DNA from: a virus
Strand: one strand, 5' to 3'
IMG/VR virus record: IMGVR_UViG_3300049846_002441
Coordinates: 1-50,202 of that record
DNA: 50,202 nt
Shown here: positions 1 to 50,202 of the stretch, one piece after another
How the letters are laid out: each line of letters starts with the position of its first letter
How positions within the stretch are numbered: the first letter of the stretch is position 1
Notes under the pieces: model-generated
What the model saw: only the letters and a program-made list of their open reading frames with translations
The model's database searches: none
What the model was told of the DNA's origin: nothing
Translations under genes and position numbers: made by a program

Positions 1-127
1 CGGACTTTGCATCTTCTGTCGCCTTAACGGTCATAGGCGACCACCATCCGCCGCCGATTTCATCCTCTTGGTTGTTCTTCGTGTCGTGGGCTGCTCGCTT
101 TATCAATTCATCAAGTGCAGCCTCAAC
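1..127. repeat. Terminal direct repeat, left copy
   Basis: This 127-bp segment is repeated exactly at 50076-50202. A gene reads through the joined ends in frame, so the contig is circular and 50,075 bp long. A repeat of exactly 127 bp matches the largest k-mer commonly used by de Bruijn assemblers, so it is probably an assembly overlap and not a physical phage end (inference). Confidence 0.97.
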
Positions 128-292
128 ATCCCCCGCCACCTCAGCGATGCGAAGAGCGCGGAGGATGGTGGGGATGTACCTCCGAGGGACATCGACGTTT
201 GGCCCCTCGACCTTTCCTAGGCGTCTGTCGATTGATTCGTGCCAAGTTAGTTCAACCGCGATCGCCGCGAATTCGTTTGGTGTGTCTGTCAT
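1..292 (-). CDS. Hypothetical protein, 5' part of a gene cut by the contig ends (110 aa in the circle)
   Basis: Translation starts at ATG 292, 5 bp past the integrase stop, and runs off the left edge. Joining the circle gives a 110-residue product that ends at 50035 in a TGA overlapping the next ATG. It begins MTDTPNEF, has a helical middle (AALDELIKRAAHD) and then a glycine/tryptophan patch (IGGGWWSP). I do not recognise a family. It sits in the integrase transcription unit, probably translated with the gene at 49760-50038. The break is only an artefact of where the circle was opened. Confidence 0.75.
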   Translation of the reverse strand, partial: MTDTPNEFAAIAVELTWHESIDRRLGKVEGPNVDVPRRYIPTILRALRIAEVAGDVEAALDELIKRAAHDTKNNQEDEIGGGWWSPMTVKATEDAKS

Positions 293-296
293 TTCT

Positions 297-1259
297 TCAA
301 ACCCTAGCACCGCTGATCGTTTTTGCCTTTGCTGAAATCATCGCGTCGTAGCCGGTAACCGGCATCAAATGCGCGTACGTTGTGAGAAGTGTTTGCATAC
401 TGACGCCGGTCACTTCCGAAAGATTGAAGAGCGGCACGCCGGCCGCGACGCGCCACGTCAGGAACGTGTGCCGAAAGACGTGTGGTGTGACACCGCTGAC
501 CCCGGATAGGCGGCAAAGTTCCTTGCAGGCCTCACCCGCGTTGAACTTCGCTGGAAGCACTGTGTCGCCTCGTTCGTTGCCGCAGTCGCGAAACCAGCGG
601 CGCAGAACGCGGAACATCGCAGGGTGCATCGGCTGTCTAGCCGCTCGTTTTTTCGTCTGTGGTTTGGTGCGGTCAACGAAGTCGACCGTTCTTGTCGCAA
701 AGTCGACTTGCGGAAACCAGCGAAGCGCACTTATGCGGCCGCTGCGCTGAGCGGAGTAGAGCGCGATCCAGACGAAGACCTCTTCCGGGCCGAGTTTCCA
801 CGCAGCGTTGCCGTTGCGCATCTGGCGGTATTTTCTGGCGGCGCGAAGGAAGTCGGCGGCCTCTTTGCGAGTGAGGAAGCGCTCACGGCGCGCCCAGCCA
901 ATGTTGGTGTCAAAGGTCGGCGCGGCGCCGGGCGAAAGCCTGCGCTTTCGAATGGCGCGGTTTATCGCAGCCTTGAGTAAGCGAAGATCCTTGTCGATCG
1001 AGTGCAGTTTTGACGGGTTTCCTATTTCCCCCGCGGTTCTCAGGCGGATGAACTCGTCGGTATCCTCCTGCGTAACGTCACCTATTGGCGTGTCCCCGAA
1101 GTGCGCCTTCAGCCACTTGATGCTTGTCCTCGAGCTCGGCGCGGTTGCGGCGGACCCAGAGCGCGTCAGGTGGGTGTCGTAGTACCAGTCGAGAAGTTCG
1201 TGGATGAACACGAGAATCGACGGGGTCTTGATGCTTGGCGGCTCAACGTGCATGTTCAT
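297..1259 (-). CDS. int: Tyrosine recombinase / phage integrase
   Basis: A 320-aa site-specific recombinase, expected to integrate the phage into the host chromosome and help excise it. The N-terminal part (about 15-95) looks like a SAM-like core-binding domain. The catalytic domain (about 125-310) shows Arg172 in SAQRSGRISALRW, a Lys-rich beta hairpin near 199-205, the HVFR box (His260, Arg263) and nucleophile Tyr295 in TTYAHL. The position that is usually His or Trp before the nucleophile is Val286 (TGVSMQ), a variation I recall in some alphaproteobacterial prophage integrases. The start ATG 1259 has only a weak ribosome site. Only 24 bp separate it from the divergent gene at 1284, so its promoter must lie inside that gene, or the integrase is read from upstream. 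No tRNA-like attachment site was seen nearby. Confidence 0.93.
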   Translation of the reverse strand: MNMHVEPPSIKTPSILVFIHELLDWYYDTHLTRSGSAATAPSSRTSIKWLKAHFGDTPIGDVTQEDTDEFIRLRTAGEIGNPSKLHSIDKDLRLLKAAINRAIRKRRLSPGAAPTFDTNIGWARRERFLTRKEAADFLRAARKYRQMRNGNAAWKLGPEEVFVWIALYSAQRSGRISALRWFPQVDFATRTVDFVDRTKPQTKKRAARQPMHPAMFRVLRRWFRDCGNERGDTVLPAKFNAGEACKELCRLSGVSGVTPHVFRHTFLTWRVAAGVPLFNLSEVTGVSMQTLLTTYAHLMPVTGYDAMISAKAKTISGARV

Positions 1260-1283
1260 GGCTCAGTTCCGGGAGGTAGCGCT

Positions 1284-1907
1284 GTGGCGAAGTTCATGTG
1301 GACGATTGAGAGCGATGACGTCAAAGAGGCGATCCGCATCAACGAAGAGATGGCGGCGATGATGTATCGCATCAACAAAAAGGAAAAGGCGCCGTTGCGG
1401 CGGCCGGGCGGGGGCGGGGTTTCTGATACGGACCTTGAGGTGGTGAACCCGGCCACGCAGGAGCGGGTTACGCGCACCAAGAACGCGAAGGGCATTCGAG
1501 AGGCTGTCGACCAGCTTGTTGCGTGGGCCGCGATCGCGCCGTCGCACGGCGATCTGCGGCAACTGGTGAACGAGAACCAAGAGTTCATCCGCACACTGAT
1601 TAACCGGGCGCAGAAGGAGCGCCTGGCGAAGCACGTCAGCGATCGGGAGGCGAAGATTGCTTCGGAGGCTCGGTTCAGCGCCGCACCGCCGACGGCGAGC
1701 GCCGTCGATGCGCCCAAGCCAACGCAGGAGATCCTCACGAACGAACTGCGATCGCTCTTTGATGTCGGCGGGGAGGCCGCGTGCGTGGAAGTGCTGAGGG
1801 CGTTCAAGGTTGCAACGCTCGCCGAGTTGCCAGAGAACCTTTGGGCGGACGCTTTGGTCGCCATAAGGTCCGCTGGTGTGGCGCACTGCGCTGCGCAGCC
1901 GAGATGA
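1284..1907 (+). CDS. Hypothetical protein, 207 aa, divergent from integrase
   Basis: GTG 1284 is chosen because GGGAGG lies 7 bp upstream. The product is rich in Lys/Glu/Arg, with helical, possibly coiled-coil stretches at about 10-30 and 85-125, a Pro/Ala linker near 140-155 and a conserved-looking C-terminal domain. The C-terminal pattern (LFDVGGEAACVEVL, then a Leu-Pro-Glu turn) recalls short C-terminal modules found beside phage recombination proteins, but I cannot name the family. It is the only rightward gene between the integrase and the rest of the leftward operon, and it converges on the DUF5131 gene. A role in recombination or lysogeny control is only a guess. Confidence 0.75.
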   Translation: MAKFMWTIESDDVKEAIRINEEMAAMMYRINKKEKAPLRRPGGGGVSDTDLEVVNPATQERVTRTKNAKGIREAVDQLVAWAAIAPSHGDLRQLVNENQEFIRTLINRAQKERLAKHVSDREAKIASEARFSAAPPTASAVDAPKPTQEILTNELRSLFDVGGEAACVEVLRAFKVATLAELPENLWADALVAIRSAGVAHCAAQPR

Positions 1908-1923
1908 TGCGCTCCGACCAAGC

Positions 1924-1938
1924 CCGCCGACTCGGCGG
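1924..1938. terminator. Short GC hairpin between convergent genes
   Basis: CCGCCG-ACT-CGGCGG forms a perfect 6-bp stem in the 31-bp gap between the convergent genes ending at 1907 and 1939. There is no T tract on either strand, so it would be at best a weak bidirectional terminator. Confidence 0.35.
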
Positions 1939-2712
1939 TCATGCCGGGAATTCCCTGACCCGAAGCGCCTCCGGGAACAGATCAAAATTCTCGTAGTCTC
2001 GCGTGTCGGCTTGCGATAGCTGCTTCATAAAAAACGCGGTGCGCATGGTTTGGCAGGAGATGCGCAGCCCAATCGCGGTCTGCGTGGGGAGCGGGCGAGC
2101 GCTCGCGCCGCTCTCACCTCCAACAACAACCCATTGCACCCAGCTGTGATCTGGGGTCAGTCGTACGTTATCGATCAGCGGCTCGACGGAAAGCCAGCGC
2201 ACCTGCGCGTTCGTCAGCCGAAGATGTGCGCCAAACGTCTCGAGATCTCGCTGCTCGGCGATCGACACGCCGCACCACAAATTTCTCAGAGGCCTTCCCG
2301 GGTAGCGAGCGTTTACGTATTGACGCATACGGCTTGGCCGCTTGGTTAAGATCTGGAACGTGTGACATGGGCACGCTTCCATCTCTTCAAAAATCGCATC
2401 GAGCCAGTTGTCACGAACGAAATCGGCGAACAGGTCGGTCATGCTGCAAACGAAGATCTTGAGCGACTGTCGCTTGTGCCACCGGCGGGGCTGGCTCATC
2501 ATGTTGGCGTCGAGGAAGACGTCGATCTTCGACTTGTTCCCTGGTTTGAATTTTAGCCCCGTCCCGAGCCTGACGTTGAACGTCTCAGCGTAGCAGTTTT
2601 CGCACGCACGCGTCACGTGGCTGCAGTGCCAACCAACCTTCCCCGTCGCTTTGTTTTTTGCCCGGATTGGGTTCCACGAGTAGTCCGTCCACGCAATCGA
2701 TGTTTTCCCCAT
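1939..2712 (-). CDS. Phage Gp37/Gp68 family protein (DUF5131), radical-SAM-like cysteine cluster
   Basis: A 257-aa protein recognised from its family-typical opening (MGKTSIAWTDYSWNP), a cysteine cluster at C30, C37 and C40 (CSHVTRACENCYAE) that could bind an iron-sulphur cluster, the phrase IFVCSMTDLFAD, the block LTKRPSRM, and the C-terminal WVVVGGESG ... FPEALRVREFP. The family is common in phages and mobile elements and has no settled function. The C-x6-C-x2-C spacing differs from the classical radical-SAM C-x3-C-x2-C. It follows the 85-aa gene after 3 bp, in the same transcription unit. Length is normal for the family. Confidence 0.9.
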   Translation of the reverse strand: MGKTSIAWTDYSWNPIRAKNKATGKVGWHCSHVTRACENCYAETFNVRLGTGLKFKPGNKSKIDVFLDANMMSQPRRWHKRQSLKIFVCSMTDLFADFVRDNWLDAIFEEMEACPCHTFQILTKRPSRMRQYVNARYPGRPLRNLWCGVSIAEQRDLETFGAHLRLTNAQVRWLSVEPLIDNVRLTPDHSWVQWVVVGGESGASARPLPTQTAIGLRISCQTMRTAFFMKQLSQADTRDYENFDLFPEALRVREFPA

Positions 2713-2715
2713 TTG

Positions 2716-2973
2716 CTAACTCACAGTTCTCGGAAGCGGCCACTCCCAATACGGCTGCGTGAGGATTGGACCGCGGATTGATTTGTGTGGAAGCTGAACC
2801 GCAACGACGGCGCCGGCCTCGTTCTGGAACACGTGCGCGTTGATAATGAGCCCGTTCGCCTCGGTCACGATGGCTGGCGCGCTACGGTGCGCTTCAGACT
2901 CGATCGGCGGGTTCGTGGCGATCACTATTTCTCCGACGCGCGGCTCTTGGATGAGGATTTGTGGCTTGCTCAA
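2716..2973 (-). CDS. Conserved phage hypothetical protein, 85 aa
   Basis: TTG 2973 is the likely start because AGGAG lies 7 bp upstream and overlaps the stop of the gene before it. The protein matches a widespread small phage family that I remember by its layout: an opening RVGEIVIATNP, a central AIVTEANG, the turn HVFQNEAGAVV and a tryptophan-rich tail (YWEWPLP). Function is unknown. It probably folds as a small beta barrel (inference from alternating hydrophobics). It lies between a signal-peptide micro-protein and the DUF5131 gene. Confidence 0.8.
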   Translation of the reverse strand: MSKPQILIQEPRVGEIVIATNPPIESEAHRSAPAIVTEANGLIINAHVFQNEAGAVVAVQLPHKSIRGPILTQPYWEWPLPRTVS

Positions 2974-2982
2974 GGCGCTCTC

Positions 2983-3129
2983 CTAAATTGTGATGGTGCC
3001 GCGAAGGGCGGTGTCTGCGGTGGGTGGGGTAACGATCTCGGTGCACGCTTGCGGCCGCGGCGGCGCGAAGACTGGCAGGAATGCGCCAAGCAGCGCGGCG
3101 AGCGTGAAGATGGCGACTGCGATTCTCAT
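2983..3129 (-). CDS. Small secreted or membrane protein, 48 aa
   Basis: Too short to stand out by length, but well supported by a strong ribosome site: TGCAACGGAGG directly before TTAC-ATG 3129. Residues 1-25 (MRIAVAIFTLAALLGAFLPV) form a signal peptide or membrane anchor, followed by a short Pro-rich tail with one Cys at 29. The sequence before that Cys (RPQAC) is not a good lipobox. Function is unknown. The leader belongs to the TTGCAAC-GGAGG family shared with other leftward genes. Confidence 0.6.
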   Translation of the reverse strand: MRIAVAIFTLAALLGAFLPVFAPPRPQACTEIVTPPTADTALRGTITI

Positions 3130-3186
3130 GTAACCTCCGTTGCAGGGTGCCCCCGGGATCTACCCGGGGGTGTGGTCGACTTTGGC

Positions 3187-3441
3187 CTACTCGGCCGCGT
3201 CTTTGGTTTGCTCCGTGATGGGATTCTCGCCGGTGTTCGCCGCTTCCACGTCGACCGACTGCTGGTTCACCGGCAGCCGCGGCACCAACTGGTCGAGGTC
3301 GGAGAGTAGGTGCGCGACGGTTTCTGCAAACCCATCCCTGTTTTCGGGTGGAAACGAACGTGAGCGGTCGGTGCCTTCAATATCATCCTCGACCGTGACG
3401 TTCCCGTCGTGGTACTGGCGGATTTTTATCAGTTTCTCCAT
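3187..3441 (-). CDS. Hypothetical acidic protein, 84 aa
   Basis: ATG 3441 follows a strong AAGGAGG ribosome site. The first half contains a charged beta-type stretch (KLIKIRQYHDGNVTVEDD). The second half is helical, then acidic and low in complexity, ending NPITEQTKDAAE. No family recognised. It is not overlapped by its neighbours (49 bp before it, 57 bp after), unlike most genes of this operon. Confidence 0.7.
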   Translation of the reverse strand: MEKLIKIRQYHDGNVTVEDDIEGTDRSRSFPPENRDGFAETVAHLLSDLDQLVPRLPVNQQSVDVEAANTGENPITEQTKDAAE

Positions 3442-3490
3442 GCTACTCCTCCTTGCGACCTGTCAGCGGCCGGTCGCACTAGCCGATTGG

Positions 3491-3637
3491 TCAGCCGAAT
3501 AGGACTTGGCGGGGCCGCGGCCGCTCTCTCTGAGGCTCGCAAGGCGCCGGGCGCCGCTCAAACACCGCCATGATGGCGAGGAGCAAAATCACCGTAAGAA
3601 GAGTCCCCATAACCGCGTAAACCCTGTCCCTGTTCAT
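3491..3637 (-). CDS. Single-span membrane micro-protein, 48 aa
   Basis: ATG 3637 overlaps the stop of the Sak4-like ATPase gene (ATGA), so translation is probably coupled. Residues 8-26 (AVMGTLLTVILLLAIMAVF) are a clear transmembrane helix, followed by a Pro/Arg-rich tail (ERRPAPCEPQRERPRPR), which suggests an N-out or short-tail topology with the basic end in the cytoplasm. Function is unknown. Confidence 0.55.
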   Translation of the reverse strand: MNRDRVYAVMGTLLTVILLLAIMAVFERRPAPCEPQRERPRPRQVLFG

Positions 3638-4860
3638 GGCCGCGAAAGCTCCTTCAGCCGTTTCGTTACCGCCTTCTGAACGGCGGCGTATGCTAGGCCG
3701 TGGCCCTCGTTCATCACAAAGTCCATGTGCGGCGTGTTGACCTTGAGGAATGCGTCGAGGCTTGTCTGCGATTTCAATCTCTCGATCTGCGAGAGCATCC
3801 CGTTACGCCAGATCTCAACGTCGTCTGTGCGGTGGCCATCACCTTTCGACGAAGTGATGATGATGTAGTTGCCATCGCCGATTAGTCTGTCGGCGCCGGC
3901 AAGGCGTTCCGTGTCCGCTTTTTTGTCCGGTTGCTGCGGGGCGGCTTCTTGTTTGTTTTCAGACAGTTGCGGATCCTGAGTCATAGGATCTGCATTTTTT
4001 TTGTCCGATTTTGCGTCCGCTTTGACCATTTTGCCGGGTCCGGCAATACGGCCGCCGCTGGCCCAGCGCGCGATCGCGCGACCAGCGTCTTCGTCGACGC
4101 ACCTATTGCCCTCGAACGCGGGCTTATGCTGCCCCTCGATTTTCAGGAATGACGGGATGCCAGGCTTCTCGGTGGTGAGCAGCATCGAGAGCGTCATCTC
4201 AAACATAAACTGCTTCTCGCAGATCGGCTGTATCCCCATATCGACAATGACGGTCTTCTCGTATGTTTTGCCGTTTCGCCCCTCTTCTTTCACCTTGTCG
4301 AACTTGATCTTTGGCTCGGCGCGAAGGCAGAAGATGATGTGCATTTGCCGCTGCAACAGGCGCACCATCATTTTCTTGTGCCGCCGTTTTGGGTCTTTCC
4401 ATGAGAGCGCTGTTAGGCGTTCGGCCTTCTTTGCGTCGAACACGCCGTTCTCGTCAGTGCACATGCGCGCGAGAGCTTCTTGCGCCATATCATCGATGCC
4501 ACCTTCACCAGCGTATTCGTGGCTCATCGAGTCGACGATAAGGGCGCCGTACCCTGCCGCCTCTGCCTGCAAGATCGTTTTGAGGTATTGCTCCGGTGTG
4601 AACGGTGCAGTGATCTCGAAGTGGTCGAAGTCGAACGTTTCTTTGAAGTCGGGCTCGTCACCTATCGGCGGCGCGTAGTGAAGGCCGCGACCGTTCTCGG
4701 TGTCGCCGAATGCAATACGCTTGCCTGTGCCGTCGAGCAGCCCGGTGGCAAAACGCAGCGCCGATTTGGTCTTGCCGCCGCCGGTGGTGCCGGCGATCGC
4801 AACCAGAACATACTCGTTCACGCGCACCGCCTTCTTGAAGGGATTTTCGTCTGCGTTCAT
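3634..4860 (-). CDS. AAA / RecA-fold ATPase, Sak4-like recombination protein
   Basis: A 408-aa ATPase. The Walker A motif is AGTTGGGKTKSA (about 23-34), Walker B is ALIVDSMSH (106-114), and a basic region follows (DPKRRHKKMMVRLLQRQMHIIFCLR). This layout fits phage RecA-like Sak4 proteins, which anneal or pair single strands during recombination and replication. Residues about 285-325 form a Lys/Asp/Gln-rich linker, and a C-terminal helical module follows. Its partners in this genome are probably the PD-(D/E)XK exonuclease (7772-8743) and the RuvC-like resolvase (9517-10086). ATG 4860 overlaps the stop of the upstream 56-aa gene. The ATPase call is firm; the Sak4 assignment is by motif order only. 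Confidence 0.85.
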   Translation of the reverse strand: MNADENPFKKAVRVNEYVLVAIAGTTGGGKTKSALRFATGLLDGTGKRIAFGDTENGRGLHYAPPIGDEPDFKETFDFDHFEITAPFTPEQYLKTILQAEAAGYGALIVDSMSHEYAGEGGIDDMAQEALARMCTDENGVFDAKKAERLTALSWKDPKRRHKKMMVRLLQRQMHIIFCLRAEPKIKFDKVKEEGRNGKTYEKTVIVDMGIQPICEKQFMFEMTLSMLLTTEKPGIPSFLKIEGQHKPAFEGNRCVDEDAGRAIARWASGGRIAGPGKMVKADAKSDKKNADPMTQDPQLSENKQEAAPQQPDKKADTERLAGADRLIGDGNYIIITSSKGDGHRTDDVEIWRNGMLSQIERLKSQTSLDAFLKVNTPHMDFVMNEGHGLAYAAVQKAVTKRLKELSRP

Positions 4861-5027
4861 ACTTGCACCCTTATGCGTCGATCGTCATCTCGAGTTTCTG
4901 CTTGCTGCAAGCCCAACTCAACAGCCTCGAGCAGGGCGTCGTGAAGCTCGCCCTCTGTCAGATCTTCAATGCGCTTTCCGCGCCAGTATATCTGGATGTC
5001 GGTTAGGATTTTGGCTTGCTTGGTCAT
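4857..5027 (-). CDS. Hypothetical protein, 56 aa, with duplicated N-terminus
   Basis: The gene starts at ATG 5027 overlapping the previous stop (CCATGA) and ends in a TGA overlapping the ATPase start. The first ten residues (MTKQAKILTD) are identical at DNA level to the starts of the genes at 5743-5871 and 5262-5585, while the remainder is unrelated. The rest is acidic and helical (EDLTEGELHDALLEAVELG). Function is unknown; the shared start appears to be a mobile 5' module. Confidence 0.65.
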   Translation of the reverse strand: MTKQAKILTDIQIYWRGKRIEDLTEGELHDALLEAVELGLQQAETRDDDRRIRVQV

Positions 5028-5029
5028 GG
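4998..5029 (-). repeat. Gene-start repeat MTKQAKILTD, copy 1
   Basis: A 32-bp segment, identical to 5842-5873 and nearly identical to 5556-5584, covering the start codon and first ten codons of the 56-aa gene. Confidence 0.95.
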
Positions 5030-5269
5030 CTTGGCCTTGATGGATCGAACGGCGGCACTTGATCCGTTTTCGAGCCCCTGCCAGTAAACAGCCACGAACG
5101 CATCTCTAAGACCTTCTAGCCCGTGCCCTAGGTTATAGTGTACCGTTGGACCGATGATGTCCCAAAGATGATCGCGTGTGTCTTCGTCGAGTTCTAGCTT
5201 GGTGAAGTCACGGCGCGGCACGACCGGGACCGGCGGGAGCAACATTATCGGGATGCGCCGTTCACTCAT
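5024..5269 (-). CDS. Hypothetical protein, 81 aa
   Basis: ATG 5269 lies 8 bp inside the end of the upstream gene. The product has a Pro-rich start (IMLLPPVPVVPRR), then an acidic helical domain with a conserved-looking HLWDIIGPTVHYNLGHGLEG stretch, and ends IKAKP. The terminal AAG-CC-ATGA is the junction style repeated through this operon. No family recognised. Confidence 0.7.
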   Translation of the reverse strand: MSERRIPIMLLPPVPVVPRRDFTKLELDEDTRDHLWDIIGPTVHYNLGHGLEGLRDAFVAVYWQGLENGSSAAVRSIKAKP

Positions 5270-5585
5270 CGCCGAGCACCTTGGTCGCGTTTTGAATCAC
5301 GACTTGCGGGTGCAGCGTGCCGTTGCGCGCCTGTGTGCGAAGGTAGGAAAGCGCCCCGCGCGCTGCCTCTAGCTCCGCGTCAAGGACTGCGATGTGCTCA
5401 ATAAATTCATCGCGATGGTCGGCAGCCTGTGCCCATGCCTCACCCACATCGCCGGGCGGGTCTTCAATCTCTTCAAAAATCTCTGACATCCTTTCAGCGC
5501 TTACCCTCTTGGCATCACAAGTCATAAAATCACCTCTCGAATCACTTTTGCGCGCGTCAGTTAGGATTTTGGCTTGCTTGGTCAC
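5262..5585 (-). CDS. Hypothetical protein, 107 aa, built on two repeated start modules
   Basis: GTG 5585 overlaps the preceding TGA (GTGA), giving MTKQAKILTD, then a second repeated module (KSDSRGDFMT) whose ATG at 5523 carries its own ribosome site (GAGAGGTGATTTT). Either start could be used; the inner one would give an 86-aa protein. The body is acidic and helical, with a coiled-coil-like run (HIAVLDAELEAARGALSYL), ending in VVIQNATKVLGDE. Function is unknown. The gene looks assembled from two reused 5' pieces. Confidence 0.65.
   Translation of the reverse strand: MTKQAKILTDARKSDSRGDFMTCDAKRVSAERMSEIFEEIEDPPGDVGEAWAQAADHRDEFIEHIAVLDAELEAARGALSYLRTQARNGTLHPQVVIQNATKVLGDE
5520..5548 (-). repeat. 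Ribosome-site/start repeat, copy 1
   Basis: A 29-bp segment identical to 6291-6319. Read leftward it holds GAGAGGTGATTTT followed by ATGAC, a ready-made ribosome site and start codon. Confidence 0.95.
5556..5584 (-). repeat. Gene-start repeat MTKQAKILTD, copy 2
   Basis: A 29-bp match to 4998-5029 and 5842-5873 with one internal mismatch; here the start codon is GTG. Confidence 0.95.
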
Positions 5586-5746
5586 TTGAGCCACCTACGC
5601 GGCCAAAGCGGGAGCATCCACTTGGTATGCTTTTGCGCACTGACATGGCTCAGGTAAACTAGGCCAATCACTCGCGTCATTATGAACACGACCGACCAAC
5701 TGCGACCAAAGTGAATTTCAATCCCGCCTGCGACTTTGCTAATCAT
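5582..5746 (-). CDS. Hypothetical basic membrane-type peptide, 54 aa
   Basis: ATG 5746 overlaps the previous stop (ATGA) and the TGA overlaps the next start (GTGA), so it sits in an unbroken coupled series. The middle is hydrophobic (WSVVFIMTRVIGLVYLS) and could be a membrane helix. The C-terminus is Trp/Arg-rich (MLPLWPRRWLK). No family recognised. Confidence 0.55.
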   Translation of the reverse strand: MISKVAGGIEIHFGRSWSVVFIMTRVIGLVYLSHVSAQKHTKWMLPLWPRRWLK

Positions 5747-5871
5747 GCTCGCACAACCCTTCCTTCAGTGATGAACCAGTGAAACCCGCACGACTGACAA
5801 CTGATGGACGGCGAACCTCGCTCAATCAACCATGCGGTCGCGTCGGTTAGGATTTTGGCTTGCTTGGTCAT
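5743..5871 (-). CDS. Hypothetical micro-protein, 42 aa, CxxC
   Basis: Starts with the repeated MTKQAKILTD module at ATG 5871 (CCATGA overlap with the upstream stop). The remainder contains a CQSC pair followed by GFHWF, resembling half of a zinc ribbon, and ends TEGRVVRA. Function is unknown. Confidence 0.55.
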   Translation of the reverse strand: MTKQAKILTDATAWLIERGSPSISCQSCGFHWFITEGRVVRA

Positions 5872-5873
5872 GG
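5842..5873 (-). repeat. Gene-start repeat MTKQAKILTD, copy 3
   Basis: A 32-bp segment identical to 4998-5029. Confidence 0.95.
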
Positions 5874-6296
5874 GGTGCCGCCAAAAAACGGGATCATCTT
5901 GTTTTCCTGATAGCTCGATGCGATGCGTGGCCGCACGTGCTGCGCCACAGTCTGCCCATCCGGCATGACGATGTTCGCCAAAAACTCATCCTCGAACGTG
6001 GCTATCCCGGACGCAACCGCTTCCAGTTTTGCCTTGATGCACATGGCCAGCGCGCGCCACAGGCGCCGCTCTTCCTGAGCGAACTTCTCAGGCGTAAATT
6101 TACCGGCGTTCGGCATTTGGAGGCGGAACATCACGCGCCGACCCTTGGCCTCGAAAGCAAGAATCGCCTCCGTCGCGTTCTGCCCGCTCATGAACGACTT
6201 GGCGCCGTACTTCGTTAGCAGGCGCTCAATTTCAGAGCGTGTCTGGCCGACCGGGACGCGCGTGCTCTCAGCGAAGCGGCGGCTTGGTCCAGTCAT
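5868..6296 (-). CDS. Conserved phage hypothetical protein, 142 aa
   Basis: ATG 6296 is preferred over upstream in-frame starts because the repeated GAGAGGTGATTTT ribosome module lies directly before it. The protein follows a layout I recognise from many phage genomes: an opening SRRFAESTRVPVGQTRSEIE, a basic beta stretch (GRRVMFRLQMP), then WRALAMCIKAKLEAV, GIATFEDEFLANIV and a tail ending near SSYQENKMIPFF. The family has no known function. Its end (GGTP) overlaps the next ATG. Confidence 0.85.
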   Translation of the reverse strand: MTGPSRRFAESTRVPVGQTRSEIERLLTKYGAKSFMSGQNATEAILAFEAKGRRVMFRLQMPNAGKFTPEKFAQEERRLWRALAMCIKAKLEAVASGIATFEDEFLANIVMPDGQTVAQHVRPRIASSYQENKMIPFFGGTP

Positions 6297-6319
6297 AAAA
6301 TCACCTCTCGAATCACTTT
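6291..6319 (-). repeat. Ribosome-site/start repeat, copy 2
   Basis: A 29-bp segment identical to 5520-5548, here supplying the ribosome site and ATG of the 142-aa gene. Confidence 0.95.
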
Positions 6320-6390
6320 CGCTACCGCCAGGAATCGTACCACGCAAAATCCGGCTCAATTCTGCCGCCAGTCGCAATCTTGTAGTTTTG

Positions 6391-6696
6391 CTACGGACTG
6401 AGCGCCGGGTTTTCCATCGCGGCGGGTCTGATCGCCATACAGACGAAACCGCGCTCGATGCCGAACGCTGGCCCGGCGATCAAATACGTCACGTCCACAA
6501 GCATGTGACGCCCCGTGTACGCCTCCCGCTTTGGCAGCCACTCTCGCAGGTGCAGGATATCGCCGACGCGGAACGGCTGTTCGCCGTCGTCCTTGCGGAC
6601 CTCGAAGGTTTTCTCGCCGCGCTCGATCGCTTCGTAGAATTCGGGCCATATTTTGAGCCTGCGTACGGCCCTGTGTTGGAGTTCGTCTTTGCTCAT
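6391..6696 (-). CDS. DUF3850 / ASCH-PUA-fold domain protein, 101 aa
   Basis: ATG 6696 overlaps the upstream stop (CCATGA). The core LKIWPEFYEAIERGEKTFEV, RKDDGEQPFRVGDILHLREW and VTYLI corresponds to the DUF3850 family, a small ASCH/PUA-like beta-barrel thought to bind RNA or modified nucleotides. Length is typical for a single domain. A 94-bp gap follows before the 142-aa gene, one of the few spaces in this operon and a possible internal promoter position. Confidence 0.88.
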   Translation of the reverse strand: MSKDELQHRAVRRLKIWPEFYEAIERGEKTFEVRKDDGEQPFRVGDILHLREWLPKREAYTGRHMLVDVTYLIAGPAFGIERGFVCMAIRPAAMENPALSP

Positions 6697-7094
6697 GGCC
6701 TGGCCTTGAGTGCTGCAATTTTTTCCATCAGATTTCCCCATTGCCGCTCTTGCTCTTTCACGTCGCGCTTGATCGGCGCGAGTGCGGCCTTGTGCTTTTC
6801 GATGCGAATCTCAAGGATTTTTGTGCAATTTGGCGCAAAGTCCGCTGGCAGGGTTGGCGCAAGGCGCGCCCACTCATCTAACATCCATGAGAAATCCAAC
6901 TCCCGCGCCTTCCCCTCGGCGGCAACCAAATCCTTCACGCGCTCCGCATCGGTGGCTAGTGATCGGTCTAGGTCGTGACGCAACCGCTCGACTTCGGCGA
7001 ACACAATGGCGATAGCCATCGTCGGTGCCGGGGGCTGCGGGCCGCTCCAATTCACCCACTCCCGCACCCGCTCCATCGCTTCCTCTATCGTCAC
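6693..7094 (-). CDS. Hypothetical coiled-coil protein, 133 aa
   Basis: GTG 7094 overlaps the previous TGA. The sequence is strongly helical and charged: IEEAMERVREWVNWSG, then VERLRHDLDRSLATDAERV and IKRDVKEQERQWGNLMEKI, suggesting two coiled-coil segments separated by a Pro-containing turn near residue 90. It ends KARP with AGGCCATGA feeding the next gene. No family recognised. Confidence 0.75.
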   Translation of the reverse strand: MTIEEAMERVREWVNWSGPQPPAPTMAIAIVFAEVERLRHDLDRSLATDAERVKDLVAAEGKARELDFSWMLDEWARLAPTLPADFAPNCTKILEIRIEKHKAALAPIKRDVKEQERQWGNLMEKIAALKARP

Positions 7095-7360
7095 GGCTTC
7101 ACTTCCGCGTTAATAGATGCCGCAATAGCGCGGCGAAGTTGGTCACTTGGTATTTTGGCAAAACCGATAACCTCTATCGCAGCGACAAGCATTTCGTCGC
7201 TCACGTCCTCCGGCCGTATGGCGGCAAGGCCGGCGCGGGCCTGCGGTCGCCAGTCGCGCCACGCCGGCCAATCACCCATCTGCGATTTGGCGTCCGCCGA
7301 TTCTTCCGGGCCAACGCTTTCGCAAATCGCCCGCGCCATTCTCTCAACAATGCCGGTCAT
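7091..7360 (-). CDS. Conserved phage hypothetical protein, 89 aa
   Basis: ATG 7360 overlaps the upstream stop. The opening MTGIVERMARAICES is a pattern found at the start of many small phage proteins, and the middle (PQARAGLAAI, then VSDEMLVAAIEV) is typical of the same unnamed family. Function is unknown. It ends NAEVKP followed by the GTGA start of the next gene. Confidence 0.75.
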   Translation of the reverse strand: MTGIVERMARAICESVGPEESADAKSQMGDWPAWRDWRPQARAGLAAIRPEDVSDEMLVAAIEVIGFAKIPSDQLRRAIAASINAEVKP

Positions 7361-7545
7361 GGCTTCTCCTGTGTGAGAACGTTGACAAGCGTTTCGGCTT
7401 CGGTAAATCGCATCGGGTTTTCGCAGTACGCAAGCGCGTCCTTGGGCTTCAGTCCAGTCGCTTGGCAAAGCCTACACCTGCCCACGAATGGCTGTCCCTT
7501 TGGCGATGTGCGCTCAATGGCGTGGAGTTGCTGCGTCGTGGTCAT
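7357..7545 (-). CDS. Small zinc-finger-like protein, 62 aa
   Basis: ATG 7545 overlaps the stop of the 65-aa gene inside a 24-bp repeat. Residues C24, C27 and C41 (CRLC ... AYC) look like part of a zinc-binding knuckle. The C-terminus is TQEKP, whose codons (CAGGAGAAGCC) also provide the ribosome site of the next gene. A longer reading of this frame to 7770 overlaps the 65-aa gene and is rejected. Confidence 0.65.
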   Translation of the reverse strand: MTTTQQLHAIERTSPKGQPFVGRCRLCQATGLKPKDALAYCENPMRFTEAETLVNVLTQEKP

Positions 7546-7739
7546 GGCTTCTCCTGTGGTTCGGCTGCGAATGTCGTTGACGCGAAAAACCGAGCGCCAC
7601 GAAACCGGCCGTATTCGAGATGGAAAAGCTCGGTCAAGTACAGTGTCCCGCCATCGACGCGAATTGCCGTGATCAACATCGATTTCATGTTGACGATTGT
7701 CTTCTCGACTAACTTGTTCTCGTCCTTCTTCTTGCTCAC
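7542..7739 (-). CDS. Hypothetical protein, 65 aa
   Basis: GTG 7739 follows an AGGAG site carried by the second copy of a 24-bp repeat (7740-7763). The product is basic at its start (MSKKKDENKLVEKTIV) and appears to have a beta-rich middle. It ends FAAEPQEKP, encoded by the first copy of the same repeat (7546-7569). No family recognised. Confidence 0.65.
   Translation of the reverse strand: MSKKKDENKLVEKTIVNMKSMLITAIRVDGGTLYLTELFHLEYGRFRGARFFASTTFAAEPQEKP
7546..7569 (-). repeat. Stop/ribosome-site junction repeat, copy 1
   Basis: 24 bp identical to 7740-7763. It encodes the C-terminus AAEPQEK of the 65-aa gene and the AGGAG site for the next one. Confidence 0.95.
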
Positions 7740-7763
7740 GGCTTCTCCTGTGGTTCGGCTGCG
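7740..7763 (-). repeat. Stop/ribosome-site junction repeat, copy 2 (orphan C-terminus)
   Basis: 24 bp identical to 7546-7569. It lies in the gap after the exonuclease stop. Its frame still reads AAEPQEKP-stop, but no upstream gene is attached, so it looks like the left-over end of a lost gene that is kept as a ribosome site. Confidence 0.9.
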
Positions 7764-7771
7764 TGGCCATG

Positions 7772-8743
7772 TCAGTAAGCCTTCAAAGTCTCAGGGTTGT
7801 TGCCGACGCCGAAGATGCGCCGCGCGTAATCTTCACCAACACGCCCCGGTGAGCCGAAGTCGCCGCGATCCTTCCGCTCCTCCAGTGCCATCTCAATGCC
7901 GCGCGGCAGATCGATCTCGGCGCCGCGCTCGTACGCCGGCCAGTTGTCGGCGGTCAGACACGCGAAGAAATCGCGGATCATCGCGCGCCAAACAATCAAA
8001 CCCCAATCGAGCGTTATGACCGACGGTGTGACGATGTTCACAAGATGTGGTGGTGCGTTTTCTTGGCAGATCCACGCGAAGTCGTGCGGCGGCGCACCCT
8101 CAACGCGCGTGATGATATCGAGTTGCGACGCGGCTTGAATGAACCACCCGCCGTCGTGCACCTTCATCGCGATCGAGCGCGGGTGTACAGATCCGCTCGT
8201 GGTTTTGTAGTCGCGCACGCACACTTTGTCGTCGATCCTGATGCGCACGTCCGGCCGCGATTTCAACCAAATGCCCGTGTCCTCGTCTTTCACGAAATAC
8301 GAGAGCTCGTTTTGACCTTCTGTTGTCAGCCGGTGGCACTCATCATCTGCCCAAAGGGCGTCGCGCATCACCAGAACGCGCGCCATTTGATCCGGTGTGA
8401 GACAAACGGCGCCGGACTCCCTCGCCTCATTCCTAAGATATCTTTTGCGAGCGGCAGGCGTATTCTTGTCGACCGCAACAACGAGGCCTTGCCAGTTCTC
8501 CTCAAGAGCCGCCGCATGTGCGGCGGTGCCGAGATCGAAGCGCGTTACGCTATCGGAGGGGCGATCCGGGTTCAGGTACGAGTCGAACCACATCACGCGC
8601 GGGCACTCTTGGTAAAGCGCGATCGCCATCGAGGCGCTGAACGAAGGCCCATCAGCGCAATCGGCGTGATACCAGTCGTTCGGCATCTCGTAGACGCCGG
8701 GTTCGGTGATTTTCTCGCCGTAGCGGATTTTGGTGATTTTCAT
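7772..8743 (-). CDS. PD-(D/E)XK exonuclease, exodeoxyribonuclease VIII-like
   Basis: 323 aa. The start ATG 8743 is chosen from composition and the MKITKIRYGE opening. The frame is open far upstream but overlaps the divergent control region. Catalytic features are His76 (GTAAHAAAL), Glu146 (NELS), Asp165 in KSRPDV, the Asp178-x-Lys180 pair in VRDYKTT and Gln207 in IQAASQLDI, the layout of RecE/Exo VIII C-terminal and Cas4-like nucleases. It should resect double-stranded ends to give single strands for the Sak4-like ATPase. As first gene of the leftward operon it lies next to the control region. A TGCAACGAGACG leader precedes its start. Confidence 0.9.
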   Translation of the reverse strand: MKITKIRYGEKITEPGVYEMPNDWYHADCADGPSFSASMAIALYQECPRVMWFDSYLNPDRPSDSVTRFDLGTAAHAAALEENWQGLVVAVDKNTPAARKRYLRNEARESGAVCLTPDQMARVLVMRDALWADDECHRLTTEGQNELSYFVKDEDTGIWLKSRPDVRIRIDDKVCVRDYKTTSGSVHPRSIAMKVHDGGWFIQAASQLDIITRVEGAPPHDFAWICQENAPPHLVNIVTPSVITLDWGLIVWRAMIRDFFACLTADNWPAYERGAEIDLPRGIEMALEERKDRGDFGSPGRVGEDYARRIFGVGNNPETLKAY

Positions 8744-8950
8744 TGGTTCGTCTCGTTGCACAGACAGTTCTACGCCTTCAAAACAAAATCGCAACAAAAA
8801 AGCATCGGGGCAATTGCAAATTTCCTCGTTAACAAATATGAACGATCTGCCGCTTTCGGGCGGCAGCTTCCTCTCGTTGCAGGACGAAGCGCAGGCGGCG
8901 GGGCCTCTCTCCGGCGCTCCGCCGCCACACAAACCCTGAAAGGAGTAAAT
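8744..8950. promoter_or_regulatory. Divergent control region between left and right operons
   Basis: A 207-bp noncoding gap between divergent genes, AT-rich on its left half. It holds a hairpin at 8847-8866 (CTGCCGC/GCGGCAG), another at 8894-8926 (GGCGGCGG/CCGCCGCC), two copies of the TTGCAACG leader core (8751-8760, 8870-8881) and a GTTAACAAATATGAAC stretch. A leftward promoter (TTGCGA, 16 bp, TAGAAC) is possible but weak. This is where I would expect early promoters and operators. Confidence 0.55.
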
Positions 8951-9520
8951 ATGGCCCGAAGAAAAAATCCCCGAACGGACCCGAATGAGACTGAGGCCGA
9001 CGAGGCCGAGCAGGCGCGCTCGAACCAGCCCGGCAAGCGCGACCTGGCGCACCACCTCAAGGAAATCTCCGCCGCGAAGCAGCGCAAGGCCGACGCGGAT
9101 ATGGCGCTGGCGTCGAAATACTCTGCCGCGGAGGAGTGCGGGCTCGACAAGAAGGCGATCAAGCACCTGCTGAAGCTCCGCGACCAGGACAGCGAAAAGT
9201 CGAAGGCGGAATTCCAGACCCTCATCAAATACCTGCAGTGGATGGATATGCCGATTGGCGCGCAGTTGCACTTCTTCGACGATCCGACAAAGTCGCCGGA
9301 AGAAACCGCGATCGCGGAGGGTCGCCAGGCCGGCAAAGAGGGCGCGTCGGCGAACACGAACCCTTATCCGGAAGGCTCGAAGTTGTACCCTCGCTGGGAA
9401 GAGGGTCGAATGCTCGGCCAGGCAGATCTGGTGAACGGCGCCGGTAAGGTGACACCCATCGCCGCCGGGAAGAAAAAGCGCGGCCGGCCCCCGAAGGGCC
9501 AGCTGGCGGAACTGCATTGA
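8951..9520 (+). CDS. GapR-like DNA-binding protein fused to an RMF-like domain and an AT-hook
   Basis: 189 aa, start ATG 8951 after AAAGGAG. Residues about 29-105 (RDLAHHLKEISAAKQRKADA, then ECGLDKKAIKHLLKLRD) resemble DUF2312/GapR, an alphaproteobacterial nucleoid protein that binds overtwisted DNA. Residues about 119-155 (EGRQAGKEGASANTNPYPEG ... WEEGRMLGQ) resemble ribosome modulation factor and CrpP-type small proteins. The tail KKKRGRPPKG (173-182) is a classical AT-hook. The three parts together suggest a nucleoid or ribosome-directed takeover factor expressed early. Domain calls are by eye. It overlaps the RuvC-like gene by a TTGA junction. Confidence 0.8.
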   Translation: MARRKNPRTDPNETEADEAEQARSNQPGKRDLAHHLKEISAAKQRKADADMALASKYSAAEECGLDKKAIKHLLKLRDQDSEKSKAEFQTLIKYLQWMDMPIGAQLHFFDDPTKSPEETAIAEGRQAGKEGASANTNPYPEGSKLYPRWEEGRMLGQADLVNGAGKVTPIAAGKKKRGRPPKGQLAELH

Positions 9521-10086
9521 TTTCGCTCGGCTTAGACCTTTCGTCTCACTCGGGGTGGGCCACGTGCGCCGGTGACGGCACCAGGCCCACCTCTGGCGTT
9601 TGGGATCTGCCGTGGACTGGTGAGATCCGGCGCATGTCGGCCATGCTGCTGAGGCTCGACACGCTTTTGACGCAAATGATCCGGGCTCGCGAAATCAAGA
9701 TCTGCGCGATCGAGGAGCCGTTTCAGTCCTTCGGTGCGAAGAATGCGAAAACCCAGCTTATGCTCTGGAATCTGTGCGGAACGGCGCAGGCTGTGTGTGC
9801 ACGCGAGGGCGTCGACTATCTGATCGTGCAGCCAGCGCGGTGGCGAACGGTGTTTCTGCCGCACGCAAACTGCAAAGGCGACGAATGGAAGCGCGCCGCG
9901 GAGCGGCGGTGCCAGGATCTCGGGTGGCCAGCGACCGATCACAACGCGGCCGAGGCCTGTGGAATTTGGGCCTGGCTCAAATCCGGAAACGAGTCTGGCT
10001 GGCAGGCCAAAGTTCTCGGGGCTGAGAAAATGGCGCTTCCGAAGGCAACGCAGAAATTCTTCGAAAAGCGCGCCAGATTGGGGTAA
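9517..10086 (+). CDS. RuvC-like Holliday junction resolvase
   Basis: 189 aa from TTG 9517, which overlaps the previous stop. RNase H-fold features are Asp7 in SLGLDLSSHSGWA, Glu66/67 in CAIEEP and the DHNAAEACGIW box (Asp141, Glu146), matching the phage branch of RuvC-type resolvases that resolve branched replication or recombination DNA before packaging. Length is close to bacterial RuvC. It completes a recombination set with the exonuclease and Sak4-like ATPase on the opposite strand. Confidence 0.88.
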   Translation: MISLGLDLSSHSGWATCAGDGTRPTSGVWDLPWTGEIRRMSAMLLRLDTLLTQMIRAREIKICAIEEPFQSFGAKNAKTQLMLWNLCGTAQAVCAREGVDYLIVQPARWRTVFLPHANCKGDEWKRAAERRCQDLGWPATDHNAAEACGIWAWLKSGNESGWQAKVLGAEKMALPKATQKFFEKRARLG

Positions 10087-10089
10087 TTG

Positions 10090-10107
10090 CGCTTTTGCGC
10101 AAAAGCG
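10090..10107. promoter_or_regulatory. 18-bp perfect palindrome
   Basis: CGCTTTTGCGCAAAAGCG is a perfect dyad in the 55-bp gap after the resolvase. A second, 10-bp palindrome (CACGATCGTG, about 10119-10128) follows before the ribosome site GAGGGAG. With no spacer it is a poor RNA hairpin and more likely a protein-binding site. Confidence 0.5.
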
Positions 10108-10141
10108 GTATTCTCCGACACGATCGTGAGGGAGACATCAC

Positions 10142-10432
10142 ATGCCGCGCATGAATCTTGGATTGGGCGTCAAAGTAACGACGGATTGGGTGCCGTGCTC
10201 GCGCGGAACGTATGTCTGGACCGGCAATGGTGGTACGTGGAATGGCGCAACCGCGCAGCTGCAGACAAAAAGCATAGACGGGTCGACGGCGGTCAACGTG
10301 CCGGGAGCCGCGCTGAACGCGGACGGACAGTGGACAGTCGACATCGGGGATGATGCGGAAGTGCGCATTGCCATCTCTGGTGGCCCCCCAACCGGCGCCG
10401 GCCTATCTTTCTCTTTGGCGCGCATTCTATAA
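10142..10432 (+). CDS. Small beta-sandwich phage protein, 96 aa
   Basis: Start ATG 10142 after GAGGGAG. The layout (TYVWTGNGGTWNGATAQLQT, then TVDIGDDAEVRIAIS and a hydrophobic tail) matches a common unnamed family of about 90-100 aa in tailed phages, usually found beside virion or adhesin genes. It ends in TAA directly followed by the ATG of the adhesin gene, so the two are probably made together. A virion or adhesin-accessory role is an inference. Confidence 0.7.
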   Translation: MPRMNLGLGVKVTTDWVPCSRGTYVWTGNGGTWNGATAQLQTKSIDGSTAVNVPGAALNADGQWTVDIGDDAEVRIAISGGPPTGAGLSFSLARIL

Positions 10433-11806
10433 ATGTCCGCCGCATCCCCGAGGCCCCCCGCGCGCGGCAGCGCCCGCCCGACAATCCACCCGCCATGTTC
10501 TGGGGTGCGGGATTTTGAAGACGGCATCCACTATGATGCAAGCGTAAACGCCGGGGGTGGCGGCTTTATGTCGACCAAAGTCCCGGGGGCCGCCGCGCGC
10601 GTCGGCGCCCTGACGGATTTCTTCACTTTCACCGGCGACAACAAGTCCTACTATCGCGGCTCGGCCGGGCTACTCATTCCATCAATCACGAACACCCCGC
10701 GCATCGAGTACGACGCTGCTGGGGGCGTTTTTGGGTTGTTGATCGAAGGGTCGAGAACGAACTCGCTTTTGCAAAGTGAGGATTTTTCAACCACCTGGAC
10801 GACTACAAACGCCGCTGTGGCGCCAAACCAAACCGCGGCACCGGACGGCGCGACAACGGCCGACCGGCTAACCGAAGATGCGACCGCCGCCACCAACCAC
10901 TACGTCACGCAGGGCGTCTCAAAAGCAGCGGCGGCCATCCAATACACAGCAAGTGTGTGGCTGAAAAACGAAACCAAGGGCTTCGCGCACCTTCGGATAG
11001 CCAACGGCGCCTTGACAAACGGCGCCGGCATCGGCGTCAACCTCTCGACGGGGGCGCTTGGGGGTGTATACACGTTCGGCGGCAGCCCATTCACCGGCGC
11101 ATCTGCCAGCGTCGTTACGTATGCAAACGGCTGGTACAGGGTCATACTTACAGCGACGTCGGAGGCGGCGAGCACTACCCTAGCGACGCAAATCTTGCTG
11201 GCAACAGGCACGAGCTCCGGTGATGTGACGTTCAACGGCGACGGCTCATCGAGCATATTCATGTGGGGCGCGCAACTCGAAACGCCGGTTGCGTTTGCAT
11301 CGTCTTACATTCGCACCACAACGGTGAGCGTGACGAGGGCCGCCGACATCTGCACGCGGGCGTTTGGGGGCGAGGTCAGCCAGACGTCAGGGACGATATT
11401 TGTTCGGGGGCGGTGCGGCGTGAACGTATCGGGCGCCGACTACGCCATGGTTGAGATTGACGACGGTACAAACAACGAGCGCATAAGCACGCAGCGCTTC
11501 GGCGGTGGTGCGAACTATCGCTTTCAGATCAATGACGGTGGCGTCTCGCAGGGGGTTTTGACCAGCGGAACCCTTGCCGATCTGACTGAGTTTAGGCTCG
11601 CTGCGTCGTATGCCGCCAATGACCTGGCGTCGGTCTTAAACGCAAGCGCCCTGCAAACTGACGCGAGCGCGACACTACCGACCGTCACGACGATGCGCAT
11701 TGGGACGCGCTTTGGTGGTGGCGATCCGTTTTTCGGCCACATCCGCTCTATTGATTACTGGCCAGAGCGAAAATCCAATGGATTCCTCCAGCAACGTGCG
11801 GCGTGA
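10433..11806 (+). CDS. Receptor-binding / head-spike-type adhesin
   Basis: 457 aa. Recognised from phrases typical of phage spike and adhesin proteins with carbohydrate-binding beta-sandwich domains: FGLLIEGSRTNSLLQSEDFS near 90-115, ASVWLKNETKGFAHLRI near 180, FMWGAQLETPVAFASSYI near 270 and a second jelly-roll half ending in IRSIDYWPERKSNGFLQQ. It probably binds host surface sugars. It lies far from the main virion operon, in a region with replication and methylation genes. The start follows the previous stop with no gap and no separate ribosome site. Confidence 0.75.
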   Translation: MSAASPRPPARGSARPTIHPPCSGVRDFEDGIHYDASVNAGGGGFMSTKVPGAAARVGALTDFFTFTGDNKSYYRGSAGLLIPSITNTPRIEYDAAGGVFGLLIEGSRTNSLLQSEDFSTTWTTTNAAVAPNQTAAPDGATTADRLTEDATAATNHYVTQGVSKAAAAIQYTASVWLKNETKGFAHLRIANGALTNGAGIGVNLSTGALGGVYTFGGSPFTGASASVVTYANGWYRVILTATSEAASTTLATQILLATGTSSGDVTFNGDGSSSIFMWGAQLETPVAFASSYIRTTTVSVTRAADICTRAFGGEVSQTSGTIFVRGRCGVNVSGADYAMVEIDDGTNNERISTQRFGGGANYRFQINDGGVSQGVLTSGTLADLTEFRLAASYAANDLASVLNASALQTDASATLPTVTTMRIGTRFGGGDPFFGHIRSIDYWPERKSNGFLQQRAA

Positions 11807-11817
11807 TAGGTGACGTG

Positions 11818-12174
11818 ATGAAGATGGTTTCCTTGAAACTCAGCGACGAAGGTCGTGAAGAAATGTACGGCGTCGCCGGTGCGGCCCCAAAAGGCTCCGG
11901 CCCTCAATATCCGTGGGGCACATCGATCGAGCTCCGCGGCGAAACGCTCGACGCGCTCGGCATCGAAATCGGAGATGTGGAGATCGATCAAGAGTTCACG
12001 ATCAAAGCAACGTGCTGCGTCACGCGACTTTCCTCAAGTGAGAGTTCGGACGGCGAGCCGCGCCAGGAAATGTCCTTGCAAATCAAGGAAATGGCTGTGG
12101 TGCCCGCGGGAGCGTCGATGGAAGACTCGGTGAAGAAGATCTTGGCGCGCCGCTTCAAGGGTGAGAGCGAGTGA
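11818..12174 (+). CDS. Capsid-staple-like small protein
   Basis: 118 aa from ATG 11818 (AGGTGA upstream); an in-frame GTG at 11803 overlapping the previous stop is an alternative. The pattern KMVSLKLSDEGREEM, QYPWGTSIELRGETLDALG, then TIKATCCVTRLSSSE and MSLQIKEMAVVP follows the small phage family sometimes annotated as capsid staple proteins (short N-terminal extension plus beta barrel). Function here is inferred from that resemblance. The TGA overlaps the GTG of the next gene. Confidence 0.65.
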   Translation: MKMVSLKLSDEGREEMYGVAGAAPKGSGPQYPWGTSIELRGETLDALGIEIGDVEIDQEFTIKATCCVTRLSSSESSDGEPRQEMSLQIKEMAVVPAGASMEDSVKKILARRFKGESE

Positions 12175-12497
12175 TCCTGCGCTGGACCGCGCGGGGGTTT
12201 GTTTGGTCGCTCGGCGACGAGTGGGGGGAAAACGGGCCCTTCGCGAGCTATCGCGAGGCCATTGACGACTACGAGATTTACCGGCAATCTCAAGACGCGG
12301 CTGTCAGCGCGAACTCCGGCCGCGAGCAAGCGCCGCCCCCCAGCGAGCGCCTGCAGGCGCCGATGGGCCCCAAAGCGTCGGCGCCACTTTCATTTCTTGA
12401 TTTTCCGCTGAGAAGCCAACCTTACGATGTCGTCGATCTCTATGGCGACCGTAGCCACATCACGATCTACCCGCGGTTCTCAATGACCAGAGAATGA
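12171..12497 (+). CDS. Hypothetical protein, 108 aa
   Basis: GTG 12171 overlaps the preceding stop. The N-terminal half has a compact domain with alternating Trp/Gly (RWTARGFVWSLGDEWGENG) and a helix (SYREAIDDYEIYRQS). The middle is Pro/Ala-rich and probably flexible. The C-terminus is beta-like (YDVVDLYGDRSHITIYPRF). No family recognised. It is followed 4 bp later by the methylase gene. Confidence 0.65.
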   Translation: MILRWTARGFVWSLGDEWGENGPFASYREAIDDYEIYRQSQDAAVSANSGREQAPPPSERLQAPMGPKASAPLSFLDFPLRSQPYDVVDLYGDRSHITIYPRFSMTRE

Positions 12498-12501
12498 AAC
12501 T

Positions 12502-13131
12502 ATGACCTGGCCATTCGACCCGCACCCACCGCTTTCGTATGACGTGATCTTGGCCGACCCGCCGTGGCACTTCGAAAACTACTCGGCGAAGGGTGAACGC
12601 AAGGGTGCGCGGCGACACTACGCCACGCTTGGCTTCGATGAGATCGCCGCAATGCCCGTGTCAAAGCTCGGCCGCGGCGACTGCATCCTCTTCATGTGGT
12701 GTTGCTGGCCGACGCTGCCGCAAGCCGTTGATGTTTTGGAGAGATGGGGCTTTCGGTATGTGACCGGCGGCGCGTGGCACAAGCGAACTTCGACCGGGAA
12801 ATCGGCCTTCGGGACCGGCTATGTGATGCGATCGGCGACTGAGCCGTATCTCATCGGCACGCTCGGAAATCCAAAAACCGTTCGCGACGTACGAAACGTG
12901 ATTGAAACTTCCGACGCGTCTGTGATAGACGCAGAGCGACGAGAGCATTCGCGCAAGCCGGAGGTGCAATATGAAACCTTAGAGCGAATGTTCCCCGCCG
13001 CCCTCCGCCGCATCGAGCTTTTCGCTCGAAATCAGCGACCAAAATGGGATGCGTGGGGGAACGAAACCAAGAAATTCGGCGCAGCGCCGAATGAAGTGCC
13101 TGCAACCAAGCAACGAAAGGACGCAGCATGA
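12502..13131 (+). CDS. MT-A70 family adenine methyltransferase
   Basis: 209 aa. The signature ILADPPWHFENY (DPPW at 19-22) with ILFMWCCWPTLPQAVDVLER, WGFRYVTGGAWHKR and the C-terminal FPAALRRIELFARNQRPKWD identifies an MT-A70 N6-adenine methyltransferase. It probably modifies phage DNA to block host restriction or to alter regulation. Its target is not predictable here. The TGA overlaps the ATG of the secreted protein gene. Length is normal for a stand-alone phage enzyme. Confidence 0.93.
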   Translation: MTWPFDPHPPLSYDVILADPPWHFENYSAKGERKGARRHYATLGFDEIAAMPVSKLGRGDCILFMWCCWPTLPQAVDVLERWGFRYVTGGAWHKRTSTGKSAFGTGYVMRSATEPYLIGTLGNPKTVRDVRNVIETSDASVIDAERREHSRKPEVQYETLERMFPAALRRIELFARNQRPKWDAWGNETKKFGAAPNEVPATKQRKDAA

Positions 13132-13853
13132 AAAACACCTTTATGTTCCTCGCCTATCTGTCGATCGCGCTCGTAGCGCCGGGCTATGCCGACAGCGACC
13201 ACTCGAACAACTGCAACGGAAACAACTCGTGCCCGACGACCGTGCAGGACAACGACACGCTCACCGCGTCGGCATCCGCCACAGCTTCGCCGATCACGAC
13301 GAACGTCAACACCGCAGTTGGCGGTGCGGGCGGTGCCGGTGGGGCGGGCGGCAAAGGCGGCGAGGCCAACAACCTCAACGTGATCTCGAACACCGCGAAG
13401 ATCGAGAGGGGCGCCGTCGACGTCGACATCGAGACGCGCAATCTCAACAACAACTTCAACCTGACTCACGTCGGCGTCGAGAGTACGAACAAACAAAAAC
13501 AGCAACAAGGCCAGATCCAAGGCCAGCAGCAAAGTCAGGGCATCAGCGAATCCGGCAACTCGTCGATCGTCTGGAACGAGCGCCGGCAGACCGCGTCGGC
13601 CTATGCGGCGGGCGCAGGAATCGCAAGCGACTCGTGCGGCACTGGTGTTGGCGCTGGTGGTCAGGGCCCGGCGTTCGGGTTTTCGTTCAACTTCGCGCGC
13701 GACGATCGCACGTGTGAGCGCATCAAGCTCGCGCGCGAATTGCGGGCCAGCGGCTTTCCCGGCGCCGCGCTGCGCCTCCTTTGCCGTGACGAAGAGGTCG
13801 CTGAAGATCTGATTTGCAAGGCGACGGCCGAGACGGCCCCTCCGTCCGAATAG
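13128..13853 (+). CDS. Exported glycine/glutamine-rich phage protein, 241 aa
   Basis: Residues 1-21 form a signal peptide (MKNTFMFLAYLSIALVAPGY). The mature part has a Gly-rich stretch (AVGGAGGAGGAGGKGGEAN), an Asn/Gln-rich stretch (NKQKQQQGQIQGQQQSQG) and a Cys-containing C-terminal module (SDSCGTG ... DRTCERIKLARELRASGFPG, then LRLLCRDEEVAEDL). That C-terminal module recurs in exported proteins of many Gram-negative phages, often near lysis or virion genes. Function is unknown. Two long hairpins follow the stop. Confidence 0.8.
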   Translation: MKNTFMFLAYLSIALVAPGYADSDHSNNCNGNNSCPTTVQDNDTLTASASATASPITTNVNTAVGGAGGAGGAGGKGGEANNLNVISNTAKIERGAVDVDIETRNLNNNFNLTHVGVESTNKQKQQQGQIQGQQQSQGISESGNSSIVWNERRQTASAYAAGAGIASDSCGTGVGAGGQGPAFGFSFNFARDDRTCERIKLARELRASGFPGAALRLLCRDEEVAEDLICKATAETAPPSE

Positions 13854-13857
13854 CGTT

Positions 13858-13890
13858 AGGGTTGCGCGGTTCATTGCCCCGCGCAACCCT
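13858..13890 (+). terminator. Hairpin 1 of a tandem pair
   Basis: AGGGTTGCGCGG pairs perfectly (12 bp) with CCGCGCAACCCT across a 9-nt loop, 4 bp after the stop of the exported protein. No T tract follows. Confidence 0.55.
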
Positions 13891-13891
13891 C

Positions 13892-13925
13892 CCCGACGGC
13901 GGGTTTCCATCGCCCCGCCGTCGGG
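13892..13925 (+). terminator. Hairpin 2 of a tandem pair
   Basis: CCCGACGGCGGG pairs perfectly (12 bp) with CCCGCCGTCGGG across a 10-nt loop, one base after hairpin 1. No T tract follows, so factor-dependent termination or RNA protection is as likely as intrinsic termination. Confidence 0.55.
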
Positions 13926-13961
13926 CCCTGGTGGCGATGGAGATTTTTCAGGGCGCGGGCC

Positions 13962-14264
13962 ATGCAATTGTCGCTGATGACTCCGAGAGAGCGTTATTTG
14001 GAAATCATCGAGCGGGCGGCGAGGCGACAGGGTATAAGGGCTGAAGACGTCCTTAGGCGAAACCGCGAACACACCGCGATCGCGGCGCAGACAGAGGCGA
14101 TGCGCGAGATCTGGGCGGTAAATCCCCACATGACGGTTGTCCGCATGGCGCAGATTCTCAGGCGCACACCATCCTCGGTTTGTGAGGCGATGAAGCGCGC
14201 CGGGATACCGCCACGCACAAAGCGCGCGGGGGTGCCGCGGCAAGTAGTGGGCGCGGCCGAATGA
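13962..14264 (+). CDS. DnaA domain IV-like helix-turn-helix protein
   Basis: 100 aa; ATG 13962 (ATG 13977 also possible, no strong ribosome site for either). The core ERYLEIIERAARRQGIRAED, then RRNREHTAIAAQTEAMREIW and TVVRMAQILRRTPSSVCEAM follows the C-terminal DNA-binding domain of DnaA. Such stand-alone domains occur beside replication genes in alphaproteobacterial phages. It may bind the phage origin or compete for DnaA boxes. It overlaps the next replication gene by ATGA, which supports a shared job. Confidence 0.72.
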   Translation: MQLSLMTPRERYLEIIERAARRQGIRAEDVLRRNREHTAIAAQTEAMREIWAVNPHMTVVRMAQILRRTPSSVCEAMKRAGIPPRTKRAGVPRQVVGAAE

Positions 14265-14800
14265 GCCTCGATCTTTTTCCAGACCTCCCAACAAAGCGCT
14301 CGCGCGATTTAGACGCTGAGTTCGAGCAGGTTTGGAGGGCCTTGCCGCGTCGCAAGATCGATCCGAAGATGGAGGCCCGGCAGGCGTTCTACGCGCACTT
14401 CAAAGCGGGAACGTTGCCGCCGCTCGAGGTCATCCTTCTCGCGGCCAAACGCTATTCGGCACATCAACGCAAAGAAAAGACGGCAGACAAGTTCTTGCCG
14501 CACACACGCAAGATCATCCGTAATAGCTTTTGGGTGGACTGGAACGGGGATGAAGCTCTATCCGCGCGCTCCGCCCCCGTCGCCGATTGGGCGGACGGGC
14601 ACCCTAAGTGGAGTGCGTTCAAGCAGTGGTACGTCGGGATCCACGGCCTGGATGAGTGGCGCAAAATGTTCTGGGGCAGCAAGCTCGAGGGTGACTACAC
14701 GGTGGTGGTCCCATCTTCGCGCGACGCTCAGCTAATCGACATCAAATGCGGTCGACATTTACCCAAATTTTTCGATCGCGAGATTCGTATTCAATACTAG
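14261..14800 (+). CDS. Phage replication protein with DnaA domain I-like C-terminus
   Basis: 179 aa. The N-terminal half (FEQVWRALPRRKIDPKMEAR, then LPPLEVILLAAKRYSAH and TRKIIRNSFWVDW) is the helical module seen in phage replication initiators. The C-terminal part (KWSAFKQWYVGIHGLDEWRK, then VVVPSSRDAQLIDI and FFDREIRI) resembles the N-terminal DnaA fold that loads helicase. Together with the preceding domain IV-like protein this suggests a split DnaA-like initiator that recruits the host replisome. It ends in TAG; the same frame stays open for another 100 codons. Confidence 0.68.
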   Translation: MSLDLFPDLPTKRSRDLDAEFEQVWRALPRRKIDPKMEARQAFYAHFKAGTLPPLEVILLAAKRYSAHQRKEKTADKFLPHTRKIIRNSFWVDWNGDEALSARSAPVADWADGHPKWSAFKQWYVGIHGLDEWRKMFWGSKLEGDYTVVVPSSRDAQLIDIKCGRHLPKFFDREIRIQY

Positions 14801-15208
14801 ATCTGTTGCGCCCACACTGGACGGGATATCAAGCCGGTGGCGTTGTGGGTGATGATGGGCTACCACGGGAACCAACCCAGCCCAAACGTGCTTCGAAAGC
14901 TCCGAACGTGGTTGGCAGGCTGTTACAGAGCCTGGAGAGTAGGGAGTGAGCCGAGGGGTGTAACCCGCCGCCGGCCTCCGGAACTGCCCACCGAATACGG
15001 GCGCGGAGAGGGAAGTCTCGCCACGCTTCTTTTTGAAGCTGGTGGGATTTCCTTCTCGTCAGCAGTGTTCAAGAATATCAATGAATTAGGGAAGTGGTTC
15101 TAGCCCTGGGACTCTCAGAACTGTGTATACGCGCGCGAGAAGAAAATTTCGTCGATTTTTCGAAATTTCGTGCGATACTTCGCGCTCAACAGAAACGGGA
15201 GTGTGGTG
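14801..15208. other. Long weakly coding region downstream of replication genes
   Basis: This 408-bp stretch has no convincing gene. The first 300 bases are open in the replication-protein frame. The last 100 are AT-rich, with repeats of AAATTTCGT (about 15145 and 15164), a CGAAATTTCG palindrome and TGTGTATAC at 15122-15130, which is one base from the reverse complement of the DnaA-box consensus TTATNCACA. It could hold a replication origin or the promoter of the next gene. Confidence 0.4.
14837..15103 (+). CDS. Doubtful 88-aa reading frame (possible extension of the replication protein)
   Basis: GTG 14837 is the first start in the frame that continues after the TAG at 14798-14800. The first half has a coding-like base pattern (VALWVMMGYHGNQPSPNVLR, then KLRTWLAGCYRAWRVG); the second half does not. 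No ribosome site is seen. It may be a decayed gene end, a rare readthrough extension, or chance. Confidence 0.2.
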   Translation: MALWVMMGYHGNQPSPNVLRKLRTWLAGCYRAWRVGSEPRGVTRRRPPELPTEYGRGEGSLATLLFEAGGISFSSAVFKNINELGKWF

Positions 15209-15586
15209 ATGTCCTGCGAGCAGCATGTGGTTGTTGGTATTGGCGCCGAGCGCTACGAGTGGGTGGAGTTGGCCGGTAGTGTGACCGTTCCGGAAAATCA
15301 CCCCGACGTGTGGCCGGCGCAGATCATGATCGACCGCGAGTTCGAGCGCACACTGGACGAACGGCCATGGAGCAACCTGTACGGCATGGACCGATTGCTC
15401 GAGTACTTCGCGGGCGAGTCTTGTCCGACCGCGCCTCGCGCCCCGAAAAAGGCAGATGTACCCTGGTGCGAGCGCTCGCACACACCGCGCGGCAAGCCGA
15501 CAGTGCACGAAGGGCCGGCGCACGGACTGCGCCCAAATGCCGAGCCGGTGATGAGCACTATCGCGTGGCGCGATCGCGATGCTTGA
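15209..15586 (+). CDS. Hypothetical protein, 125 aa
   Basis: ATG 15209 follows GGGAG. The N-terminal half is domain-like (QHVVVGIGAERYEWVELAGS, then PAQIMIDREFERTLDERPW) with a helical LLEYFAGE. The C-terminal half is rich in Pro, Arg and His and looks disordered. No family recognised. A promoter-like sequence overlaps its stop codon and terminators follow. Confidence 0.6.
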   Translation: MSCEQHVVVGIGAERYEWVELAGSVTVPENHPDVWPAQIMIDREFERTLDERPWSNLYGMDRLLEYFAGESCPTAPRAPKKADVPWCERSHTPRGKPTVHEGPAHGLRPNAEPVMSTIAWRDRDA

Positions 15587-15611
15587 CAGGCACCACCCTA
15601 ACACATAGTAC
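15583..15611 (+). promoter_or_regulatory. Putative sigma-70 promoter
   Basis: A perfect -35 TTGACA (15583-15588), exactly 17 bp of spacer, and TAGTAC as a weak -10 (15606-15611). Transcription would meet the hairpin at 15643-15681 after about 65 nt, giving a short leader RNA, before reaching the virion genes at 15745. Confidence 0.4.
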
Positions 15612-15642
15612 TGGCTCTCCACAGGTGCTAACGGCCCGCCGA

Positions 15643-15681
15643 GGCCCGGATCGCTGAAAAGCGGCCCGGGCCCTTTCATTT
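15643..15681 (+). terminator. Rho-independent terminator
   Basis: GGCCCGG (15643-15649) pairs with CCGGGCC (15666-15672), with an inner CGCT-GAAA-AGCG stem and a T-rich tail CTTTCATTT. The tail repeats exactly after the terminator at 18663. Confidence 0.8.
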
Positions 15682-15744
15682 GCAAGCCCGCCCGCTTTGC
15701 GTTAAGGATGGTTAAATCCAGCGCTAAGAGGAGAGGGTTTTTCC

Positions 15745-16215
15745 ATGTCAAAGGTCGGATATTCAATCAACACCGAGGGTGCGGTTGCGCTTTCTGCCGG
15801 CGTTGCAAAGTCGATACTTGGAGCGCAGGCGCAGGCGGCCGCCGGACTGCAACTCGACAACTTCGAGATCGCTTTCGATGGCGTTTCAGCCTCCGGCGTG
15901 CCGGTTTTGGTCGAATTGTGCTACGCGACTTTCGCGACGAACGCACCAGGCACCAACTCAACTCTGGTTACGGTTGACCAGCTGTTCGGCCGGGCCCTTG
16001 CTGCAGGCCTGACGGCCGGGCGAAACTGGACCACGGAGCCGACAGTTCTCACGCCGGTTCGTGAGTGGCTTTTGACCCCCAACGCTGGCCTGGTCATGTT
16101 CCAATACCCGCTCGGCCAAGAACCGGATTCCGCGTTTTCGCAGGGCTACGTGTTCCGCCTAAACGCGCCGGCTAACGTCAACGTCCGGGCCAGCATGGGA
16201 ATCTCGCGCATCTAA
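15745..16215 (+). CDS. Phage virion-associated protein, 156 aa
   Basis: ATG 15745 after AGAGGAGAGGG. A soluble, beta-rich protein: ALSAGVAKSILGAQAQAAAG, LDNFEIAFDGVSASGVPVLV, then a NWTTEPTVLTPVREWLLTP block and FRLNAPANVNVRASMGI. I recall this pattern from an unnamed family found beside structural genes of tailed phages. A capsid decoration or tail-surface role is plausible. It is co-transcribed with the 390-aa protein 12 bp downstream. Confidence 0.65.
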   Translation: MSKVGYSINTEGAVALSAGVAKSILGAQAQAAAGLQLDNFEIAFDGVSASGVPVLVELCYATFATNAPGTNSTLVTVDQLFGRALAAGLTAGRNWTTEPTVLTPVREWLLTPNAGLVMFQYPLGQEPDSAFSQGYVFRLNAPANVNVRASMGISRI

Positions 16216-16227
16216 TCGGAGGCGCGC

Positions 16228-17400
16228 ATGTCGCTGCAGATCATCAAATCGGCCGCGCGGCCGGGCTTGCTCGAGGGCAACGTCCCAGGCCGCTCGGTCA
16301 GCGCCTCGAAGTTGGAGCGCTGGCTCGGCCGCGACGAGCTCGAGCGCGTCAGTGCCGCGATGAAAGACTGGTACGGCCCACCAATCGCGCTCGACGGCGT
16401 TCCGGGCAAGGTGTTCGCTCACCGCGGCGGCGACTTCCGTGGGGATCTGCGCGCCGGTGCGTTTGCGTCGAAATGGGACGCGGCTGAGGCCGCACTTCAG
16501 CGCTTCAACAAGGCGATGAAGCGCGCAGCGAAGCGCTCGCGCTTGCAGATGAACAACTTCGCGTCGATCTCCGACCTTTACGCGGAAATGTCGTCCGGTA
16601 AGCGCTTCGATTTCAATTTCCAGAAAGTCGGCACCACTGGCGTGGTCAACGCGACCAACACGCTTTGGTTCGTCGGCAATCAGCCGGCCGCCGGCGCCGC
16701 TGCCGGTGCGGCGCCGGGCGGAACGGTCCCGACTGACGCGACAACAGGCGCCTTCCCGTACACCAACCCGTCCGGTGGGGACACCCTGCACTTTTTCGGC
16801 GCCAACCCGAACGCAAGCGTCATCCCAAACACGTTGCTGCTCTACGATCGCCTCTTCAGTGTCACAAAGACGATGAACTCGACCGCCACGGAGGCCGTCA
16901 CGGGTGTTCCGACGCGATACCAGTCCGGCACCGACACCAACATGGACTACATCGGCGGGAACTTCCTCATCATCGAGTGTCGCACAGCCCTGCCTGCCAC
17001 CGCTCACAACTGGACAGTCTGCACCTACACCGACCAGGCCAGCGCCGCATCGACGCTGCCGTCTGTGACCGGCAACGCGTCCAACATCGTCAACCGCTTG
17101 GATCAGCCGGCCGGCACGTGGTTCAGCCCGCTTGAAACCGGCGACGTTGGCATCAAGGCGCTGACGCAGATGCAGTGCTCGGCACTCGTAGCATCAGGCG
17201 CCATCGACTTCACGATTGGCCACCCGATTGCGTGGATGCCGTGTCCGATCGCAAACATTGCGTGCAAGGCCGGCGGCGTCACCACAGCGCTCGATCTCCG
17301 CCGGATCTTCGACGACGCGTGCCTGGCGTTCCTCGAAATACTCAAAGGCGCAACCGGCGCGACCACCTACACCGGCGATATGACGCTCGTTTGGGGTTAA
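16228..17400 (+). CDS. Phage structural-type protein, 390 aa
   Basis: ATG 16228 after GGAGGC. The N-terminal 110 residues are helical and basic (KAMKRAAKRSRLQMNNFA). The rest is beta-rich and Gly/Thr/Ala-rich, including TLHFFGANPNASVIPNTLLL, MNSTATEAVTGVPTRYQS and a C-terminal DLRRIFDDACLAFLEI. The central pattern recurs in virion-type hypothetical proteins of many tailed phages, but I know of no assigned function. It lies between two other probable virion proteins. Confidence 0.65.
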   Translation: MSLQIIKSAARPGLLEGNVPGRSVSASKLERWLGRDELERVSAAMKDWYGPPIALDGVPGKVFAHRGGDFRGDLRAGAFASKWDAAEAALQRFNKAMKRAAKRSRLQMNNFASISDLYAEMSSGKRFDFNFQKVGTTGVVNATNTLWFVGNQPAAGAAAGAAPGGTVPTDATTGAFPYTNPSGGDTLHFFGANPNASVIPNTLLLYDRLFSVTKTMNSTATEAVTGVPTRYQSGTDTNMDYIGGNFLIIECRTALPATAHNWTVCTYTDQASAASTLPSVTGNASNIVNRLDQPAGTWFSPLETGDVGIKALTQMQCSALVASGAIDFTIGHPIAWMPCPIANIACKAGGVTTALDLRRIFDDACLAFLEILKGATGATTYTGDMTLVWG

Positions 17401-17418
17401 CCTAGGGAGGCCGCACCA

Positions 17419-18402
17419 ATGGACGTGCGCGGCGGCTTCTTCCTCTTCTCACAAGGGGGCTTTCGGCTTGCCAAGCCAGAGGCGTGGCTGCGCACGATCG
17501 AGAACCCGGCCGACGGCAGCGAGTTGCCTCTTGAGACGCCGGGCGCCGCACCTCCGCCGCCCGTTCTCAAGCTGCAAGCCGTCCAGTCCGCCAGCTTCCG
17601 CGACCGTGTGCCGTTGGTCGTCTACGTGCATGGCGGCGAGGGCGGTGTGGCGGCCGACCCTGTGCGGACACTGCCGTATGTGATCTTGCCGCCGATTGCG
17701 GCCCCCGCCCTGACGCGCTTTCAGCCAATCGTCAAGCAGTCTTTCGTTGAGACTGACGCGTCACCGCGACCGCTTATCGTCGGGGCTCGCACCCCTGTCG
17801 AGTTGACGGTCCGTATTGCGCCGATAATCCGGCGCAACACCCCAGATGAGCGCGCCTCACCGCCGCCTGTGGTGGTCGCCGCGCGATCGCAGGCGCCGTC
17901 CACCTCGCCCGCGATCGTGGTTCGCGGCACGGAAGACCCGGCGACCGCCACACCGCGCCCCGTGGTCGTCGGTGGGGGCCTGGCGGCACTTCAGGTTCGC
18001 CTAGCCCTGGCGCCGCCGCTTGTCGCGCGCGGTGGGCCCGAGGAAGCCACAGCCGCCACAAGGCCTGTTTTGGCCGGCCAAGGCCTCACCGCCGCCGCAG
18101 TCGCTGCACTTGCCCCGTTTAGGCCGGTCGTTGTCCGTGGCGCCGTCGAGCTCGAGATCGTCGTGGAGCCCGAGGCTCCACGCTTCGTCATAGGCGGGCG
18201 GGAGTTGCCCGGGGCGCGCAAGAAGCGCCGCCGCAAGCCGGATCCACCAGACGATGCCGCAGAGCGCTCAGCTGCCGTTCTGAGCGACGTGAAGCGCATC
18301 ACGCGCGAGGCTGAGGATCATCACCGAAGCGAGAACCTGACCGAGGCGCAGAAGACGCTGGCCGAACTGCGCAAGAACCTGCGCGATCTCAGTGACATTT
18401 GA
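17419..18402 (+). CDS. Repeat-containing virion-type protein, 327 aa
   Basis: ATG 17419 after AGGGAGG. Residues about 90-265 contain four to five degenerate units of about 30-35 aa, each with a P-x-x-V-x-R-G ... RPVVVGG core (PAIVVRGTEDPATATPRPVV and PPLVARGGPEEATAATRPVL are two). The tail is basic (ARKKRRRKPDPPDD), then a predicted coiled coil (EDHHRSENLTEAQKTLAELR). The repeats suggest an elongated beta fibre anchored by its C-terminal helix. No family recognised. Confidence 0.6.
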   Translation: MDVRGGFFLFSQGGFRLAKPEAWLRTIENPADGSELPLETPGAAPPPPVLKLQAVQSASFRDRVPLVVYVHGGEGGVAADPVRTLPYVILPPIAAPALTRFQPIVKQSFVETDASPRPLIVGARTPVELTVRIAPIIRRNTPDERASPPPVVVAARSQAPSTSPAIVVRGTEDPATATPRPVVVGGGLAALQVRLALAPPLVARGGPEEATAATRPVLAGQGLTAAAVAALAPFRPVVVRGAVELEIVVEPEAPRFVIGGRELPGARKKRRRKPDPPDDAAERSAAVLSDVKRITREAEDHHRSENLTEAQKTLAELRKNLRDLSDI

Positions 18403-18689
18403 ACGTGCTTGACAAAACCAAATCGTGTTGACAAATTCAACTCAGTCGGCCGGACGACTGGCCCGCGACCGATAGTTTGACCAGGTTGATCCAGTCTCAT
18501 AATCTGGCGAGCGAAAGCACCCCGCCGCATACGTGGTCTGCAGCCGCGCGGCGGGGTTTCGCTTTTCCGGGTTGACTTCACGAGCACCATCTGCGATGTT
18601 GCGAGCCTTCCCATAGGGAAGCCCCCCGCGCGGGAACTGCACGAGGAACCCGCGCTTAACTCGGCCCGGCCCACCCAAGCCGGGCCCTT
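18403..18689. promoter_or_regulatory. Intergenic region with TTGACA repeats and terminators
   Basis: It starts with a direct repeat CGTG(C)TTGACAAA (18404-18417 and 18424-18436), giving two perfect -35 hexamers 19 bp apart (18409, 18428). Two strong terminators follow. A tRNA-like arm near 18490 was examined and rejected. Confidence 0.4.
18510..18566 (+). terminator. Rho-independent terminator
   Basis: ACCCCGCCGC pairs with GCGGCGGGGT (10 bp), extended by AGCGAA/TTCGCT, and is followed by TTTT. It lies about 110 bp after the repeat-protein stop. Confidence 0.8.
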
Positions 18690-18696
18690 TCATTTT
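18663..18696 (+). terminator. Rho-independent terminator
   Basis: GGCCCGGC pairs with GCCGGGCC across CCACCCAA, followed by CTTTCATTTT. It overlaps the 3' end of the convergent 80-aa gene. Confidence 0.8.
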
Positions 18697-18932
18697 CGGC
18701 GACACCCCTGCCCGCGAACTATCTGCTCGTCGCCATTTGGGGCGGACCGCCAAACCACAACCCAATCAACAGAGCGCGGCGCTCGCACGGACAGCCGCCC
18801 ACGCTTCGTGACAAAGGCCCTTAAGATCTCCGGTTTGGCGCTGGTGGTTGTCGCTTTGGCGGTGAGCGCGAGGGGCACCGTATAAACCGTGACGCCTGCA
18901 GGCAGGACGGCAATCTCAAAAAGCAACTTCAT
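18690..18932 (-). CDS. Hypothetical protein, 80 aa
   Basis: ATG 18932 with GGAGGTG overlapping the upstream stop, which supports coupled expression. Appears beta-rich at the N-terminus (MKLLFEIAVLPAGVTVYTVP), then basic, with a conserved-looking SVDWVVVWRSAPNGDE. No family recognised. Last gene of the leftward unit. Confidence 0.65.
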   Translation of the reverse strand: MKLLFEIAVLPAGVTVYTVPLALTAKATTTSAKPEILRAFVTKRGRLSVRAPRSVDWVVVWRSAPNGDEQIVRGQGCRRK

Positions 18933-18935
18933 CTG

Positions 18936-19562
18936 CTACACCTCCAATACGACTTGCTCAGGCACCGGCACAAACTCCGGCCGCTCCAGTGCGCCGCCGA
19001 TCGACAGGAAGGGTGAGCGTTGAAACGGCACAGGCACCTCGCACGCCTCGACGACGCCCGGGATCTCGCACAGCCAAAGCCGCTTGGTGGATCCGTCGAG
19101 CATGAGAACGTCAGTTGCCGGGATCTTGCGGCGCGCGCACTCGCGCCTGATCCGCGCTCCGCGCTCCGCGCGCACCACCGCATCAATATCGGGGACGTCT
19201 TCACCCCGCCCCGCCCGGAAATATGTGCCTGTCACCACCGACTCACCATCGGCGAAGCGCACCAACACCGCGCGCGGCTCAAGGAACGTGTGCCGCTTCG
19301 GCCGCACCACAATGCCCGCCGCGTTCTTGCGGCCGAACCACTTCGGCACAAGCCGATATGTGGCGCATGCCTCACCATAGGACAGCCGGGTGTTGAGGCG
19401 CGGCACGGGCGCTTTGGGCGAGGCTTGCTTCTGCATCTGACGCTCAAGAGCACCGTGCGACGACGCCAGCCGTTCCGCCAACTGGCGCCAATGCTCCGGC
19501 GTGTCGATCTCCACTGCCTCTTGCAAGGCGCGCTGCGCCGCCGTCATGATTTGGGTATTCAT
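18936..19562 (-). CDS. Hypothetical protein, 208 aa
   Basis: ATG 19562 overlaps the stop of the methyltransferase gene (ATGA). The N-terminal 70 residues are helical (TAAQRALQEAVEIDTPEHWR). The rest looks beta-rich, with a basic patch (GRKNAAGIVVRPKRHTF) and FADGESVVTGTYFRAGRGED. No known domain recognised. Placed directly after the DUF3560-methyltransferase, it may act with that enzyme (inference). Confidence 0.7.
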   Translation of the reverse strand: MNTQIMTAAQRALQEAVEIDTPEHWRQLAERLASSHGALERQMQKQASPKAPVPRLNTRLSYGEACATYRLVPKWFGRKNAAGIVVRPKRHTFLEPRAVLVRFADGESVVTGTYFRAGRGEDVPDIDAVVRAERGARIRRECARRKIPATDVLMLDGSTKRLWLCEIPGVVEACEVPVPFQRSPFLSIGGALERPEFVPVPEQVVLEV

Positions 19563-21304
19563 GCCGACACCGTGAGCAGAACAGTACGAACGTCCGTTCC
19601 GGCGAACGTGCCCGCCGGCAACTCCTCCCAACTGTCGGCGATGGGCTGAAGTTCGCGCTGTTGCCGGGGCCCGTTCGCGCAGATCGCCACAAGGCGCCCT
19701 CCCGGCTTCAAGAACTGCCGCGCGTGCAAAACATGGCGAATGTCCGAACCGTTCTCAAACGGCGGGTTCATCAGCACCGCATCGAACTTTCCCAAGTCAC
19801 CGTTGCATTGCAAAAAGTCCGCGCGGTGAATGTCGAAGTTGTCCGAATTTGCGTACATCTGCAGATTGCGCAGCGCCTCCAGCCTTTGAACAAGCTGGTC
19901 GTTGATTTCTACCGCCACCACACGCACGCAATCTGCGCCTGTGGCGTCATCCCAAATCGCCTTAACGAGCTCGCCGGTGCCAGCGCTCGGCTCTAGGATC
20001 CGCAACCCACTCGCCCGCTTGCCCGGCAGGCGCGCCACCATCTGCCGCGCCACGTCGCGCGGCGTCGGGAACAACTGGTTCGCCGTCACCACCTGCACGC
20101 CGCCAGCCTTGAGCGTTTGCTTGATGGCGTCGAAGTCTGTCGGCGCCGAGGGCGCGCGCGGAGCTTCGGCCGGCGGCGTGCCGATCTCGGCAAGATAGAA
20201 GCCGCAGCCGCAGCCGGATTCGGTCAGGCGCCCATCTGCGCGCGCTTGCTCAACCTCTGCCCTCGTCATGACGCCTTTTACCTTGTCGAGTGGAACGATA
20301 GAGGGAAATGTGCGCCCACGGTCGCCGCTGTATGACATGCGCACCGACACCGACACGCGGTTGACCTTGCAGACATACGCCCAACCCCCGCGCGTGTGCC
20401 CCGGCGCCTGCCAGCAACGCACAGCGCCGCCGACTTCCGGGCCCTTCTTGTCAGTCTCCAGGCCGCCCGCTTCACCCAGCATGGTGCGTTCATACAGAAG
20501 GCGGTTATTGGTGTGGTCGAGCCATCGTTGCCAGTGCTCGATCACCGCCGGGAGCGCCACCCGCCGCTGACGCGCAACTTCGGCGACGTCCATATTCCCG
20601 CGATCCGGCTGAAGCGCGCTCCATGCAGAGAACCGCTTACCATCCGGCGCCGTGATCGTGTCGCCGCACGACTCCGCAACGTTCGCGTAAGCGGTCGCAA
20701 TCTCGCGCGTGAGGCTGTTACGCGACCAAAACGCAAGCCGCTTTTCAGCCTCGGTCTTTTGCTTCGCGAACTTCCGCGCGTCAGATTCAAGCCCCTTGAT
20801 GCGCCGCGCGCGCACCGCCGGCAGTTCCTTGTATTTGGCGTGAGCGACCGCACCGGCGGCGCGCGCGACCCAATATTTCGAGGTTTCCCAAAGCCTAACC
20901 GTCTTGTTCATGCCCGATTTGATGCGCTCCGCATCGCGGCGCGCCCGCCGCTCCGAGTGGTGGCCCACGAGAATCGGCTGACCAAACGGGATCCCGTCAG
21001 CAATCGCCGCGACCGCGTCGCGCGCCCGCGCTGCATCTGCGAGCCGCTTTTCGCCGTAGTCGTCGAAGCGTGCCGCTCGATCTTCGGCGCGCTCGGTTAG
21101 CGTTGTGTCTTCGTCGCCGATTTCACCGCAGAGCTCGAGCAGTAAGTCCGCACGGCCCGGCGTCCACATCGGCGCCACAAAAAGTTCTTGCCTGGGCGCC
21201 CACTTGAACCCGGCCGCCTTCACGCGCGCATAGGTTCCCGCGTCAAGCCGCGTGCTCGAATAGAGCCGCAATTTGTTGTCCTCTGGTGAGTATGTCGCCT
21301 GCAT
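19559..21304 (-). CDS. DUF3560 domain fused to class I SAM-dependent DNA methyltransferase
   Basis: 581 aa. ATG 21304 follows the TTGCAACGGGAGG leader. The N-terminal half (about 1-290, with AAGFKWAPRQELFVAPMW, ADGIPFGQPILVGHHSERRA and KSGMNKTVRLWETSKYWVAR) is a DUF3560 region known from plasmid and phage proteins. The C-terminal part has SAM-binding motif I LRILEPSAGTGELV and the catalytic NPPF (513-516) of N6-adenine or N4-cytosine methyltransferases. Probable role: DNA protection or anti-restriction. It is the second DNA methylase of this phage. A TTAC-N7-TTAA box lies 45 bp upstream. Confidence 0.88.
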   Translation of the reverse strand: MQATYSPEDNKLRLYSSTRLDAGTYARVKAAGFKWAPRQELFVAPMWTPGRADLLLELCGEIGDEDTTLTERAEDRAARFDDYGEKRLADAARARDAVAAIADGIPFGQPILVGHHSERRARRDAERIKSGMNKTVRLWETSKYWVARAAGAVAHAKYKELPAVRARRIKGLESDARKFAKQKTEAEKRLAFWSRNSLTREIATAYANVAESCGDTITAPDGKRFSAWSALQPDRGNMDVAEVARQRRVALPAVIEHWQRWLDHTNNRLLYERTMLGEAGGLETDKKGPEVGGAVRCWQAPGHTRGGWAYVCKVNRVSVSVRMSYSGDRGRTFPSIVPLDKVKGVMTRAEVEQARADGRLTESGCGCGFYLAEIGTPPAEAPRAPSAPTDFDAIKQTLKAGGVQVVTANQLFPTPRDVARQMVARLPGKRASGLRILEPSAGTGELVKAIWDDATGADCVRVVAVEINDQLVQRLEALRNLQMYANSDNFDIHRADFLQCNGDLGKFDAVLMNPPFENGSDIRHVLHARQFLKPGGRLVAICANGPRQQRELQPIADSWEELPAGTFAGTDVRTVLLTVSA

Positions 21305-21348
21305 TCAAAACCTCCCGTTGCAAGTTTGAAACTGTACCGCCGCACGCG

Positions 21349-21363
21349 TTACCTATTCGTTAA
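21349..21363 (-). promoter_or_regulatory. CtrA-like box TTAC-N7-TTAA
   Basis: Read leftward: TTAACGAATAGGTAA. It is 45 bp before the methyltransferase start and overlaps the end of the 124-aa gene. One of five similar boxes. Confidence 0.4.
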
Positions 21364-21727
21364 CGAGTGCGCACGTGATAACGAATTCGCCCGCGTCCCC
21401 GGGCGATGCGATCACCTCCAAGTGGTGAAGCGTCGTTCCGAACGGCCCGCGCTCGACCGTGTGCCACATCCTCACCGTGAAGGCGCTTTCCGGCGCGCGC
21501 TCCATTGCCGCGCGGATCGCCACGACCAGCAAGCGCCGCCGCGCCAAAGGCCACAGGCCGCAACGCATCTCCTCAGGTGTGGCCATGACGCAGGCCGCCC
21601 ACGCCGCCCGCGTCAACGCTACTTTGCACTTGATGCCGAACAGGCGCGCATCGGTGGTGACGTCCACTAATGTGCCGTCCGTCACCGCCTGCGCCCACGT
21701 GGGCGCCTCCTCATCCACAAGCGCCAT
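21353..21727 (-). CDS. Conserved small phage/plasmid protein, 124 aa (DUF6573-like?)
   Basis: ATG 21727. The segment DARLFGIKCKVALTRAAWAA followed by a basic helix and a beta-rich C-terminus (AFTVRMWHTVERGPFGTTLH) recalls small mobile-element proteins grouped as DUF6573, which often travel with DUF3560 methyltransferases. That assignment is tentative. It precedes the methyltransferase in the same direction with a 48-bp gap. Confidence 0.65.
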   Translation of the reverse strand: MALVDEEAPTWAQAVTDGTLVDVTTDARLFGIKCKVALTRAAWAACVMATPEEMRCGLWPLARRRLLVVAIRAAMERAPESAFTVRMWHTVERGPFGTTLHHLEVIASPGDAGEFVITCALVNE

Positions 21728-21821
21728 GACTTACCGCCTTCCCGATCAGCTGCGCCACGGCAATGCCGGCCAACACGAGCAGCGCCAAGACCAGCGCCGC
21801 GTCACCTAAGCGCCGCCGCAT
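21711..21821 (-). CDS. Possible overlapping membrane micro-protein, 36 aa
   Basis: ATG 21821 lies inside the end of the 78-aa zinc-ribbon gene and the stop lies inside the start of the 124-aa gene, filling the otherwise noncoding gap. It reads MRRRLGDAALVLALLVLAGI and then a short polar tail: a basic start and one transmembrane helix. GAGG sits 4 bp upstream. Real expression is uncertain. Confidence 0.4.
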   Translation of the reverse strand: MRRRLGDAALVLALLVLAGIAVAQLIGKAVSHGACG

Positions 21822-22042
21822 TGCGCCTCGGCTTCATGATCCGCCGGGAGGGGTTCGCACGAATAGGGCGCAACATCGGCGCCACAGGCCGGGCAGTCGT
21901 CATGCTCACCACTCTCGCGCATGATTTCGACATAGCGGTGACCGCACGCGCACGCGAAGCGCGACTCCCAATCGCACGAACGATCCCCATCACGCGCCGC
22001 CCGCGCGCGAAACTGAGCCCTCAGCGCTGCCATAGTTTCCAT
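21806..22042 (-). CDS. Zinc-ribbon protein, 78 aa
   Basis: ATG 22042 after GGAGGTAGAG. Cysteines are arranged CACGHRYVEIMRESGEHDDC and CPACG, giving a two-knuckle zinc ribbon, preceded by a helical start (METMAALRAQFRARAARDGD). It may bind nucleic acid or a host protein; no family named. Confidence 0.72.
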   Translation of the reverse strand: METMAALRAQFRARAARDGDRSCDWESRFACACGHRYVEIMRESGEHDDCPACGADVAPYSCEPLPADHEAEAQCGGA

Positions 22043-22054
22043 TCTCTACCTCCA

Positions 22055-22086
22055 GCAAAAACAAAGGCCGCACACAATGCGCGGCC
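22055..22086 (-). terminator. Rho-independent terminator (leftward)
   Basis: Read leftward, GGCCGC pairs with GCGGCC and is followed by TTTGTTTTTG. It lies between the TTAA box at 22109 and the start at 22042, so it could act as an attenuator. Confidence 0.75.
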
Positions 22087-22108
22087 CCTGGAATTTACAC
22101 CGAAAAGG

Positions 22109-22123
22109 TTAAGAGAGCGTTAA
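22109..22123 (-). promoter_or_regulatory. CtrA-like box TTAA-N7-TTAA
   Basis: A perfect TTAA-N7-TTAA 67 bp before the zinc-ribbon gene start. It overlaps the stop codon of the 63-aa gene. Confidence 0.45.
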
Positions 22124-22311
22124 GCCGCCTTCGACGCAACCAGCGCGCGGTGCGCGTCTTCCAGCACGCGAATCCGCTTGTTGATGTCTCTAACCGCGCG
22201 CCTGTTCCCGGCGCGTATCAACTTCAGTGTTATCAGATCGACCAGCGCTTGACGCACCACTAAGGCGACCTCGCCCAATTCCTCGGGCGTGAATGTGACG
22301 GTGCGCTTCAT
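22120..22311 (-). CDS. Hypothetical helical protein, 63 aa
   Basis: ATG 22311 overlaps the previous stop. It starts MKRTVTFTPEELGEVALVVR and continues as a charged, probably coiled-coil helix (NKRIRVLEDAHRALVASKAA). No family recognised. Confidence 0.7.
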   Translation of the reverse strand: MKRTVTFTPEELGEVALVVRQALVDLITLKLIRAGNRRAVRDINKRIRVLEDAHRALVASKAA

Positions 22312-22709
22312 CCGTATTTGACCTCGCGCATGGCGATGCACTGCAAGAAGACGTCCGCTGTTATGGCGTCTTCATCCTCTGCCAGCCACGCGGCGAAGTG
22401 GTGCCCGTGCTTCTCCGCCATGTAAGTAATCCCTTTGCCCATGACTTTCGGCGTTACGAGGTGGCGCTTGATGTTATCTCCCTCCACCTCTTTCGATTCG
22501 TCGAGAATTTCCAACACCTCGAATTGCCAGTCTGGGGCGTTGTAGAAGAGGGCGTTGGCGTACCAGTAAGGAAGCGCCTCCGCCACCTTGAGCGAATGAG
22601 AAACCGGAAGCACCCCCGCGCACCACGCGCGCGTCATGTGGTTCTGTTCAACCGCTGCGCACATGATGTCGGCGATCCGTTTCGGGGTGATTTCAAGGGT
22701 GATTTTCAA
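22308..22709 (-). CDS. Conserved phage hypothetical protein, 133 aa
   Basis: TTG 22709 is preferred because GGAGG lies 7 bp upstream, within the end of the 78-aa gene. I recognise a widespread phage family by the C-terminal block: ITYMAEKHGHHFAAWLAEDE, DAITADVFLQCIAMREVKYG. The N-terminal part (ITPKRIADIMCAAVEQNHMT) and a central aromatic PYWYANALFYNAPDWQFEV also fit. Function is unknown. Confidence 0.8.
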   Translation of the reverse strand: MKITLEITPKRIADIMCAAVEQNHMTRAWCAGVLPVSHSLKVAEALPYWYANALFYNAPDWQFEVLEILDESKEVEGDNIKRHLVTPKVMGKGITYMAEKHGHHFAAWLAEDEDAITADVFLQCIAMREVKYG

Positions 22710-22711
22710 GC

Positions 22712-22948
22712 TCAGCCCTCCGCCCGAATCGACCGGCTGACCGGCCGGAACATGCGCGCGATCCGCCCGCACTCGCGTTGCTCGTTTAGATCGTCGGCCG
22801 CCCAAGCGGCCGCAAGATCCCGCGCGAATTGGTGCGCCTTCACCTCCGACATTTTCAGGCCCTGCAGTTCGCCCTCGTAGTAGACGGCAAACCCGCCATC
22901 TTCCGCGCGGATCAACATCCGTTCGCGATAGTAGAAAAACGACGCCAT
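22712..22948 (-). CDS. Hypothetical protein, 78 aa
   Basis: ATG 22948 after TTGCAACGAGGAGG. The first half looks beta-rich (MASFFYYRERMLIRAEDGGF), then comes a helical region (KAHQFARDLAAAWAADDLNE). It ends in an Arg-rich tail. No family recognised. Confidence 0.72.
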   Translation of the reverse strand: MASFFYYRERMLIRAEDGGFAVYYEGELQGLKMSEVKAHQFARDLAAAWAADDLNEQRECGRIARMFRPVSRSIRAEG

Positions 22949-23025
22949 AACGCGCCCTCCTCGTTGCAATGCGGCTCGATTGCCGCCCTCCGGGCCGATC
23001 CGAAGACCGGCCCCAAAGGCGAAAT

Positions 23026-23199
23026 TCAGTCCCGAATTCGCATCAAAAGGCGCGCTACTTCCAGCCGGTCAGCCTTCACGCCTTCCACTTCGTCGCCGGG
23101 CTCAACGTCGCTAAGCCACGAGTCGAGAGCGTCCCGGTAGCATTCCAGGGCATCCGTTAGGACACGCTGCTCATTCTTTGTGAACTGGCGCACCTTCAT
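23026..23199 (-). CDS. Hypothetical acidic helical protein, 57 aa
   Basis: ATG 23199 overlaps the upstream stop (ATGA). MKVRQFTKNEQRVLTDALEC is followed by an acidic loop (SDVEPGDEVEG) and a final helix. Resembles small phage proteins of unknown function. Confidence 0.65.
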   Translation of the reverse strand: MKVRQFTKNEQRVLTDALECYRDALDSWLSDVEPGDEVEGVKADRLEVARLLMRIRD

Positions 23200-23360
23200 G
23201 CAAGCACCAATAAGAACAGCGCCGCCCACAGGACGGCCGTCACCGCCAAAACACCCACAACCACGCCCAAGGGCAGATATCGCAGCGCCTCGCTCGTCGG
23301 CACCTCGCGCCGCGCGCGCGCCGCTTGGAACGTGGGGCAATCATCGAGCTCGAAGCGCAT
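23196..23360 (-). CDS. Single-span membrane protein, 54 aa
   Basis: ATG 23360 shares one base with the previous stop (TGATG). A polar basic start (MRFELDDCPTFQAARARREV) precedes a strong transmembrane helix (LPLGVVVGVLAVTAVLWAAL) that reaches the C-terminus, so the N-terminus is probably cytoplasmic. Function is unknown. Confidence 0.65.
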   Translation of the reverse strand: MRFELDDCPTFQAARARREVPTSEALRYLPLGVVVGVLAVTAVLWAALFLLVLA

Positions 23361-23560
23361 CAGGCTCCCCGAATCTCGTAAAGTGCGCGCGTTATTTCTT
23401 CCAATTGCCGGACTTGGAGCGCGGCCGCGTGCGCGCTCGCCAAGGTCGCCCACACTTGCGCCTCAGCAAGCCGGCCCGCCGAAATTGCCGACAAACAAAG
23501 GCCCGCCGTCTCCTCGTATCGGCCGGCGATCTCGCTCGAATGTGCGAATTCGAATTTCAT
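23360..23560 (-). CDS. Hypothetical helical protein, 66 aa
   Basis: ATG 23560 overlaps the preceding stop. All-helical, Ala-rich sequence (YEETAGLCLSAISAGRLAEA, then QVRQLEEITRALYEI). No family recognised. Confidence 0.65.
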   Translation of the reverse strand: MKFEFAHSSEIAGRYEETAGLCLSAISAGRLAEAQVWATLASAHAAALQVRQLEEITRALYEIRGA

Positions 23561-23769
23561 TGGCGCGCACCCCTGATAATGCGCACCGTGAACGCTTCGC
23601 CGTTGTCGAGCGTTACAATCAAGTTGTTGGGGTCACTCGCGTCAACGCACTCGACCGTAGCGCGGAAGCCCGTTTCTATCAGGTCTCCGCTCGCATCTTC
23701 GGTGAATTCGAAGCATTCGCGACCCTCTATAAAGTCGCGAATCAGAATTCCAATATCCCGCGTGTTCAT
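23557..23769 (-). CDS. Hypothetical protein, 70 aa
   Basis: ATG 23769 after TGCAACGGAGAG. Helix then beta-rich: GILIRDFIEGRECFEFTEDA, ETGFRATVECVD, NLIVTLDNGEAFTVRIIRG. First gene of a coupled four-gene series after a terminator and a TTAA box. Confidence 0.68.
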   Translation of the reverse strand: MNTRDIGILIRDFIEGRECFEFTEDASGDLIETGFRATVECVDASDPNNLIVTLDNGEAFTVRIIRGARQ

Positions 23770-23829
23770 GTTCTCTCCGTTGCAGCAAAGCGCACACACG
23801 CGCCCGCACACCATCGCACCACAAAAACC

Positions 23830-23844
23830 TTAAGAAACCGTAAA
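23830..23844 (-). promoter_or_regulatory. CtrA-like box TTAA-N7-TAAA
   Basis: Its sequence (TAAGAAACCGTAAACG) is almost the same as the box at 24794. It lies 61 bp before the 70-aa gene start, just downstream of a terminator. Confidence 0.45.
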
Positions 23845-23875
23845 CGCAAAAAGGGCCCGCGTGTCCGCGAGCCCC
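23845..23875 (-). terminator. Rho-independent terminator (leftward), after radC
   Basis: Read leftward, GGGCTCGCG pairs with CGCGGGCCC across GACA (one G-T pair), followed by TTTTTGCGTTT. It separates radC from the next unit. Confidence 0.85.
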
Positions 23876-23898
23876 TCACAATCGCGGTTTGTGGGCGG

Positions 23899-24447
23899 TC
23901 ACATAAAGCCAAGCGACCGCAGCGACGCGCACCCATTCGCGCCAACGACGATATGATCGTGACACGCGATGTCAACCGCGCGCAGCGCTTCAACAATGTC
24001 TTTCGTCTCGCTGATATCCGCCCGGCTTGGCGATGGGTCGCCGGACGGGTGATTGTGCGCCAAGATCACGCCGGTCGCGTTTAGAACCACCGCGCGCCGC
24101 ACAATCTCGCGCCGGTGTATCCAGCAATTATCAGCCGTCCCCTCGGCCAAAACTTCGTCGGCAATCAGCCGGTTTTTCGTGTCACAATAGAGGACGCGGA
24201 CTTGTTCGCGCGGCAGATCCGCCATCCGCGCCATGAGATACCGCGTCACTTCCGCATAGGACGTCATCGACTCGCGCTTGCGCAGCCGCGCGGCCGTGAA
24301 TTCCTCCGCAAGCGCCAAAATCGCCGCCAACTTCGCCCGCGTGTCGGCTGTCAAACCCTCCGCCGCGTATGCTTGCGAAACATCGCTAAAACCCTCGATT
24401 TCCGCCGTGTCGCCTAACAAAACCCGCAAGTGTCGCAAATTCCGCAC
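23899..24447 (-). CDS. radC: RadC-family JAB/MPN domain protein
   Basis: 182 aa from GTG 24447, which has GGGAGG 7 bp upstream within a TTGCAACGGGAGG-type leader. The JAB/JAMM metal motif is clear: GVILAHNHPSGDPSPSRAD with His131, His133 and Asp144. VLYCDTKNRLIADEVLAEGT is the usual upstream block. RadC-type proteins are common on mobile elements, with anti-restriction or DNA-processing roles proposed but not settled. Length is typical of the JAB core without the N-terminal HhH region. Confidence 0.92.
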   Translation of the reverse strand: MRNLRHLRVLLGDTAEIEGFSDVSQAYAAEGLTADTRAKLAAILALAEEFTAARLRKRESMTSYAEVTRYLMARMADLPREQVRVLYCDTKNRLIADEVLAEGTADNCWIHRREIVRRAVVLNATGVILAHNHPSGDPSPSRADISETKDIVEALRAVDIACHDHIVVGANGCASLRSLGFM

Positions 24448-24489
24448 GTGTGATCCTCCCGTTGCGAAGGGCATTTGAGCGCGAAAGCG

Positions 24490-24504
24490 TTAACAACGCG
24501 TAAA
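24490..24504 (-). promoter_or_regulatory. CtrA-like box TTAA-N7-TAAA
   Basis: 43 bp before the radC start and just after a terminator when read leftward. Confidence 0.45.
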
Positions 24505-24530
24505 CAAAAAGGCCCGGAATTACCCGGGCC
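24504..24530 (-). terminator. Rho-independent terminator (leftward)
   Basis: Read leftward, GGCCCGG pairs with CCGGGCC across GTAATT, followed by TTTTTGTTTA. It ends the 59-aa gene transcript. Confidence 0.85.
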
Positions 24531-24550
24531 CGATTGCTCGCGAAAGCGAT

Positions 24551-24730
24551 CTAGTCGCCGCGCAGAAACCGCACTCGCCACGCTCCACCCAAACCCGCCC
24601 GCGCGTGGTACGCGCGCGCCGCGCGCAGCGTTCGAAATGTGATGCAATCCGCAAACCCTGACACCGGGAACCCTTCGCGCCCCCAATATCTGCCCGAACC
24701 ATCATGCTCGATGTAGTAAACATGTCTCAC
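24551..24730 (-). CDS. Hypothetical protein, 59 aa
   Basis: GTG 24730 with AGGAG 7 bp upstream. It reads MRHVYYIEHDGSGRYWGREG, then a mixed stretch and WRVRFLRGD. The layout (beta start, helix with Arg, final WRV) resembles small host-takeover-type phage proteins without named function. First gene of the leftward region. Confidence 0.62.
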   Translation of the reverse strand: MRHVYYIEHDGSGRYWGREGFPVSGFADCITFRTLRAARAYHARAGLGGAWRVRFLRGD

Positions 24731-24793
24731 GTACAAACTCCTCTTGCAGCGCCGGTCAAAGCCAACTGGCCACCCATCAAACCACCCAAAACC

Positions 24794-24808
24794 CTAAGAA
24801 ACCGTTAA
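24794..24808 (-). promoter_or_regulatory. CtrA-like box CTAA-N7-TTAA
   Basis: Near copy of the box at 23830 (TAAGAAACCGTTAACG), 64 bp before the 59-aa gene start. Confidence 0.45.
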
Positions 24809-24873
24809 CGATTTCTCTCGCGCCAGAAATGCGTTATGGGAAATCTGACCGCCCAACCCCTTGAAAAATAACG

Positions 24874-24895
24874 TGTCAATTTGGACTCATTGACA
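24874..24895. promoter_or_regulatory. Inverted repeat carrying two opposed TTGACA hexamers
   Basis: TGTCAAT-N8-ATTGACA is a perfect 7-bp dyad between the divergent genes starting at 24730 and 24954. Each arm is a consensus -35 hexamer, one per strand. Matching -10 elements are weak, so it may be an operator, divergent promoters, or both. Confidence 0.45.
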
Positions 24896-24953
24896 GCAGT
24901 TCGCGCCACACTCACCAATCCCTCGCGCGCGCAGCCCCATCAAAGAACGCTCC

Positions 24954-25424
24954 ATGAAAGCCCCCAAACACCGCGTACGCTACCACGTCCGCCCAACTAC
25001 CGCCCTAACCCGCCTGCACACCGCCTTTATCAAATCCGTCGCCCTCGGCGAGCCCCCAACTCGCGCCGCATCGCGTCTCGCCAAAAACCCCGACCATGCA
25101 ACGCAACTCCTCATGCGCTTCACAACCGACCCGGCAACCCTTCACGCCATAAAAGCCGAAGTCGAACTCCTGCTGATCGTCTACGCACTCCCCATCGCAA
25201 TGGCGACGATTCTCGAAACCCTCAAGCATGGCGGAAAAAACGCATTTGACGCTGCAAAACTCGTTCTAAGGCTCAATCGCGAGCGAATTCATGCTGCAAA
25301 TAACCGCGCAAAACGTGGAGGCGCTGACACTCCACGGGAAATCGAAGCGCTTCAGAGTGCAATTTCGCTCGCCCGCGCGAAGCTGGCCCAGCTGGACGCC
25401 GCCAAACTCGCCGAACGCACCTAA
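24954..25424 (+). CDS. Candidate small terminase subunit, 156 aa
   Basis: ATG 24954 with only a weak ribosome site (AAAGAACG). All-helical and basic: an N-terminal helical region (TAFIKSVALGEPPTRAASRL) and a middle (TDPATLHAIKAEVELLLIVY, then PIAMATILETLKHGGKNAFD) resembling small terminase proteins, and a coiled-coil-like C-terminus (LQSAISLARAKLAQLDAAKL). A small terminase would recognise phage DNA for packaging with TerL (28780). It is separated from TerL by eight small genes, so the call is tentative. Its coding strand is very C-rich, the opposite of the next rightward gene. Confidence 0.5.
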   Translation: MKAPKHRVRYHVRPTTALTRLHTAFIKSVALGEPPTRAASRLAKNPDHATQLLMRFTTDPATLHAIKAEVELLLIVYALPIAMATILETLKHGGKNAFDAAKLVLRLNRERIHAANNRAKRGGADTPREIEALQSAISLARAKLAQLDAAKLAERT

Positions 25425-25732
25425 AGCGCCTGTGAAACACACAAATATAAGCGCGCAAGCGTGAGTCTGCCCGAGTGCACGTGATGCCGCATATTTCCAC
25501 GCGTCCTGCAGAAGTGGTTCTCCTCAAGACTATCGGCCAACAGGGCCAATCGCGGGTTTGGGCCGGTCGCCGCCGCCCGGGCCGGCGCACAGCGAGCGCA
25601 CACCCCGGGGGGAGGGGGCGCGCGCGATCGCGTGAAAGTCAACCCCACCCCGTCACAAATTTTTTGCGCTGTTCATCTATTCAGGGGTGATTTTGTGTGT
25701 GATGTTTTTCGTGTGCAGCGGAGGATTTTGAG
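25425..25732. other. Noncoding gap at the GC-skew switch, candidate replication origin
   Basis: 308 bp without a convincing gene. To its left the plus strand is strongly C-rich; to its right strongly G-rich, although genes on both sides point rightward. It contains a GC-rich block (25560-25632) with a CGCGATCGCG palindrome, then an AT-rich stretch (ACAAATTTTTTGCG, then GATTTTGTGTGTGATGTTTTT) that could unwind easily. A packaging or attachment site is an alternative. Confidence 0.5.
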
Positions 25733-25987
25733 ATGTGCATTACGGTGGATTTGAAGAAGCGGTGTGTTTTGGATGAACTGCTGTCGGTGACGAAGCGTTA
25801 CGACGGGCGGGTTGAGGGTGCGTTTGTGATTGTTGACGAGATTTTGGTGCCGTTGTTGGAGATGGCGGTGAAGTTTGGGATGGACAGTCAGGTGGTGGAG
25901 TTGAAGGCGATGTCTGGTGGGGATTTGCCGGGGGTTTATGCGCGGGATGTTGCGCGACGGATCCGGGAGGGGGAGCGGTTGCCATGA
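25733..25987 (+). CDS. Hypothetical protein, 84 aa
   Basis: ATG 25733 after GGAGG. Mixed alpha/beta sequence (VDLKKRCVLDELLSVTKRYD, then VIVDEILVPLLEMAVKFGMD). Codon third positions are dominated by G and T, as in all genes up to 27212. No family recognised. Confidence 0.7.
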   Translation: MCITVDLKKRCVLDELLSVTKRYDGRVEGAFVIVDEILVPLLEMAVKFGMDSQVVELKAMSGGDLPGVYARDVARRIREGERLP

Positions 25988-26247
25988 AAATCATGGGTGG
26001 GATGGCGCGGCCGAGTTGGGTGGGGTATTTCGAGAGCCCGATATTGGCGCGACTTCAGTATTGGCGCGAGATGAGCGCGCTCCGGGCGGAGTCGGCGCGG
26101 ATCTTTGGGGTGACGCGGGAGCGGATTTCGACGTTGGAGGCGCAGCGGACGCTGTTTTCGACCGACGAGCATATCCGTCGGCGCGAGGTGCCGCCGGGCG
26201 ACGGCGGGATCGTCATTTCTTTGTTCGATGGGGAGGAGGGCGCGTGA
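25984..26247 (+). CDS. Small protein with sigma-70 region 4.2-like helix-turn-helix
   Basis: 87 aa; ATG 25984 overlaps the previous stop. Residues about 36-55 (ESARIFGVTRERISTLEAQR) closely follow the region 4.2 helix-turn-helix of housekeeping sigma factors, whose core is VTRERIRQIEAK and which contacts the -35 hexamer. No other sigma regions are present. It could be a DNA-binding regulator, or a mimic acting on host RNA polymerase. The ending ISLFDGEEGA is acidic. Confidence 0.65.
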   Translation: MKIMGGMARPSWVGYFESPILARLQYWREMSALRAESARIFGVTRERISTLEAQRTLFSTDEHIRRREVPPGDGGIVISLFDGEEGA

Positions 26248-26585
26248 GACACCTCATTCCGGGCCCGATCACCGTCTACGGAGCGGTCGAAAAGATTAAC
26301 ATCGCGGCCTCAGATGAGGTGGGGAAAGTTATCGACCCCGCGGTTTTCTGCGTTGCGAGCGCGCGGCGGGCGGCGATTTTGCGGAAGCTGTTCGATCCGG
26401 CGCGGGTGGTGGTTTTGCAGTTGGGGGCGCCGAAGTTGGGGCGGCGGTTTTCGGCGGTTTACGCTTTTTTCGATGAATTCGGGGAGAGCGAGGAAGACCC
26501 GGTGACGGAATATCGATCGAATTGGCTCGGGGAGATCATGTTGGGGTTGGGGCCGGGGTGCCCTTACGAGGTGACGCTGCTATGA
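26244..26585 (+). CDS. Hypothetical protein, 113 aa
   Basis: GTG 26244 overlaps the preceding stop. Opens MRHLIPGPITVYGAVEKINI; a beta/alpha pattern continues through SARRAAILRKLFDPARVVVL and an acidic FFDEFGESEEDPVTEY, ending GPGCPYEVTLL. No family recognised. Confidence 0.7.
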   Translation: MRHLIPGPITVYGAVEKINIAASDEVGKVIDPAVFCVASARRAAILRKLFDPARVVVLQLGAPKLGRRFSAVYAFFDEFGESEEDPVTEYRSNWLGEIMLGLGPGCPYEVTLL

Positions 26586-26641
26586 CGGTCGAGCAGGTGG
26601 TGCGCGTTGCTTCTGCGATCGAAGAGGCGCTTTTGGGGTGA
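26582..26641 (+). CDS. Possible 19-aa micro-ORF coupled on both sides
   Basis: ATG 26582 overlaps the previous stop (ATGA) and its own TGA overlaps the next GTG. It encodes MTVEQVVRVASAIEEALLG, an amphipathic helix. It may be a real micro-peptide, a coupling device, or the remnant of a shortened gene. Confidence 0.4.
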   Translation: MTVEQVVRVASAIEEALLG

Positions 26642-26844
26642 ACATTTTTTCGCGCAATCCGCGGGTGGTGCCGACGGTCGGTGGGCGCTGTGTTTTCCAC
26701 GAGGTTTGGGTCGGTGAGGAGGCGACGGGGATCTTGAAGGCGCAGATGGAGTCGCATTCGGGGCGCTCGCGTACGGAGTGGTTTTTTCAGGGCCGGGTTT
26801 TCGGCGATCTTGGCGAGGCGATCGCGGCGTGGGCCGAGCGGTGA
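26638..26844 (+). CDS. Hypothetical protein, 68 aa
   Basis: GTG 26638 overlaps the micro-ORF stop. Beta-rich then helical: RVVPTVGGRCVFHEVWVGEE, RSRTEWFFQGRVFGDLGEAI, AAWAER. No family recognised. Confidence 0.65.
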   Translation: MNIFSRNPRVVPTVGGRCVFHEVWVGEEATGILKAQMESHSGRSRTEWFFQGRVFGDLGEAIAAWAER

Positions 26845-27212
26845 TGGAAGTCAGACGAGCACCGCGCCATTCGATGTTCGTTCTGGACGAACTTGGTGAC
26901 GTTCCGTGGCATCTGATGCGGGCGTGGGCGGTTGTTGTGCCGGCGCACAAGTTTTCGGCCGCGCGGCATGACACGCACCGGCGGTGTTTGCGGTGCCGGG
27001 CGTACCGGCGCGCGGTCGAGCGCGGGTTTGAGAGCGCATGGTGTGATGGCAATCCGTGGGCGCGGGGGTCGGCGGAGCCGGGAGTGCCGAATTCGTTCGC
27101 GGATCTCATTGCGTTGGCGCGTCCACCGGCCGTGCCGCGCGGGGATGTTTCGTGGCTTGGTTGGTTTGACGACTGGCGCCGCGTTCGGTATGTGGTTCTT
27201 CGCGGCCAGTGA
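26844..27212 (+). CDS. Hypothetical protein with CxxC, 122 aa
   Basis: ATG 26844 shares a base with the upstream stop. The N-terminal half has DELGDVPWHLMRAWAVVVPA and a Cys pair in HRRCLRCRAYRRAV that could bind zinc. The C-terminus is Trp/Arg-rich (WLGWFDDWRRVRYVVLRG). No family recognised. Confidence 0.65.
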   Translation: MEVRRAPRHSMFVLDELGDVPWHLMRAWAVVVPAHKFSAARHDTHRRCLRCRAYRRAVERGFESAWCDGNPWARGSAEPGVPNSFADLIALARPPAVPRGDVSWLGWFDDWRRVRYVVLRGQ

Positions 27213-27232
27213 GCCGCAAAGAGGAGTAAGAC

Positions 27233-27499
27233 ATGCATGATGCGAATGGAAAAGAGCTGAAAGTCGGCGACGTTGTGATGATCCCGGCGGTTATTCGGGA
27301 CATCGGCGCCTCCGACGACTATTGCAACGTCAGCTTGACGTCGGTTTACGGGCGCCGGCCGGACGGGGCGAAGGAGAGCTTCAACGCGATCAACACGGGC
27401 GTTTTGCTGCGCAACAACGACGGCGATACGGTCGACTATCCGGCGGTTCGCGAGGCGCGGCCGCAGGTTGAGCCGGCGCCGCCAGCCGTCGCGGCATAG
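27233..27499 (+). CDS. Conserved small phage protein, 88 aa
   Basis: ATG 27233 after AGAGGAG. The pattern MHDANGKELKVGDVVMIPAV, DDYCNVSLTSVYGRRPDGAK, AINTGVLLRNNDGD is one I recall from many phage genomes, usually in accessory clusters. It looks like a small beta barrel (KOW/SH3-like by its opening). Function is unknown. A terminator follows. Confidence 0.8.
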   Translation: MHDANGKELKVGDVVMIPAVIRDIGASDDYCNVSLTSVYGRRPDGAKESFNAINTGVLLRNNDGDTVDYPAVREARPQVEPAPPAVAA

Positions 27500-27528
27500 A
27501 AACGGAATATTTTTGGCTGAAGCAGACA

Positions 27529-27554
27529 GGGCCCGCGCGAACGGGCCCTTTTGC
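27529..27554 (+). terminator. Rho-independent terminator
   Basis: GGGCCCG pairs with CGGGCCC across CGCGAA, followed by TTTTGC. It closes the G-rich small-gene cluster before the tail fibre. Confidence 0.85.
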
Positions 27555-27630
27555 GTATCGGCGCGGCGTGGTGTAAGAGTGCTGCGCCGCGAGTTGGCCG
27601 GCCGGCGGGCGTTCGAGATCGGGGGTTCCG

Positions 27631-28779
27631 ATGCCGCAGCCGACAGAATACGTACCGGGGTACGATTTTTCCGAGTTTCAGGGGGCAAATCCGACAACGC
27701 CGCTGCCGGGCGACCGGCTGGACACGGAGTTGAACTCGATCGCGACGTCGGTCGGGGAAATTATCACGAATTTGGGCGCAATTCAGCGCGACGACGGTGA
27801 TCTGGGGAACGCGACGGTCGGGTTCGACCAGCTGGACGCGGACGTTCGAGCGCTTTTTGGCCTGCAAGACGGTGTGCCGCGGGGCCCGTGGGTCACCGCG
27901 ACGGCTTACGTGATCGGGGACTTGGTGACGCAAAGCGGCGTTTCGTACGCGTGCGTTGTTGCGCACACGTCGGGGACGTTCGCGACGGATTTGGCGGCGA
28001 ACAAGTGGATGTCGGTGACGCCGGTCTATACCTCGTTCGGCGCGTCGGTTCTTGGCGCGGCGGACGCGTCGGCGGCACAGACGCTACTCGGGATCTCGAC
28101 GTTCATAAAGACGCTGCTCGACGACGCTGATGCGCCCACCGCCCAAACAACGCTCGGAATTTCCACGTTCATCAAGACGCTTTTAGATGACGTGGACGCG
28201 GCTACGGCGAGGACGACTTTGGGCGTGGTTTCGGCGGACTCGCTGAATTCCTTAACGACGGACGGCACGATCGGCGCACATGCCGACTTGATACCGTTCG
28301 TGGACGCATCGGACTCGAACGCTTCGAACAAGGGAACCGTTTCATCGCTCTTTTCGAACGCGATCACGAACAGCACCGACACATCGCCGGCAACGCCCGC
28401 CAATATGGGCGAATACGAGGTGATGACGCGCAAGATTTCCGACGGCTCGTTGCACAAGATGCTGCTTTCGGAGCTCGGCCAGCTGCCGCCCGGCGCGATC
28501 GTTGCGGGATTTGCCACGATCGACTTTGCGTCGGTCGCGGACAACGCCACGTCGGCGGCCTCGACGATCTCGATTTCCGGCCTTGTGGCCGGCGACTTCG
28601 TGTTGGGCCTGTCCGCGAGCGGAAACATCGACACGACGGCCGGGGTGAAATTGATAGGGTCGGTAAGCGGCGCGAACACCGTTTCGGTTTACCTGCACAA
28701 CGATAGCGGTAGTGCGTTTGACGCTAGTTCGCAGACGATTTACGCGGTTTGCCTGAAGAAGTCAGCCGTCGGCCTCTAA
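27631..28779 (+). CDS. Tail fibre / virion attachment protein
   Basis: 382 aa, ATG 27631 after GGGGG. The N-terminus (EYVPGYDFSEFQG, then LPGDRLDTELNSIATSVGEI and IQRDDGDLGNATVGFDQLD) is the virion-anchor region seen in many podovirus tail fibres. Residues about 85-125 (GPWVTATAYVIGDLVTQSGV, YACVVAHTSG) resemble a small CBM5/12-type carbohydrate-binding module. A duplicated unit with GISTFIKTLLDD follows (about 150 and 175), then a beta-rich C-terminal half. It should help bind the host surface. Confidence 0.8.
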   Translation: MPQPTEYVPGYDFSEFQGANPTTPLPGDRLDTELNSIATSVGEIITNLGAIQRDDGDLGNATVGFDQLDADVRALFGLQDGVPRGPWVTATAYVIGDLVTQSGVSYACVVAHTSGTFATDLAANKWMSVTPVYTSFGASVLGAADASAAQTLLGISTFIKTLLDDADAPTAQTTLGISTFIKTLLDDVDAATARTTLGVVSADSLNSLTTDGTIGAHADLIPFVDASDSNASNKGTVSSLFSNAITNSTDTSPATPANMGEYEVMTRKISDGSLHKMLLSELGQLPPGAIVAGFATIDFASVADNATSAASTISISGLVAGDFVLGLSASGNIDTTAGVKLIGSVSGANTVSVYLHNDSGSAFDASSQTIYAVCLKKSAVGL

Positions 28780-30399
28780 ATGGAAACGTCGTTCGACGCA
28801 TTGCTTGGTTTTTCGCACGACGCGTTGAAGGCGGAGGCGCGCGCGGCGGCTGAGCGCGATCTTTGGAAGCTCGAGCGCCAGGCGAAGATTATCCGTGCAC
28901 GGACGGACCAGATCGACTTCGCCGAACTGGTGATGCCGGACAAGCGTTTCCCGGAGAATCCGAACCTGTCGCGCTACTCGGCGAAGCTGCACCATCGCGC
29001 GATCGCCAAAGCGCTCGAGCGCATCGAGCGCCGCGAACTGCAGTTCGTGATTTTGTGCGCGCCGCCGCGGCACGGGAAATCGCAGCTGACGACCGTCAAT
29101 TTGCCAACGCACCTGCTTGGTGTCGATCCGTACGCAAACATCATCGTTGGGTGCTACAACGACATTCTCGCGAAGGGGTTCGGCCGCAAGATCCGGCAAA
29201 TCGTCGAGAGCGAGGTCTATCACGAGATCTTCCCGGACGTGACGCTCGTGAAGGGCGGCAGGGCCGTAGATCACATGGCGACGGCGCAAGACGGGATGAT
29301 CGCCTGCGTTGGCCGTGGCGGCACGACGACCGGGCGCGGCGCGGACTACTTCATTGTGGACGACCCGTTCAAGGATCGGCGAGAGGCGCGCTCGTTGACC
29401 ATGCGCAACGAGGTTTGGGATTGGTATCAAGACGTCGTGTCGACCCGGCTTATGTCCGACACGGGTTGCATCATCCTCATGATGACGCGCTGGCACGAAG
29501 ACGACATCATCGGCCGCCTGACCGACCCGGACAATCCGCACTACAACGAAGAAGAGGCGGCGCGCTGGACGATCATCAACCTGCCGGCGCTCGCGGAGGA
29601 GGACGACCCGCTCGGTCGCGCACCGGGCGAGTCGCTGTGGCCAGAGAGGTTCGGCCGAGCATACCTCGAGTCGTTCCGTCGCAAGAACCCGGTCGGGTTC
29701 GCCGCGCTCTACCAACAGCGGCCGACGCCGGAAGATGGCGAGTACTTCAAGTCGGATATGTTCGTGACCTACGCGAGCCCGAAAGATCTCCCGAAGCGAC
29801 TTCGCATGTTCGCGGCATCAGACCATGCCGTGAAGTCGAAGCAGAAGAACGACAAGACGTGCATCATCATTGCCGGTGTGTGCGAGCGCGGTCTTGTTTG
29901 GATCGTCGATATCATCTGGAAGCGCATTGACACGCTGCGCCAGGTTGACGAGATGATTGCGGCGCAAAGGAAGCACAGGCCCGTTCGGTGGTGGGCGCGG
30001 AAAGATCAGATTACGGGCTCGATCGGTCCGTTCCTCTACCGCGAGATGCGCAAGGAGCGCGTCTTCATTCCGATGCAAGAGTTCCCAGACACTGAAGACA
30101 AGGTGCAAAAGGCGCAGCCGTTCATTGCGCTGATGGCGCAGCGACAGGTTCGTTGGCCGGCGTTTTTGGCGAACTACCAATCGGCGAAGACGGAGTTGCT
30201 GAAGTTCGACAACGGCGCAAACGACGACGTCGTTGATGCGTGCGCGAACCTTGGTAAGGGCCTCGAGCGCGTGATAAAGGCGAGTGCACCGCGTCAGGTT
30301 GAGAAGGAATACCCAACGAACACCTTTGGGTGGATCATCAACGCGGCGCGGCGCGAAGCGAATGACAACCGCAGGATCTCAGTGTTGAGGACAGGATGA
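28780..30399 (+). CDS. terL: Terminase large subunit
   Basis: 539 aa. ATPase part: Walker A CAPPRHGKSQ (93-102), adenine-side GCYNDILAKGFGRK, GRGGTTTGRGADYFIVDDPF with Walker B (191-197) and coupling motif MMTRWHEDD. Nuclease part: ASDHAVKSKQKNDKT (Asp348), VWIVDIIWK (Asp377) and a C-terminal acidic NDDVVDACANLG. It powers DNA packaging and cuts the DNA. The start follows the tail-fibre stop directly and the end overlaps the portal start. Length is normal. Confidence 0.95.
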   Translation: METSFDALLGFSHDALKAEARAAAERDLWKLERQAKIIRARTDQIDFAELVMPDKRFPENPNLSRYSAKLHHRAIAKALERIERRELQFVILCAPPRHGKSQLTTVNLPTHLLGVDPYANIIVGCYNDILAKGFGRKIRQIVESEVYHEIFPDVTLVKGGRAVDHMATAQDGMIACVGRGGTTTGRGADYFIVDDPFKDRREARSLTMRNEVWDWYQDVVSTRLMSDTGCIILMMTRWHEDDIIGRLTDPDNPHYNEEEAARWTIINLPALAEEDDPLGRAPGESLWPERFGRAYLESFRRKNPVGFAALYQQRPTPEDGEYFKSDMFVTYASPKDLPKRLRMFAASDHAVKSKQKNDKTCIIIAGVCERGLVWIVDIIWKRIDTLRQVDEMIAAQRKHRPVRWWARKDQITGSIGPFLYREMRKERVFIPMQEFPDTEDKVQKAQPFIALMAQRQVRWPAFLANYQSAKTELLKFDNGANDDVVDACANLGKGLERVIKASAPRQVEKEYPTNTFGWIINAARREANDNRRISVLRTG

Positions 30400-32468
30400 G
30401 CGACGACTACGATGGTGTAATCCAGGCCGAGGACATCGATCCGGCGGTTCGGAACAAGGTGAAAGATCTGACGTCGGAGGTCAGGTTCTCTCGTGAGAAG
30501 TGGGCTGACGCGTTCAACGGGATGCGCGCCGACTCGAGGTTTCACTACGGTATCCAGTGGGCCGGGCAGCACTCGATCTACAAAGAGACGCGCTACATCG
30601 CGAATCTGACGCAACAGAACGTGCGCAAGAAAGTCGATGCGCTTTATCCGAAAGACCCGACGTTCACGGCCGGGCGCCGCCAGAAGATGGACTTTCTGAT
30701 TTGGGACGAGGACATCGCGACGCTCCAGCAGGTCCAACAGCGCATCGCAACGGGCTTGGTCACGCCTGAAGATATGCAGTTGGTAATGGACGTTCAACAG
30801 GGGCTGCAGAAGCGCAAACTACTCGATCGTGTCGGCCGCACGATGGAACTCGGCTTCGACCACTTCATCTCTGAGCAAACCCCCTCATTCAAGGTGCAGA
30901 TGAAGCGCTTGGCGCGCCGAGCGGTGGTGTGCGGGGTGAGCTATCTGAAGCTCGGGTTCCAGCGCGTGGATCCGACGGCGGAGATCAGAGAGTCACGCAT
31001 CGCGGATGCGCGGGAGCAAATCGCGAGACTCGAGCGCCTGCTCAAAGAGCAATCGCTGCCAGACGCAAACCCTGAGCGCGCCGAGCTTGCTGAAATGCGC
31101 GCCATGCTCAAGGAGTTGATGGCGAAGCAGCCCGTAATGCGTGAAGGTCCGGTGTTCGATTTCCCGCAGTCCTGGAACATCATCCCGGACGCCGAGACGG
31201 TTTCGATCAACGGGTGGCTTGGAACCAGGTTCGTCGCCGAGCAGTTCATGTGGCGCAAGTCGCGCGTGAAGGAAAAGTTCAAGGTCAACGTCGGCTGCAA
31301 TTACAAGGCCTACGTCAGCGGCGACATGGGCCTGCAGGAAGATCAGAGGTTTTGGGAGTTCCAGAAGCTGAACGGCGCGACCGGGAAGGAAGATCCGCTC
31401 GTGTGCTGGTGGTACGTATACGACAAGCGGAGCGGGCTCGTTTACACGATCGCGGACGGCTACGAAGGATACCTCGCGGAGCCGCGGGCGCCAGACGTCA
31501 GCACGGAACAGTTTTTCCCGTACTACGCCCTCATGACGAATGACGTCGAGGCGGACGGTCACATATTCCCGCCGTCGGACGTGCGCATGTTTCGCTCGAT
31601 GCAGGAAGAGTACAATCGCAAGCGGGAGGCGGTTCGTCAGCATCGCATCGCGAACCGGCCGCTCTATGTGATGGCCGGCGAGCTCGTCGACAAGGACGAT
31701 GCGGCGAACCTTGCGACGGACTACCCAGACCACTCGATCTTGAAAATGGCATCTCTGAAGGAGGGCATGAAGGCGAGCGACCTGTTGCAGGCCATCCAGA
31801 AGGCACCTGTCGATCCGACGCTCTACGAAACGGAGACGGATTTTTCGGACATGCAGCGCACGTCCGGTCTGCCCTCGCCGGTGATCGGAGACTTGTCCGG
31901 CGCTACGGCCACGGAGAACTCGATCGCGGACACCGCGCGCGCGGGCTCAGCTGAGTCGAATGTCGATGATCTCGACAACGTCCTCAACGCGGTGGCCCGC
32001 GACACTGGAATTTTGATGCTGCGGGAAATGTCCTTCGAAACGATGAAAGAAATCTGCGGTCCGGGTGCGATTTGGCCGGAACTGACCGGCGCCGACGTGG
32101 CGCGCGAGCTATTCCTCAAGGTCGAGGGCTCGGGTAGCGGCCGCGCGCACGCGGCGCGCCAGGCGGCCGCAGTCGAGCGCGTCGGCCCGCTTTTGATGCA
32201 AATCCCGGGGATTAAGCCGGAATTCCTTGGTCGCAGGGTTCTGAGAGCGGTCGACCCAGACATGGACCTGACGGACGCGTTCGACATGACATTGCCGTCG
32301 ATCACGGCAATGAACGCGATCGCCGGGAAGCCCGGAACGCAGCCGGGTTCGGGTGAAAACGACCCCGGCGCGCAGGGTGACGAGGGCGGAGACAACCGCC
32401 CGGCGCCGGAGGGGATGGCACCGGGCGGGCAGCCGGCGTTCCCGGCGCCGACAATGGCGCCGACTTAA
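30396..32468 (+). CDS. Portal protein
   Basis: 690 aa. ATG 30396 overlaps the TerL stop. Position, length and the portal-like opening (VRFSREKWADAFNGMRADSR, then YKETRYIANLTQQNVRKKVD) support a podovirus-type portal. A long coiled-coil-like stretch (ADAREQIARLERLLKEQ ... AMLKELMAKQ) falls at about 205-250, and a Pro/Gly-rich tail follows residue 650. It forms the dodecameric DNA channel at the capsid vertex. Confidence 0.88.
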   Translation: MSDDYDGVIQAEDIDPAVRNKVKDLTSEVRFSREKWADAFNGMRADSRFHYGIQWAGQHSIYKETRYIANLTQQNVRKKVDALYPKDPTFTAGRRQKMDFLIWDEDIATLQQVQQRIATGLVTPEDMQLVMDVQQGLQKRKLLDRVGRTMELGFDHFISEQTPSFKVQMKRLARRAVVCGVSYLKLGFQRVDPTAEIRESRIADAREQIARLERLLKEQSLPDANPERAELAEMRAMLKELMAKQPVMREGPVFDFPQSWNIIPDAETVSINGWLGTRFVAEQFMWRKSRVKEKFKVNVGCNYKAYVSGDMGLQEDQRFWEFQKLNGATGKEDPLVCWWYVYDKRSGLVYTIADGYEGYLAEPRAPDVSTEQFFPYYALMTNDVEADGHIFPPSDVRMFRSMQEEYNRKREAVRQHRIANRPLYVMAGELVDKDDAANLATDYPDHSILKMASLKEGMKASDLLQAIQKAPVDPTLYETETDFSDMQRTSGLPSPVIGDLSGATATENSIADTARAGSAESNVDDLDNVLNAVARDTGILMLREMSFETMKEICGPGAIWPELTGADVARELFLKVEGSGSGRAHAARQAAAVERVGPLLMQIPGIKPEFLGRRVLRAVDPDMDLTDAFDMTLPSITAMNAIAGKPGTQPGSGENDPGAQGDEGGDNRPAPEGMAPGGQPAFPAPTMAPT

Positions 32469-32562
32469 TTGGGGGTGATTTCCCCAATTCACCAAAACGG
32501 CGACTCTCAAAGACGTAAATGGTGGCGCAACTCCACCATTTTCTTTTGGGGGTGAATTGGTC
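32467..32562 (+). promoter_or_regulatory. Attenuator-like set of competing hairpins
   Basis: Hairpin A: AATTGGGG/CCCCAATT (32467-32489). Terminator B: AAATGGTGG/CCACCATTT with TTTTCTTTT (32517-32547). The right arm of A (CCAATTCACCAAAA) can instead pair with TTTTGGGGGTGAATTGG at 32544-32560, which would consume the T tract of B. The layout suggests a switchable leader before the scaffold and capsid genes. Confidence 0.5.
32517..32547 (+). terminator. Rho-independent terminator between portal and scaffold
   Basis: Perfect 9-bp stem with a 7-nt loop and TTTTCTTTT tail. It should separate head-assembly expression levels. A TTGACA hexamer lies 30 bp downstream (32577). Confidence 0.8.
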
Positions 32563-32634
32563 CGCACCACCAATGTTTGACAAAAACGCGCCAGCGGTGG
32601 TAGGTGTGCGCTGGACGAACACAAAGGGTTGACC

Positions 32635-33729
32635 TTGAACGTCCAAACTGGTGCTGAAAATGTGGAGTCGCACCCCACAAATGACCCGCCGGCGGTCGAA
32701 ACCGCCACGCCTGAGACGAAAACAGCGGACCCGTCCCCCGCCCCCGTCGGTGACAAACCCGATGCGAAAACCGAGCCTAAGGCCGATGAGACGATCGCCG
32801 ACGTAACGCGAAACGTTCTCGACGAAAGCCGGAAAAGGCTCGCGAAGGCTGATCCCGCGTCAACGCCAGACGCAAAAGCGAAGACGGAAAAACCCGCCGA
32901 AGGCGATGCGAAGGCCGAGCCGGCCAAAGCGGAGTCCAAGGCTGAGCCTGAACCGCCGTTTCATAAACATCCGCGTTGGATCGATCTGAACGGCAAGTAC
33001 AAGACTGCGAAAGAGCAAGTCAGCACTCTCGAAACTCAGCTAGGTGAGCTCAAACCGCTCGCCGAAATGGGGAAGTCGGTGCAGGACTTCATGGCCGAGA
33101 ACCACCTCTCTGCGGAGGAGTTCAAATACGGCCAGGGTATCATGGCGCTGATGAAGCACGCGCCGGATAAGGCTCTCGAAGCGCTCGAAGACTTGCGCGA
33201 ACAGTTGATGGTCCACCTCGGCAAGGCCCTACCGGCTGATCTGCAAGAGCGGGTCGATGCCGGCGAAATCAGCGAAGCTGCAGCGAAGGAGTTGCTGGCG
33301 GCCAAGCGGACGGGGGAATCGGCACAGGCGAAAGCGGAAAGGTTGGAGGCTGACTCGAGGAAGGGTCAGCAAGAGCAGGAAACCAAGGCTGTGAAGACCG
33401 CCACCGACGAGTGGTGGGCGGCGCTCAAGGCGAGGGATCCTGATCTAGGGAAGATCGATACAATGGTCGTCGATAGGCTGACATCACTGGTGGCGCAGCA
33501 CAGAGCGACGGTCAAGACGCCGATCACCCCGAAGATTGCAGTTGAGATGTGCCAGAAGGCGTATGACGACGTGAAGGCAAAACTCAAAGCGATCGCTCCA
33601 CCTAAGCTGCCGGTTACCCCACTTCGTTCCGAGGCATCAAAACACGGTCCGGCTCAGGCAAGCGTGGCGCCCAAGTCCATGCTGGACGTGACGAAAGCCG
33701 TTCTCTCAAAGACACGAGGCGGAGCGTGA
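32635..33729 (+). CDS. Scaffolding protein
   Basis: 364 aa from TTG 32635 (AAGGG 6 bp upstream; TTG 32629 is an alternative). Residues about 1-110 are Ala/Pro/Lys/Glu-rich and disordered (KAEPAKAESKAEPEPPFHKH). The remainder is helical with coiled coils (TAKEQVSTLETQLGELKPLA, then KAERLEADSRKGQQEQE). The basic C-terminal end fits the capsid-binding tail of scaffolds. Its place directly before the major capsid gene is the strongest argument. Confidence 0.8.
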   Translation: MNVQTGAENVESHPTNDPPAVETATPETKTADPSPAPVGDKPDAKTEPKADETIADVTRNVLDESRKRLAKADPASTPDAKAKTEKPAEGDAKAEPAKAESKAEPEPPFHKHPRWIDLNGKYKTAKEQVSTLETQLGELKPLAEMGKSVQDFMAENHLSAEEFKYGQGIMALMKHAPDKALEALEDLREQLMVHLGKALPADLQERVDAGEISEAAAKELLAAKRTGESAQAKAERLEADSRKGQQEQETKAVKTATDEWWAALKARDPDLGKIDTMVVDRLTSLVAQHRATVKTPITPKIAVEMCQKAYDDVKAKLKAIAPPKLPVTPLRSEASKHGPAQASVAPKSMLDVTKAVLSKTRGGA

Positions 33730-33753
33730 CGTCCCTGACATAGGGGACTACAC

Positions 33754-34815
33754 ATGGATATCCAACTGTCCGCAGACGAATTTGCCTCGTTGGCGAACGC
33801 GTCACTCGACCACTACATCCGCGGAAAGCCGACCGCGCAGTCGCTTCAGGAGAAGCCGACGCTCGCCAAGTTCCGGGAAAGGCAGAAAGAGTTTCCCGGC
33901 GGTAAGCAGCTGATCCGCGGCAACGTGAAGGGCGACTACACGACGACGTTTCAGGGCTACTCCTACGACGACGCCGTCTCGTACAACAACCCTGCCAACA
34001 TCAAGCAGTTCAGCTACGAGTGGTTCGAACTGCACGGCGGCATCGGGATCACGCACACCGAGTTGAAGCAGCAGGGCATCAACGTTGTCGACTCGCTCGC
34101 GGGAGAGAACATCCGGCAACTTTCGGAAGACGACCACCTCGTCATCTCTAGGCTGTTCGAAGACAAGCTGGACGATATGGACGAAGGCCTCGAGCGTTCG
34201 TTCCAGTCGATCCTCTGGGGTGACGGAACGCAGTCGTCCAAGGTGTTCCCCGGCATCACCGCGCTCATTCGCAATACACCAACGTCCGGTGTGATTGGCG
34301 GCATCGACTCGGGAGCGAATACTTGGTGGCGCAACCTTGCGCGCACTGGCGCGAGCAAGATCACTCCGTCGACCACGGCCTCGACGCTGACGAAGACGCT
34401 GCGCTCCGACCGGCGCCAGTTGCTTCGTTACGGCGGCCGGCCCGATCACGTTGCTTGCGGCTCAGGCTTCATCGAAGCGCTCGAGGCGGAAGTTCACGCG
34501 AAGGGTTTCTACACGCAGACCGGCTTTGCGAAGGAGGAGATCGACGTCGGCATCGGCAAGATCTCGATCCGCGGCATTGGCACGTTCGAGTACGAGCCGT
34601 ATCTTGACGAGCTCGGGCTCAACTACTTCGCGTACGCGTTCGATATGCGCCACATCATGCTCATGCCGATGCGCGGCGAGAACATGAAGAAGCACGCGCC
34701 GGCTCGCCCGGAAAACCGCTACGTGCTCTATCGCGCGGTGACGTGGACAGGCGCTCTCATCGCCAAGAAGATGAATGGCAACGCCGTCTGGGAGATCAAC
34801 TCGACCTACAGCTAA
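33754..34815 (+). CDS. Major capsid protein
   Basis: 353 aa, ATG 33754 after AGGGGAC. HK97-type by position, length and character: ASLDHYIRGKPTAQSLQEKP, GYSYDDAVSYNNPANIKQFS and EWFELHGGIGITHTELKQQG form the E-loop/P-domain region; the GDGTQSSKVFPGITALI segment and C-terminal MRHIMLMPMRGENMKKH fit the A-domain and end. No protease gene or cleavable N-arm is obvious. It follows the scaffold by 24 bp. Confidence 0.85.
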   Translation: MDIQLSADEFASLANASLDHYIRGKPTAQSLQEKPTLAKFRERQKEFPGGKQLIRGNVKGDYTTTFQGYSYDDAVSYNNPANIKQFSYEWFELHGGIGITHTELKQQGINVVDSLAGENIRQLSEDDHLVISRLFEDKLDDMDEGLERSFQSILWGDGTQSSKVFPGITALIRNTPTSGVIGGIDSGANTWWRNLARTGASKITPSTTASTLTKTLRSDRRQLLRYGGRPDHVACGSGFIEALEAEVHAKGFYTQTGFAKEEIDVGIGKISIRGIGTFEYEPYLDELGLNYFAYAFDMRHIMLMPMRGENMKKHAPARPENRYVLYRAVTWTGALIAKKMNGNAVWEINSTYS

Positions 34816-34825
34816 CGGAGTGCCC

Positions 34826-34850
34826 GTGGTGTCGCCAAACGTGACGCCAC
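34826..34850 (+). terminator. Stem-loop after the major capsid gene
   Basis: GTGGTGTC pairs with GACGCCAC (one G-T pair) across a 9-nt loop. There is no T tract; it may stabilise the capsid mRNA end or terminate partially. Confidence 0.35.
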
Positions 34851-34886
34851 GTTCGCCTTCCCATCACTTTTCGAAAGGTTCACATC

Positions 34887-35768
34887 ATGTCTCGTAAACT
34901 GGTTACGGTGGTGCTCGGCTCGGCAGTTGCGACGTCCGGCACCTTCACGGTCAGCTACCCCACGGGGACAACGGCTGGCAACTTCAAGAACGGCAAGCGC
35001 CATCGCATGAACGCGATGGGTGTGTCGATGGAAGCGCCGAAGGACTTCACGATCTCGTTCGGCGCGACGACGGCGACCATCACGTATCTGCGGGCGACCA
35101 CGATCCCGGCGGGAGCGACGGTCTACGTTGAGCTCGATATGCTCGGCGAGTCCTTCCCGGCGGCTCACGATGGCAACGGTGCGGCGCTGCGCAACACGCA
35201 ATGCGAAGTGTCGTGCGTCGACCTGGGTTCGCCGGTGGTTGCTGCGGCTGCCTACTTCCGCGCGGCGGCGGCGATCGGCGCCGGCGGTGCGCTGGCGCTG
35301 TTGCAGACCACCCTCGATGTTCCGCGCAACCTGACGTTCACCTCGTCGGGCAACGATACGGGCATCACGTTCACCGCGACGGGCAAGGACGAGTACGGGA
35401 ACACCTTGATCGAGACGGTGACCGGCGCCAACGCGGCGGCGGCGGCCGGCAAGAAGGCATTCAAGTCGGTGACGACCATCACCGCCTCGGGCGCATCGGC
35501 TGGCACCGTGTCTGTCGGCTTCGGCAACGTCCTCGGCCTCCCGATTTTCCTCAGAAACTCGACGTATATCGTGCGGGAAATCGAGAACAATGCGGTGGCG
35601 ACGTCGGGCACCGTGGTTGCCGGCGACACGGCGACCGCAACGGCCACGACCGGCGATGTCCGCGGGACTTACGCTCCCAACGGCGCACCGGACGGCACGA
35701 AGGCGCTTCAGTTGCTGGTGATTTGCCCGGATCCGGGCTATAGAGGGGCACCGCAGTACGCCGGATAG
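34887..35768 (+). CDS. Capsid decoration-type protein, 293 aa
   Basis: ATG 34887 after GAAAGG. Beta-rich, Ala/Thr/Gly-rich protein (ATSGTFTVSYPTGTTAGNFK, ATITYLRATTIPAGATVYVE, then NVLGLPIFLRNSTYIVREIE). Position immediately after the capsid gene and composition fit a capsid surface or cement protein. No named family recognised. Confidence 0.65.
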   Translation: MSRKLVTVVLGSAVATSGTFTVSYPTGTTAGNFKNGKRHRMNAMGVSMEAPKDFTISFGATTATITYLRATTIPAGATVYVELDMLGESFPAAHDGNGAALRNTQCEVSCVDLGSPVVAAAAYFRAAAAIGAGGALALLQTTLDVPRNLTFTSSGNDTGITFTATGKDEYGNTLIETVTGANAAAAAGKKAFKSVTTITASGASAGTVSVGFGNVLGLPIFLRNSTYIVREIENNAVATSGTVVAGDTATATATTGDVRGTYAPNGAPDGTKALQLLVICPDPGYRGAPQYAG

Positions 35769-35799
35769 TCGGCGGCTGACCCTTCCGAAGGAGTCCCAC

Positions 35800-36270
35800 G
35801 TGAAACTGTACTCGTGTCATTTGAAGCACAAGGGGGGCACGACGATGGTCCTGCCCCTCGATCGCGTTACGGCAGCGGAGATCGTCATCCTGCGGCAAGT
35901 CCACGGAAACGACGCCGTCATCCGGATCAAGCACATCGGCGAGCGCAATGTGCAAGACGCGGTTGAGTTTGCCAGGCTGGCGAAGAAGTTTGAGGGCCAC
36001 AAGGTCGAGGGCGGCGGCAACATCGTTGCGATGGCATTCCCGGGCGCAGCACCAATCCTCCCGCAAGAAGTTCCGCCAATTCCTCGCTCGGCGGAACAGC
36101 GGGCCGTTGAAGACGTCAAGCCGATGACCAAAGCTCAGATTGAGGCCGGCGACGAGCTTTTGTCCGAGCCTGTCGCGCTCGACTCGGGCGAAGACGATGA
36201 CTCCCCGTTGGAATTCGAAAGCGACCCGCCGGAGAGTGACGACGTGCTGCTCGAAGAAAAAGCGGCTTGA
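35800..36270 (+). CDS. Hypothetical virion-region protein, 156 aa
   Basis: GTG 35800 after GAAGGAG. The first 85 residues form a compact domain (LPLDRVTAAEIVILRQVHGN, DAVIRIKHIGERNVQDAVEF); the rest is Pro-rich and then highly acidic (LDSGEDDDSPLEFESDPPES). Similar proteins occur between decoration and connector genes in podoviruses. Function is unknown. Confidence 0.68.
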   Translation: MKLYSCHLKHKGGTTMVLPLDRVTAAEIVILRQVHGNDAVIRIKHIGERNVQDAVEFARLAKKFEGHKVEGGGNIVAMAFPGAAPILPQEVPPIPRSAEQRAVEDVKPMTKAQIEAGDELLSEPVALDSGEDDDSPLEFESDPPESDDVLLEEKAA

Positions 36271-36287
36271 TTTAAGCGGAGGTGCAC

Positions 36288-37010
36288 ATGGCCGGGGATG
36301 GAATGACGCTGGATGAAATCCACGGCCTTGTGCGCTCTCACGCTAAAATGTCCCAATCCGCCGGTCTGAACGTCCAGACCAGGCAGGCGATCACGGACGA
36401 GATCAACTCGACCCAGAAGGCTCTCTACAGCGCCCACGATTGGGACATGCTGTGGACGGAACACCCGAAGGCGCTCCAGGCCGGGCTGCGTTTCTACGAC
36501 TACCCGACAACGTTGCGATGGGATCAGATTCGCGAGGCGTCGGTACTGTGGGCGGCGAGCTCGAATTTGCCGCTTGCGTACGGCATCGGCATCAACGAGT
36601 ACAACGCGATCGACTCGCGCATCGATGTCCGGCAAGATCCGGCGCAGCGGTGGATGCACAGGGCCCACGAAAGCGGCGCGCCGCAGTTCGAGGTTTGGCC
36701 GATACCAGCTTCGAACGATCAAGTTCTAACCTTCACCGGGATGCAGAAGTGCACGCGGCTCGTGTCCGCCACGGATCGTTCCGTGCTCGACGGCGACATG
36801 CTCGCGATGTATGTGGCGGCTGCGAGGCTTGGTGGCGCCGCAAGCGCGAGCGGTCGGTCAAAGCTCGCGGAGGCTCAGGCCCTTTTGAAATCGCTACTCC
36901 GCACAAAGACGAAATCGACCGGCGGATTCGTCGGCAAGCTGGGCGGTGGCCCGCACAGAGAGATGCCGGGCGAGAGAGATGTGCGGATATTGGTCGCGCG
37001 CTCGCCCTAA
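36288..37010 (+). CDS. Head-tail adaptor / tail tubular protein A-like
   Basis: 240 aa, ATG 36288 after GCGGAGG. The opening TLDEIHGLVRSHAKMSQSAG with QAITDEINSTQKALYSAHDW and the aromatic DMLWTEHPKALQAGLRFYDY match the adaptor proteins of the T7 gp11 type that attach below the portal. The final HREMPGERDVRILVAR also fits. It is followed after 12 bp by the nozzle-type protein, the same order as in T7-like phages. Confidence 0.75.
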   Translation: MAGDGMTLDEIHGLVRSHAKMSQSAGLNVQTRQAITDEINSTQKALYSAHDWDMLWTEHPKALQAGLRFYDYPTTLRWDQIREASVLWAASSNLPLAYGIGINEYNAIDSRIDVRQDPAQRWMHRAHESGAPQFEVWPIPASNDQVLTFTGMQKCTRLVSATDRSVLDGDMLAMYVAAARLGGAASASGRSKLAEAQALLKSLLRTKTKSTGGFVGKLGGGPHREMPGERDVRILVARSP

Positions 37011-37022
37011 AGAGAGGGTGAG

Positions 37023-39482
37023 ATGCCTGACATTCAAATCGAAGACTTCAAGGCGGGGCTAGATCTTCGCCGAATGCAGTTCATGACGCAGGCCGGAACT
37101 TTGCTCACGGCTCGCAACGTGCACATCAACCGCGGCGGTGAGATCGAGAAGCGCAAGGCTTTCGTTCAAAACGCATCGCTGCCGGCCGGCACATTTGGCC
37201 TGCTATACGCGCTCGGCGCGCTCTACACGTTCGGCTCGCAGGCGGCGCCGACAATGCCGAGCGGCTACGCGTATCAGAGGCTGCAAGACCCGTCAGGCTC
37301 GGCAATGACGGGCGTGGTGCGAGCGAGGCTTTTCGGTGGAAAGCCGTATGTCATTGCAACGTTCGCGAACGGTCTGAGCCACCATTTCTACGACGGCACC
37401 TTAGTGTCGCATTGGTCAAGCGGGATCGTGCGTTCGTACATGGTCGACAACTTTGGTATTGCGACACACCTCGCCGCGCTGATTGATGCCCACCCAGATT
37501 ACACGGCGACCGCGGCCGCGGGCACCATCACAATCACGGGGCCGCTTGGCCGGTCCTTCGAAGTGTCCGGGTCAACCGAGAACGGCGGTGCGGTGAACGA
37601 CCAGGCCCTTGTAATTACAAAGGCAACTTTCGCCGTGAGCGCGCGCGATGATGTTGGCGCAATAGGATCTTTCAGGATAACGGGAGGGACCGCATCGGCG
37701 GGCGTCAACTACATTTCCGACGTAGTTGTAAGCCCCGACTATCCAAGCGGCTTCGACCCGCTCGGTGGGGGATATTCCATTCTTCCGTCTTCGGTCGATT
37801 GGCAGGGCTCAAATTCGCAAACCATCCAGGCGATCGCAGATCTCATCAACGCCAACACGTCAACGCCGGGTGACTTCACAGCGGACGTCATCGGCCAGCA
37901 GCTGACAATCACAGGCGTCCCGGGGCAAGGCGACACGTACAACAGCTACCACATCACTCTCATGATCGAGGGTGATGTGATCGTGACGGAACTTGGCTTC
38001 CAGGTCACAGCCGGAACTTCCAGCCCCGGCGTAAACCGTGTGACAAACATATTCATCGGCGGGCCGGATTATTTGAGCGCGGCGGTAGATTGGGTGACGG
38101 ATAACGCAACGACCGCCGAGGCGATCGCGGCTGGTGTTCGTGCCGGCGGGTTGGGCACGGCAAAGGCGATTGGCGACGTTGTGCGCATAAGCCGCCGCGG
38201 TAGCGGCTCCGGCCATGGCCACAGCACCTTCTACGATACATTCCCGATCAACGTCGTGTGCGGCGGGAACGTCCGCGTGCGGCAGGAGGGAGACACTGCG
38301 GCTGGTGTCGCGAATCTGACCTTTACTGGCGGCATGGTGAGCGGCTTCACCGATATTTCCGGCGGGGTCGATGAATACGCCGGGGTTGCTCAGGTGAGCA
38401 GAGTCTCCATCTCGGGAACGTTCGAGCCTGGCGACAGGTTCACGATCACGATCAACGATGCTGAGAATGGGGATATCGTCTTCGGCGCCGGGTCGGTTAC
38501 TGGTGAAACGGCCGTAGACGCGCTCGCGCTCGACACGAAGATGTACGCGGCGTTCGGGTCTAACGTAGGATTCTCCGCGGTCAATGACGCCACGCTCTGG
38601 AACTACGGGACCGGCGTCGGGTTCATCGGCTTCTCCAACGTCTCCGGCGAGATGGTCGACCTGAAGGCCGTTGCTGAGTACGAGAAGAAGCTTGCAGCGT
38701 TCGCCAGATCGACCGTCGCGATATGGAACATTGACCCGGACCCGGACCAGAACAGTCGGTTTCAGGTTCTCAACAACATCGGGACACTGGCGACGAGGTC
38801 TGTGCAGTCCTACGGCGCGCGCGACACTTACATGTTGCACGACTCCGGGTTTCGCTCGCTGCGCCCACACTCGGCAACAGAGAACGCGACCACCTTTGAT
38901 ATTGGCACACACATCGACGACGCGGTCGTTGCAGCAATCGCCGCCGATGAAGTTGGCGCAACGCAGGCGCACTCCATCATCGAGCCTGAATCGAACCGTT
39001 ATTGGTGCTACCTAAACGGCAAGATTTACGTCCTCACGCAGTTCTCGAGTGAGGGTGTGATGGGGTGGTCAATCTACGACGAGATACCAGCGTTCTCGGA
39101 GTTTGAGAAAGTCGGCAGGCGTGTCTACGCCAGGGCTGGCGACATTGTTTATTTGTACGGCGGCGACTCCGGCGCTGAGTACGATGACACGGAGGCCGAG
39201 GTCGAGTTGCCGTACTTGCACGCGCGAAAGCTCGCTGAATGGAAGCGTTGGAGCGGCATCAACTTCGCGATCGAAGGGCTTTGGCAGGTGTACATGAACA
39301 CCGACCCGGATCACCCGACCCGGGAGGAGTTGATCGCAAATTTCGATCACGTCTCGTATCACATGGAGGCGAGCCAGTTCGATGCTGAGGGGCCGGCGAT
39401 CAAGCTCAGGTTCAAATCGACCGCGGCGGAGCGAGCGCTAATTTCAGCCGTCTCGGTTTCTTACGACGACAAAGACTCGTGA
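37023..39482 (+). CDS. Tail nozzle / tail tubular protein B-like
   Basis: 819 aa, ATG 37023 after GAGGGTGAG. The opening IEDFKAGLDLRRMQFMTQAG, TLLTARNVHINRGGEIEKRK is typical of the T7 gp12 nozzle family. The C-terminal part (MLHDSGFRSLRPHSATENAT, then IIEPESNRYWCYLNGKIYVL) contains the beta-propeller-like repeats. The middle (about 150-490) holds extra beta domains, including several TITITGPLGRSF-type units, making the protein a natural site for insertions. It forms the distal tail tube. Confidence 0.82.
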   Translation: MPDIQIEDFKAGLDLRRMQFMTQAGTLLTARNVHINRGGEIEKRKAFVQNASLPAGTFGLLYALGALYTFGSQAAPTMPSGYAYQRLQDPSGSAMTGVVRARLFGGKPYVIATFANGLSHHFYDGTLVSHWSSGIVRSYMVDNFGIATHLAALIDAHPDYTATAAAGTITITGPLGRSFEVSGSTENGGAVNDQALVITKATFAVSARDDVGAIGSFRITGGTASAGVNYISDVVVSPDYPSGFDPLGGGYSILPSSVDWQGSNSQTIQAIADLINANTSTPGDFTADVIGQQLTITGVPGQGDTYNSYHITLMIEGDVIVTELGFQVTAGTSSPGVNRVTNIFIGGPDYLSAAVDWVTDNATTAEAIAAGVRAGGLGTAKAIGDVVRISRRGSGSGHGHSTFYDTFPINVVCGGNVRVRQEGDTAAGVANLTFTGGMVSGFTDISGGVDEYAGVAQVSRVSISGTFEPGDRFTITINDAENGDIVFGAGSVTGETAVDALALDTKMYAAFGSNVGFSAVNDATLWNYGTGVGFIGFSNVSGEMVDLKAVAEYEKKLAAFARSTVAIWNIDPDPDQNSRFQVLNNIGTLATRSVQSYGARDTYMLHDSGFRSLRPHSATENATTFDIGTHIDDAVVAAIAADEVGATQAHSIIEPESNRYWCYLNGKIYVLTQFSSEGVMGWSIYDEIPAFSEFEKVGRRVYARAGDIVYLYGGDSGAEYDDTEAEVELPYLHARKLAEWKRWSGINFAIEGLWQVYMNTDPDHPTREELIANFDHVSYHMEASQFDAEGPAIKLRFKSTAAERALISAVSVSYDDKDS

Positions 39483-39928
39483 TCGACGTCATTGTGCCTG
39501 ACAAGATGCAGGTCAGGCACGTCGTTTGGACCTGCCGTCACTGGAACTTTCTCGAGCTCAGCAATGCCTTTGGGTCGTCGTGGCGCGAGCGGGCGACCGA
39601 CTACATTTGGGAGAAATCACCGAAATATAGGTGGGTTGCGCGGTGGCGCGGCCAGCCCGTCGCGCTCTATGGGATCATCGAATTTGCGCCGAAAAGGTGG
39701 TCGGTGTATATGGTTGCCACCGAAGCGGTCGAACAGTGCGCTCGACCCCTGGCGCGAAAGCTCCGACGCACCTTCTTGGAATTCCGAGAGAGGGAGATGC
39801 CCCAGATGGTCATTGCGACCCCGCTTCGCGGAAATCCAAAGACAGATAGATGGTTCAGGTCGTTAGGTGCGACATTTGTACGCACTGAGGGCAAGGTCGA
39901 TATTTACAGCTTCGACTTGGAGGGTTGA
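39479..39928 (+). CDS. T7 gp13-like internal virion protein / GNAT-like fold
   Basis: 149 aa from GTG 39479 (overlaps the nozzle stop). A GNAT-like layout (RWVARWRGQPVALYGIIEFA, then CARPLARKLRRTFLEFRERE, MVIATPLRGNPKTDRWFRSL, GATFVR) matches the small acetyltransferase-like proteins at the gp13 position in T7-type operons. Role in T7 is virion morphogenesis. Whether it is enzymatically active cannot be told. Confidence 0.75.
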   Translation: MIDVIVPDKMQVRHVVWTCRHWNFLELSNAFGSSWRERATDYIWEKSPKYRWVARWRGQPVALYGIIEFAPKRWSVYMVATEAVEQCARPLARKLRRTFLEFREREMPQMVIATPLRGNPKTDRWFRSLGATFVRTEGKVDIYSFDLEG

Positions 39929-39930
39929 GC

Positions 39931-40551
39931 GTGTGCATCCCGGATAACACCGCCGAGAAGATGGCGAAGGTGGCCACGGTCGATGAGAGGGCGCGGCAAG
40001 GGCGCGTCACAGCGGGTATAGGCAAGATAAACTCCAGGTTCGCCATGTTCAGCCCGGAGTATTTTGCGTCGCGCAGGAAGCAGTTCTTTGAGTTCGGCCT
40101 GCCGAGTGTCATGGAGAGCTACCGGAACGCACGCGACAAAAACACGTTCGCGCTCGCGCGGCAAGGGCACATCGCTCCAGGAGGCGTGACGTCGAGCGCT
40201 GCGCTCGATCGAATGGCTGCGGCGCTGCGCGCGATGAGTGGTGGACGGCAAGATCTGATGGGGCGCGCCTTCGATTTTGCGAACCGCGAGCGTGGCGCCA
40301 TCGAGGGTGCGCGATCGGGGCTGGTTTCTGAACTGCGGGCGAGCAACGGCGCCGAGCCGAATTTCGCGGCGGCGGATTTGGCAGGCCGCGCATACTCAGA
40401 CAGCCCCTCGAGTGCTGCGCCTATGGCGCTTTTTGCGAACCTGACTGGCATCGGTGCGGACACAATCAACCCGCCGACGGACTGGCGAAAGCTAACAGCG
40501 GGGCTGCAGCTGTCGCCGAAGTCGGCCTCAACCGTAAGATTGGTGAGTTAG
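39931..40551 (+). CDS. Internal virion protein, 206 aa
   Basis: GTG 39931 is chosen because GGAGG lies 7 bp upstream. Helical and Ala-rich (ALDRMAAALRAMSGGRQDLM, RAFDFANRERGAIEGARSGL), opening MCIPDNTAEKMAKV. Position between the gp13-like and gp14-like genes indicates a virion core or ejection component. Confidence 0.68.
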   Translation: MCIPDNTAEKMAKVATVDERARQGRVTAGIGKINSRFAMFSPEYFASRRKQFFEFGLPSVMESYRNARDKNTFALARQGHIAPGGVTSSAALDRMAAALRAMSGGRQDLMGRAFDFANRERGAIEGARSGLVSELRASNGAEPNFAAADLAGRAYSDSPSSAAPMALFANLTGIGADTINPPTDWRKLTAGLQLSPKSASTVRLVS

Positions 40552-41259
40552 ATGTGCGACCCGATCACAGCAGCCGCGACCGCGATGCAGGTTGGCGGGG
40601 CGTTTGAGAATTTCTCGGCCGGGCGCCGCTCGCAAAAAGCGATCAAGCGATCAATCAAAGATGAGAGCGATTCGCGCCGGGCCATGACCGAGGCGTCGAA
40701 CCGCGAGTTTCAGATATCGAGCGACCGCGTGAACCCGGCGGAAGTCTTGGCGGCGCAGCGCGCGCGGTCGAGAGGCTATGCCGCAGCAACCCCGACGGTG
40801 ACGCCCGGCTCGTTTTCGCCGGTTTTGGGTCCGGACTCACCCGCGATCGCGCAGCGCGGCGCGGTGCAGCGTGCCAGCGCGATCGGGCGCGAAGGTGCAC
40901 GGCTGGCGGCCGGGCGCGGCAATCTTGAGGGCGTTGGTGACTTCCTGTTCGACCAATCAGTTCGCCACGGCCGCTCGATGGAGACGATTGGCACGATGAG
41001 CGATTTCATCCGGGCGAACCAGGCGCTACTGCAGATGAAGCTCGAGGCCGCGAAGGCGAAGGCAAAGAGCCCGGTCGGCGACGCGCTGATGATGGGTGGG
41101 CAGATTTTGAGCGGGTTCGGCGGTGTCGGCGGTGGCGGGTCAGGGCCGACGAACATCGTCCCGGAGGCGATGGGCCGACCACGGCCAGTGCCCGTCGGCC
41201 AGCCGTTCGTTCCGCTCAACTACGGCTTCACGCCGGATTTATTCAGGGGAATTTACTGA
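40552..41259 (+). CDS. T7 gp14-like internal virion / DNA ejection protein
   Basis: 235 aa, starting directly after the previous stop. It opens MCDPITAAATAMQVGGAFEN, a start typical of this class, then long basic helices (RRSQKAIKRSIKDESDSRRA, ALLQMKLEAAKAKAKSP) and a Gly-rich hydrophobic segment (GQILSGFGGVGGGGSG). T7 gp14 inserts into the outer membrane during ejection; a similar role is likely. Confidence 0.72.
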   Translation: MCDPITAAATAMQVGGAFENFSAGRRSQKAIKRSIKDESDSRRAMTEASNREFQISSDRVNPAEVLAAQRARSRGYAAATPTVTPGSFSPVLGPDSPAIAQRGAVQRASAIGREGARLAAGRGNLEGVGDFLFDQSVRHGRSMETIGTMSDFIRANQALLQMKLEAAKAKAKSPVGDALMMGGQILSGFGGVGGGGSGPTNIVPEAMGRPRPVPVGQPFVPLNYGFTPDLFRGIY

Positions 41260-42377
41260 TGGCAGCGCGGCGCATCTACTCGGATTCATCGGCCAACGCG
41301 ATCGTCCAGAACATCATGTCGATGCTGAACGGCTCGCCTGAGGAGGCGATGGCGCAAGCGCAGATCGCACGCCAGGTCGCCGACGTCGACAAGATGCGCG
41401 GCGAGATGACGGCGCGCGACAGTCTGGCCAACGTCTTCTCGAACTTCACGGACCCAGCGCAAATCGCGCCGAATGCGGGTTCGGCTTTTGGGGAGGCGTT
41501 TCGTGCCGGCGAAGACCCGTCGCGCGTTGCTGCGGCACTTTTGGGGTACGCGGCGAACGCGGGCGGGGACAACAACATCGTCGCCCGGTCGTATGTCGGC
41601 TCCGGCCACGCGATCCGGCCGCAAGACGCGTTCACCGTGCCGCGGCAGAACGAGCTCGCGATCGATGAGGAGCGCCAAAAAGACGAGGCTCAGCGCTCGG
41701 CGCTCGTCAACGCGTTCAACATGAATGAGGCGGACAACGAGGCCGCGAACGATAGGTTCAACCGCGCGCCGCTGAATGTCGCACCGGGCCACACGGTTTA
41801 CAGGTTCAATCCGGACGGGACGCGAGAAGAATTTGTAGGCTCGCCCAGGGCGGCATCGGCTGGCCCAAGCGCGGTGCCACTCGATGTCGACCCGAACGAC
41901 TTCGGCAAGATGGGGTTGATGCTAGACGGTCTGATCGGCAAAGCGCAGATGCCGCCCGAGTTGCGGCAGGAAGTTCTGCTCGCAGCGTCGAACCTATACC
42001 AAAAAACGCGGAACGCCCCAGCCTCGCTTGCGAAGGCATTGAGCGACATCGCGCAGATCGAGGTTGAGCCAGGCTGGTTCTCGAACTCAGAAGTCTACAA
42101 GCGCAAGGGTGGCGCGGCACCATCGCCGCCCGGCGAGTCTGGCGTCGTCTTGCCGCTCAATCCGCCGAACGTGGACGGCATGACCTTCGCGCCCGCCGCT
42201 CCGGCGGAGGTGTTCACGCAGCCGAATGTGACGCCGGACGCTGACCCGAGCGCCGCTCTGCCGCAAGGCAACGTCGAGCAAGGCGGAGCCGGCGTCGAGG
42301 GCGAGATCCAGCGCAACAAGAAGACTGGCGAAATGCGCATCATGAGGAATGGCCAATGGCAGCCGTACCAGCAATGA
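41259..42377 (+). CDS. Internal virion / ejection protein, 372 aa
   Basis: ATG 41259 shares one base with the previous stop. N-terminal helical region (QIARQVADVDKMRGEMTARD), central acidic helices (EERQKDEAQRSALVNAFNMN), Pro-rich C-terminal half ending RNKKTGEMRIMRNGQWQPYQ. No enzymatic motif seen. It corresponds by position to T7 gp15. Confidence 0.7.
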   Translation: MAARRIYSDSSANAIVQNIMSMLNGSPEEAMAQAQIARQVADVDKMRGEMTARDSLANVFSNFTDPAQIAPNAGSAFGEAFRAGEDPSRVAAALLGYAANAGGDNNIVARSYVGSGHAIRPQDAFTVPRQNELAIDEERQKDEAQRSALVNAFNMNEADNEAANDRFNRAPLNVAPGHTVYRFNPDGTREEFVGSPRAASAGPSAVPLDVDPNDFGKMGLMLDGLIGKAQMPPELRQEVLLAASNLYQKTRNAPASLAKALSDIAQIEVEPGWFSNSEVYKRKGGAAPSPPGESGVVLPLNPPNVDGMTFAPAAPAEVFTQPNVTPDADPSAALPQGNVEQGGAGVEGEIQRNKKTGEMRIMRNGQWQPYQQ

Positions 42378-45300
42378 GTGGTTCATGGGAAACCGTCTAC
42401 GATCCGCGCCAGGGGCCGAAGTTGCCACCTAAGCCGAGCGATGTCATTGCCGAGGCGTTGGGGTCGGCGCAGTTTGCGCCGACTTCCGATTCTGGGGATT
42501 GGGAAACCGTTGCTCGGCCAACTCACTACGAGACGCCGATGGGGCCCGCTCGGTATGTCGGTGATGGTCTGCTTGAAGGCGTTGATGCCAACGGCGCGGG
42601 CTTTCTCGAGCACATTTCGCGGTTGCCGGCGAACCCGGTGTACAGCAAAGGCCCGCACGTCGGTTACGACCCGGCCCGGGTTGGGGTGTGGAAGGCGAGC
42701 GACATAAACGACTCCGATTTGAGCCGTAGGTTCATGGTCAATCTGAACGAGGCGGCGCACGTCAACTCGCTGGGCAGTGCCGTTGCGCAGCGCGTTGCTC
42801 GCGGGGCGGCCGACGCTGCCGGTTACGGACCGGAGGGCGACGCCGCGATCACAAAGCGACTGCAAGGCTACGAGCAGGAATTCCAAAACCTTCGGCCTTG
42901 GTACAAGGCGGACGACCCGTTGCAGGCGATCACCGAGCTCCTAACCGGCGTCGGCGGCACGGTCGCAGGCGCGGTGCTCGACCCAAGCTCTCTGGCCGGC
43001 GGTGTAGGCAAGAACGTGATCGAGACGTTCGGCCGCGGCGCGGCGGCAAACTCCGTCGCCGATGTCTTCACGCAATTGCTGAATATGGATTCGGGCGTGC
43101 AGACGGAGTTCAATCCGCAGGCAGAGCAATATGATCCGTCCACGGAAGATTTCACCCCGACGCTCGACGCACAGGGTCGGCCGCTTCCGCAAATGCAGGT
43201 GCGCGGATATGACCCCGTGCAGACGGCGCTCGCCGGGCTGATTGGCGGCGCGCTTCCAGTTGGTGTGGACGCGACATTCAACAAGGAAGCGCGTGAGCAA
43301 ATTGCGGCGCTCGTGCGTGCTGGCGTCGATCAGTTGAGATTCCGCCGAGGGGCCTCGTCGGCCGCGCCGCCCACTCCCGAGGAGATCGATATTGTGATGC
43401 GCGATCCAGAGATCCAGCGCATCCTCGAGGCTAGCGGTCAGGCGAATAGTCCGCGTGCGGATGAATTCGCCGATCGCATCGCGGCACGCAAGGCGGCCGA
43501 GGGTTCCAGGCCGGCACAGACTGACGTTTCCGAGGTTTCACCCAAAGCGGTGTTTGATGAGCTTGAGCGTCAGCGCGCTCTCAAAGAGCAGGGTGGGGAT
43601 GGCGACATCGACGCGGCATTTGTGCCGCCGGGGACTCCGCGCCAGGTGCCACCCGCGTTTACGGTCGACCGCGCGGGTGCGGCGCGGCCGGCGCAAGTGC
43701 AGGGAGCCAAAGCCAGGAGCGAGACTGACCCAGGATTGGAGCGCGCCGTCGAGCGCGCCGGGCCGAGAATGCTGCCTGCGCCCGGGCGCGCGGCGACAAA
43801 CCCGATGACGGATGAGGCGGTCGGCATTGCCGCCCGACAGATGGATCTCCGCCCAGAAGACGCCACGGCGCGACTGTTCCAAGGTGACCGGGTGACCGAG
43901 GAGCCATCAGCCCCTGGGCGGCTCGTTGGCCGTGAGGAGGCGCCGCCGATGGTCGCCGGTGCCATCGAAGGTCAGCGGCAGGCCAAGGGTGCGTTCGACC
44001 TGGCCGAGAGGCAGCGTGAGCGGCTGGTGGCCGGAGAGCCGCCGGAGCGCGTCAGGGACACGCAGGCGGCCGGGCTCGAGCGCGGTGTCGAGCCGGTGCG
44101 GGTCACCCTCGACGAGGGGAATCCGGTCAAGGTGCTGCGCACGCAGGTCATGCGCGATCGCGGCGGGGTGGAAACTGAGTTCGCCACGGTGCGCCGGTAT
44201 GACCCGCGGACGGACGAGTTCGAGCCGGACTCGATCGAGTATCAAGTGCCGGTGAAACGCCTGAAAGAGGGCAAGTACACGCCGGAGCCGCGGCGGGCGC
44301 AAGACTTCAGCCGTCGCGCCGAGGGGCCGCCTGCGCCGGAAAAGCCGCGCATGGCTGGCCCAGGGCGGCCTGAGCGCGAACCCGCGCAGACCTACCGCGC
44401 AACGGAGCCGGATCCCAACGAGCAGTTCCCGGCCGCAGGCGAGGGACGCTCGCCGCTTCCACCGCAGCCTGAGCGCACGACGCCGCCGCGTTATTCGACG
44501 GCGGAAGAGGTGATGCGCGATTTCCAGGCGCGTCAGAAGTCGCAGCAGCGGTCGGCTGAGTTCGAGCGCGAGGCGCGGGCATCGGCGCGCTACCGCGATG
44601 CGAAGACGTCGAACACCCCGAAGGGTACAGACGACGCCGGCCGTTGGCACGTAGACGAAGACGGGTTTGTGCTTTCAGACAAGGGTGGGCCAATCCTCTT
44701 CGCACAGCACGAACAGGCGGCGAAATGGATTATCAATAAGGGCCAGCGCAAGCCGAGCGATCAGAACTTCGAATTGACGAACCATCCGACGGCGAAGGCT
44801 GGTGTGTCGGTTCGCGAGACATCGCGCACGCCGCACCCCGAAGAGTTCAAAGGCAAGAAAGGTCTTGGAGATGAGGCGCCACGTGGCGCGGCCGGAGAGC
44901 GCTCCGAGCAGTCCTTCAAGAAGGAAGCTGGTGTAGAGGAGCCAGTTCGTCCAGCGGACGAAACCCAGGCGCCCGGGCCGTCGAGGGGTGAGGTCGCTGA
45001 GGCACCAACAACGGCTCGCGCTGACGAGGTGTCGCCCAAAGCGCGCCGCGAGGCGCCGGCCGAATCCGAAAGTGTTGTGACGGCGGCGGATCTTGCGGCC
45101 GAATTCGAGAAGAAGTTCGGGGTTGACGCGGACAGCTTGACGCCGAAAGAGCTCGCCGAGGCGATCTATCGCACCGCCAGCATGGAAAAGCGCGAAAAGC
45201 TCATGGACAAATTTTTGGGCTCTGATGACACGCCGGACATGCGCACGTTCGCAGCGAACACCTACCGCGAGGCGACAGGTAAGCAGCTGAGCCCGGGCAA

Positions 45301-47989
45301 AACGACGATCCGGGAGTTCAAGGAGAAGTTTCGCGAGTGGATCGATCAAGGTGCGCCGCGGCCGCCGCGCGACTACGCCGCTGAGATCGCGAAGCGTCGC
45401 GCGAAGGAATTCGAGGATCGGGGCTTTACTGAGGCCGACGCCGACGTCGCATTTGAGTTTGCGGCGCGCCTTAAGCACGCCAAGACCGAGAAGCAGTTCG
45501 CGAGGCTTCTTGAGTTGATCCCGGAATTTCAGGGCAGCGAGATCCGCGCGGTCGGCAAGATTCTTGGTGTCGAAATCCCGAAAGGAATGACCGCCGGTGC
45601 TGCGCTGTTGAAGATCAAGGAATCCGTGAACTTCAAGAACATCAAAGAGCGCGGGCCGATGACGATGTTCTCTGGCCCCGTGACACCGGAGATGCTGAAG
45701 CGCTTGGGTGAGATTTTGTTTGGCGGGCGCGCGGAGTGGATGAGGCATTTCGCGGAGAATGCCAAGATTTTCTCGACCGTTGCCAAGCCTGGCGAGGGGT
45801 TGAAGCGGCTCTGGCGCGGCAGCACATCGATGGGCCGCGCGGTGTTCTATTCGGCGGACGGGCGCGCGCGCGGCGCAGCTAAGCAGTTGAAGTCGAAGAC
45901 GTTGGAAGAGGTCGCCGATATGTTCCACGCCCCGGCCGGGAGCTCGAAGGCGGTTTCGCAGACCTACGAAGAGGCGGTGCAGGAAAAGGTCACGACCGCG
46001 ATGAACGACCTTTCGGAGATCCTGGAGCCGTTTCTCGCGGACAACGCGGCGCTCGAGCAGATCACGCGGATGGTGCAGTCCGGTGCCGGCGACCAACGAT
46101 CGGCGATGGGGAAGGCTGCGGCGGCCGTCCGGAAGGCGCTCCAAGACGAGCTCAAATACCTCAAAGAGGCCGGGGTCGAGATTGGTAACGTTCGGTCTGG
46201 TTATTTCCCGCGCGAGTTCGAGGACATGGCGGTGATGCGCAATCCTGAGGGCTTCCGGAAGGCGGTCGCGAAGGAGTACCGCATGACCGGGCTGGGCGCT
46301 GAAGAGGCGAATGCAGCAGCGGACGCGTTGCTTGACTCGGTGCTGCTCGGCGGCGCCGGTGCGGGCGTCTTCCGCGGTGGCGATGCCGGTGCGCGGCCGG
46401 CGTTCACTGCCGGGCGCGTGTTCGAGAAGGGGGCCGACGCGCGGCTGCGCGAGTTCTACATCCAGGATCCGGTTCGCGTTCTGGGTCAGTACTTCCATCG
46501 ATCGGCGCGCCGCGCTGAGGCGGCCAGGCGGTTCGGAGACAAATGGGAGAAGTGGGCCAAGCTCGAGCATCAAGTGCGCGAGGAGGTTGGCCCGAAAGAT
46601 GCGAGTCACGCAATCGACGATATGCGCGCGCTCGGCATGGTCGCGACCGGCATGAGGACGCACAAGATCAGCCCACGGCTGGTGAACGCTTCCGCGTGGA
46701 TTCGGGCGTGGACCGGCCTCTCACTGCTGGAAAAGGTCAGCATCTCGTCGCTGCAGGAGTTGGTGATGCCCGGTGTTCGCTCGGGCAATTTACTCGATCA
46801 GTTCAAAGGACTCGCGAAGGCCGGCTCAGAGGCGGCGCAAATGATCGGCGGGGGCAAGTCCCGCCGCATCGAGTTCGCCGAGGATTTGGGCATCATCTAT
46901 TCGAACCTTGGCAACAACATCCACGTCGCCCGCTTCTTTGGCGACGACCCGGGCTCGGTCTTCCTGCAGAAAGCAACGCGCAACTTCTTCCGCAACGTCG
47001 GGCTCGAGCAGCTGACCAACGCCACGCGGGCGATCGGCGCCGACACGGCGCAGGTATTCGTCCGCCGGATGGCGCTCGACATCGGCAAGGAGTGGGGCCG
47101 GTTGCACTTGCGCGAGCTCGGGATCCCGAACGAGAAGCAGGCTTCGTTCAAGAAGTGGCTCGAGCAATGGGATGATATGATGCCCGGCGCCGAAGACCTT
47201 CGGGCGAAGGGCGGAAAGTACGACGAAAACACTCGCATGTACCGCACTGCAATTTTGCGGATGGTGAACCAGTCGGTGCAGAACCCGACGCCGGCAACGA
47301 AGCCGACGTGGGCATCACACCCGCTCGGCGCGATTGTATTCCAGCTGAACGCGTTCAACTACGCATTCACGAAGAATGTTCTCGCGCGCGCACACCGGCG
47401 CGGCAAAGAGGCGCTCACCAACACGGAATTGGAGGCGATCGAGCGGGCGAAGCTGGCCGTCACGACGGTTGCGCCGCTGTTGCTCCTGTCGGCGTTCGGT
47501 GTTGGGATCTCCGTCGAGCGCGATCGCATCTTCCGCAAGAAGCGCGAGCCATCGTCAGCGGACAAGGAGGAGATCTTCGACGGCGGGCCGACGCGCGGTG
47601 AGTTCGTTGAAGGCGTTAGGCACGCATCGCGCATCGGCGCTTTCGGCGGCGCCGATCCGTGGGTGAACTTCTTCACGCAGGCGAAGTATGACAAAGACCC
47701 CGCATCGGCGCTGACCGGTCCAGCTGTTGGCGCCGGGCTCAACCTACTGTCACTGACGCCAGAGTTGCTTTGGTGGAATAGCGACAAAACGAACACGACG
47801 GAGCGCGAGGCGGCGAAGTACGCCTACGACTTCGCGATCGAGCCCGCGGCGAACTTGATGCTCAACACCGTGTTTCCGCCGATGTTGCCGTCAGCGTTGG
47901 CGACGCAAGCGCTCGGCTCCGGCGATGTGCGCGAAGAGTTCGTGTCGGCCGTCGCGGGCAAAGAACAGAAGCAGGAGAAGTACTGGTGA
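42374..47989 (+). CDS. Giant ejection protein, T7 gp16-like, about 1,871 aa
   Basis: ATG 42374 overlaps the previous stop (ATGA); ATG 42356 is an alternative. N-terminal 330 residues contain hydrophobic Gly/Ala helices (LLTGVGGTVAGAVLDPSSLA, TALAGLIGGALPVGVD). Residues about 330-950 are Pro/Arg/Glu-rich, low in complexity and largely disordered. The C-terminal 900 residues are helical (EEVADMFHAPAGSSKAVSQT, KKWLEQWDDMMPGAEDLRAK) with one clear membrane-type helix (TTVAPLLLLSAFGVGI). I see no transglycosylase motif. Size and position match the largest core protein that forms the DNA-ejection channel. Confidence 0.8.
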   Translation: MSGSWETVYDPRQGPKLPPKPSDVIAEALGSAQFAPTSDSGDWETVARPTHYETPMGPARYVGDGLLEGVDANGAGFLEHISRLPANPVYSKGPHVGYDPARVGVWKASDINDSDLSRRFMVNLNEAAHVNSLGSAVAQRVARGAADAAGYGPEGDAAITKRLQGYEQEFQNLRPWYKADDPLQAITELLTGVGGTVAGAVLDPSSLAGGVGKNVIETFGRGAAANSVADVFTQLLNMDSGVQTEFNPQAEQYDPSTEDFTPTLDAQGRPLPQMQVRGYDPVQTALAGLIGGALPVGVDATFNKEAREQIAALVRAGVDQLRFRRGASSAAPPTPEEIDIVMRDPEIQRILEASGQANSPRADEFADRIAARKAAEGSRPAQTDVSEVSPKAVFDELERQRALKEQGGDGDIDAAFVPPGTPRQVPPAFTVDRAGAARPAQVQGAKARSETDPGLERAVERAGPRMLPAPGRAATNPMTDEAVGIAARQMDLRPEDATARLFQGDRVTEEPSAPGRLVGREEAPPMVAGAIEGQRQAKGAFDLAERQRERLVAGEPPERVRDTQAAGLERGVEPVRVTLDEGNPVKVLRTQVMRDRGGVETEFATVRRYDPRTDEFEPDSIEYQVPVKRLKEGKYTPEPRRAQDFSRRAEGPPAPEKPRMAGPGRPEREPAQTYRATEPDPNEQFPAAGEGRSPLPPQPERTTPPRYSTAEEVMRDFQARQKSQQRSAEFEREARASARYRDAKTSNTPKGTDDAGRWHVDEDGFVLSDKGGPILFAQHEQAAKWIINKGQRKPSDQNFELTNHPTAKAGVSVRETSRTPHPEEFKGKKGLGDEAPRGAAGERSEQSFKKEAGVEEPVRPADETQAPGPSRGEVAEAPTTARADEVSPKARREAPAESESVVTAADLAAEFEKKFGVDADSLTPKELAEAIYRTASMEKREKLMDKFLGSDDTPDMRTFAANTYREATGKQLSPGKTTIREFKEKFREWIDQGAPRPPRDYAAEIAKRRAKEFEDRGFTEADADVAFEFAARLKHAKTEKQFARLLELIPEFQGSEIRAVGKILGVEIPKGMTAGAALLKIKESVNFKNIKERGPMTMFSGPVTPEMLKRLGEILFGGRAEWMRHFAENAKIFSTVAKPGEGLKRLWRGSTSMGRAVFYSADGRARGAAKQLKSKTLEEVADMFHAPAGSSKAVSQTYEEAVQEKVTTAMNDLSEILEPFLADNAALEQITRMVQSGAGDQRSAMGKAAAAVRKALQDELKYLKEAGVEIGNVRSGYFPREFEDMAVMRNPEGFRKAVAKEYRMTGLGAEEANAAADALLDSVLLGGAGAGVFRGGDAGARPAFTAGRVFEKGADARLREFYIQDPVRVLGQYFHRSARRAEAARRFGDKWEKWAKLEHQVREEVGPKDASHAIDDMRALGMVATGMRTHKISPRLVNASAWIRAWTGLSLLEKVSISSLQELVMPGVRSGNLLDQFKGLAKAGSEAAQMIGGGKSRRIEFAEDLGIIYSNLGNNIHVARFFGDDPGSVFLQKATRNFFRNVGLEQLTNATRAIGADTAQVFVRRMALDIGKEWGRLHLRELGIPNEKQASFKKWLEQWDDMMPGAEDLRAKGGKYDENTRMYRTAILRMVNQSVQNPTPATKPTWASHPLGAIVFQLNAFNYAFTKNVLARAHRRGKEALTNTELEAIERAKLAVTTVAPLLLLSAFGVGISVERDRIFRKKREPSSADKEEIFDGGPTRGEFVEGVRHASRIGAFGGADPWVNFFTQAKYDKDPASALTGPAVGAGLNLLSLTPELLWWNSDKTNTTEREAAKYAYDFAIEPAANLMLNTVFPPMLPSALATQALGSGDVREEFVSAVAGKEQKQEKYW

Positions 47990-48546
47990 TCGATCGCACG
48001 GACACGAAGTACGTGATCGTCAGCGCGAGCGGCACCCCGCCGGCAATGGACTTCGGCGCGCAGAGGCTCGCTCTCTGGTACGAGGGGAAGCGATCACGCT
48101 TCTTTTGCCCGTGGCATTTTGTCATCCGCAGAAACGGCAAGGTCGAAGAGGGGCGGTCGGTGCAGTACCGTGGTGAGGCTCCGCACGGGTTCAAGGCGAT
48201 CTCACTCTCAGTATTGCTGGTCGGTGGCCAGAGTGAAGTGAAGTATTGCCGCCCATCACCCAACTATAGCAACGAACAGCGCGCTGCGCTCGAGTCGCTG
48301 CTGAGGCGCCTCAGCGCGCGCTACCCGGGCGTCAAAATCCTGGGATTGAGTCAGGTGCCGGGGGTGGAGATTCGATCAAATCCGGGATTTGATGTGGCGG
48401 CGTGGGCGTCTTCGCGAGACATTACTACCTCTAAAGAGAGCAGCGATGGAGCAACTAATCCCCCTCATTCCGGCACTGGCGCCGGTGTTCAACTTGGTGA
48501 TTTGGCCGATTTACAGGCATTTCATGGCGAAGATCGAAGCGCTTGA
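47986..48546 (+). CDS. Amidase_2-like protein (T7 lysozyme fold) lacking zinc ligands
   Basis: 186 aa from GTG 47986 (overlaps the previous stop). It aligns by eye with T7 lysozyme: WHFVIRRNGKVEEGRS, GEAPHGFKAISLSVLLVGG, then SNEQRAALESLLRRLSARYP and NPGFDVAAW. The three zinc ligands of T7 lysozyme (His17, His122, Cys130) fall on Ser13, Ser122 and Asn132, and the catalytic Tyr46 on Trp43. It should therefore not be an active zinc amidase. It may still bind cell wall or a host protein. The last 34 codons overlap the next gene. No other endolysin is recognised in the window. Confidence 0.75.
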   Translation: MIDRTDTKYVIVSASGTPPAMDFGAQRLALWYEGKRSRFFCPWHFVIRRNGKVEEGRSVQYRGEAPHGFKAISLSVLLVGGQSEVKYCRPSPNYSNEQRAALESLLRRLSARYPGVKILGLSQVPGVEIRSNPGFDVAAWASSRDITTSKESSDGATNPPHSGTGAGVQLGDLADLQAFHGEDRSA

Positions 48547-48670
48547 GGTGGAAAACCGGGCGCTTCGCGAGAGGTTGCAAGAGCTCGAGATGACACTCCA
48601 TACTGAGTTTTGCAGGCGCGAGACGTGTGACAAACTGACGTCCGAACTGCTGGCTGCAGCAAAAGGCTAA
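48446..48670 (+). CDS. Small membrane-associated coiled-coil protein, 74 aa
   Basis: ATG 48446 lies inside the amidase-like gene (101-bp overlap in another frame), with AGAGAG upstream. Residues 3-22 (QLIPLIPALAPVFNLVIWPI) are hydrophobic, and residues 28-50 (AKIEALEVENRALRERLQEL) form a coiled coil. Location in the lysis cassette suggests a holin-accessory or antiholin-type role, not proven. Confidence 0.65.
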   Translation: MEQLIPLIPALAPVFNLVIWPIYRHFMAKIEALEVENRALRERLQELEMTLHTEFCRRETCDKLTSELLAAAKG

Positions 48671-48682
48671 AGGAGATCTAAA

Positions 48683-49279
48683 ATGATTCGCAACACCTTG
48701 GTTTTAACCGTAGTCGCCCTCTCAGCGCTCGCACCGCTCGCCGCGCGCAGCGTGCAGATTGCCGAGCACCCCGAGCAGCGGATTGTAATGGCGCTGGAGG
48801 ACGGCATTCCGGCGGCAGTTGGTCAAGACTTGAAAGATATCACCCCGACGCCGAAGCCGGCGGTTGAGCCCGTAGACAAAACGTCGATCGCGCTCGGGCC
48901 GGCGTTTGACGCGCTTGTTGGTGTCTTCTTGACCTTCGGGTCGGGCATTGTTGGTTGGCTGTCTTGGTGGAAGCAGAAGTTGTTCAAGGCCGAGATGGAC
49001 ACGAAGCAACGAGAGCTTCTCCACGAGGGGATCAAGAACGGAATTCTCTATGCGGCCGAAAAGATCAAGCAGCGGGTCGGCTCCGGCATGAAGATCGATG
49101 TCGGCAACGAGATCATCGCGATCACAGGCCAGTATATGGTCGATAATTCCGCCAAAGTGCTGGGCTATTTCAAGCTGAACGGGCTCGACAAGGGTGATAT
49201 GACCGACCTTGTGACGGCGAACGCGGCAAAGCTCGGCATATCGCTCGACACGGGCAAGTTCGTCGGCGCGGCAGGTTGA
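48683..49279 (+). CDS. Holin-type membrane protein, 198 aa
   Basis: ATG 48683 after AAAGGAG. A hydrophobic start (MIRNTLVLTVVALSALAPLA) looks like a signal peptide or first membrane helix; a second helix follows (FDALVGVFLTFGSGIVGWLS), then a helical basic domain (MDTKQRELLHEGIKNGILYA, then AAKLGISLDTGKF). The layout resembles phage holins of the LLH group. It directly precedes the spanin genes, as expected in a lysis cassette. Confidence 0.62.
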   Translation: MIRNTLVLTVVALSALAPLAARSVQIAEHPEQRIVMALEDGIPAAVGQDLKDITPTPKPAVEPVDKTSIALGPAFDALVGVFLTFGSGIVGWLSWWKQKLFKAEMDTKQRELLHEGIKNGILYAAEKIKQRVGSGMKIDVGNEIIAITGQYMVDNSAKVLGYFKLNGLDKGDMTDLVTANAAKLGISLDTGKFVGAAG

Positions 49280-49280
49280 C

Positions 49281-49679
49281 ATGCAGTACGTCAAAATTGG
49301 CGGGCTTGTGATCGCCGGGCTGCTCGCCTGGTGGTTCTTCAGCTGGGCGACGTCGCAGATCCGGCGCGGCTATGAGGCCGACGCGCTACAGGCTGAGATT
49401 GACCGCAAGGCCGAGCTTGATGCGGCGGACGCGAAGGCGTACCAAGAAGGCCTCAACGACGGCGCGGCGTCGGCCAAGACCGTCGAGCGCATCAAGGTCG
49501 TCTACAAGAAGGTGCCAGTCCATGCTCAGAGCTCTGACAGTTGCAGCATTGACCCTCGCGCTATCGAGTTGCGGAACGCCGCGCGTCGAGAGGGTTACCG
49601 AGAAGCGGTGCCAGATCCCGGCGCATCTGGCTCTGACACCGACGGAGATGGCGCAACTCCCGCCGAAGCTCACCCTTGA
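49281..49679 (+). CDS. Rz: Inner-membrane spanin (Rz-like)
   Basis: 132 aa. N-terminal signal anchor (YVKIGGLVIAGLLAWWFFSW), then a charged periplasmic helix (RRGYEADALQAEIDRKAELD, AKTVERIKVVYKKVPVHA), the standard i-spanin plan. The o-spanin gene starts inside it in another frame. With that partner it fuses the inner and outer membranes in the last step of lysis of a Gram-negative cell. Confidence 0.82.
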   Translation: MQYVKIGGLVIAGLLAWWFFSWATSQIRRGYEADALQAEIDRKAELDAADAKAYQEGLNDGAASAKTVERIKVVYKKVPVHAQSSDSCSIDPRAIELRNAARREGYREAVPDPGASGSDTDGDGATPAEAHP

Positions 49680-49824
49680 GGACACCTGGGTCGCTGGGCT
49701 GAACGACGACCAGTATACGCTTGCGCTGATCGATAAGCTGGCGCGGTTGCAGGCGTGGGTTAAGACTCACTGCAACCAGGTTGTGTCGGCGCCGATCCGC
49801 AAGAAGTCGTTTTGGGACTTCTGA
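49522..49824 (+). CDS. Rz1: Outer-membrane lipoprotein spanin (Rz1-like)
   Basis: 100 aa from ATG 49522, embedded in the Rz-like gene in a different frame for 158 bp and extending past it. A lipoprotein signal is clear: MLRALTVAALTLALSSCG with lipobox LSSC. The mature part has a Pro-containing linker (ALTPTEMAQLPPKLTLED) and a final helix. The overlapping arrangement with an i-spanin is classical for Gram-negative phages. Confidence 0.85.
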   Translation: MLRALTVAALTLALSSCGTPRVERVTEKRCQIPAHLALTPTEMAQLPPKLTLEDTWVAGLNDDQYTLALIDKLARLQAWVKTHCNQVVSAPIRKKSFWDF

Positions 49825-50038
49825 CCCCAAGGCTGCCGAGCACCGCGGTAAGCACGACGTTTAGGGCCTCGGCCTCTCGTGCGGACAGGCGCCAGGCGTG
49901 ACGGTCGAACATCTCCCGAACGACGTCTTTTGCTTCATCAAATTCCATGTTTCCTCTCCATGTTGCGAGTCGAGTTCTCCGCCTGGTGTCGCCATCCGTC
50001 GCCTCACTCAGCCGCTTCTCAAGGTCTTCCAGTGTCAT
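49760..50038 (-). CDS. Hypothetical protein, 92 aa
   Basis: ATG 50038 overlaps the stop of the contig-spanning gene (ATGA). An inner ATG at 49948 has its own GGAGAGG site and would give 62 aa. The helical core (FDEAKDVVREMFDRHAWRLS, AREAEALNVVLTAVLGSLG) looks real. The last 21 codons run antisense to the Rz1 end. No family recognised. Last gene of the leftward operon. Confidence 0.65.
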   Translation of the reverse strand: MTLEDLEKRLSEATDGDTRRRTRLATWRGNMEFDEAKDVVREMFDRHAWRLSAREAEALNVVLTAVLGSLGVRSPKTTSCGSAPTQPGCSES

Positions 50039-50202
50039 TGGCTGGCCTCACGGGCTTTGCGGAGGTTGGCGAGGGCGGACTTTGCATCTTCTGTCGCCTT
50101 AACGGTCATAGGCGACCACCATCCGCCGCCGATTTCATCCTCTTGGTTGTTCTTCGTGTCGTGGGCTGCTCGCTTTATCAATTCATCAAGTGCAGCCTCA
50201 AC
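50035..50202 (-). CDS. Hypothetical protein, 3' part of the gene cut by the contig ends
   Basis: Same gene as at 1-292: codons 56-110 and the stop, ending LANLRKAREASQ. Bases 50076-50202 repeat the left end. The TGA at 50035-50037 overlaps the start of the 92-aa gene. Confidence 0.75.
   Translation of the reverse strand, partial: VEAALDELIKRAAHDTKNNQEDEIGGGWWSPMTVKATEDAKSALANLRKAREASQ
50076..50202. repeat. Terminal direct repeat, right copy
   Basis: Identical to bases 1-127, proving circularity of the assembled molecule. Confidence 0.97.

Follow-up and report, generated by a model that had tools for sequence, protein, structure and literature searches.

The stretch of DNA analysed here, the window, comprises all 50,202 nucleotides (positions 1-50,202) of the virus contig IMGVR_UViG_3300049846_002441. 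Its two ends carry an exact terminal repeat of 127 bp (1-127 and 50076-50202), so that the record is probably circular, and it probably represents a complete circular or circularly permuted genome. On the minus strand, genes for a RecE-like exonuclease and a Sak4-like ATPase border a stretch of small genes that carries three families of short repeats, termed here block A, module B and module C. Each family has two or three copies, all within one operon, and every exact internal direct repeat of at least 24 bp in the 50 kb belongs to one of them. The features are listed below in operon order.

7772..8740, minus strand: RecE-like exonuclease VIII (phrog_412, E=2e-53), a candidate end-resection partner
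7734..7763, minus strand: module C copy 3, CGCAGCCGAACCACAGGAGAAGCCGTGAGC; repeat at 7740-7763, at the start of the 65-aa gene
7540..7569, minus strand: module C copy 2, CGCAGCCGAACCACAGGAGAAGCCATGACC; repeat at 7540-7563, spanning the end of the 65-aa gene and the start of the 62-aa gene
7355..7373, minus strand: module C copy 1, CACAGGAGAAGCCATGACC; end of the 62-aa gene (QEKP and stop) and start of the next gene (ORF 7091-7361)
6291..6391, minus strand: module B copy 2 with its leader; repeat at 6291-6319, starting the phrog_17260 gene at ATG 6296
5868..6296, minus strand: phrog_17260 gene, 142 aa, with module B at its 5′ end and block A at its 3′ end
5842..5873, minus strand: block A copy 3, starting the 42-aa ORF; ATGA overlap with the stop of the phrog_17260 gene
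5743..5871, minus strand: 42-aa ORF with a block A start; its end weakly matches the C-terminal end of DUF6527
5556..5584, minus strand: block A copy 2, with a GTG start and one C->T change; GTGA overlap with the stop of the 54-aa ORF; module B copy 1 comes next, in the same frame
5520..5560, minus strand: module B copy 1, GTGATTCGAGAGGTGATTTTATGACT; repeat at 5520-5548, Shine-Dalgarno sequence and start of the 87-aa gene
5262..5525, minus strand: 87-aa ORF from ATG 5525, inside the 107-aa gene of an earlier reading
5020..5040, minus strand: weaker stop/start repeat, TCAAGGCCAAGCCATGACCAA, a 90% match to 6689-6709; ...KA/RP and stop, then ATGA
4998..5029, minus strand: block A copy 1, CCATGACCAAGCAAGCCAAAATCCTAACCGAC, starting the 56-aa ORF; ATGA overlap with the stop of the 81-aa ORF
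4857..5027, minus strand: 56-aa ORF with a block A start, without known relatives
3634..4860, minus strand: Sak4-like AAA ATPase (phrog_1366, E=1e-58; PF13479 barely over the cut-off), a candidate phage recombinase

From module B copy 2 onwards the order is module B, phrog_17260 gene, block A, 42-aa ORF, 54-aa ORF, block A joined to module B, 87-aa ORF, 81-aa ORF, block A, 56-aa ORF and Sak4-like gene. Upstream of module B, positions 6391-6696 encode a DUF3850/ASCH-like protein (phrog_986, RNA-binding). A sigma-70 scan of the operon found no promoter, and none is claimed for the leader of module B. Nothing in the phage collection matched the operon at the DNA level.

Read on the minus strand, block A is CC-ATGACCAAGCAAGCCAAAATCCTAACCGAC and codes for MTKQAKILTD. 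It extends from 2-4 bp before the start codon to ten codons inside the gene, and forms the first ten codons of the 56-aa ORF, the 42-aa ORF and, when translation is read from GTG 5585, the 107-aa ORF. Copies 1 and 3 are identical over 32 bp; copy 2 shares an exact core of 25 bp, or 29 bp with one change. That the block is a genuine repeat had been claimed from an inspection of the sequence alone, and its three minus-strand copies bear this out, since dinucleotide-preserving shuffles of the window give an expectation of 0 matches at up to three mismatches. The same sequence-only reading was also right in placing the start codon and the overlap with the upstream stop inside the block (ATGA, ATGA and GTGA). 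By reading the sequence, an AAGG can be located about 8 nt 5′ of the ATG in copy 1. The starts at copies 1 and 3 are the least folded among 36 starts examined (0.0 kcal/mol over +1 to +37, against -1.1 to -12.0 for the others). The 56-aa ORF has no relatives in IMG/VR, and the tails of the 42- and 56-aa ORFs have no clear relatives in the phage collection. The match of the 42-aa tail to DUF6527 is weak (E=0.027; 4 of 500 shuffles score equally high), and the GC pattern of this ORF is not coding-like. As neither ORF has firm relatives and the shorter one lacks a coding-like GC pattern, some of the products started by block A may be remnants rather than working genes.

Module B consists of a Shine-Dalgarno sequence followed by ATGAC, and its copy 1 lies directly behind block A copy 2. 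This arrangement modifies the claim that three neighbouring genes begin with MTKQAKILTD, which probably fails for at least one of the three, the 107-aa gene. Within the 107-aa frame, ATG 5525 lies 60 nt downstream of GTG 5585 and has GAGGTGA 4 nt before it; at the other copy of the module, relatives of the phrog_17260 protein align from about ATG 6296. Because ATG 5525 is the better start and is part of a repeated module, the true product is probably the protein of 87 aa, and block A copy 2 would be either an alternative N-terminal extension or a relic. The joint between the two repeats, CCTAAC-TGACG-CGCGCAAAAGTG, falls at C(T/C)GACG, a motif common to A and B, and the sole internal change in block A copy 2 is the base that module B carries at this motif. 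The joint looks like a short-homology recombinant, with the proviso that it is a single joint for which other histories are possible.

Module C is present in three copies upstream of block A and, in two of them, codes for the last residues of the upstream gene, QEKP and stop. Both B and C had been missed by the sequence-only reading, as had the recombinase origin of block A described below.

Genomes were scanned, at one genome per species (84,980 species), for any codon version of block A. Two places were found, in a Clostridia MAG and in CADEFU010000019.1. The Clostridia match (L026) is a chance short ORF. The only other exact block A in the scan is that of CADEFU010000019.1 (L027/L029/L030/L070, hereafter L029), a contig of an alphaproteobacterial MAG. 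The contig measures 40.6 kb and is circular by a 29-bp terminal overlap; the likeness of a large ORF to a portal protein, judged by eye, suggests a tailed phage. No second carrier of block A was found among 385 class-level or 96 family-level genomes, and none of module B among 96 order-level genomes; a search of IMG/VR with an amino-acid-degenerate block A gave no match. The 18-bp core of block A gave four chance matches, none of them at gene starts.

Gene order in L029 is module B, DHH phosphoesterase (phrog_4771, E=8e-102), exact block A, 76-aa ORF, a variant block A′ and a compact tyrosine recombinase. The portability of the block before unrelated genes, as read from the sequence alone, is supported by this identical copy at the start of another gene. 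Block A is identical over 37/37 bp (window 5839-5875 and L029:359-395), and module B with its leader matches over 82/101 bp (81%; L029:1300-1400, then an N gap). Between B and A lies the phrog_17260 gene in the window and the DHH phosphoesterase gene in L029; block A is followed by the 42- and 56-aa ORFs in the former and by the 76-aa ORF in the latter. Most genes of the two phages are unrelated, and beyond A and B they share a 31-bp N-terminal block, a weak 100-bp DNA match and two diverged protein genes. The 31-bp block, identical at 29/31 bp between window positions 49996-50026 (minus strand) and L029:3638-3668, codes for DLEKRL[S/T]EAT at the starts of two genes that differ otherwise, and has the appearance of a fourth module. 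At the level of sequence, the comparison shows exchange of the gene between B and A in the two phages. Block A is 100% identical between phages whose module B differs by 19%, and this sharper conservation would fit both a recent, separate exchange of A and selection on its sequence. With two carriers of block A only, it is not possible to reconstruct how many events took place or in which direction. The searches made yielded no insertion-free sister genome lacking the cassette.

In L029, A′ is the true N-terminus of the compact tyrosine recombinase, the gene for which is complete across the contig ends. Seven differences over 33 bases separate A from A′. All are silent, an outcome reached by none of 20,000 random sets of seven changes. 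Since all differences are silent, A comes from a functional recombinase coding sequence under protein-level selection: it is a copy of the 5′ end of a tyrosine recombinase gene, ten codons long, that was spliced to genes unrelated to it. The closest fetched relative of the L029 recombinase is a 192-aa protein of locus L036 (44-51% identical), which matches phrog_216 (E=3e-37). MTKQAKILT also begins other recombinases of this family (L036/L037), and Caulobacter phages, Rhodobacter phages and plasmids carry similar proteins with an integrase annotation. The pattern M[TS]KQAKxLT occurs in 17 contigs, with one copy each, and only two of these are compact recombinases; as it is found mostly outside them, the peptide motif alone is not diagnostic. 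The window encodes no relative of the compact recombinase.

Five IMG/VR contigs encode relatives of the 76-aa ORF of L029 (49-62% identity), each with a ...DDGPYLPG... core. None of the five relatives begins with MTKQAKILTD; five other N-termini are found instead. Together, L054-L058 and L029:161-391 form a small phage protein family in which the DDGPYLPG core is constant and the N-terminus is different in each member seen. Because the relatives lack the block A start, block A was put onto an already existing gene, and past swapping at stop/start modules is well supported by these comparisons.

We consider it fairly likely that blocks A, B and C are stop/start modules that have been copied before unrelated small genes and serve as docking sites for gene exchange. 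A module would be a short stretch with a start codon in a good initiation context, which in A and C overlaps the upstream stop. Recombination would have copied such modules ahead of unrelated small genes, and copies common to genes and phages would then act as docking sites at which whole genes could be inserted, lost or exchanged with translation of the operon left intact. Block A itself may have been left behind, or copied, after displacement of the recombinase gene. Termination-reinitiation could serve to translate any open frame joined to a module, as could, in B and C, the module's own Shine-Dalgarno sequence, and coupled translation may be the reason why modules are retained. Homologies of 25-37 bp at several borders could provide substrates for a phage annealing system. 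We infer that the machinery is one of short-homology recombination, probably by the RecE-like exonuclease and Sak4-like annealing protein of the same operon, and that exchange is still running. Phage recombinases of the Rad52/Sak class favour short, diverged sequences (PMC3945230, PMC5928155; for Sak4, PMC5928155). It seems unlikely that the copied recombinase 5′ end is a dedicated gene-acquisition dock, a standing insertion site at which small genes would be captured in frame and expressed at once; if it were, the accessory operon of the phage would be modular and evolvable, with the phage's own exonuclease and annealing protein driving it.

Several other explanations have to be weighed. A, B and C might be kept identical for recognition by an RNA or protein of phage or host at translation initiation, as proposed for Start-Associated Sequences, with recombination being incidental. 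In favour of such a regulatory element, every copy lies on a start codon; B and C have a strong Shine-Dalgarno sequence, block A yields an unfolded, A-rich start, and A is identical in two phages despite the 19% divergence of B. However, block A begins only 2-4 bp ahead of the start codon and covers the first ten codons of the gene, and is thus not a Shine-Dalgarno element, while neighbouring genes of one operon use three unrelated modules, synonymous positions of A are free to vary in the recombinase gene, and the gene behind B differs between the two phages. We regard this regulatory explanation as improbable. A somewhat smaller chance is given to decay, in which the small ORFs would be remnants and the copies of block A scars of deletions that had joined the 5′ end of a since lost recombinase gene to the sequence next in line; there would be no functional products and no role in exchange. 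Three identical copies, in frame and overlapping stops, together with one in L029, would be hard to obtain from independent deletions; moreover, the conserved domain is intact in the fused gene of L029, and B and C repeat the pattern without any recombinase fragment. What decay would explain is the absence of the recombinase from the window, the better start immediately behind block A copy 2, and the 42-aa ORF, with its weak likeness to the C-terminal end of DUF6527 only and its GC pattern.

Integron gene-cassette arrays consist of genes between repeated sites beside a tyrosine recombinase gene. L029 resembles them in that a single gene separates A from A′, the start of its tyrosine recombinase gene, and the window has cassettes between direct copies of A, spaced at 286 and 558 bp. 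The compact tyrosine recombinase might on these grounds be thought to insert cassettes at its own 5′ end, as an integron-like dock, duplicating A each time. This is very improbable: with 7 of 33 bases different, A and A′ of L029 do not make up a conserved core pair, nothing is common to the 3′ ends of the cassettes, and, unlike in integrons, there is no attC-like structure, there are no matching arms and no such recombinase is encoded in the window. Inverted arms are lacking at block A copy 1 and in L029; copy 2 has only GC palindromes, and copy 3 has one 7-bp pair. Ordinary gene duplication with later C-terminal divergence has a precedent in phage paralogues with a common start (the MTKLEEL family of L036/L037), yet in block A identity is complete, silent sites included, over about 30 bp, after which nothing aligns. 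Duplication within a single protein family, which the sequence-only reading had named as the alternative, is contradicted by the relatives of the 76-aa ORF in five viral contigs, which have different N-termini and lack that of block A; plain duplication is rejected on account of these N-termini, and duplication followed by divergence is the least probable of the explanations considered.

Exchange at copied stop/start modules, which remains our preferred reading, has parallels in other phages. Homologous recombination at conserved boundary sequences has been proposed as a source of junction mosaicism (Susskind & Botstein 1978; Clark et al. 2001, HK620; cited in PMC3233612, PMC3029335). The present modules resemble these in being short sequences at gene boundaries common to phages (37/37 bp for A and 82/101 bp for B with L029), beyond which the genes differ between the two phages; unlike the boundary sequences as summarised in those sources, several are repeated in one genome in front of unrelated genes, and one consists of the first ten codons of a recombinase gene. 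In Cluster O mycobacteriophages, Corndog gene 14 and YungJamal gene 60 are single genes lying between short direct repeats at stop/start junctions (PMC4351075). The repeats, 17 bp long for Corndog 14, are present once in relatives without the gene, and YungJamal has a degenerate repeat copy with mostly synonymous changes (PMC4351075). The modules of the window are likewise direct repeats at stop/start junctions around genes, but the Cluster O cases are single events within one cluster with known empty sites, whereas here multi-copy modules are spread across mostly unrelated phages, with no known empty site. Start-Associated Sequences (SAS/ESAS) occur in Cluster K mycobacteriophages and Cluster EF Microbacterium phages, SAS being one 13-bp motif upstream of starts with 10-19 copies per genome (PMC3203893, PMC7302621). 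Like SAS, the present repeats are tied to the starts of different gene families in one phage, with Shine-Dalgarno sequences in B and C. In contrast to SAS, however, block A does not occupy the Shine-Dalgarno position, there are three modules of two or three copies each, A enters the coding sequence, C enters the end of the upstream gene, and the inverted-repeat extension is absent.

The novel features are the presence of several module families, each in multiple copies, within one operon, their reach into coding sequence, the recombinase source and the sharing across otherwise mostly unrelated phages. It has long been asked whether border mosaicism arises by recombination at boundary sequences or by joining at random, with selection as the filter (PMC3233612, PMC3029335), and multi-copy shared boundaries, with different genes between them and one traceable source, make this question testable on a small operon. 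Annotators should note that proteins with an identical N-terminus are not necessarily homologous, and that starts are easily mis-called in such operons (107 versus 87 aa).

Repeats of 18-28 bp at the starts of apparently unrelated genes are also present in other viral loci from IMG/VR (L013, L005, L034/L035/L047 and L031), and likewise in L029, which suggests that repeated start modules are not peculiar to the phage of the window. In a crude automatic survey, 6 start-registered pairs were counted where 0.16 would be expected; the figure is indicative only, as the gene caller misses small genes and 2 of the 6 are true paralogues in L036. Locus L013, a viral contig carrying phrog_17260, has four copies of TCCGGGGGAGCAGAGCGATGAGTGAG, whole or in part, at adjacent genes (L013:227-1105); its longer copies code for an upstream ...QSDE and stop and for MSE of the next gene. 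In a further locus, a start coding for DPRCAR is common to two genes over 20 bp, after which they diverge (L009:6959 and 7487).

Follow-up and report, generated by a model that had tools for sequence, protein, structure and literature searches.

A probable DNA-packaging site at the GC-skew minimum of a temperate, P22-like phage genome

The noncoding gap at which the strand composition of this phage genome abruptly inverts is probably a DNA-packaging site, where the DNA is recognized and cut beside the late operon, and the skew itself would then reflect a lineage-specific, strand-asymmetric mutational bias along two divergent arms. We put the probability of this reading at roughly 60%. The window, that is, the whole stretch of DNA analysed (50,202 bases), is the entire virus record IMGVR_UViG_3300049846_002441. 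Its two ends share an identical stretch of 127 bases, for which reason it was treated as circular, with 50,075 unique bases; the idea that these identical contig ends are the ends of the phage was set aside in favour of an assembly overlap. One side of the genome carries genes for an integrase, a RecE-like exonuclease, a RuvC-like resolvase, methyltransferases and RadC, and the other side those for the terminase large subunit (TerL), an internal virion protein and the major head protein. The portal proteins of two related isolates share 37-39% identity with the 690-aa protein encoded after TerL. The window phage is a temperate tailed phage with P22-like late gene order, and a comparison of TerL places Rhizobium phage RHph_N65 and Microcystis phage Mae-Yong1326-1 nearest to it among isolates. 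The group to which it belongs is large, P22-like and mostly uncultured, with only two sequenced isolates found; viral contigs scanned with one protein at a time, TerL or ORF 24954, yielded no close relatives.

The gap (25425-25732) extends from the candidate small-terminase gene, terS, to the late operon and contains the minimum of the cumulative GC skew, which falls at 25,606 on the circle of 50,075 bases (25,683 when the circle is detrended, and 25,659 for the G+T keto skew). The initial annotation, made from the letters of this DNA, had reported a flip of skew across this gap, a GC-rich block next to an AT-rich stretch, and the expectation that the global cumulative minimum would lie near 25.5 kb. 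All of this was borne out: skews of 60-base segments pass from -0.61 at 24,981 to +0.66 at 25,821, and the two compositional blocks are present at 25556-25636 and 25655-25732, respectively. Measured with 1.5-kb arms, the skew contrast reaches 0.331 at 25,607, compared with 0.085 at the runner-up place in the genome, and this value ranks first when 233 phage and prophage loci are compared (the other 232 average 0.077, with a maximum of 0.195; z = 8.4). The second-ranked contrast, in L042, was discarded, as it sits within a single long tail-fibre-like gene.

Fourfold-degenerate sites display the same inversion. On the plus strand, their composition is C 0.55 and G 0.14 in the ORF at 24954-25424, to the left of the gap, versus C 0.00 and G 0.73 in the ORF at 25733-25987, to its right. 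This bias weakens with distance from the gap on both sides, with fitted decay lengths of ~1.7 kb (right) and ~9 kb (left), and it fades to baseline with no flip at the opposite terminus. Within genes every codon position shows the gradient, and so does the noncoding DNA nearby. Since the shift at positions 1 and 2 has the same direction, the pattern resembles mutational pressure rather than codon choice. When compared with 20 relatives, the minus-strand genes on the left deviate by z = -3.6 (plus-strand fourfold skew of -0.25, against +0.22 with sd 0.13 in the relatives), and the 1.6 kb immediately right of the gap by z = +3.5. Farther along the right arm, the fibre, TerL and portal genes have skews of +0.40, +0.25 and +0.17, against family means of -0.02, -0.04 and -0.10 (GC above 0.55).

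The arrangement of genes around the gap is divergent. Between 18.9 and 24.7 kb the called genes are all leftward, whereas from 25.4 kb until the late operon ends nearly all are rightward. The leftward block (18936-24733, minus strand) holds a DUF3560-methyltransferase gene, radC and small genes, with an unusually G-rich coding strand, and contains a left-facing hairpin (24,531-24,510) that resembles a terminator. The product of the minus-strand gene at 19559-21304 is a DUF3560 domain fused with a methyltransferase-like domain, and a 58-aa ORF at 24551-24733 (minus strand) has a strong ribosome-binding site and is followed by the hairpin, on the same strand, just before radC. To the right of the gap, a cluster of small ORFs (25733-27499, plus strand) has an extremely G-rich coding strand (fourfold G 0.53-0.73, C 0.00-0.29), and those ORFs of the cluster that were tested have no homologues in the related loci. 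It is followed on the plus strand by the gene for a fibre-like protein with a CBM5/12 domain (27631-28779; Pfam PF02839, E = 2.4e-7), which is kept upstream of TerL in 31 relatives, and by that for TerL itself (28780-30399; PHROG 38, E = 2.8e-97), in a gene order like that of lambda and P22. The coding strand is thus G-rich on both arms, and the sign of the skew relative to transcription is equal on the left and on the right.

Directly to the left of the gap, and 3.1 kb before terL, lies the plus-strand ORF at 24954-25424, whose 156-aa product is a candidate divergent small terminase subunit (TerS). Against an HMM built from 33 terminase-linked TerS proteins of related loci, residues 16-144 align with the weak score of 14.4 bits, whereas 200 shuffles of the protein reach 11.3 bits at best. 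Pfam, PHROG and NCBIfam contain no match for this ORF. A single-sequence structural model of the protein is all-helical at low confidence (pLDDT 63), and a fold search with this model gave nothing significant. In relatives, a noncoding gap of 238-578 bp is found at the same place after terS, with a GC-rich 60-base block in nearly all of them. No known RNA families, tRNAs or stable fold were found in the gap of the window, and a 20-mer of its GC-rich block had one match, a chance one, inside an unrelated coding gene.

Reading the gaps of these relatives revealed a family element, composed of GRCCCCYGGS, ~42 bases and then a ACAAAATTTTTCGC-like block, and a similar noncoding element follows terS in 19 related phages. 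In the window, block A, with its CCCC core, is CACCCCGGGG (25601-25610, plus strand), and block B is ACAAATTTTTTGCGC (25655-25669, plus strand), the two blocks starting 54 nt apart. Of the 20 phages, the window counted, 16 have a start-to-start distance of 49-54 nt, a tally that leans towards the element because the B anchors were partly picked by eye. Independent of the choice of anchors are the HMM built without the window, the contig scan and the comparison with Mae-Yong1326-1. The top window match of the first of these (nhmmer) is at 25604-25667 on the plus strand and is weak (E = 0.038). The strict pattern had 5 exact matches in 2.9 million viral contigs, one of them directly after a TerS gene and two on contigs that also carry TerS/fibre or portal genes of this phage family. 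With a two-block weight matrix the window element scores 11.8, against a mean maximum of 12.0 for random sequence, and is still the best plus-strand position in the window; because this score is no better than the random maximum, we base the call on location and on the HMM rank. The window element is a diverged copy of the family element.

Mae-Yong1326-1 ties the element to a genome end. Direct terminal repeats of 366 bp were reported for this phage using PhageTerm (PMC9503304), and the exact 366-bp repeat was confirmed in its record. Its TerL is 41% identical to that of the window, a TerS-family gene lies beside the site, and blocks A and B are both present; the phage was excluded from the derivation of the matrix, and its element scores 20.3 versus a null maximum of 18.5. 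When it is read in the direction of the late genes, the repeat stops between the two blocks, 10 nt short of block B, and this position of the repeat end within the element supports the latter as a terminase cut site. By analogy with Mae-Yong1326-1 (sequence L003; PMC9503304), the genome of the window phage is predicted to end near 25,645 (25640-25650). The cos sites of lambda and HK97 are comparable, being noncoding sites at the junction of the genome ends that adjoin the terminase genes and the late operon, but they lie before the small-terminase gene whereas the site in the window comes after it. P22 shares the order TerL, large portal, scaffold-like, coat; its pac, however, is inside gene 3, unlike the window element, which follows terS. 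As side observations on Mae-Yong1326-1, the gene at 114-434 of OP028995.1 is annotated as encoding a hypothetical protein and matches the TerS family HMM (E = 2e-16), and, despite its P22-like late genes, this phage is described as having a long, flexible tail.

The steep skew is not a general property of such sites. A skew inversion like that of the window is absent at the ends of lambda, HK97 and D29, at P22 pac and at the Mae-Yong1326-1 terminus (V = -0.05). Across the element, the left-to-right change averages -0.10 in 19 relatives and is positive in 2 of the 19, versus +0.60 in the window, and profiles aligned on TerL or on TerS gave no inversion shared among the relatives. A clear rise at the element occurs in one of the 19, L031 (+0.41). 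In that contig (IMGVR_UViG_3300027777_000066, 4451-5300), the 500 bp to the right have a skew of +0.43 and those to the left +0.02. The steep skew is therefore lineage-specific, and since relatives that bear the element, as well as lambda, HK97, D29 and P22, are without the inversion, packaging alone is not its cause. What remains as the source is a lineage-specific process acting outward, either strand-specific mutation on divergent arms or a replication start at or near the packaging site. Keyword searches of the open-access literature turned up no earlier case in which a skew gradient centres on a packaging site.

With this in mind, one may propose the following model, which starts from the observed skew with its decay, the orientations of the genes and the conservation of the element, along with its position next to terS. 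TerS, encoded immediately to the left, would bind the bipartite element (25601-25669), and TerL would cut at the element to generate an end of the virion DNA, with the late operon of packaging and structural genes beginning just to the right. The mutational bias would act in opposite directions along the two arms that meet at the site, the leftward genes and the rightward late operon, and may be tied either to these divergent arms or to the genome terminus. The decay over ~1.7 kb on the right speaks against this account, as uniform late transcription would not predict it.

The gap had been put forward in the initial annotation as a candidate replication origin. In such a case forks would leave both ways, and the displaced or lagging-template strand would be deaminated most in the vicinity, which would give a G/T-rich leading strand with a decaying bias, maybe at the same place as the packaging site. 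We regard this as unlikely, though worth keeping in view. The negative-to-positive sign, as expected at a bidirectional origin, is indeed seen at the global cumulative minimum, the profile is a two-sided V, and the extension of the gradient to every codon position and to noncoding DNA fits as well. The lineage specificity of the skew also points this way, as does the lack of homologues in the two sequenced isolates for those early-region genes that were tested, the fibre-like gene at 10433-11806 excepted; a different replication system is therefore possible. Bidirectional origins thus resemble the window in the sign and sharpness of the inversion, but they differ from it in their motifs, their adjacent initiator and their plateau of skew. 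DnaA boxes with one mismatch number 6 versus 11 expected, showing no excess, and there are no iterons; no initiator gene adjoins the gap, the one weakly initiator-like ORF being at 14261-14800; the gradient lacks an origin/terminus plateau or flip; and the gap is already accounted for as a packaging site. The origin interpretation of the gap is therefore partly supported at most, and we give an origin coinciding with the packaging site about one chance in five. Rather unlikely, too, is the variant in which replication, or another process that exposes single strands, starts at the packaging terminus and runs both ways, so that the decaying gradient would mark the end of the virion DNA. Resection of the end from 5' to 3', with deamination of the exposed 3' strand, was rejected by reasoning, as it predicts the opposite sign.

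Coding direction had been dismissed as a cause of the flip, on the ground that genes on both sides run rightward. On the left this is true of the ORF at 24954-25424 only, the genes from ~18.9 to 24.73 kb being on the minus strand, and the dismissal is weakened in part, since the transcription units diverge around the gap; these leftward genes, together with the hairpin facing left, make divergent transcription a possible contributor to the skew. That transcription-associated mutation (on the non-template strand or in R-loops) of two divergent units would explain the skew alone, the gap being special only for its promoters, is nevertheless clearly improbable. It would suit the G-rich coding strands of both arms, but the rightward TerS ORF has a C-rich coding strand (-0.59), although TerS genes of relatives vary widely (z -1.9); the skew falls with distance; relatives of the same layout are without it; and no promoter match was found within 24-28 kb. 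An even less probable source, and a very improbable one, is a foreign cassette, in which the orphan genes at 25733-27499 would have come from a strongly skewed genome. The bias is steepest in these ORFs, for which the loci tested contain no relatives, but it is not confined to them, as the conserved fibre, TerL and portal genes exceed their own family means and the left minus-strand genes are also biased, with opposite sign on each side. The case that would have spoken for acquired cassettes in the earlier proposal was thus not found, and the packaging site with biased arms remains our preferred reading.

A conserved two-block element by terS would allow genome ends to be predicted across this P22-like phage group. 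Our results also caution that GC-skew minima of phages should not be taken as origins, and the steep, lineage-specific skew centred on the element presents a testable puzzle of strand-specific mutation in phages.

Some further features of these genomes deserve mention. Many relatives (e.g. L049, L002, L045 and L090) have a promoter-like TTGAC...TACA/TATG sequence ~60-110 nt to the right of block B, which fits a late promoter; no obvious sequence of this kind is present in the window. The gene at 10433-11806 (plus strand) is a tail-protein-like, fibre-like gene amid the early genes; it is related to a protein whose gene precedes terL in Mae-Yong1326-1 (E = 5e-10). The plus-strand gene at 16228-17400 encodes a 390-aa protein with no Pfam, PHROG or NCBIfam assignment and with relatives of up to 65% identity in 62 viral contigs; in L172, such a relative is located a few kb beyond a TerL relative.
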